From IMG/VR virus record IMGVR_UViG_3300006874_004912, positions 1-24,959 of that record: a stretch of 24,959 bases of DNA. One strand, written 5' to 3'. Under the pieces are notes generated by a model. That model saw only the letters and a program-made list of their open reading frames with translations. It was not told the DNA's origin and did no database searches. Position 1 is the stretch's first letter. Each line of letters opens with the position of its first letter. This DNA is from a virus. The translations under genes and the position numbers were made by a program. Positions 1-24,959 of this stretch are shown piece after piece.

Positions 1-483
1 AAAAATAGAAACAGTTCCACCGACTGAAGGAACTGCTAGAGATGTGGCACCAAGTCCACGTTGTATCTGAATGTTAGACGTAACGTCTGTCAGACCTTGC
101 CAGTTTGACCAATACACCCATCCGTTTTCCATATCATTGACTGGCTGTCCGTTAATAAGGAATGAAGTATTACGCTGATCAAATCCACGAAGTGAGATAC
201 GAGAATCTCCGTATCCTCCTCCTTGTTTTGTAGCATAAACCCCTGGTGTTTTGTTCATGATTTCAGGAAATTCTTGATTTCCTACTTTAAGCAAAACTTC
301 TTGAGCAGAAATAGTACTTACGGCAATCGGTGTCTCTCTTTCTTTTGCGACATCAATTACACGAGATGATACTACTACCTCTTCAAGATTTGTGGTAAGA
401 ATCGTTTTAGATTCTGTACCGGTTTCTTGAGCATAAGCTCCTACTGCTAAAAACATCAGCAGCATTGCAACGAGATTTCTCAT
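1..483 (-). CDS. TonB-dependent receptor, N-terminal part (cut by window edge)
   Basis: This is an outer-membrane gated-channel protein, and 161 residues are visible from the start codon to the window edge with no stop. Residues 1-18 form a signal peptide (MRNL followed by a hydrophobic stretch ending GAYA before QE). A TonB-box-like LEEVVVSS lies at 33-40. A plug domain follows from about 46, with IMNKTPGVYATKQGGG near 75-90, ISLRGFDQRNTSFLINGQP near 96-113, VYWSNW near 123-128 and IQRGLG near 140-145. These are the standard plug signatures, and VYWSNW is typical of Bacteroidetes receptors. There is no N-terminal carboxypeptidase-regulatory-like domain, which many Bacteroidetes SusC-type receptors carry, so it looks more like a siderophore- or vitamin-type receptor. 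It is the last visible gene of the leftward operon, 14 bases after a small membrane ORF. The beta-barrel lies outside the window, so substrate and intactness are unknown. A receptor gene in a phage operon is unusual. Confidence 0.9.
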   Translation of the reverse strand, partial: MRNLVAMLLMFLAVGAYAQETGTESKTILTTNLEEVVVSSRVIDVAKERETPIAVSTISAQEVLLKVGNQEFPEIMNKTPGVYATKQGGGYGDSRISLRGFDQRNTSFLINGQPVNDMENGWVYWSNWQGLTDVTSNIQIQRGLGATSLAVPSVGGTVSIF

Positions 484-497
484 TTAATTTAATTAAG

Positions 498-602
498 TTA
501 AACAATACATAACATTTCAGGACCTATCAGTAGTCCAATAGCGCCCATCGATAATATAGTTATAATTAACTTTATTACCAACAGATTTTTTAGATTTTTC
601 AT
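498..602 (-). CDS. Small 34-residue hydrophobic membrane peptide
   Basis: This is a short open frame in the otherwise empty space between the nuclease lipoprotein and the TonB-dependent receptor. It starts with ATG five bases after the nuclease stop codon and ends 14 bases before the receptor start. The product begins MKNLKNLLVIK and continues as one hydrophobic stretch (roughly residues 7-27) with a positively charged N-terminus, as expected for a single inner-membrane segment with the N-terminus inside. I recognise no family. The exact fit into the gap and the membrane-like composition support it, but no homologue could be checked. Confidence 0.4.
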   Translation of the reverse strand: MKNLKNLLVIKLIITILSMGAIGLLIGPEMLCIV

Positions 603-607
603 CACAG

Positions 608-1231
608 TTAGTGACTATGTTGTACTTGATATTCTTCCCAATCTCTGGTTGGGCGTTCATTAGGAAAGTCGTAACACTTGTATACATTAGAATTTGTAAA
701 TTTAATGTGTTTAATAAAACGTGAAGGAATAGTAGCTCCGGTAGGTAGAATAGAGTCTGAGAATTTTATATCTACTGTTACTTCTAATTCTTCTGCATCA
801 TCCCAAACTCTTTCTTCTTGCTCTAATAATCTCCATTCACCTCTATTGAGGTACTGATTTTGTAGAGCACAATTTAAGTATGAAAATGTTTGTTTAAGAT
901 TTTCTCTAGAGTCAGAAAATGTTGCAGCAGGTGCAATATGCCCTTTATCCCATACATTTCTATAATAGTCTTTATTATCTGAAGTATGATAATCATCTTC
1001 GGTATAAAAATTCATAGAACCTCTATCGACATTTTTAGGTCGATTAGAAGATTTGTATGTTAAGGTGATTGGTTGTTCTTTTGTCTCTGAATAAAGAACG
1101 GTAAAGATAGGTGTGGTTATTTCAATTTGTTCTCGGGGTTCTTGAGCTACGGTTATTTCCGGCTTAGAACAACTAGCAAGTAGAACTGCTAATAGAAAAC
1201 TAAATTTAGAGACCTTTAAATTCAAGTCCAT
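608..1231 (-). CDS. DNA/RNA non-specific endonuclease (NUC family), predicted lipoprotein
   Basis: This sugar-non-specific nuclease of the NucA/Serratia type cleaves DNA and RNA with a single divalent metal. The 207-residue protein has a lipoprotein signal: a hydrophobic stretch at 10-19 and a lipobox LLAS ahead of Cys21, so the mature protein should be anchored in a membrane facing the periplasm or cell surface. The catalytic DKGH motif is at 95-98 (His98). Asn120, Gln124, Asn129 and Glu137 have the spacing of the Serratia nuclease residues N110, Q114, N119 and E127, so the active site looks complete. The start was chosen because the signal peptide needs it; it overlaps the ferredoxin gene by 26 bases. 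The receptor and a small membrane peptide follow it. Likely roles are scavenging of nucleotides or destruction of competing nucleic acid at the infected cell surface; this is inference. Confidence 0.85.
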   Translation of the reverse strand: MDLNLKVSKFSFLLAVLLASCSKPEITVAQEPREQIEITTPIFTVLYSETKEQPITLTYKSSNRPKNVDRGSMNFYTEDDYHTSDNKDYYRNVWDKGHIAPAATFSDSRENLKQTFSYLNCALQNQYLNRGEWRLLEQEERVWDDAEELEVTVDIKFSDSILPTGATIPSRFIKHIKFTNSNVYKCYDFPNERPTRDWEEYQVQHSH

Positions 1232-1517
1232 AAAATTTATAGTTACGTTTTACGTATTCATCGGTGCCATCTTTCTCGATAGCATCCTCTTCACTCTCAT
1301 AAATAGCTTCGACTGGGCATTCCGGCAGACAAGCACCACAATCTATACACTCATCAGGGTTTATATAAAGCATATCTTTAGGTCCTATTTCCATACCTAC
1401 TACTTCTTGTCCGAGACCGTCTACTTGTATTGGGCCATTTATACAGTCTACAGGGCATACTGCAACACAGGCAGTATCGCAAGTTGATTCACAAGGGCTG
1501 CCTATTATATAGCTCAT
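1206..1517 (-). CDS. Dicluster ferredoxin (3Fe-4S/4Fe-4S or 2x4Fe-4S type)
   Basis: This is a small cytoplasmic electron carrier of 103 residues. The second cluster motif is classical, C57-x2-C60-x2-C63-x3-C67-P. The first half resembles seven-iron ferredoxins (C9-x7-C17-x3-C21-P, then Cys25), but an extra Cys13 gives C9-x3-C13-x3-C17-x3-C21, so the first site might hold a complete 4Fe-4S cluster. The acidic tail (about 74-87) and the ending YVKRNYKFYGLEFKGL resemble ferredoxins I recall from Bacteroidetes. Its start overlaps the stop of the preceding 84-aa gene as ATGA, so translation is probably coupled. Candidate partners in the window are the radical SAM enzymes QueE and the twitch-domain protein, both of which need low-potential electrons; the pairing is inference. 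Confidence 0.88.
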   Translation of the reverse strand: MSYIIGSPCESTCDTACVAVCPVDCINGPIQVDGLGQEVVGMEIGPKDMLYINPDECIDCGACLPECPVEAIYESEEDAIEKDGTDEYVKRNYKFYGLEFKGL

Positions 1518-1768
1518 TGTCCTATACTACTTACTCTTTTCATAAAAGTATTTAAAGCTTCTTTCTGAGTCATACCTTCTTTTATCATGTTTTCGACTTC
1601 CAAGGCACCCTCAAAATTAGACATAAGCTCCCCTATAACATCGAGTTCTTCGTCTTTTATCCCCCGAGCATCACATAAGTCTTCAAGAAGCTCTAAAGTT
1701 TCAACAACCCAGTCTTGGTCGTTCTCTTGAATAAAGTTAGAAACATGTTTAATTATTGGTAATCTCAT
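1514..1768 (-). CDS. DUF6952-like small protein
   Basis: This is an acidic, predicted all-helical cytoplasmic protein of 84 residues. It begins MRLPIIKHVSNFI and contains KDEELDVIGELMSNFEGALEV (about 38-58) and a C-terminal segment KEALNTFMKRV. From memory this matches DUF6952, a Bacteroidetes family encoded beside peroxiredoxin and thioredoxin genes in flavobacterial chromosomes, which is the neighbourhood here as well. Its function is unknown. It overlaps both neighbours by ATGA junctions, so it belongs to the peroxiredoxin-ferredoxin operon. The family name rests on recall and should be treated as probable; the link to redox stress comes only from context. Confidence 0.7.
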   Translation of the reverse strand: MRLPIIKHVSNFIQENDQDWVVETLELLEDLCDARGIKDEELDVIGELMSNFEGALEVENMIKEGMTQKEALNTFMKRVSSIGQ

Positions 1769-1977
1769 TCTGAAAAATATCTCTGGATGGTTTGTAATAC
1801 ATCGTCAGCCTCTGCTAGTGATGAGATAGCTTCTATTGCATTTTTATAAAAGTCCTCTGTTGAATGATCACCTATACCGGCTTTATCGTCGGTTAAGAGT
1901 TCAAGTGTTAAAAGTGCTTTTTCTCTTTCAGCTTCAAAATGCTTTTTAAGCATTGTTATTGTTCTATACTGTGCCAT
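1765..1977 (-). CDS. Small helical protein of unknown function (70 aa)
   Basis: I do not recognise this gene. The product is 70 residues, charged, soluble and likely two or three helices, with KKHFEAEREKALLTLELL near 11-28 and a conserved-looking GIGDHSTEDFYKNAIEAI near 34-51. It starts within a TAATG overlap with the peroxiredoxin stop and ends in an ATGA overlap with the DUF6952-like gene, so it is translated as part of that operon. In flavobacterial chromosomes I would expect a thioredoxin-like gene at this position; this protein has no CxxC and is not a thioredoxin. The gene itself is secure; no function can be given. Confidence 0.75.
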   Translation of the reverse strand: MAQYRTITMLKKHFEAEREKALLTLELLTDDKAGIGDHSTEDFYKNAIEAISSLAEADDVLQTIQRYFSE

Positions 1978-2612
1978 TATTTAGATAAATATTCTGCAAC
2001 TCCATCTCTAGTTGCATTCATTGCCTCTTTACCTTCCTCCCAGTTAGCAGGGCATACTTCTCCGTGTTTATCTACGTGAAGTTTAGCATCAATAAGTCTT
2101 AATAGTTCATCAATATTTCTTCCTAAAGGCATATCGTTAACTGATTCATGGAATACTCTACCGTCTCCGTCGATTAGATAAGTAGCTCTATAAGTTACAT
2201 TATCACCGTCTAAGATAACTTTATGTTCAATATCTGGGTTCTCTTCATCCCAGGAGTACTCAGTTTCATAATCTAAAATACCTAATTTTTTAGACAGTGT
2301 TCTTCTTGAATCTGCTAGTAATGGAAACTCTACTCCTTCGATACCTCCATCGTCTTTTGCGGTATTTAACCAAGCAAAATGAACTTCGGCTGTATCACAA
2401 GATGCTCCAAATACTTGAAAACCTCTATCGTTAAAATCTTTCAGTTTAGCCTGGAAAGCGTGTATTTCTGTTGGACATACGAAAGTAAAATCTTTCGGGT
2501 ACCAAAACAGAACCGTTGGTGTTTGTGGTGAGGATAAGTTAACGTTTAACTCATCGCCGTCTGCGTTAATAGCTTTTACGCTAATGTCTGGGAATTTGCT
2601 TCCTACTCTCAT
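1977..2612 (-). CDS. Typical 2-Cys peroxiredoxin (AhpC/TSA family)
   Basis: This protein reduces hydrogen peroxide, organic peroxides and peroxynitrite using thiol electrons. It has 211 residues, a normal length for the family. The peroxidatic Cys46 sits in DFTFVCPTEI (41-50) and the resolving Cys187 in EVCPANW, the layout of dimeric typical 2-Cys enzymes. The thioredoxin fold is complete (FWYPKD at 36-41). No signal peptide is present, so it acts in the cytoplasm. A reductant is available in the same window as the thioredoxin at 13343. It follows queE by 15 bases and leads the small-protein/ferredoxin run. The upstream stretch is A- and T-rich with no Shine-Dalgarno sequence. Phage-borne peroxiredoxin probably protects replication from oxidative stress in sunlit water; that role is inference. 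Confidence 0.93.
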   Translation of the reverse strand: MRVGSKFPDISVKAINADGDELNVNLSSPQTPTVLFWYPKDFTFVCPTEIHAFQAKLKDFNDRGFQVFGASCDTAEVHFAWLNTAKDDGGIEGVEFPLLADSRRTLSKKLGILDYETEYSWDEENPDIEHKVILDGDNVTYRATYLIDGDGRVFHESVNDMPLGRNIDELLRLIDAKLHVDKHGEVCPANWEEGKEAMNATRDGVAEYLSK

Positions 2613-2627
2613 TTCAATTTTTATTTA

Positions 2628-3404
2628 TTAAACTTCTCTTTGATCATTAAATGCCATAATATGTGCTCTACCGGTAAATCTATAGCCTTTATCTCTACAA
2701 AAATCCATAACAACTGGATAACTTTCAAATAATGCTTCTCTAGTATCACCAGCAGGCATCATCCAAACTTTTTCGTTTGGAATCTCCATTTCATTTAAAA
2801 ACTTCCATATCTCCCCATATATTGTTAAATTTTTATCTAATACAGGTTTAATATGATAGTCTTTATGATAGGCTATTGATTTTTTCATAGCCTCTTTATT
2901 TAATCTAAACTTATTATGCTGATCTACCATTCTTTGGTCCGTGATTCTACCTTCAGGGGTCGGAGTTCCGATAATAGGTATTGAATTCGAGAACTTAGGA
3001 GATATCGAGAGCAGATCAATAGGATAATCAGTTTCAAGAAAATGCGATCCTTCATTCTCCATAGTAATAAAAATACCTCTTTCATGTGCTAGATGTGTTA
3101 ATTCGTTAACTAATTTACCGTGCATAGAAGGTGAGCCTCCTGTTAACATCATTTCTGAGATATGAGGATTTTTATCGTACATATCTATAATGTCTTGAAA
3201 GCAATATTTACCTTTTTCTGGGTGTATAGAGGTATACCAACTATCACACCAGCCTCCTTCTCCAAAGTAGCATCTATGGGTACAACCGGTAGTACGTATA
3301 ACAATCGTCGGGTAACCTTGACGAGAACCTTCAGATTGAACTGCCGTATAAATCTCTACTATAGGTAGCTTTTTATTATAGTCTTCAATCCTGCCCAGGC
3401 TCAT
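2628..3404 (-). CDS. queE: 7-carboxy-7-deazaguanine synthase, radical SAM
   Basis: QueE converts 6-carboxy-tetrahydropterin to 7-carboxy-7-deazaguanine, the radical SAM step of the preQ0 pathway. The 258-residue protein begins with the substrate-side motif EIYTAVQSEGSRQGYP (17-32), then RTTGC. Cluster ligands are C41-x3-C45-x7-C53 followed by D-S; compared with the usual CX3CX2C there is a five-residue insertion before the third Cys. Other QueE proteins are known to carry insertions in this loop. LTGGSPSM at 87-94 replaces the usual GGEP by GGSP. The start overlaps the end of queD by 20 bases, tying the two steps together. It needs reduced ferredoxin or flavodoxin, and a ferredoxin lies four genes downstream. 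PreQ0 could feed DNA modification or queuosine; the gene deciding this is not in the window. Confidence 0.85.
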   Translation of the reverse strand: MSLGRIEDYNKKLPIVEIYTAVQSEGSRQGYPTIVIRTTGCTHRCYFGEGGWCDSWYTSIHPEKGKYCFQDIIDMYDKNPHISEMMLTGGSPSMHGKLVNELTHLAHERGIFITMENEGSHFLETDYPIDLLSISPKFSNSIPIIGTPTPEGRITDQRMVDQHNKFRLNKEAMKKSIAYHKDYHIKPVLDKNLTIYGEIWKFLNEMEIPNEKVWMMPAGDTREALFESYPVVMDFCRDKGYRFTGRAHIMAFNDQREV

Positions 3405-3858
3405 ATATAGCTGAATTTTTATCGTGTTCTCTAAATTCTACTTTTGCTATTCTAACTCTACCGTCAGTCTCTTGCATGATAAAAGGATTTACCTTTTCAT
3501 AAACAAATTGAGCAAATCTTTCTGCTCCTACAGCAGGTACAACTCTTAGACGTAAAAATCCTTGTTTATCAAGGTCTTTAAAAGTCTCTAAGGCGGGATC
3601 ATCAGAAGACATTACTACTGTATGATCAAACATATAATCAAACCAATCTTTAGGTTTCATACCATCAATAGTACCTTCAGCTCTTTTCATTCCGCCAAAG
3701 TCCCATACCCAGTTACGATTATCTAACTGTCCTTCAAACCAGAGTTTAATTGATACTCCGTACCCATGTAAATACTTACAATGAGTTGTATCTGCTCTCC
3801 ACTGTCTAAAACAAGTAGAAAATCCGTCAAATACCTTTGTTGATTGAAATTTTCCCAT
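3385..3858 (-). CDS. queD: QueD/6-pyruvoyl-tetrahydropterin synthase-like, divergent zinc site
   Basis: QueD makes 6-carboxy-tetrahydropterin from dihydroneopterin triphosphate. The 157-residue protein keeps the general family order: HCKYLHGYG at 26-34 (catalytic Cys27 by alignment with KCGRLHGH), WDFGGMK at 52-58, DHT at 78-80, the Glu of VGAERFA (110-116) and REHDKNSAIY at 143-152. Two of the three zinc histidines are not visible: the AAH position reads TCF (15-17) and the second His of HGH is Tyr33. His26 or Cys16 might substitute. I recall similar FRQW-containing proteins in marine phages, so this may be a subfamily, not a damaged gene. It directly precedes queE, which it overlaps, and its start overlaps the 90-aa gene stop by one base. 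Function by context is good; the chemistry is less certain. Confidence 0.78.
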   Translation of the reverse strand: MGKFQSTKVFDGFSTCFRQWRADTTHCKYLHGYGVSIKLWFEGQLDNRNWVWDFGGMKRAEGTIDGMKPKDWFDYMFDHTVVMSSDDPALETFKDLDKQGFLRLRVVPAVGAERFAQFVYEKVNPFIMQETDGRVRIAKVEFREHDKNSAIYEPGQD

Positions 3859-4130
3859 TACACTAACTCTTCAATTATACCTACTAATTCTGAAATTACT
3901 AAAATACCAGCTGCCCATAAAAGGTCAAAAGGTATAAGTATATATCCTAATATACGAATTCCTGATTTAATAAACGACACAATTTGATGTTTTTTTGCGT
4001 CGGGGTAGTTCATTGACTGTTCTGGAGGATTGTGCTCATTTTGACGATCTAAAGTGTACTCGTCATTACCGATTTTGCGAGCATCTCTATGGTAGAGCTC
4101 GTCTAATAACCTTTGTTCTTCTGTTTTCAT
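3858..4130 (-). CDS. Small membrane protein of unknown function (90 aa)
   Basis: I do not recognise this gene by name. The first 45 residues are hydrophilic and charged (EEQRLLDELYHRDARK near the start). The C-terminal part from about residue 52 is hydrophobic, IRILGYILIPFDLLWAAGILVISELVGI, one long or two short membrane segments, ending in acidic EELV. It is the first gene after the fibre terminator at 4185-4218, so it probably opens the leftward transcript carrying queD, queE, peroxiredoxin and the receptor. Its stop overlaps the queD start by one base. The upstream A+T-rich stretch presumably holds the promoter, but no element could be identified with confidence. Confidence 0.7.
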   Translation of the reverse strand: MKTEEQRLLDELYHRDARKIGNDEYTLDRQNEHNPPEQSMNYPDAKKHQIVSFIKSGIRILGYILIPFDLLWAAGILVISELVGIIEELV

Positions 4131-4184
4131 AAGATGTGTTTTTAAAGTGGTGCTACGACACTATAGTCTATATTGATATAATAT

Positions 4185-4218
4185 AAAAAAAAAGGAGACA
4201 ATTACCAAACTATCTCCT
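4185..4218 (-). terminator. Intrinsic terminator after the fibre genes
   Basis: On the minus strand a six-base-pair stem AGGAGA/TCTCCT (bases 4213-4218 and 4193-4198) encloses a 14-base loop and is followed at once by eight T residues (4192-4185). It lies 24 bases past the stop of the 370-residue fibre gene and before the 90-aa gene, separating the structural and auxiliary transcripts. It is the clearest terminator in the window. Confidence 0.8.
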
Positions 4219-4241
4219 AATTTATTTTTAAATATTTTAAT

Positions 4242-5354
4242 TTAAGGTAAAGCCGTTCCTAAGTTGATTGGGTACCAATTCACACCATCACAATATATAG
4301 GAGTACTTCCTGACACTGCAAACGTTCCAGCTGTAAGATCACTAGGTTTAGTACTAACTGGTGTAAGTGTTAATAAAGTTCTAACCTCTAACCTGGTAGA
4401 ATTTAATTGGGTAAATAGAGTGCTTTCGTCATTACTTCCTATTGTAATACTATCTGTCATCCAGTAGAACCCTGGTGATTTAGCGTGGAATTCAAACGAA
4501 TCAAAAGATAATCTGTTAGTAAGCTCATCTCCTGTAGGTTTAATACTTATTGAACCACTCACATCTATACTACCAGTAAGTTCCTGTTTACCTGTGAATA
4601 TACTTCCGGTAGTAAAGGCATATGAACTAGTTGCTCCAGTTAGTGTTACAATGTCTGCTGTATTTGCAGCAATATCAGTAGCAAGAGATGAGCTTAAACT
4701 TGCTGTTGCTGTTGCTAATTGAGCGTCTGTTGCATAAGTTGCATCGAGTGATGAGCTAAAAGATTCTAAGTCCGTTACTCTAGTACTAAATGAGCCACTA
4801 TCTGTTTGAAGAGCATCTATATCTGTTGCAATACTTGATGAAGCTGCAACAAAAGAACCACTAATATCATCTGCTATTTGAGCCGAGCTAGATAAAAGTG
4901 TGTTTCCTAATTCTGACTCTGCTACAGTTAATCTTGTTTCCACAGATGAACTAAACGAACCAGTAAGTGCTGCAATATCGGTTTCATTCGTAGTAACTCT
5001 AGTGCTAAAAGAGGCACTGTCTGCTTGTAGAGCATCAACATTATTTTCCTCTGTTGATAATCTTGTTTCTACAGAAGAACTAAACGAACCTGTTAATGCA
5101 GCTAGTGATGATGAAAGATTCGTAAACCCTGTTATTCCTACTGCACCTGTTACTGTTACATCTCCTGTAAATATATGGGTATCGTCAGCAGTATCTCCAA
5201 ATTGGGTACTTCCAGACTGAAATAAAGTTACAGATTGAGTAAGTTCTGTTCTTACTTCTTTAGCTATCAGTGTTTCAGATATTGTTAAAGAACCTGTAAG
5301 GTATACATTGTTACCTGATTGGGGTGCTATGTTTGTTACTTTTAATGTGCTCAT
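4242..5354 (-). CDS. Phage fibre/structural protein with Ser/Thr-rich repeats
   Basis: This is probably a trimeric virion fibre. The 370-residue protein starts with a short attachment-like region (MSTLKVTNIAPQSGNNV), followed by a module SGSTQFGDTADDTHIFTG at 47-64 that the upstream fibre gene shares. Residues about 80-240 are a low-complexity region of Ser, Thr, Ala and Asp with two near-identical units (ALTGSFSSSVETRL at 86-99 and 129-142) and a second pair (DALQxDSxSFSTRVT at 107-121 and 180-194). This is typical of extended trimeric coiled-coil or beta-helical shafts. The C-terminal part (about 280-370) is less repetitive and ends with CDGVNWYPINLGTALP, the kind of C-terminal closing segment I have seen on marine phage structural proteins. 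One base separates it from the upstream fibre gene, and a terminator follows. No adhesin fold or receptor can be assigned. Confidence 0.75.
   Translation of the reverse strand: MSTLKVTNIAPQSGNNVYLTGSLTISETLIAKEVRTELTQSVTLFQSGSTQFGDTADDTHIFTGDVTVTGAVGITGFTNLSSSLAALTGSFSSSVETRLSTEENNVDALQADSASFSTRVTTNETDIAALTGSFSSSVETRLTVAESELGNTLLSSSAQIADDISGSFVAASSSIATDIDALQTDSGSFSTRVTDLESFSSSLDATYATDAQLATATASLSSSLATDIAANTADIVTLTGATSSYAFTTGSIFTGKQELTGSIDVSGSISIKPTGDELTNRLSFDSFEFHAKSPGFYWMTDSITIGSNDESTLFTQLNSTRLEVRTLLTLTPVSTKPSDLTAGTFAVSGSTPIYCDGVNWYPINLGTALP
4773..5099 (-). repeat. Internal coding repeats in the fibre gene
   Basis: Two interleaved pairs of degenerate repeats lie inside the 370-residue fibre gene. 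Bases 5058-5099 and 4929-4970 both encode ALTGSFSSSVETRL. Bases 4992-5036 and 4773-4817 encode DALQxDSxSFSTRVT. The DNA copies differ at synonymous positions while the protein is nearly constant, so they are old duplications kept by selection on the protein, or units homogenised only in part. Confidence 0.7.
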
Positions 5355-5355
5355 C

Positions 5356-6297
5356 TTAAATGTCTGTTATTTCTAATTTTGCGTTTGCTGCGACTGTTAA
5401 TGTTTTACCTGCTGCAACTGTTATTGGTCCATACATTCTAGAGTTGTGATTAGCAGGAATTATACTGTTGTCATTTATGGTTGATGGGTTACTTGTAATT
5501 GATGCAAGTCCTCCGTACATGTAGATTTGATCTTGTTCTACTTCAAGTATATTATGTCTATCCGAATCAGATGTACCATTACCAATAACTTTAATTGCAG
5601 TACTACTGGTTACATTGTACTTACCTTCTACATGTTGGTAATTTGCCGAAGCTACTGTACCTATTCCTTCGGCATGTGATCCAATACCTGAAGCTAAAGT
5701 GTCTTCTCCTTCTGAATGTGCTTGAAACCCTGATGCTGTAGTTGCATAACCCTCTGCATGTGATCTATATCCGCTTGCTAATGTATCTCCTCCTTCGGCA
5801 TGTGCTCCTCCATCGCCAGAAGCATGTAAGTTTATACCTTGAGCAAATGATTCTGCACCGGAAGCAGTAACATTATTTCCAATAGCAACTGAAAATGTAC
5901 CTTGGGCTAAAGCAAAAGCACCCACAGCTAACGAACCAGACCCTCTTGCTTCTGATCTATTATTAAAAGTTCCGTTATCAACAACAAGAGAACCGGTCAC
6001 TAATGTACTACCGTAAAACTGATGGGTATCGTCTATACTATTACCAAACTGGGATGAACCAGATTCGTAAACAATTGATGATGATACTGTTGTGGCTATA
6101 AACTGTTGAGCTGTTACGTTTCCTAAAACTCTTAAGTTGTTGGAGATAACTGCACTCCCGGTATGGTAAAGGGAACCACTAATGTGTATATCCCCCAAAT
6201 CAGCAGACCCAGTACCATTTTGTACAACACCTGAAAGGTCGTGTTGTAAAACTCTTTGGTAGGTATTCTTTATTTGATTATTAGTAAAATCAGCCAT
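5356..6297 (-). CDS. Phage fibre/adhesin with YadA-like head repeats
   Basis: The 313-residue protein is likely a trimeric receptor-binding or fibre protein. The N-terminus (MADFTNNQIKNTYQRVLQHD) is followed by GSADLGDIHISGSLYHTGS and a module SGSSQFGNSIDDTHQFYG at 79-96, matching the module in the next gene. Residues about 118-230 carry head-type repeats of roughly 14 residues: SLAVGAFALAQGTFSVAIG, then several SHAEG/HSEG units each preceded by T-x-ASG. This pattern is known from YadA-type trimeric adhesin heads and phage tail proteins, which form left-handed beta-rolls. The end, YGPITVAAGKTLTVAANAKLEI, is a beta-repeat cap seen in marine phage fibres. It begins 27 bases after the 36-aa ORF of the modification island and is separated from the second fibre gene by one base. 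Confidence 0.8.
   Translation of the reverse strand: MADFTNNQIKNTYQRVLQHDLSGVVQNGTGSADLGDIHISGSLYHTGSAVISNNLRVLGNVTAQQFIATTVSSSIVYESGSSQFGNSIDDTHQFYGSTLVTGSLVVDNGTFNNRSEARGSGSLAVGAFALAQGTFSVAIGNNVTASGAESFAQGINLHASGDGGAHAEGGDTLASGYRSHAEGYATTASGFQAHSEGEDTLASGIGSHAEGIGTVASANYQHVEGKYNVTSSTAIKVIGNGTSDSDRHNILEVEQDQIYMYGGLASITSNPSTINDNSIIPANHNSRMYGPITVAAGKTLTVAANAKLEITDI
5608..5946 (-). repeat. YadA-head-like coding repeat block
   Basis: Residues 118-230 of the 313-residue fibre are built of degenerate units ending in A-E-G or A-x-G (FAQG, AHAEG, SHAEG, AHSEG, SHAEG, QHVEG), with ASG between them. The DNA shows matching degenerate copies of the reverse complement of the SHAEG codons. Unit number could change by recombination and shift fibre length. 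Confidence 0.7.
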
Positions 6298-6324
6298 AGC
6301 ACTAGTTATATACTATAAATAGTG

Positions 6325-6435
6325 TTAGAAATTCTTATAATTAAAAGGATCTCTTTTTTTGAGTTCAGCGATTTTTCTTTTGTATTCCTGTTTTTTTCTC
6401 CACTTGTTAATTTGGAGTTTTATCCATTTTATCAT
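6325..6435 (-). CDS. Small basic protein (36 aa) coupled to carbamoyltransferase
   Basis: This is a short open frame whose ATG overlaps the carbamoyltransferase stop as ATGA, strong evidence of coupled translation. It fills the gap before the fibre genes. The product is highly basic, MIKWIKLQINKWRKKQEYK at the start and KKRDPFNYKNF at the end, and is likely one amphipathic helix with a short tail. The ending KKRDPF-Y resembles small conserved proteins I recall from marine T4-like phages, but I cannot name a family. The function is unknown. Confidence 0.6.
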   Translation of the reverse strand: MIKWIKLQINKWRKKQEYKRKIAELKKRDPFNYKNF

Positions 6436-8072
6436 GTTTTTTTTATTAAAAAATTATTAATTACTAAAAAGTCTATATCTGAATTTATAAATCGTTCGAT
6501 TGCTTGTTTTGGGTCTATGGTTATAGTTTGATCCTTTAGGTTAAATGAGGTATTGAGTAATACCGGAACTTTAGTTATTCTACCAACTTCCTCTAGAAGC
6601 CTGTAATATTTTTCATTTTGGAGTTTAGTAACTGTCTGCACTCTACATGTACCGTCTATATGTGTAGCAGCAGGTAAGAAATTCACTTTAGCTTTTACAA
6701 CTTGATTCATATGTGGCACCGGTTCGTTAATGTGAAAAAATGTATTGGCTTCATCTTGTAAAACCGATGGTGCAAATGGTCTAAAACCTTCTCTTTTTTT
6801 AATTACGTAATTGAGCTTTTCTCTCATATTAGCTCTCATTGGTGAAGCTAAAATAGAACGGTTACCAAGAGCTCTTGCTCCAAATTCCATTTTACCTTGG
6901 AACCATGCTACAATATTTTGTGCAGCAAGCAATTCCGCAACTTTACTTATTATTTTATCCTCAGATAGTTGAAATGACCAAACTTTATCTTTATAATGCT
7001 TAAGAACATTTCTGACCTGTACATCTGTAAAACTGGGTCCTAAATACGGTGAGGGATTAGAGTGTCCATCAAGACAAGCTCCTATTGCCGACCCTGCATC
7101 CGACGGTGCAAATGGTATGTGAACAGATTTAAAATATTTATATGCTAAAGAATTAGCGACCCCATTGTAAGCGCATCCGCCTCCTAAGCATAAATTTTCC
7201 GACCCTGTAAGCTCTTTCGCTTTTTTTATTAATTTTAAAAACTCCTGTTCGTATAGCTTCTGTAATGCTGCGGCTAAATTCTTGTGTTCCTGCTTCAGCG
7301 TATCTTCTGGAAGACGAGGAGGTAATTCTAGTAAATGACATAATTTTTTTGTGAACATTATTTGCTGAGAATATTCCCATGCAAAGTACTTTTGATATAA
7401 ATATAAATTAGGGTTTTTCTTATCTAAGAGTTCCTGTAGTTTTCCTAAATATTTACTAGGATCACCGTAAGGGGCAAGTCCCATTACTTTATACTCACCT
7501 TCATTGGGTCGAAAACCTAAATATGCTGTGATTGTTGAGTACAACATACCTAAAGAGTGAGGAAAATCTACTGAATATAGTTTTTTTATTTTGTTATCTT
7601 TACCTTTTGAGATTGTTATGGTCTCCCATTCTCCTACTCCGTCTACTGTTAGTATTGCTGCATCACGGTATGGAGAAGTAAAGTAAGAGAAAGCAGAATG
7701 AGAATAATGATGATCGTGGTATATAATTTTTCCGGTGTACCCAATACTTTTAAGTAAAGCTTCCGGAGAGTTATTTTTTCTGTCTTTATTATACCTCTGT
7801 CGAAGAAAAAAAGTTTTAAACGGTCTTTTATTGAAGATAGTCTTAACTCTATCGTCTTTTGTAATCGGGTTTTCATACCAATGAACTTCTTGTACATCGG
7901 ATATTTTTGTTACTGTTGAATGTAGTATCCATTTTATGGCATTTATAGGAAAACTGCTGTCGTGTTTAACACCGGTAAATCTTTCTTCTTCAGCTGCTGC
8001 TATAACAGTGTTACCGTTTATAATACAAGCGGCAGAGTCGTGATAGAATGCTGAAATACCGAGTTTAATCAT
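6432..8072 (-). CDS. Carbamoyltransferase, NodU/CmcH/TobZ family
   Basis: Enzymes of this family make carbamoyl-adenylate from carbamoyl phosphate and ATP and pass the carbamoyl group to a hydroxyl of a sugar, antibiotic or nucleobase derivative. At 546 residues it is full length. The N-terminal Kae1-like domain has GISAFYHDSAACI (5-17) and AAAEEERFTGVKHD (25-38), with HDHHYSHSAF at 119-128 and VDGVGEW at 143-149. GEYKVMGLAPYG lies near 192-203 and LGGGCAYNG near residue 300. The C-terminal domain has FQGKMEFGARALGNRSILA and EGFRPFAPSV. The gene overlaps DUF2061 upstream and a 36-aa ORF downstream. Work on phage metagenomes has tied enzymes of this class to 5-carbamoyloxymethyl-cytosine in DNA; here the nearby kinase, oxygenase and glycosyltransferase genes also allow a carbamoylated sugar. 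The substrate is not decidable from sequence. Confidence 0.92.
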   Translation of the reverse strand: MIKLGISAFYHDSAACIINGNTVIAAAEEERFTGVKHDSSFPINAIKWILHSTVTKISDVQEVHWYENPITKDDRVKTIFNKRPFKTFFLRQRYNKDRKNNSPEALLKSIGYTGKIIYHDHHYSHSAFSYFTSPYRDAAILTVDGVGEWETITISKGKDNKIKKLYSVDFPHSLGMLYSTITAYLGFRPNEGEYKVMGLAPYGDPSKYLGKLQELLDKKNPNLYLYQKYFAWEYSQQIMFTKKLCHLLELPPRLPEDTLKQEHKNLAAALQKLYEQEFLKLIKKAKELTGSENLCLGGGCAYNGVANSLAYKYFKSVHIPFAPSDAGSAIGACLDGHSNPSPYLGPSFTDVQVRNVLKHYKDKVWSFQLSEDKIISKVAELLAAQNIVAWFQGKMEFGARALGNRSILASPMRANMREKLNYVIKKREGFRPFAPSVLQDEANTFFHINEPVPHMNQVVKAKVNFLPAATHIDGTCRVQTVTKLQNEKYYRLLEEVGRITKVPVLLNTSFNLKDQTITIDPKQAIERFINSDIDFLVINNFLIKKT

Positions 8073-8275
8073 TTTTTAAGTCCAAATTTACTGTATTTGT
8101 ACCATATTCTTTCGTGCAGAAAGTACAAAATCATTTTAGTAAATACTTCTATACCGCCAATAGCAAGTCCCCATTCCCAGGAACCTGTTACTATCCATGA
8201 TATAAACATAGTATCTAAAGTACCTATAACTCTCCATGATATGGTCTTAGCCAAATGTCGTTTATATGCTACCAT
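8069..8275 (-). CDS. DUF2061 small membrane protein
   Basis: This 68-residue integral membrane protein has two predicted segments: about 17-31 (VIGTLDTMFISWIVTG region) and about 34-53 (GLAIGGIEVFTKMILYFL). It carries the family signatures KTISWRVIGTLDT and FTKMILYFLHERIWYK, which identify DUF2061 by recall. Its biochemical role is unknown. In bacteria the family is often found near sulfate-activation (CysC/CysN-like) or surface-sugar genes, and an APS-kinase-like gene lies 2.4 kb upstream in this same island. It overlaps the carbamoyltransferase start by ATGA and the putative glycosyltransferase stop by 14 bases. Possible roles include membrane anchoring of the modification enzymes. Confidence 0.85.
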   Translation of the reverse strand: MVAYKRHLAKTISWRVIGTLDTMFISWIVTGSWEWGLAIGGIEVFTKMILYFLHERIWYKYSKFGLKK

Positions 8276-9473
8276 TTATATTTTTTAAAAAGTTAAAAAA
8301 CTCACTATGTCTGTGGTTATTAAAAAAGTGGTAAAAGTTATGGTTTAAAACTTCTTCCATTTCTTTTATCATACAATATAGGGAATTTTTATCTAATTTA
8401 CTAATTTTTTTTATTTCCTTAAAAGCACTGTATGTCCTATCGTATACGTCCTCTAAGGTATCGTAAGATTCATCCCACCATCTGTCGAATGTTTTATAAC
8501 CTAAAGATTTTAAGTGGTCTAAACTATACCTGTTGCCAATTAAAAAAAATGGTTGTTTAATACTGATGCTTCTAAAAGTTTTTTCTGTAAAAAACATAAC
8601 ATTTGGGATATATTCAGTTTCGGAAATAATGCTTATGTACGAGTTATTATAAATATTAAAATTTACCTTATGTGTGTTTATTTTTTTTAAGTCTGGTTGG
8701 TCTAAGGTTATACCGTTTTCTTTAATATTTTTAAATTCTTTATCTACAAACCTTTTTACCTGTTGTAAATCATTCTCGTCGGTTATTGAAGTATTATTAT
8801 ACGGTATGTCATTTAGGTTATATGAATTTGTTTTAAAGCTTTTATTGCCTAATGATAGTAAACACTTTGAATCTATTTCCTTGTATGCCTTTAAGAGACT
8901 TACTAAAAAAATTCTTGGAGACCTTGATGCACGATTTAAACAGTTAAAGTAGTATTCTTTATGTTTGTATTCTATTGCATTAATCTGATTTATTTTATTG
9001 GTAATACTTTGAGGTACGTTTCTATTTGTTTCCTCAAAATGCCAAACACTTGCTTCAAAAAAATTAAATGATTTAAAAGTAATATACTTGGATTTAATGT
9101 TTTCTAATAGTAGATTACTGTTAATAAAGTAAACATTTTTACTTGTAAATCCCTGTTCTTTACTCCAACCTTCTAAAAGTTTAATTTGAATCTCTTTATA
9201 AACATTACCTTCATTTAAATAAAAAAATACAACAGCACCACACCCACTTTTTACTGTATGAATAACATTATCCGGAAGTGTTGGCATAGGTCCTAAAAAA
9301 AACCTATTAGAACCTATAAAAAGTGGGTATATAAAAAATTTTTTTTCTCTAAGTAGTCTACTAAGGGGGTGGCGTTTACATTCATGTTGGTATAAAAACT
9401 TTTTCCCAATTTCACTATAGGGTGTTAATTTACTAAACTCATCGATAAACCTATCCTGTGCGTAATATAACAT
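8262..9473 (-). CDS. Putative glycosyltransferase (marine-phage type, 403 aa)
   Basis: This is a cytoplasmic protein of 403 residues without a signal peptide. The diagnostic part is near 288-345: SIISETEYIPNVMFFTEKT, then SIKQPFFLIGNRYSLDHL and LGYKTFDRWWDESYD. The order S-E-x(n)-F-x-T-E-K followed by P-F-x-x-G resembles the donor-binding C-terminal half of GT-B enzymes such as fucosyltransferase-like proteins, so a glycosyltransferase is the best guess. The N-terminal half is lysine-rich with no recognisable domain. It overlaps DUF2061 and lies 36 bases after the oxygenase gene. Codon use is particularly A+T-rich. I recall the WWDESYD signature from uncharacterised marine virus proteins, so this is likely a phage-enriched family; its acceptor is unknown. 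Confidence 0.5.
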   Translation of the reverse strand: MLYYAQDRFIDEFSKLTPYSEIGKKFLYQHECKRHPLSRLLREKKFFIYPLFIGSNRFFLGPMPTLPDNVIHTVKSGCGAVVFFYLNEGNVYKEIQIKLLEGWSKEQGFTSKNVYFINSNLLLENIKSKYITFKSFNFFEASVWHFEETNRNVPQSITNKINQINAIEYKHKEYYFNCLNRASRSPRIFLVSLLKAYKEIDSKCLLSLGNKSFKTNSYNLNDIPYNNTSITDENDLQQVKRFVDKEFKNIKENGITLDQPDLKKINTHKVNFNIYNNSYISIISETEYIPNVMFFTEKTFRSISIKQPFFLIGNRYSLDHLKSLGYKTFDRWWDESYDTLEDVYDRTYSAFKEIKKISKLDKNSLYCMIKEMEEVLNHNFYHFFNNHRHSEFFNFLKNINGSI

Positions 9474-9509
9474 ACCTTAGATTATGGTATTGTTTTTAAT
9501 ATGTGTCTT

Positions 9510-9989
9510 TTATATGAGAACATCTCTTTTTCTTACACTAAAACTATCTAAATTAATACTTTTATTACCCGATAAAACTAAACTGTATCGTGTTCCTTTA
9601 CAGTTTAAAACTCTATGTCTTTCGTTATTACAAAAATATACAATACTTCCCTTTTTTGGTTTTATCAAAATACCACATTCAAATTCTAATTCACCACCTT
9701 TAAAATCATCATTTAAAAATATAACATAATTGTGAATATCATTATGTGCATGAAATCTAGTAACTTGATTTAAAGTTTCATCATATTTTTGTAATCTAAT
9801 TGTAGTAAAATTTGATTTTTTAATAAGGTTATTTTTAATAGGAGATAAATCAAACTTATCAGTAGTTAATTCTATATTATCAAAATAAATAATTTCCTTT
9901 CTGAAAGGTCTAAATTTTTGAATTTTAGAAAATTCAAGTAGATATTGAATTTCACTTTCAGTTAAAAAATCATTATCATATAGAATCAT
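9510..9989 (-). CDS. 2-oxoglutarate/Fe(II)-dependent oxygenase (prolyl-4-hydroxylase-like)
   Basis: This enzyme is predicted to hydroxylate an unknown target using oxygen, Fe(II) and 2-oxoglutarate. In 159 residues it shows the full metal site: H82-x-D84 within RFHAHNDIHNY, distal His125 (NNERHRV), and Arg134 in GTRY, nine residues further on, to bind the 2-oxoglutarate carboxylate. The strand LNDDFKGGELEFECG (92-106) followed by PKKGSIVYF is the double-stranded beta-helix core typical of the P4H branch. The start overlaps the stop of the nucleotidyltransferase gene as ATGA. Such enzymes are common in marine phages. In this island it could hydroxylate a base, sugar or protein before carbamoyl or glycosyl transfer, which is speculation. 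Confidence 0.8.
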   Translation of the reverse strand: MILYDNDFLTESEIQYLLEFSKIQKFRPFRKEIIYFDNIELTTDKFDLSPIKNNLIKKSNFTTIRLQKYDETLNQVTRFHAHNDIHNYVIFLNDDFKGGELEFECGILIKPKKGSIVYFCNNERHRVLNCKGTRYSLVLSGNKSINLDSFSVRKRDVLI

Positions 9990-10339
9990 AATACTCCATC
10001 TTTACGCATCTGTTCTCTAATTTTAGTAGCAGAAATATTTTTTATCTGATCAGGTGGTATGTGTTCTATTATTTCATAACCTACCCCTCTACCGTAGTTT
10101 ACTGATTCAATGTCCGGTATAATAATTACCTTAACTCTTTTATCTTTTATTTCAGTCTTGAAAATAGTTTGTAAATTAGTCTTAATTTCCTTGGCAGTCC
10201 AAGGTTGTTTGTCATTCGGTTCTACGTCTCGTATTGCTATACAAACGTTTTTACCACTGTTAAGTCTTTGGTCTACTAACCATTGATGTCCGTTATGCCA
10301 CGGTTGCCAACGTCCTATAAATAAACTATATGCCTTCAT
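9986..10339 (-). CDS. Nucleotidyltransferase-fold protein (HIGH family, NadR/cytidylyltransferase-like)
   Basis: This small adenylyl- or cytidylyl-transferase fold protein has 117 residues. The nucleotide-binding H15-x-x-H18 motif lies in GRWQPWHNGHQWLVD (9-23), and the second signature ISATKIREQM (102-111) matches the ISxTxxR motif. AIRDVEPNDKQPWTAKE (35-51) resembles the equivalent region of NMN adenylyltransferases. It is shorter than typical NMNAT enzymes. Its start overlaps the HAD phosphatase gene by 14 bases and its stop overlaps the oxygenase gene by ATGA. With the neighbouring kinase and phosphatase it could make a nucleotide-activated metabolite for the glycosyltransferase. NAD salvage is an alternative, but no nicotinamide phosphoribosyltransferase is seen in the window. 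Confidence 0.8.
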   Translation of the reverse strand: MKAYSLFIGRWQPWHNGHQWLVDQRLNSGKNVCIAIRDVEPNDKQPWTAKEIKTNLQTIFKTEIKDKRVKVIIIPDIESVNYGRGVGYEIIEHIPPDQIKNISATKIREQMRKDGVL

Positions 10340-10664
10340 TTCTTACAACATTTATTGCGATTGCTCTTTCCCCGGGTTTGTTAGGATCCATATCATTTAT
10401 AAGATACCGAGGACCTCTTTCTATTTGCATTATTAACTTATGGTAAGGAATACCATTTTTAGTGAGTTCTTTTTCAGTATGCTCTCTTAAATATTCCGGT
10501 CTTGCTGTGGTTAAGATAATCATATGTCCTTCATCATTAACATCTAGAAGGAATTTTTTAGTAGATTGTATAACCTCCGCTTCTGTAGACTCATAAGTCT
10601 CAAACTTTCTATATATAAATATCGTTCCATCGATATCTACAAAATAAGTATTTTTTTTCTCCAT
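10326..10664 (-). CDS. HAD-family phosphatase
   Basis: The 112-residue protein is a compact HAD hydrolase. Motif I is D10-I-D12-G-T14, with both the nucleophile and the general acid Asp. Motif II is LTTARP near 51-56, and the last motif is LINDMDP near 89-95. It lacks a large cap domain, as in phosphatases acting on big substrates or in sugar-phosphate HADs such as the C0 class. Its start shares one base with the kinase stop and its stop overlaps the nucleotidyltransferase start by 14 bases. Substrate candidates are the phosphorylated product of the adjacent kinase, or nucleic acid 3' ends as in T4 polynucleotide kinase; the fused-island context favours a small molecule. Confidence 0.8.
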   Translation of the reverse strand: MEKKNTYFVDIDGTIFIYRKFETYESTEAEVIQSTKKFLLDVNDEGHMIILTTARPEYLREHTEKELTKNGIPYHKLIMQIERGPRYLINDMDPNKPGERAIAINVVRNEGI

Positions 10665-11101
10665 TAAGGTAGGTCTAATTGACTAATTAGTTTAGAAAAC
10701 GACTGTTCTGGTGTATCATCGGTTGTGTCAATATCAATAAAGTTATCAGTCGGAGCAACATATGCTATTGCTTTAAAATGATCTCTTTCTCTTGGTTCCG
10801 ACGTATGTACGTAAATTTCCTGAATACTATTTCCTAATAGTTTTTTAAAATCTTCTCTTTGATCAACATACGGTGCAACTAGAGATACTATAACATCGTG
10901 TCCCTGATTATGTAGATAATGTGCAATCTTTTGTGCTGTACCTACATTTATTACTCTACCGTTAATAGTGTAATCTTTATTAGTGAAGAGCTCTCTCATT
11001 TCATCACCGTCTATTTTAAAAGCATTAGGTAGCTTCTCTTTTAGCATATTAGCTAAAACCGTTTTTCCGTGGGCAGGTTGCCCTGTAAACCAATATATCA
11101 T
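10664..11101 (-). CDS. APS-kinase-like P-loop kinase, shortened
   Basis: The protein has the CysC fold: Walker A G7-Q-P-A-H-G-K13-T14, then DGDEMRELF (36-44), a central TAQKIAHYLHNQGHDVIVSLVAPY segment matching the family helix-strand-loop, YVHT, and the end FIDIDTT. In true adenylylsulfate kinases, residues between the YVHT-type strand and the final DT strand include a long lid with YKKAR and FTGID. Here this is reduced to a short ERDHFKAIAYVAPTDN and total length is 145, not about 180-200. It therefore may not use adenylylsulfate and could phosphorylate another alcohol or nucleotide. No ATP sulfurylase gene is visible nearby. It overlaps the radical SAM gene by ATGA upstream and the HAD gene by one base downstream. 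Confidence 0.75.
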   Translation of the reverse strand: MIYWFTGQPAHGKTVLANMLKEKLPNAFKIDGDEMRELFTNKDYTINGRVINVGTAQKIAHYLHNQGHDVIVSLVAPYVDQREDFKKLLGNSIQEIYVHTSEPRERDHFKAIAYVAPTDNFIDIDTTDDTPEQSFSKLISQLDLP

Positions 11102-12168
11102 ACTATGTTTTTATTATACATAAAATTAACTGTGTCTCTTACAAACCCCTGTAAATATGGATCTAATAGTTCATACTTAGGTCCAAGAAGATATTTTTTA
11201 GTGTTATGTTTTTCATCATCCGACAATGACTGTATACTGTAGTGTGTAGGGAAGTTAACAAAATTATTAAATTTAATTTGGTTACTTCTTGTTACTAATT
11301 TTAATTCATAAACCTTATCAATAAATTCATAGATATCATTAACATTGTATGTACCTACTGTGTAACTAAGAGTGTAGTCCAAATTTTTATTCTCCTCTTT
11401 GAATTGTTGAATTTTAAAAATGTTATCAATAAAATGCTGTGTTTTTAATCCAATTCGAATTTTTTCTCCTTTTTCAAAAAGTCCATCAATACTAATAACC
11501 AGTGTTACTTCCTGTATTTTTTTCCAATAGTCTAGTACATTGTGGTGTTTTTTAGATAGTAAAGATCCATTGGTACTGTATACAATGTTTACATCTGGTT
11601 TATTATTGGATATAAATTCTAAAAGTTCATAATGCTCAGTCATTGCTAGAGGTTCTCCTCCTGCAAATGAAACCCTTTTTAATTTATGTAAATGTGGTTT
11701 TAATTCTTCTACAAAATTATCTCTAACCCTTATCACCTTGTTATTATTAATAACAGAGGAACAATCTGGGCCACACATAATACACCCAAAATTACAAACA
11801 TTGGAAAACCTAATATCAAGAGAATCAAAAGCTAATTCAACATACCCATCGCTATCTGAATGGGTAATTTCTCTTTTTGAATGTTCCTTAAAATTACCAA
11901 GACCTAACCATTCCTGTCTTCCTGAAGGCACACCAGCTTCTTCTTTCTCCCAACAAACATTACATACGGGATTTTTTATACCATTATTTAAATCCTTTCT
12001 GAGTTGTCTTAGTTGTTTTGAGTTATATACTTCTTCTAGTGTGTTATTTTCAAGTGATAGTTTTTCATCAAAAGAATGTGCAATACAACATGCCTTAACC
12101 TCGTTAGTAGCTTGAACGTGTAAGTGGTTAAAAGGAAAAGGGCAGTATGTTGATTTATTTATTTCCAT
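11098..12168 (-). CDS. Twitch-domain radical SAM protein
   Basis: This radical SAM enzyme has accessory cysteines. The N-terminal part has CPFPF at 9-13, ACC at 26-28 and CNVCWEKE at 69-76, the pattern of twitch/SPASM-type extra-cluster ligands placed ahead of the core. The core cluster motif is C125-x3-C129-x2-C132 in NVCNFGCIMCG, followed by the SAM-binding FAGGEPL at about 167-173 and YSTNGSLLS. It has 356 residues and no signal peptide. I recall this twitch radical SAM family from marine phages; its product is unknown. It begins the island operon with an unusual GGAG stretch about ten bases before the ATG, one of few Shine-Dalgarno-like sites in the window. It needs a low-potential electron donor, possibly the phage ferredoxin at 1206. 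Confidence 0.85.
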   Translation of the reverse strand: MEINKSTYCPFPFNHLHVQATNEVKACCIAHSFDEKLSLENNTLEEVYNSKQLRQLRKDLNNGIKNPVCNVCWEKEEAGVPSGRQEWLGLGNFKEHSKREITHSDSDGYVELAFDSLDIRFSNVCNFGCIMCGPDCSSVINNNKVIRVRDNFVEELKPHLHKLKRVSFAGGEPLAMTEHYELLEFISNNKPDVNIVYSTNGSLLSKKHHNVLDYWKKIQEVTLVISIDGLFEKGEKIRIGLKTQHFIDNIFKIQQFKEENKNLDYTLSYTVGTYNVNDIYEFIDKVYELKLVTRSNQIKFNNFVNFPTHYSIQSLSDDEKHNTKKYLLGPKYELLDPYLQGFVRDTVNFMYNKNIV

Positions 12169-12201
12169 TCTGCCCTATCTCCAGTAAAAAATTAATTTAA
12201 T

Positions 12202-12996
12202 TTAAGCTGCATGTTCTGCTAAAAGCTTTTCTACATGTGCTTTCGCAACAGCATATTCAACCGGTCCAGTTTCGTCCTCATATTGTACAGGGTCGTCCAC
12301 ACCAAGGTTGATAAATGCTTCAATCCTTTCAACAGATGATGCTGATTTGTAATCGCTATTGCCGCTAGGATAGGGCTTGTAAGAAGTATTAGTACGTTTG
12401 TACACTTCATTAAACTCAATTCCGAGCTCTCTAACCAATTCTTGTCCATCTTTTAAAATTCCTAATTTATCAGTATTTAGGTAAGGAGTAAAGTATCCTA
12501 CTTTCTCTGCTTCCCAGTTACCGATTCTAAAAGCTGCATCGTCAGCATCTCTAAACTCTTGTCTACAGTCTGGATAGATTGCATGATCTCCAGCATGAAT
12601 ACCTAATGCTATATCTGTATTTAAACTGTTAGCATTAGCTTCTGATAGAGCAACTGCTTGAACTAAAGAAGCAAATATTTTGTTTCTATTAGGTACTACA
12701 GTAGCTTTCATGTTATCCTCTTCATAATGACCTTCTGGTACATCATCGCCTCCAGTAACTAAAGCTGAATTTAGTAGATTAACTAATCCGTCTAATTTAA
12801 TAACTTGATATTTAATACTCTGTCCATTAGCATTTAAGTAGTCTACTAATGATTGAGCTCTTTCAAGCTCTACTCTATGCTTTTGACCATAATCAAAAGA
12901 TATCGCAGTCACGTTATCATATTCTGATAAACATCTTAATAGTAAAGTTGAGGAGTCCATCCCTCCTGAAAGACTAATAACAACATTTTTTGCCAT
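12202..12996 (-). CDS. queC: 7-cyano-7-deazaguanine (preQ0) synthase-like, zinc cysteines replaced
   Basis: QueC converts 7-carboxy-7-deazaguanine and ammonia to preQ0 using ATP. The 264-residue protein has the PP-loop SGGMDSST at 10-17, FDYGQKHRVEL at 34-44 and VPNRN near 101-105, and YPDCRQEF near 141-148, all family hallmarks. The normal zinc module TxTC-x(n)-CxxCxxCVER is recognisable as TNTSY at 202-206 and DYKSASSVERIEAF at 215-228, but the four cysteines are Ser205, Asp215, Ser218 and Ser221. The fold and ATP site look intact, so the enzyme may work without zinc. The gene stands apart from queD and queE, 8 kb away. A weak hairpin precedes it, and its leader is A+T-rich without a Shine-Dalgarno sequence. 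Confidence 0.88.
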   Translation of the reverse strand: MAKNVVISLSGGMDSSTLLLRCLSEYDNVTAISFDYGQKHRVELERAQSLVDYLNANGQSIKYQVIKLDGLVNLLNSALVTGGDDVPEGHYEEDNMKATVVPNRNKIFASLVQAVALSEANANSLNTDIALGIHAGDHAIYPDCRQEFRDADDAAFRIGNWEAEKVGYFTPYLNTDKLGILKDGQELVRELGIEFNEVYKRTNTSYKPYPSGNSDYKSASSVERIEAFINLGVDDPVQYEDETGPVEYAVAKAHVEKLLAEHAA

Positions 12997-13029
12997 TTTA
13001 TATAATATTAAATTTGCCAGGTATTATAA

Positions 13030-13047
13030 AGCGTATAGGCAAACGCT
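13030..13047 (-). terminator. Weak hairpin after the 98-aa gene
   Basis: On the minus strand a five-base-pair stem AGCGT/ACGCT with an eight-base loop starts inside the stop codon of the 98-aa gene and is followed by TTATAATA, not a pure T run. It lies in the 49-base gap before queC. It may be a weak terminator or RNA-stability element; chance is not excluded. Confidence 0.3.
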
Positions 13048-13342
13048 ATTCTAATATTGAAGTTAAGGAATTTTTAACATCTTCCCAACGTTTCACATAG
13101 CTTTTTAAATCGTAGGTTTTACCACCTTCATTTAGCATTTCTTTTGCTACCATTTTCAAGGCAGAACCAAAAGTTGATGGGTAACCTAACGATTTAATGT
13201 ACTCTGTATCATTGTCTCCTTTGACTACTCTTTCATATACGGTATAGCCACCTGTTTGTGAACGAGTAATAAAAAATGGTTCCATTACTGGGTCTTGTAT
13301 AACTGTATCCGATGATGGGACACTATTTGGATTTCGTAACAT
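13046..13342 (-). CDS. Phage protein of unknown function (98 aa)
   Basis: I do not recognise a named family. The product is soluble, with DPVMEPFFITRSQTGGYTVYERV (about 17-39) followed by a charged C-terminal half (SALKMVAKEMLNEGG, SYVKRWEDVKNSLTSILE). The middle looks like a beta-hairpin element and the end like two helices. It starts immediately after the thioredoxin stop codon with no gap, so it is in the same transcript as thioredoxin and ribonucleotide reductase. The EPFF...GGYTVYE phrase feels familiar from marine T4-like phages, but I cannot support a function. Confidence 0.75.
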   Translation of the reverse strand: MLRNPNSVPSSDTVIQDPVMEPFFITRSQTGGYTVYERVVKGDNDTEYIKSLGYPSTFGSALKMVAKEMLNEGGKTYDLKSYVKRWEDVKNSLTSILE

Positions 13343-13609
13343 TTATGATAAAATTAATTCGGTTAATTCGTCTTTTGATAATCTACCTGTTTTTTTAATA
13401 GTAGATCCGTCTTCTCTAACAAGAACAGTAGTAGGTACAGAAGCTACTTTATATTGAGCAGCTAATCCTGAAGTATCTTTATCGATATCTACATCCTCAA
13501 CAGTTAACTGATCTTGATAGTCTGGTATAACTTTGTCCCAGGTCTTACTGTAAATTTTGCATGGACCGCACCAGGTCGCATAAAATTTAATAATTTTTTT
13601 TGCTGCCAT
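13343..13609 (-). CDS. trxA: Thioredoxin
   Basis: This is a compact thioredoxin of 88 residues, against about 105 in bacteria. The active site W13-C-G-P-C17 follows the first strand KKIIKFYAT, and the cis-proline is Pro59 in SVPTT. Its job is to reduce disulphides. The obvious partner is the NrdA two genes upstream, whose C-terminal CLSC pair needs re-reduction each turnover; the phage peroxiredoxin at 1977 is a second candidate. The start was taken at MAAKK; the 5' end overlaps a 58-aa ORF by 23 bases. T4 instead uses its own NrdC glutaredoxin-like protein, so this fills the same slot. Confidence 0.92.
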   Translation of the reverse strand: MAAKKIIKFYATWCGPCKIYSKTWDKVIPDYQDQLTVEDVDIDKDTSGLAAQYKVASVPTTVLVREDGSTIKKTGRLSKDELTELILS

Positions 13610-13763
13610 AATGTTTGTTTACTTTATTATAATGATCTGATTTAGAGAATTTTTTACCGCTTTGAACATCATCTTTTTTCATGTATTTATCTCTATAAGA
13701 TTTAAGGGTTGGGAGCCATTCTCTGAGCTGAACGTAGCGTGTTTTAGAACTTATTTTTGACAT
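13587..13763 (-). CDS. Small basic protein (58 aa) upstream of thioredoxin
   Basis: This open frame fills most of the 205-base gap between the structural-type gene and thioredoxin, ending 23 bases inside the thioredoxin gene. The product starts MSKISSKTRYVQLREWLPTL and is rich in Lys, Ser and Tyr, ending HYGSKKNY; it is probably helical near the start and disordered after about 30. Its ATG follows an A+T-rich leader like its neighbours. I recognise no family. Coding is supported only by length, position and composition. Confidence 0.5.
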   Translation of the reverse strand: MSKISSKTRYVQLREWLPTLKSYRDKYMKKDDVQSGKKFSKSDHYNKVNKHYGSKKNY

Positions 13764-13814
13764 ATAACTTATTTTATTATATATAATATAGTGAAAAATA
13801 GTCAGACTACAAAC

Positions 13815-14363
13815 CTATACCCCTATATCTTTAAAGTAAGCTACAATGTCGTCAGATCCGGTGAACGTGTTAAGTGTAAGAGTTAACGTAGTGCTACCGC
13901 TGTCTAAAAATGGAGTAGATTCTCCTGCGTAGTACCAACCTTGGAATTGGTCATTTGGATAGGTATCACTAACTGCTTCTATTGTAACAGAAGCATAAGT
14001 GTTAAAGTTTACTGATGCTGTAAATAAAGTTTGTGTTGGACCAATACTAAATGGTGATATCATTTCGATAGTTCCAAGTTCATTGTTAGAACCGGAAACG
14101 CCAAATGTAAAATACCTAGTGTTAGGAGTATACACACTTGAAGTGATACTACCAGATGTACCTAAACACAAACCACCTGATACATAGGCATAAAAAGTGG
14201 TTACATCATCAGCAACTTCAAAAGTAATACCCGAACCGGTCAACTGTGCAGCCGTTACAGAGGATGATATTAAGTTTGAACCAGTAATACTAGTGTGGTA
14301 TATATCCACTGTGGTAATATCCCCACCTAATTCGGTTCCTTTAATTTTAACTAACTTTCCCAT
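13815..14363 (-). CDS. Putative virion structural protein (182 aa)
   Basis: This protein is rich in Ser, Thr and Gly with many SGS and TGS turns (ITGSNLISSSV near 26-36, CLGTSGSITSSVY near 66-78), like the fibre proteins at 4242-6297. It looks all-beta, with a bacterial-type repeat in the C-terminal part: ITEAVSDTYPNDQFQGWYY-like strands and FLDSGSTTLTLTLN. The phrase VTIEAVSDTYPNDQFQGWYYAG resembles InlB-B/Ig-like repeats in bacterial surface proteins. There is no signal peptide. It is isolated from the other structural genes, sitting between nrdA and the 58-aa ORF, which suggests a late insertion (moron-like) or a decoration protein. A weak hairpin with five Ts follows near 13796-13808. Confidence 0.5.
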   Translation of the reverse strand: MGKLVKIKGTELGGDITTVDIYHTSITGSNLISSSVTAAQLTGSGITFEVADDVTTFYAYVSGGLCLGTSGSITSSVYTPNTRYFTFGVSGSNNELGTIEMISPFSIGPTQTLFTASVNFNTYASVTIEAVSDTYPNDQFQGWYYAGESTPFLDSGSTTLTLTLNTFTGSDDIVAYFKDIGV

Positions 14364-14375
14364 TTAATATAAATA

Positions 14376-16112
14376 TCATCCATCACAAGATAGACAGTCG
14401 GTTGATGTTCTACTACCAATATCACCATTAATAACAGAATCTGTTCTTAAATAGTACAGTGTTTTGACTCCTAATCTCCATGCAGTTTGATGTACTTCAT
14501 TGATAAACTTAGGACTATCAGTTGGATCAAAAGCTAAATTTAAAGATTGAGTTTGATCAATATATTTCTGTCTAGCTGCTGCTTGTTCTACTAATTGTAA
14601 TTGATTAATTTCAGCAAATGTTAAAAAGATAGGTTTATCTTCGGCCGGCATTACATCTTCAGGAAGATTTGCAATAGATCCTCTATCTTTCATAATTTGA
14701 TCCCAAACCTCTTCAGTATTTGCACCTTTTTCTTCTAGATATGTTTCTAATGCTGGATTCTTACGAATAAATGTTCCTTTAGCGGAATTAAACGTATAGA
14801 CGTTAGCCGGTACTGGCTCTATTCCTGCAGATACTCCACCTGAGATTGTACTGTTAGATACGGTAGGTGCAATTGCTAGCAAATGAGTGTTTCTCATACC
14901 AGTTCCTCTACACCAGACCGGTTCTCCGTATTCTTCTGCAAGTTTTCTTGAAGCATTTTCTGCTTTTTGTCTAATATCTGAAAATATTTGATGAGTAAGT
15001 GAAGTAGCAGCAATAGAAGCGAAAGGAATTCTTTCGTTCTGTAAAAATGTATGCCATCCTAAAACACCCAATCCAATTGCTCTACCTTTTTTAGCTGACC
15101 TATGGGACCTTATTAACGAATCTCTTCCAGAAGTTTTTGCTAAGAACTCTTCTAATACTCCATCTAAAAAATATATCGCGGTTTCGACTAAGTCTGTATT
15201 TTTCCATTCATGCCATTTAGTAAGGTTAACAGATGAAAGGCAGCAAATGAAAGAATGCTCTTCATCTGTGTGTAATGTTATCTCAGAGCAAATGTTTGTC
15301 ATTGATACATCTAGGTTGTTCTTTTTATATGCCGGTGGATTTGCGTTATTTACGTTATCCCTAAACATAATGTAAGGTTCACCTGTTTCTACCCTAGATT
15401 TAAGTATCTCTACCCATGTACTCATTGCTTCAGGGTCTCTATGTTCTAATCTTTGCATAAACTTATCATCTACCACCACACATTGGTGTAGGTTTAAGCA
15501 CTGCCTATTAGGATCCCCTTTAGGTCTTCTAATTTGTAAGAATTCTTCTATATCTGGGTGGTTAATATCTAAGTTTACAGAAGCCGCTCCACGTCTTACT
15601 GCACCTTGATTTGTTGCTATAATGGTTGAATCGTAAATTTTAGCCCATGGTACAACACCTTCGGATTGTCCAGTTGTTCCGTCACCTATTTTTTCTCCTC
15701 TTCCTCTAACTTTAGATAGTCCAATACCAACTCCACCACCAAGAGAAGTCAGCCTCATTAACTCTGCGTTAGTAAGGCCGATCCCTCTTATGGAGTCAGG
15801 TGTATCTATACCGAAACAGGAGATGGGAAGTCCTTTATCAGTACCGGTGTTAGATAAAACTGGTGAGGCTAAGTTCAACCAACCTTTCCACATATAACGA
15901 AAGAATTTATTCGCTAAATCTGGTCGGTCAAGTCTTTTTGCTATTGTGTCTGCAACACGTCTATATGCTGTCCGAGGAGTTTCGTTTGGTAACAAGTATC
16001 CTTTTGAGATAGTTGCAATCGAAACTTCATTCATCCATTCTGGGTAATCTTTACCAGCTTCCCAGCTGCTGGTGTCTATAGTAATACTCATAACTAATTT
16101 TTTAAAACACAT
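14376..16112 (-). CDS. nrdA: Ribonucleotide reductase class I, alpha subunit
   Basis: This subunit reduces ribonucleotides to deoxyribonucleotides. In this numbering the first redox Cys is Cys99 (PISCFG), the catalytic triad is Asn273, Cys275 and Glu277 (NICSEI), the partner Cys is 290 or 291, the radical-relay tyrosines are Tyr553-Tyr554 (TLYYLRT) and the C-terminal shuttle pair is Cys573 and Cys576 (CLSC). At 578 residues it lacks the N-terminal ATP-cone, so dATP inhibition through that site is absent, which suits a phage needing high dNTP. The called start overlaps nrdB by 11 bases; Met8 (MSITIDTSSW, base 16091) is a likely better start. The pair nrdB-nrdA is followed by thioredoxin. Confidence 0.95.
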   Translation of the reverse strand: MCFKKLVMSITIDTSSWEAGKDYPEWMNEVSIATISKGYLLPNETPRTAYRRVADTIAKRLDRPDLANKFFRYMWKGWLNLASPVLSNTGTDKGLPISCFGIDTPDSIRGIGLTNAELMRLTSLGGGVGIGLSKVRGRGEKIGDGTTGQSEGVVPWAKIYDSTIIATNQGAVRRGAASVNLDINHPDIEEFLQIRRPKGDPNRQCLNLHQCVVVDDKFMQRLEHRDPEAMSTWVEILKSRVETGEPYIMFRDNVNNANPPAYKKNNLDVSMTNICSEITLHTDEEHSFICCLSSVNLTKWHEWKNTDLVETAIYFLDGVLEEFLAKTSGRDSLIRSHRSAKKGRAIGLGVLGWHTFLQNERIPFASIAATSLTHQIFSDIRQKAENASRKLAEEYGEPVWCRGTGMRNTHLLAIAPTVSNSTISGGVSAGIEPVPANVYTFNSAKGTFIRKNPALETYLEEKGANTEEVWDQIMKDRGSIANLPEDVMPAEDKPIFLTFAEINQLQLVEQAAARQKYIDQTQSLNLAFDPTDSPKFINEVHQTAWRLGVKTLYYLRTDSVINGDIGSRTSTDCLSCDG

Positions 16113-17076
16113 TTGACCAATCTAAGTGGCCTTTACTGTAGTTTGTAACTCTACTTGCAAAAAAGTCTGTATGTTGTTTTCCTGCAATAACTGCATCAAA
16201 CCATTTCATCGTTTTCAATGCTCCTTTATCAATTTCTGAAGCAGGAACTAATGGTGCTAAACCTAAATCAGACATTTTTGTATTAACTCTATGTTTTATA
16301 AAGTTTTTTAATTCGTCTTTAGTTAAGTTTTCTAAGTCGCCCATTTCAAATACTTTATCGATAAAATCAAATTCTAATTTCAAAGCATTTGTAGCTGCAT
16401 CCTGAATATCACTAACTAATTTATCGGTTTTAAATTCTGGATGCTCCTCCATTAACGTTCTAAATAACCAGCAACCTGCTTCAGAGTGAAGAGATTCGTC
16501 TCTTACGGACCATTCTACTATCTGTCCTACACCTTTAAGAAGGTTTCTCATTTTAAATGACAGTAGCACAGCAAAAGAAGAAAATAAGTTAACACCTTCT
16601 GTGAAAGCAGAGAAAATAGCCAGAGAAACGGCTCTTTTATGCCAATCGGGTGCTTCATGGCTATCTCTAACTTCCATTAATGATTCAATCTTTGCCATAG
16701 TAGATTCATCCTCCATGAATTCCGCAAAGTTATCTAAACCTAATTGTTCATTTAATAATGAATATGCTTCTGCATGAATAGTTTCTGAAGAACCAAGCGT
16801 TGTGCCCATCATAATGATTTCTGGTTTTCTAAACCACTTAGTCACAAGTGTGGACCAGTAATCATTTACAATAGTTTCTGTTTGAGCGAATCCTTTTAAG
16901 ATACCTCCAACTACGTTTTTTTCATGATTTTTTAAATTACTTTTCCAGTCACTTACATCCTGAGCCATTGGCACTTCTGTGTGTAACCAATGTGCTTGTT
17001 GTTGTTTTAACCAGTAATCGTATGCTTTGGGGTATTCGAAGGGTTTGTAGACGATTCGTTCTTGCAATAAACTCAT
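16102..17076 (-). CDS. nrdB: Ribonucleotide reductase class I, beta subunit
   Basis: This subunit generates the radical for NrdA. By spacing, the metal ligands are Glu67, Glu98, His101, Glu160, Glu194 and His197, and the radical Tyr is Tyr105 (HAEAY). Glu67 is where E. coli NrdB has Asp84, so the first ligand is glutamate; with Tyr105 kept, a tyrosyl radical is still expected, though manganese or mixed metal use cannot be excluded. Length is 324, slightly short for the family. The C-terminal tail ends HLDWSNVF, which should dock on NrdA. The gene starts after an 82-base gap with a hairpin, in an A+T-rich leader with no Shine-Dalgarno sequence. Confidence 0.95.
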   Translation of the reverse strand: MSLLQERIVYKPFEYPKAYDYWLKQQQAHWLHTEVPMAQDVSDWKSNLKNHEKNVVGGILKGFAQTETIVNDYWSTLVTKWFRKPEIIMMGTTLGSSETIHAEAYSLLNEQLGLDNFAEFMEDESTMAKIESLMEVRDSHEAPDWHKRAVSLAIFSAFTEGVNLFSSFAVLLSFKMRNLLKGVGQIVEWSVRDESLHSEAGCWLFRTLMEEHPEFKTDKLVSDIQDAATNALKLEFDFIDKVFEMGDLENLTKDELKNFIKHRVNTKMSDLGLAPLVPASEIDKGALKTMKWFDAVIAGKQHTDFFASRVTNYSKGHLDWSNVF

Positions 17077-17113
17077 ATATACTTATATATTTGTGGTGTT
17101 AAAAGATAGCGAA

Positions 17114-17140
17114 GCCCGTGAGTCTTTTGACTTTCCGGGC
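17114..17140 (-). terminator. Hairpin between gp41 helicase and nrdB
   Basis: In the 82-base gap after the helicase gene, the minus strand folds as GCCCG-(GAA)-AGTC-AAAA-GACT-(CA)-CGGGC, giving two helical segments of five and four base pairs. The GC-rich base stands out in A+T-rich surroundings. It is followed by TTCGCTATCTTTT, a poor U tract, so termination may be partial, or the hairpin may be a processing or regulatory element for nrdB/nrdA. No known riboswitch consensus was recognised. Confidence 0.45.
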
Positions 17141-17158
17141 ACGATTATAAATAGTAGA

Positions 17159-18505
17159 TTAGATACGATTTTCAAAAATTTCTTCTAAATTTTGTCTATT
17201 TACAACTTTAAATGGATCGGTACTGTTGCCATTTTCATCTTCACTCATCTTACCTTCAAAGCTAATATGTCCATTATTTGTATCCATCTTAACTTTATAC
17301 GTCATACCATCTTGCCCATATCTATTTTTCATAACATGCACTCTACCGGTACCTAGTACTTTGTCTTCTTTCTGTCTAGAAAGTGAAATACATATATCTG
17401 CTACCATCATCTTATCGTAACTACCTGCGGCTTTGTCACCTTCAATAACAGAGTCTTTTGCTCCCATTCGGTTAACTTGAGAAGGAGTCAAAATAGGGAT
17501 TTTAAGATCTTTAGCTAAACCTTTAGTGGCTATAAACACGTCGTCAATTTCATCCTTGCGTTCATAATTTCTACCTTTTGAAGGAGCTTTTAAGTAATCA
17601 ACATAATCTATAACCACCATGTCTGGTTTATGTCCCATATCTGAGCACTTTTGTATATGTGCCTTAATTGTGTTTATAGAAGCTCCTTTAGGTGGGTACT
17701 CTTTTACAATTAACTTACCTTTAAGGTTATTGACGTAAGTTTCTACTTCCTTACGTTTCTTATTAATTTCATCAATACCGTATCCTGTAAAGTAGCAATC
17801 AAATCTTTTACCCACATAGTCCTCTCCGAGCTCGAGCGTATAGTAATTAACTTTATACCCAAGAGACACAGCATGAGCAGCAACAGCAACCATAGTCCAC
17901 GACTTACCACCACCAGGATTACCGAAAACAATAGCAAGGTCACCAGGACCGAACCCACCTTGTATACCATCATTAAAAATAGGCCAAGGAGAAGGAATGG
18001 TAGGACGGTAATCAGTTCTATACCTAGTTTCAATATCTTTATTATACTCATGCCCAATATTTTTATCTATTCCAGCTTTTAATGCTTTTTCAATTCTATC
18101 TCTAATTCCATCGTAATTACCTTCTTTTAATAGATCAGCGGAATTGAGAATAGCATTTTTCATTTCTTGATTACGGCAAAAGGTAGTAAACTCATCCTGA
18201 ATATATTCAAGATCATCTTGAGAAGCTTGGTATGAATTTCTTAACTCTTCTTTTAAAGCTACTTGTAATACTTCATTTTCTACTTTTTGAAGTTCTACTT
18301 TAAGAACATCCATTGTAATATTAGTATGGTATTTATCAAAATACCCAACTATTTGATTAATAATCCACTTATGTGAATCAGCGTCAAAATAATCATCATA
18401 TAAAACATCTCTTACGTTTAATAAAAATGATTTGTCTGTTAATAACGAACCTAAAACTTTTAACTGGAAAGCTTTACCGTAAGAATTTAATGTGTTTAAT
18501 GTCAT
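17159..18505 (-). CDS. Replicative DNA helicase, T4 gp41/DnaB-like
   Basis: This is a hexameric 5'-3' helicase opening the fork. The 448-residue protein has an N-terminal helical domain (about 1-150) of the DnaB-N/gp41-type and a RecA-like ATPase domain. Walker A is GNPGGGKSW at 195-203, the DnaB-type YYTLELGEDYVGKRFD is at 221-236, and Walker B is MVVIDYVDYL near 296-305. A PSQVNR segment precedes the later arginine-finger region, and HVMKNRYG near 400 is the conserved DnaB-type end motif. An AAAGG seven bases before the ATG is one of the few Shine-Dalgarno-like sites in the window. It is the last replication gene, with a hairpin downstream. The C-terminal NRQNLEEIFENRI tail could contact a partner. 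Confidence 0.92.
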   Translation of the reverse strand: MTLNTLNSYGKAFQLKVLGSLLTDKSFLLNVRDVLYDDYFDADSHKWIINQIVGYFDKYHTNITMDVLKVELQKVENEVLQVALKEELRNSYQASQDDLEYIQDEFTTFCRNQEMKNAILNSADLLKEGNYDGIRDRIEKALKAGIDKNIGHEYNKDIETRYRTDYRPTIPSPWPIFNDGIQGGFGPGDLAIVFGNPGGGKSWTMVAVAAHAVSLGYKVNYYTLELGEDYVGKRFDCYFTGYGIDEINKKRKEVETYVNNLKGKLIVKEYPPKGASINTIKAHIQKCSDMGHKPDMVVIDYVDYLKAPSKGRNYERKDEIDDVFIATKGLAKDLKIPILTPSQVNRMGAKDSVIEGDKAAGSYDKMMVADICISLSRQKEDKVLGTGRVHVMKNRYGQDGMTYKVKMDTNNGHISFEGKMSEDENGNSTDPFKVVNRQNLEEIFENRI

Positions 18506-18529
18506 GTAATAACCTTTATTCTAATATAA

Positions 18530-18952
18530 CTATTTTTGTCCTAATAACCAAGAAGAACTTTGAATTTTATCTCCTAACCCATCAATTAATTCTATTTTAA
18601 ACATATTGCATATTTCTGCTTCTGGGATAGTACTGTTGTTTTGATCTCCGCCATTAGCAAAAGCTAATTTCATAGTCCCGTAGAATTTATTGACTAACAT
18701 TTTTAGAGTTTCGTTTTGTGTTCTATCTTTATCAATAGAGATCCAAGCCATATCAACTATGCTTAGTTCTCTAATAATTTCTATTCTTTCATCTTGATCT
18801 TGAAAAAACTGAGAGCCTTTTAACTCTCTTTGAACATCGTTATTAACAATCACACAAAGTAAGTCTCCTACTTCTTTTGCTTTTCTAAATAACTCTAAAT
18901 GTCCTTTATGTAACGGATTAAAGTACCCGCTGACTATTACTAATTTTTTCAT
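18530..18952 (-). CDS. Cytidylyltransferase-fold protein (RfaE2-like)
   Basis: This nucleotidyltransferase of 140 residues has H15-x-x-H18 in SGYFNPLHKGHLELFRKA (8-25) and a second signature QSSSWLL at 131-137 in place of the classic ISTT. It is similar to the ADP-heptose synthase/glycerol-phosphate cytidylyltransferase group. NNDVQRELKGSQFF (37-50) matches the nucleotide loop. Its 5' end overlaps the second nucleotidyltransferase gene by 35 bases, so the two are translated together. It sits between the 4-TM protein/5' nuclease genes and the helicase. A sugar-phosphate or polyol-phosphate substrate is the family expectation; in this phage the partner molecules are unknown. Confidence 0.85.
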   Translation of the reverse strand: MKKLVIVSGYFNPLHKGHLELFRKAKEVGDLLCVIVNNDVQRELKGSQFFQDQDERIEIIRELSIVDMAWISIDKDRTQNETLKMLVNKFYGTMKLAFANGGDQNNSTIPEAEICNMFKIELIDGLGDKIQSSSWLLGQK

Positions 18953-19346
18953 AACTTTCTGATATTAACTTTTTAAACTTTGTTGTAGACCATCCATGGG
19001 ATCTATCTAGATAGTGAATAGGTATATTTAGATAGTCACCAGTAAATGGTTTTCCTTTATAATCATCACCTAAAAATCTAACATTAAATTCCCCTAGTTT
19101 TAATAGGTCTAACAGCTGTTCTTCATAGGTGTATGTAAAGATGTCACATATGGATTTAAGTTCATAGAGCATCTCTTTTCTTTCTTCTACCGTAAGTATA
19201 GGTTTAAGTTTGTGTGGCCTTTCTATAGTCGGGTCTGTGTGTAATAATACAATTAAACAGTCACAGTTTTCTGCACACTCCTTGAACATTTTTATATACC
19301 CAGGGTGTATTACATCAAAATTACCTGCTATTACTCCTTTAATCAT
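18918..19346 (-). CDS. Glycerol-3-phosphate cytidylyltransferase-like, HxGY variant
   Basis: The 142-residue protein looks like TagD-type enzymes: GNFDVIHPGYIKMFKEC at 8-24, ERPHKLKPILTVEERKEML at 42-60 including the ERxxxL-like segment, a central DIFTYTYEEQLLDLL, and RSHGWSTTKFKK at 115-126, corresponding to RSxxISTT. The catalytic HxGH reads H14-P-G-Y17, so one His is replaced by Tyr; the same variant may be common in marine phages (recall). Downstream it overlaps the other cytidylyltransferase by 35 bases, and the 4-TM protein gene overlaps its start by eight. A CMP-activated product, possibly for a teichoic-acid-like or capsule-like glycan, is plausible; activity with Tyr17 is unproven. 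Confidence 0.8.
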   Translation of the reverse strand: MIKGVIAGNFDVIHPGYIKMFKECAENCDCLIVLLHTDPTIERPHKLKPILTVEERKEMLYELKSICDIFTYTYEEQLLDLLKLGEFNVRFLGDDYKGKPFTGDYLNIPIHYLDRSHGWSTTKFKKLISESYEKISNSQRVL

Positions 19347-19704
19347 CAGTTTTCCAAAACACTTGTAGTAATACTATAGTTGATGCTAGAGCTAAAATAA
19401 TTCCTGTCTTGAGGGTAATCCCTTCTTTCACGTGTATGTACGTTAAAATTGAAAACGTAAAAACACCTGTGGCAAAACCTATGAGTCTAGATGCCCATAA
19501 ACTTTTTCCTCCAAAAGCAGCAACTATATAAGCTGTACCGTAAATGTAACCTAAGCCTACTGGTATACCGGTCAAAGCAGACATCATTATAGGGTGTTCT
19601 TTTACCCATGTGTTAATAAACTGTCCGTTTGTTTGATACCACGAAATAGACTGTGCAATTAAAAATAAAAATGCACCAAAAAAAAGTTTTTTAAATTCTA
19701 TCAT
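19339..19704 (-). CDS. Four-segment membrane protein of unknown function (121 aa)
   Basis: This integral membrane protein has about four hydrophobic segments: 8-23, 39-65, 70-90 and 96-116. Recognisable phrases are YIYGTAYIVAAFGGKSLWASRLIGFATG and EGITLKTGIILALASTIVLLQVFWK. Many Gly and aromatic residues suggest a packed helical bundle. I cannot name the family, though the LWxxRLIGF phrase seems familiar from phage and marine bacterial hypothetical proteins. It lies between the 5' nuclease gene and the two nucleotidyltransferases and overlaps the latter by eight bases. A holin is conceivable from size, but the location inside the replication operon and absence of a nearby endolysin argue against it. 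Confidence 0.75.
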   Translation of the reverse strand: MIEFKKLFFGAFLFLIAQSISWYQTNGQFINTWVKEHPIMMSALTGIPVGLGYIYGTAYIVAAFGGKSLWASRLIGFATGVFTFSILTYIHVKEGITLKTGIILALASTIVLLQVFWKTDD

Positions 19705-19706
19705 AC

Positions 19707-20729
19707 TTATGTTACTATACCTCTAAAATTATCTAACCATCCGACTGTGTTTTTGGTTATACCCTCTATATTATCTTCATCTAAAAGAGATAAAAAACCT
19801 CCAATATGTGTTTTACTTACAGGTTCTTTTAATGTTTTCATTACTATTTCTTTTTCTTTTTCATCAAGAGTACTTCTGTGTAAATCCATAATTTCAAAGT
19901 TCGAAAGTACTTTATCAAAATTATGTATAATTTTTGCAAATATTTTTTTAGCTTTTGGGTCCTCTAGTTGAGTTTCACAATGGTCCCAAACGTCTTGTAG
20001 AGATGCATTAGGGTCGTAGGTAAAACTATTCCATTCTGATAATATAGTTTTTATACCTAATCCTTTTACCCCGGTTAGGTTATCAGAATTGTCTCCTAAA
20101 AGTGCTTTGACTATGTTATAGTTTTGAGGAAGTACACCTATTTCTTCTTTAACATTCTTAAATGTAAATGTCTTTTTCTTAATAGGTGCATAAACTTCAA
20201 CTGTGTCGTCTATAAGTTGCAGAAAATCTTTATCTGATGAGACTATTGTGCATTTTTTAACACTTGAATCAGATGCACGTTTTGCTATGTATGCAATTAT
20301 GTCATCAGCCTCTAACTTTTCTAATCCCACTTGTGTTACAGGTAAACATTCTAAATAGTCCTGTGTTCTTAGAAGCTGTCCAATTAAAGCTTCCATTTCT
20401 TGTTCTTTACTATCGTATAAACCCCAATGTGTAATTCTAGACGTTGCTCTTTGAGCTTTATAATTAGGATTTATATTTTGCCTATTCCCAGAACCTCCTT
20501 TACCGTCCCATACTACAATAACTCTTGTTGGATCAAACGTTCTAGTTACATACCCTAAGGAGCGTAGAAACCCAACGATACCACCTACATGGGTACCGTC
20601 AGGATTCATAGCTTTAAGAAGTGAAAAACTACGAATTAACATATTCATAGCATCAATAACCAGGATATGGTCATTCACCTCTCGGGGTGGGGTTTGCTTT
20701 AAGTTATTAAGTATGTCACTATACGCCAT
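19707..20729 (-). CDS. rnh: 5'-3' exonuclease/RNase H (T4 Rnh type, flap endonuclease family)
   Basis: This enzyme removes RNA primers and 5' flaps during lagging-strand synthesis. The 340-residue protein has the PIN-like acidic core: DAMNMLIRSF (26-35), VVWDGKGGSGNRQNINPNYKAQR, LEKLEADDIIAYIA and TIVSSDKDFLQLI, with LLGDNSDNLTGVKGLGIKTILSEW forming the helix-hairpin-helix/K+ motif. All four acidic clusters are present. It starts with a one-base overlap of the UvsX stop. In family A polymerases a 5' nuclease is often fused; here the polymerase is separate, so this gene supplies the activity. Confidence 0.9.
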   Translation of the reverse strand: MAYSDILNNLKQTPPREVNDHILVIDAMNMLIRSFSLLKAMNPDGTHVGGIVGFLRSLGYVTRTFDPTRVIVVWDGKGGSGNRQNINPNYKAQRATSRITHWGLYDSKEQEMEALIGQLLRTQDYLECLPVTQVGLEKLEADDIIAYIAKRASDSSVKKCTIVSSDKDFLQLIDDTVEVYAPIKKKTFTFKNVKEEIGVLPQNYNIVKALLGDNSDNLTGVKGLGIKTILSEWNSFTYDPNASLQDVWDHCETQLEDPKAKKIFAKIIHNFDKVLSNFEIMDLHRSTLDEKEKEIVMKTLKEPVSKTHIGGFLSLLDEDNIEGITKNTVGWLDNFRGIVT

Positions 20730-21799
20730 TAATCAAGTAGATTAGGTGTAATGTTCTCTTCTTCTAGATCACCTTCTTCAATAAGGTCAAAATCTAAACT
20801 ACCAACAAGTTTTAACCAGTGGTCTTTATGTTCATCTTTATATTTATCGATTGCTTTTTTATCATCGGGTATAAATCCGTGTGCAGTCATTACAACTCTA
20901 CCTCTAGATTGAACTCCACCGATATGGTTTTTTTCTATCTGGACGTTAGTACGTTTAGCAAACTCTACTTGCATGCCATTCTTAATAGCTTTAATCTTAG
21001 ATGTACCTGGGTTAGTAATATTACCAAAAGTAACTACAAGAGTTGCATCGTACCACATCGACATACCTCCTTTATTTTGTAATTTAGGCATACCCATGGG
21101 CGATTCAGGTTTTTGAGTCCAAACCTTATTAATAGCAACCATTGTGTTGGTATATGGAGAATTCTCTTTACGAGATAACAGAATCTTTTGATTAAGGTTA
21201 TTGCCAAATTGAGTAGACATAGCACCTGCATTCCACTCGTTGTTATTTTTATTAGAACGTACTGATAGTTCACAAGGTACAGATCCGATACTATCCCAGA
21301 AAAAACAAATATCATAAGGTAGGTTACCTTTTGCTTGTTCGTCCATAAGGTCTGAAATATAAACTGCTACATCCTCTATTGTATTTAAAGTACCTCTATC
21401 AGCATAAAGAAAATGTCCTTCGTAGTCAACTATGTTTCCATTGTTATCTTTCACTTCTTCGAACACAAGTCCCATTTCTTTAGCATGTTCCCATGACCAT
21501 TTCATCTCAGTAATAATAAAGACAGGTAAAATGCCCATTTTTTGAGCATTAACTGCAGCTTCTAGTAGAGCTGTTGTTTTACCTGTATCACTATGTCCTC
21601 TAAGTAAGGTAATATGACCTGTTGGTATACCGGGTAGTGAAGTGATGTCTTGAAATGCTTGTGATAATGGTATCCAGCCTTGTTCTTTAAACTTAACTGA
21701 AGTATTTGAATACCCTTTTTTCTTTTTAAAATTTGAAAGATTAAATGAGCTACGTATAGCTGCTGTTGCTCGTTCTTGTGTTTCTTTTTTCTTTGCCAT
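20729..21799 (-). CDS. uvsX: UvsX/RecA-like recombinase
   Basis: This is a strand-exchange ATPase for recombination and recombination-dependent replication. The 356-residue protein has Walker A GHSDTGKT at 68-75, PVFIITEMKWSWEHAK shortly after it, and the Walker B strand YDICFFWDSIGSVP. The mid-region keeps KKNxxGxxG-type elements seen in T4-like UvsX proteins (MPKLQNKGGMSMWYDATLVV). The N-terminal extension of about 40 lysine-rich residues and the acidic C-terminus (LIEEGDLEEENITPNLLD) are normal for the family. It overlaps the glycosyltransferase-like gene and the 5' nuclease gene by one base each. A T4-like mode of replication is implied. Confidence 0.92.
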   Translation of the reverse strand: MAKKKETQERATAAIRSSFNLSNFKKKKGYSNTSVKFKEQGWIPLSQAFQDITSLPGIPTGHITLLRGHSDTGKTTALLEAAVNAQKMGILPVFIITEMKWSWEHAKEMGLVFEEVKDNNGNIVDYEGHFLYADRGTLNTIEDVAVYISDLMDEQAKGNLPYDICFFWDSIGSVPCELSVRSNKNNNEWNAGAMSTQFGNNLNQKILLSRKENSPYTNTMVAINKVWTQKPESPMGMPKLQNKGGMSMWYDATLVVTFGNITNPGTSKIKAIKNGMQVEFAKRTNVQIEKNHIGGVQSRGRVVMTAHGFIPDDKKAIDKYKDEHKDHWLKLVGSLDFDLIEEGDLEEENITPNLLD

Positions 21800-22506
21800 T
21801 ATATAACTGATTTTTGTCTGTTTAATTTTTCGTACTTTTGCGGTCCTGCTAAGTGTACGTATACTTTACCTGTATTAACACTACGTACACTAAAGTACGG
21901 GTATTTTTTTTCATGTAGAAACACTCCTAATAGGTATTGACAAAGTAATAAGTTAAACTGATTAGGATCGTCTTTAAATTTTTCTACAATCTCACTACGG
22001 TATTCATAGTAGTCTTCACAAAACTCTCTTCTAAGTTCCAGATTATCCATTTTAAAAAACCCTATGTTAGGTACAAATGGAATCTCACCTGCAGATTTAA
22101 TTCTACTATACAGAGCAGTCCCTTTTAGTTTATCTAGGTTCTCAGTATACCAGTCATTATTTGGAGAGTCCTTATAGTCAAATATGAGACTTGGGTGTAA
22201 ACTTATATCTAACTTTCTCTTAATAAAAATATCTGGATCTACTATTATTTCGTTCTCAAGTAATTTAGGTAGTAAATAAACCTTAAAATCATCAGTAAAA
22301 ACAAAACTGTCTGTGTCAACTATTTCTATATTATCAGTAAATTTACTTACATCGTCGTAAGTATATTCATCTGTAATAATTTTATAATTAAATTGTTGAC
22401 TAAGTAAATTAATAGATTCACCGAGTAACTCTAAAATAACTGCATACTGCTCTTCATTAGCTGATAACTTTTTAGAAAAGCAGTATACAAATGTAATATT
22501 ACTCAT
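21799..22506 (-). CDS. Putative GT-A glycosyltransferase
   Basis: This cytoplasmic protein of 235 residues is of uncertain family. A DxD-like motif sits in ENEIIVDPDIFIKRKLDIS (about 84-102), next NIGFFKMDNLELRREFCEDYYEYR near 147-170, NLLLCQYLLGVF, and finally VYVHLAGPQKYEKLN. The order DxD, N-x-G-x-x-x, a Q or E-rich stretch and a late His-x-x-G resembles GT-A enzymes of the capsule or LPS type that bind a nucleotide sugar. It lies between uvsX and the gp32-like gene with short overlaps on both sides, an odd site for a glycosyltransferase and a possible hint at DNA glycosylation. The assignment is by pattern, not by a recognised family. Confidence 0.5.
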   Translation of the reverse strand: MSNITFVYCFSKKLSANEEQYAVILELLGESINLLSQQFNYKIITDEYTYDDVSKFTDNIEIVDTDSFVFTDDFKVYLLPKLLENEIIVDPDIFIKRKLDISLHPSLIFDYKDSPNNDWYTENLDKLKGTALYSRIKSAGEIPFVPNIGFFKMDNLELRREFCEDYYEYRSEIVEKFKDDPNQFNLLLCQYLLGVFLHEKKYPYFSVRSVNTGKVYVHLAGPQKYEKLNRQKSVI

Positions 22507-23284
22507 TAAACAAATCGTCGAATTCGCTTACTTTATCTTTTGTGTCTGCTGTAGCTTTTTCTAAAGTAAAATCAGTTTTTTGTTGACCTAAACTTTCTGG
22601 TAGACCGGTGTCTATATCCTCACCTAATGTAGCCTTCTTTAGTTGCTTTTTAATAAACTCGTAATCATACTGTTTATATACTTCTAAAGGTAGTGGTTGA
22701 TCTTTTAACCACTTGTCTACAAGAGTATTATCGTCTGATAAAGGTGTTTGTTTAGGTTTGATTCTAATCTCAGTTTTAGGGTAGGGGTTTTGAGCGTTTC
22801 TTGGTGTCATTTCAACTATCATATCCCAACCGTTAATAACATCGGTGTAGTCTCCTACATCTTCGTCTTTTGCAAGTTTAAGTAATGAATCGTAAATAGT
22901 AATTCCAAAGTTCCAAAGTCTAACTCCTTTGTCTTCTTCACCTCTTACAATAACTGGTGCTAATATTCTTGTCTTAGGAGAATACTTTCTAGCCTCATTA
23001 AAATTATCATCTCCGCCAAGTTTTCTAAGTTCTTTTACGAACTCTTCAACAGGGTCTTGTTTATCAAAGTTTGATAAAGCAGGAATAGGAAAATCAAATT
23101 CGTAATGAAATTTCATTTCTGTAAAAGGGAATGTAGGGTCTGCTGCAGAAGGAACAAGTCTAATTACTTGCTTTCCTTCTTGAGGTTTCCAAAAGATTGT
23201 AGAGTAGTCAATCTTTTCCTGTGGTTGATTGTTTCTGTTAAATGAATCGAAACGTTCATTAACTTTATTGAAGTCTAATGCCAT
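22499..23284 (-). CDS. Single-stranded DNA-binding protein, T4 gp32-like
   Basis: This protein coats ssDNA at the fork and organises helicase, recombinase and polymerase. The 261-residue protein has the gp32 N-terminal pattern MALDFNKVNERFDSFN, then YSTIFWKPQEGKQVIRLVP (27-45), the OB-fold strands and an acidic C-terminus ending SEFDDLFNE, the segment that contacts partners in T4. There is no cysteine at all, so the zinc site of T4 gp32 (one His and three Cys) is absent. Its leader has no Shine-Dalgarno sequence. The gene is followed by the GT-like gene with an eight-base overlap. Confidence is high for the class, moderate for partner contacts. Confidence 0.88.
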   Translation of the reverse strand: MALDFNKVNERFDSFNRNNQPQEKIDYSTIFWKPQEGKQVIRLVPSAADPTFPFTEMKFHYEFDFPIPALSNFDKQDPVEEFVKELRKLGGDDNFNEARKYSPKTRILAPVIVRGEEDKGVRLWNFGITIYDSLLKLAKDEDVGDYTDVINGWDMIVEMTPRNAQNPYPKTEIRIKPKQTPLSDDNTLVDKWLKDQPLPLEVYKQYDYEFIKKQLKKATLGEDIDTGLPESLGQQKTDFTLEKATADTKDKVSEFDDLFNE

Positions 23285-23334
23285 AATTTATAACTAATTT
23301 AATATAACGTTTATTGTAATATAGGAAGAATATT

Positions 23335-23793
23335 TTAATTCTCCAACTCTATTATCTTATAAAGTTTTGTGTTTACTCTTTTAAGTTCTGGACCTTTAGT
23401 TAGAAGTATACAGTTTCTGTAATCTGGCCAGTTTATACGGTAGGTTGTGTCTAGGGTTCCTCCGTTTAGTTCTTTTATAAGAGTATTAAGTGCATTAATC
23501 GTATATAGAGTATTAGATTCTTTTTTACGATGCACTAGAATAGTGTTTTCAAGGAATGTTCCTACATTTCCAAAATCTACATTATAAGTACAGATATACT
23601 CATCTTGTGACTTGGAATATAGAACAAAAATTTTATTATATATGATCTTGTACCTTTCTTGTATCTCTTCCAAAACTTGATCAAGAGTATCTTCTGTAGA
23701 GAAGGTACAGAATAGTTTGTTGCTCATATCTTCATTTAGGTAAATCGGGTCGATATCATAATCGAAGGCCGGTTTAGTAACTAATTCTTTCAT
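23335..23793 (-). CDS. Phage protein of unknown function (152 aa)
   Basis: I do not recognise this gene by family. It is an alpha/beta, mildly acidic soluble protein. Recognisable phrases are FCTFSTEDTLDQVLEEIQERY (28-48), DEYICTYNVDF, ILVHRKKESNTLYTINALNTLIKEL and INWPDYRNCILLTKGPELK. The HRKK...TLYTINALN stretch looks strongly conserved-type. It sits between the polymerase and the gp32-like gene with a start right after TATTTATATATG and no Shine-Dalgarno sequence. Position suggests a DNA-metabolism accessory or a regulator of replication, but nothing more can be claimed. Confidence 0.7.
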   Translation of the reverse strand: MKELVTKPAFDYDIDPIYLNEDMSNKLFCTFSTEDTLDQVLEEIQERYKIIYNKIFVLYSKSQDEYICTYNVDFGNVGTFLENTILVHRKKESNTLYTINALNTLIKELNGGTLDTTYRINWPDYRNCILLTKGPELKRVNTKLYKIIELEN

Positions 23794-23813
23794 ATATAAA
23801 TATCAATTTTGTA

Positions 23814-24959
23814 CTATAACACTAAATCTTTTGAGTATTTAAATTTTACTGGGTATTTCCCATCAGATTCTAATATCTCCTTTACATCCTGTAATGTATC
23901 TTTTCCATCCTCTTTATAAAAGTCGAACAACAACGCATCGTAAGTGTATAGTACTAACTTTGTTTTTTTGTCTTTTAAGTACCTAAGTACTTCTTTTAAG
24001 ATAAGAATATTTCTTGAGGTCTCAAGCGATTGCATCACATAATTCATTAGCTTCTGAGGATGCATATCCTTTAACGTTTTAGTGAACGGTTTATTACTAA
24101 TTGGCGCCAAGATTCTTCCGTTAGTTTCGTATTCGGTCCAAAGGCCTTTGATAAATCCATCGATTTTTGTAAACACCTCGAGAAAAGCGTATTCCTCTGG
24201 TATTTTTCCGTAAATTGCATGAAAGTTAATCTGTTTAGCTTTATCATATTCTTCTTTTGTTATTTTATCTTTATTAAAATATTGTTTAGCTAATTGTTCA
24301 TGGGCTGAATCTGAGGATAGACGGTAATTAATCTGCTCAGAAAGTAAGCGAAGGTGATACCCGTCAAAATCCAACTCAACAAAATAATCCCCGGTCGGTC
24401 GAAAGCATTTCCTATGTTCCGGGCTTTTAGGGATAGCAGCGAAATTAACGCTATTAAAAGCATTAGTTGGTCTAGAAGTAACATTGTATAAGTTATAAGA
24501 GGTTAGTACAGTATTATCTACTGTGTTAAATAAAGGATTACGAGGTGTAAACATTTTTTTAAAAGCCTCGTAGTGAATCCCGATACCCGACTGCTCAAGT
24601 AAGAAAAATACATTGGTAGCAGTCTTATTGTAAAATTCAAAGCCAGATGGAATCTCATACTGTATTACATGCTTGACTTGTTCGTATACTTTCTCACAAG
24701 ATTCATAAAGTTTACTAATAGGTATCAGCTGATTTATGTTAGGAAAGTCTCTAAATTTATTATAAAAATAATTTAAAGTGTTATTTTCTCTAGAATACTC
24801 TAATCTATCGTATTTAGTCATCGAATAAACTAACGATAAATCAATAGCATCTTGTAGATTAAAGTGGTAGAGTAAGTTTTTTTTATCTAATGTATATAGT
24901 TTACTTGTAGAAAATAAGATACCGGAGATACGTTCTTTTGTAACGTTTAGTCCTTCACT
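23814..24959 (-). CDS. DNA polymerase family A, C-terminal part (cut by window edge)
   Basis: This is the polymerase domain of a phage replicative polymerase. The frame stays open to the window edge: 46 codons precede Met (24821), so that Met is internal and the true start is outside. In the visible 381 residues the Pol I order is kept: TSRPTNAFNSVNFAAIP (the NLQNIP region), motif A VELDFDGYHLRLL (catalytic Asp197), motif B KQINFHAIYG (Lys242, Phe246) and motif C YTYDALLFD (Asp341). Unusual are His202 where Pol I has the steric-gate Glu710 and Ala342 where it has Glu883 of HDE. The 3'-5' exonuclease domain should be upstream. It is the first visible gene of the replication run. Confidence 0.9.
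   Translation of the reverse strand, partial: SEGLNVTKERISGILFSTSKLYTLDKKNLLYHFNLQDAIDLSLVYSMTKYDRLEYSRENNTLNYFYNKFRDFPNINQLIPISKLYESCEKVYEQVKHVIQYEIPSGFEFYNKTATNVFFLLEQSGIGIHYEAFKKMFTPRNPLFNTVDNTVLTSYNLYNVTSRPTNAFNSVNFAAIPKSPEHRKCFRPTGDYFVELDFDGYHLRLLSEQINYRLSSDSAHEQLAKQYFNKDKITKEEYDKAKQINFHAIYGKIPEEYAFLEVFTKIDGFIKGLWTEYETNGRILAPISNKPFTKTLKDMHPQKLMNYVMQSLETSRNILILKEVLRYLKDKKTKLVLYTYDALLFDFYKEDGKDTLQDVKEILESDGKYPVKFKYSKDLVL

What the first reader, a model, noticed from the sequence alone, without database searches (positions are those of the whole stretch)
1..483. A phage-encoded TonB-dependent receptor at the end of an operon
Seen: 161 in-frame residues with signal peptide, TonB-box-like segment and plug motifs, on the same strand and spacing as the phage operon before it. 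Known: TonB-dependent receptors are host outer-membrane transporters and common phage receptors. Inferred: the phage may rebuild the host surface during infection, by importing iron or vitamins for its redox and radical SAM enzymes, by replacing a lost transporter, or by acting as a decoy that blocks superinfection. I cannot rule out a fragment or a host-junction artefact, because the barrel lies outside.
Basis: partly seen in the sequence, partly recalled or inferred. Interest (0 to 1): 0.85.

Follow-up and report, generated by a model that had tools for sequence, protein, structure and literature searches.

The report
Phage-borne outer-membrane import receptor
A family of marine bacterial viruses carries an intact copy of a bacterial outer-membrane import gate, taken from its hosts several times, often next to DNA- or RNA-cutting enzymes, which suggests that these viruses keep infected cells importing a nutrient, possibly fragments of DNA or RNA.

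Summary
Window 1-483 (minus strand) encodes the first 161 aa of a TonB-dependent receptor (TBDR) cut by the contig end. A second contig, identical over 3,034 bp across the join, continues it to a complete 824-aa protein with plug and 22-strand barrel. The gene sits among T4-like genes in dozens of viral contigs from many metagenomes, in at least two gene orders, with dN/dS about 0.05-0.12. It is not a host junction or a broken fragment.

Phage copies nest inside chromosomal receptors of marine Bacteroidota. A single phage clade is rejected (p-AU 2e-60), so the same orthogroup crossed between hosts and phages several times. Phage copies share a leader motif not seen upstream of host copies. An S1/P1 nuclease directly follows the receptor in 21 of 80 viral loci; a secreted Endonuclease_NS often precedes it. 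One host, Ca. Arcticimaribacter, has receptor, S1/P1 nuclease, nucleoside transporter and Endonuclease_NS together.

Best explanation: an auxiliary uptake gene that keeps the infected cell importing a conserved ligand, most likely nucleic-acid fragments (substrate inferred). Decoy and superinfection roles are less likely: surface loops are as conserved as barrel strands. No substrate-specific family or riboswitch supports iron or B12. Phage TBDRs are barely reported (one distant megaphage SusC).

The parts
1..483 (-). 5' part (161 of 824 aa) of a TonB-dependent receptor gene, cut by the contig end
361..384 (-). TonB-box-like segment (residues 34-41, EEVVVSSR)
   Evidence: read from sequence; mean column entropy 0.70 in phages against 2.49 in the adjoining linker
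16..342 (-). Plug domain, residues 48-156 (PF07715)
   Evidence: most conserved region, mean entropy 0.20
497..516 (-). leader motif GTTATGTATTGTTTAAC-type upstream of the receptor start, shared by phage receptor genes
608..1231 (-). secreted DNA/RNA non-specific endonuclease (PF01223) with lipobox LASC and DKGH active-site-like motif
1206..1517 (-). ferredoxin, 4Fe-4S (operon context)
1514..1768 (-). DUF6952 protein (operon context)
1977..2612 (-). AhpC/TSA peroxiredoxin (operon context)
2628..3404 (-). QueE-like radical SAM enzyme (operon context)
   Evidence: phrog_2076
3385..3858 (-). QueD-like 6-pyruvoyl tetrahydropterin synthase (operon context)

Best explanation
The window carries the start of a genuine phage gene for a complete, functional TonB-dependent outer-membrane transporter. 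Marine T4-like phages of Bacteroidota took this host receptor several times and express it from a shared phage leader. During infection it keeps the host outer membrane importing one conserved ligand while host expression is shut down. The most likely ligand is products of extracellular or periplasmic nucleic-acid digestion (oligonucleotides, nucleotides or nucleosides, hence also phosphorus). These are released by the phage's own secreted Endonuclease_NS and S1/P1 nucleases, imported through the receptor with host TonB-ExbBD energy, and fed to the phage's ribonucleotide reductase and other nucleotide genes. Shown by computation: phage origin, completeness, selection, repeated transfer, leader, nuclease linkage. 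Inferred: expression, transport activity, ligand. Separate estimates: phage gene 0.98; active importer 0.75; nucleic-acid-derived ligand given an importer about 0.6.
For: Complete 824-aa receptor across an identical overlap. AF2 model with pLDDT 84.7 and pTM 0.84, plug plus a barrel I count as 22 strands, nearest solved folds PqqU, FhuA, FecA. One intact copy without internal stops in each of 20 viral records of 31-276 kb. dN/dS mostly 0.05-0.12. Phage copies interleaved with chromosomal host copies, one phage clade rejected, dlnL 497, p-AU 2e-60. Leader motif: 27 of 27 strict hits in 1.17 Mb of receptor-bearing phage loci lie before the receptor; the 7 hits in another 2.2 Mb of phage loci all lie in receptor-bearing loci; none found upstream of host receptors. 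S1/P1 nuclease within 2 kb downstream in 21 of 80 loci and nowhere else in them; in whole records 5 of 5 S1/P1 genes are within about 400 nt of the receptor. Endonuclease_NS within 1 kb in 8 of the 13 records that have it. Zinc ligands of S1/P1 unchanged in 17 phage copies. Host Ca. Arcticimaribacter: receptor, S1/P1, Na+/nucleoside transporter, Endonuclease_NS. About 9 of 41 PGI-linked host loci carry a secreted Exo_endo_phos_3 gene nearby. In many phages the receptor directly follows the ribonucleotide reductase genes.
Against: Most host copies sit beside phosphoglucose isomerase, not nucleases; S1/P1 is in most host genomes but beside the receptor only in Arcticimaribacter. Many phage loci with the ~900-aa receptor lack S1/P1. 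Endonuclease_NS also occurs in related phages without the receptor, so it is not specific. The SNase upstream in some phages has no evident signal peptide. No phage inner-membrane nucleoside transporter was found. No experimental data; receptor-bearing phages are a minority (8 of 62 QueE-centred loci). Phylogenetic relatedness lowers the effective number of independent linkages.
Confidence: 0.5

Rival explanations
1. The receptor imports iron (siderophore, heme), cobalamin or another cofactor for the phage's iron-sulfur, radical SAM and ribonucleotide reductase enzymes.
For: Neighbours include ferredoxin, QueE, peroxiredoxin and class I-like RNR. Sub-threshold NCBIfam similarity to siderophore, heme and B12 receptors. 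Nearest solved folds include FhuA, FecA and PqqU.
Against: All NCBIfam matches far below cut-off (e.g. 79 bits against 324) and divided among three substrates; fold matches are generic at 12-15% identity. No cobalamin or TPP riboswitch in the 6 host loci searched. The specific downstream partner is a nuclease, not an iron or vitamin gene.
Confidence: 0.2
2. The receptor remodels the cell surface: it blocks, replaces or decoys a phage receptor (superinfection exclusion), or replaces a transporter that other phages use.
For: TBDRs such as FhuA are phage receptors and phage T5 blocks FhuA with Llp (8a60, 8b14). Secreted nucleases could destroy incoming DNA in the periplasm.
Against: Plug is the most conserved region (entropy 0.20) and the TonB box is kept; surface loops are as conserved as strands (0.66 against 0.68), against the expected diversification. 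The same orthogroup was taken repeatedly. A functional receptor would expose the cell rather than protect it.
Confidence: 0.13
3. Host contamination or chimeric contig end, or a truncated passenger gene.
For: The ORF ends at the contig edge and close homologues are bacterial.
Against: Same join in an overlapping contig with 0 mismatches, and the same synteny in many contigs from other metagenomes. Full-length ORFs without stops in 20 of 20 records; dN/dS mostly 0.05-0.12.
Confidence: 0.02

Closest known systems
SusC-like TonB-dependent receptor of marine megaphage Mar_Mega_1 and relatives (PMC9723777)
   Same: TBDR encoded by a marine phage and proposed as an auxiliary uptake gene. The BFVD entry 'TonB-dependent receptor SusC, uncultured marine phage' (A0A8D9FQQ5), probably that protein, is the top viral fold match; megaphage LR745206 matches at 33%.
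   Different: 13% identity to the BFVD entry, different phage group; no repeated capture, leader or nuclease pairing reported in the passages read.
Chromosomal PGI-linked TonB-dependent receptor of marine Flavobacteriaceae and relatives
   Same: Orthologous, up to about 76% identical over full length, same domains.
   Different: Chromosomal, flanked by PGI, M23 peptidase and DUF3108 genes; no phage leader; many host copies and some phage copies have an N-terminal CarboxypepD-reg domain that the window clade lacks.
PHROG phrog_5687
   Same: Phage protein family of 760 positions matched by the receptor (E 8e-19), so TBDR-like proteins already exist in the phage libraries.
   Different: Annotated 'unknown function'; distant, with separate partial matches only.
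Cyanophage psbA-type auxiliary genes (own knowledge)
   Same: A host core gene kept by phages and taken from hosts more than once.
   Different: Photosystem protein, not an outer-membrane transporter.

Membership tests
TonB-dependent receptor (TBDR) | N-terminal plug domain (PF07715) | tested here: met
TonB-dependent receptor (TBDR) | 22-strand outer-membrane barrel | tested here: met
   Pfam barrel match in the completed gene; AF2 model counted as 22 strands; Foldseek to FhuA, FecA, PqqU. By prediction only.
TonB-dependent receptor (TBDR) | Signal peptide and TonB box | tested here: met
   read from sequence; box conserved across phages and hosts
TonB-dependent receptor (TBDR) | TonB-dependent transport of a ligand | not testable with these tools
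   needs an uptake assay
SusC/RagA family (TIGR04056) | Score above the NCBIfam cut-off over the full length, SusD partner | tested here: not met
   L002 receptor has no TIGR04056 match; ~900-aa relatives 81-97 bits against 368, N-terminus only. No SusD gene recognised beside it, not searched for by profile.
BtuB-type B12 receptor (TIGR01779) | Score above cut-off; cobalamin riboswitch upstream of host copies | tested here: not met
   46.6 bits against 599.7; no riboswitch in 6 host loci
Phage auxiliary metabolic gene | Encoded within a viral genome among viral genes | tested here: met
   RNR, UvsX, DnaB, gp32 and clamp-loader neighbours in many contigs
Phage auxiliary metabolic gene | Host-derived by phylogeny and kept functional | tested here: met
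   host-to-phage direction inferred from the chromosomal PGI synteny
Phage auxiliary metabolic gene | Expressed and useful in infection | not testable with these tools
   needs transcriptomes and knock-outs
Superinfection exclusion / decoy | Surface loops diversify or transport machinery is dispensable | tested here: not met

The most novel reading that the evidence does not exclude
Marine Bacteroidota phages encode a nucleic-acid scavenging module: a host-captured outer-membrane transporter plus secreted nucleases that digest extracellular DNA or RNA, including that of neighbours already lysed, and import the pieces to build new phage genomes. This would be phage-directed uptake of external nucleic-acid nutrients through a TonB-dependent gate.
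Probability: 0.4. Interest if true: 0.88.

Novelty: new variant of a known kind. Interest (0 to 1): 0.72.

Why it matters
Phages are usually taken to build their genomes from the host's own contents. A conserved, repeatedly captured outer-membrane importer would show that some phages manage what enters the infected cell. It also gives a testable route for phage-driven use of dissolved DNA and phosphorus in the sea, and identifies a host receptor orthogroup whose ligand is worth solving.

Tried and rejected
PDB search with the phage-only profile gave nothing at 1e-5, and with hosts only generic TBDR matches: no substrate. Foldseek matches spread over iron, copper and PQQ transporters and were not used to assign a ligand. 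Rfam riboswitches: none relevant. The first AF2 model (phage sequences only) left the plug unfolded and was replaced. Promoter scan gave no more than shuffles. Conserved TBDR-S1/P1 adjacency in hosts was rejected as a general rule: only Arcticimaribacter shows it. SNase was dropped as a secreted partner (no evident signal peptide; also common without the receptor). A natural-transformation role for TBDRs was considered after PMC8459023 (SusC-like protein affecting transformation), but homology to that protein was not tested. Literature searches found no closer phage TBDR report than PMC9723777; only open-licence papers are held. The GenBank phage collection has just 7 matching records, all under 60% identity and unannotated.

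Full report
OBSERVATION. The minus-strand ORF at window 1-483 is real: 161 aa, hydrophobic N-terminus, TonB-box-like LEEVVVSS, and a Pfam Plug match at E 6e-14. The window is an entire viral record of 24,959 bases, so the gene is cut by the contig end, not by a frameshift. Viral contig L002 overlaps window 1-3034 with zero mismatches and continues the gene to 824 aa with plug and barrel domains. The two contigs may come from one population, but the same gene order recurs in contigs from many other metagenomes.

IT IS A PHAGE GENE. A scan of IMG/VR with the 161 aa found 432 relatives. The 80 best are mostly complete: 824-848 aa without, or about 900 aa with, an N-terminal CarboxypepD-reg domain. 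Many lie among T4-like genes: DNA polymerase, gp32, UvsX, DnaB, ribonucleotide reductase, Que genes, clamp loader. Two arrangements are common: after the QueD-QueE-ferredoxin-Endonuclease_NS run as in the window, or directly after the ribonucleotide reductase genes. Each of 20 whole viral records of 31-276 kb has exactly one full copy with no internal stop. Among nine phages of the window clade, dN/dS is mostly 0.05-0.12 (0.28 for one nearly identical pair). Artefact and decaying passenger are therefore excluded in practice.

ORIGIN. A scan of bacterial genomes found chromosomal relatives, up to 76% identical over full length, in marine Flavobacteriaceae and other Bacteroidota and Balneolota. 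In 41 of 80 host loci the gene follows phosphoglucose isomerase with M23 peptidase and DUF3108 genes, a stable chromosomal setting. In a tree of 54 phage and 76 host proteins the labels interleave; supported branches force at least six changes. In a 47-row tree, holding phages as one clade costs 497 log-likelihood units, p-AU 2e-60. Two phages group with a Balneolaceae sequence, others with flavobacterial ones. The host-to-phage direction is inferred from the host synteny; some reverse transfer is possible.

LEADER. Phage receptor genes share a motif of the type GGTTATGTATTGTTTAA or GGTTATGTTTAATTTAA about 20-50 nt before the start (window 497-516, minus). Two strict patterns hit 27 places in 1.17 Mb of receptor loci, all before the receptor. 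In 2.2 Mb of phage loci chosen by QueE or RNR, one pattern hits 7 places, all in receptor-bearing loci; six of those seven contigs were already in the first set. In 1.5 Mb of host receptor loci there were two hits, both on the opposite strand and neither upstream of the receptor. A looser form precedes 42 of 77 phage receptors and 8 of 1,171 other genes. The motif was noticed by eye in these sequences, so the first counts are partly circular. It is a phage trait kept while the receptor body and its surroundings change; promoter, translation signal or recombination site cannot be told apart here.

NUCLEASES. Downstream of the receptor, L002 has an S1/P1 nuclease (PF02265, E 2e-60). The same family lies within 2 kb downstream in 21 of 80 loci, in both gene orders and both receptor forms, and nowhere else in those loci. 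In whole records all five S1/P1 genes are within about 400 nt of the receptor. A direct scan for the S1/P1 protein gave 18 viral loci, one of them distant; the close ones either have the receptor nearby or, in one case (L171), end before it could be seen, with one clear exception (L176). The zinc ligands known from S1/P1 nucleases (own knowledge) are unchanged in 17 phage copies. Endonuclease_NS, with lipobox and DKGH/DRGH motif in most copies, is within 1 kb of the receptor in 8 of the 13 records that have it. It also occurs in related phages without a receptor, so it is the weaker link. In hosts, Ca. Arcticimaribacter has receptor, S1/P1, Na+/nucleoside transporter and, nearby, Endonuclease_NS. 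About 9 PGI-type host loci carry a secreted Exo_endo_phos_3 gene close by. Bacteroidota are reported as prevalent carriers of extracellular nucleases in marine sediments (PMC8289736).

HOW IT LIKELY WORKS. The AF2 model (pLDDT 84.7, pTM 0.84) shows a plug inside a barrel that I count as 22 strands; nearest solved folds are PqqU, FhuA and FecA at 12-15% identity, which do not name a ligand. Mean column entropy among phages is 0.20 in the plug, 0.66 in extracellular loops and 0.68 in strands. A decoy or escape variant should diversify its loops; this protein keeps them, as expected for a transporter with a fixed ligand. With nucleases on either side, a nucleoside transporter beside the host copy, and frequent placement behind ribonucleotide reductase, nucleic-acid fragments are the best ligand guess. 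This remains inference from gene neighbourhood, and the lack of nucleases beside most host copies is the main weakness. Iron or B12 import is possible but has no specific support.

NOVELTY. Phage TBDRs are not unknown: a SusC is reported in a marine megaphage (PMC9723777), a viral SusC model is in BFVD (13% identity), and a PHROG exists without function. T4-like marine Bacteroidetes phages with queuosine genes were described with no mention of TonB in the text (PMC7198788). I found no report of this receptor family, its repeated capture, leader or nuclease pairing in the open-licence library searched. Hence a new variant of a known kind, host-derived phage uptake genes. Receptor carriers are a minority of the wider phage group (8 of 62 QueE-centred loci).

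Noticed in passing
window 497-516 (-) and upstream of receptors in L002-L081: Leader motif shared by phage receptor genes of different descent and gene order, not seen upstream of host receptors: promoter, translation element or recombination site.
   Followed up: partly
L086:3-6121 and L085: Ca. Arcticimaribacter chromosome with receptor, S1/P1 nuclease, Na+/nucleoside transporter (divergent) and Endonuclease_NS: a candidate host nucleic-acid utilisation locus.
   Followed up: yes
L049:4916-6265: One 449-aa ORF fuses the secreted S1/P1 nuclease with the AAA_28 protein that follows it in other phages; fusion or sequence error.
   Followed up: no
L002:5893-6111 and relatives: 72-79 aa membrane protein of no known family, recurrent beside the receptor/S1-P1 pair.
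   Followed up: no
L002:6078-6641 and 44 other loci: AAA_28 nucleotide-binding protein (GGPGIGKS), the most constant downstream neighbour of phage receptors; function unknown.
   Followed up: partly
window 4242-6297: Two adjacent Ser/Thr/Gly-rich repetitive proteins, probably tail-fibre-like, between the Que genes and a carbamoyltransferase.
   Followed up: no
window 6432-8072: Nol-like carbamoyltransferase (phrog_1601, E 2e-115), a probable base- or sugar-modification enzyme.
   Followed up: no
window 2628-3858 and 12202-12996: QueE and QueD by profile, and a QueC-like ORF by sequence: a 7-deazaguanine route, plausibly for DNA modification or queuosine.
   Followed up: no
L104:12558-18375 and similar host loci: Host receptor followed by secreted Exo_endo_phos_3 phosphodiesterase, a second TBDR-like protein and DUF5689 protein.
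   Followed up: partly
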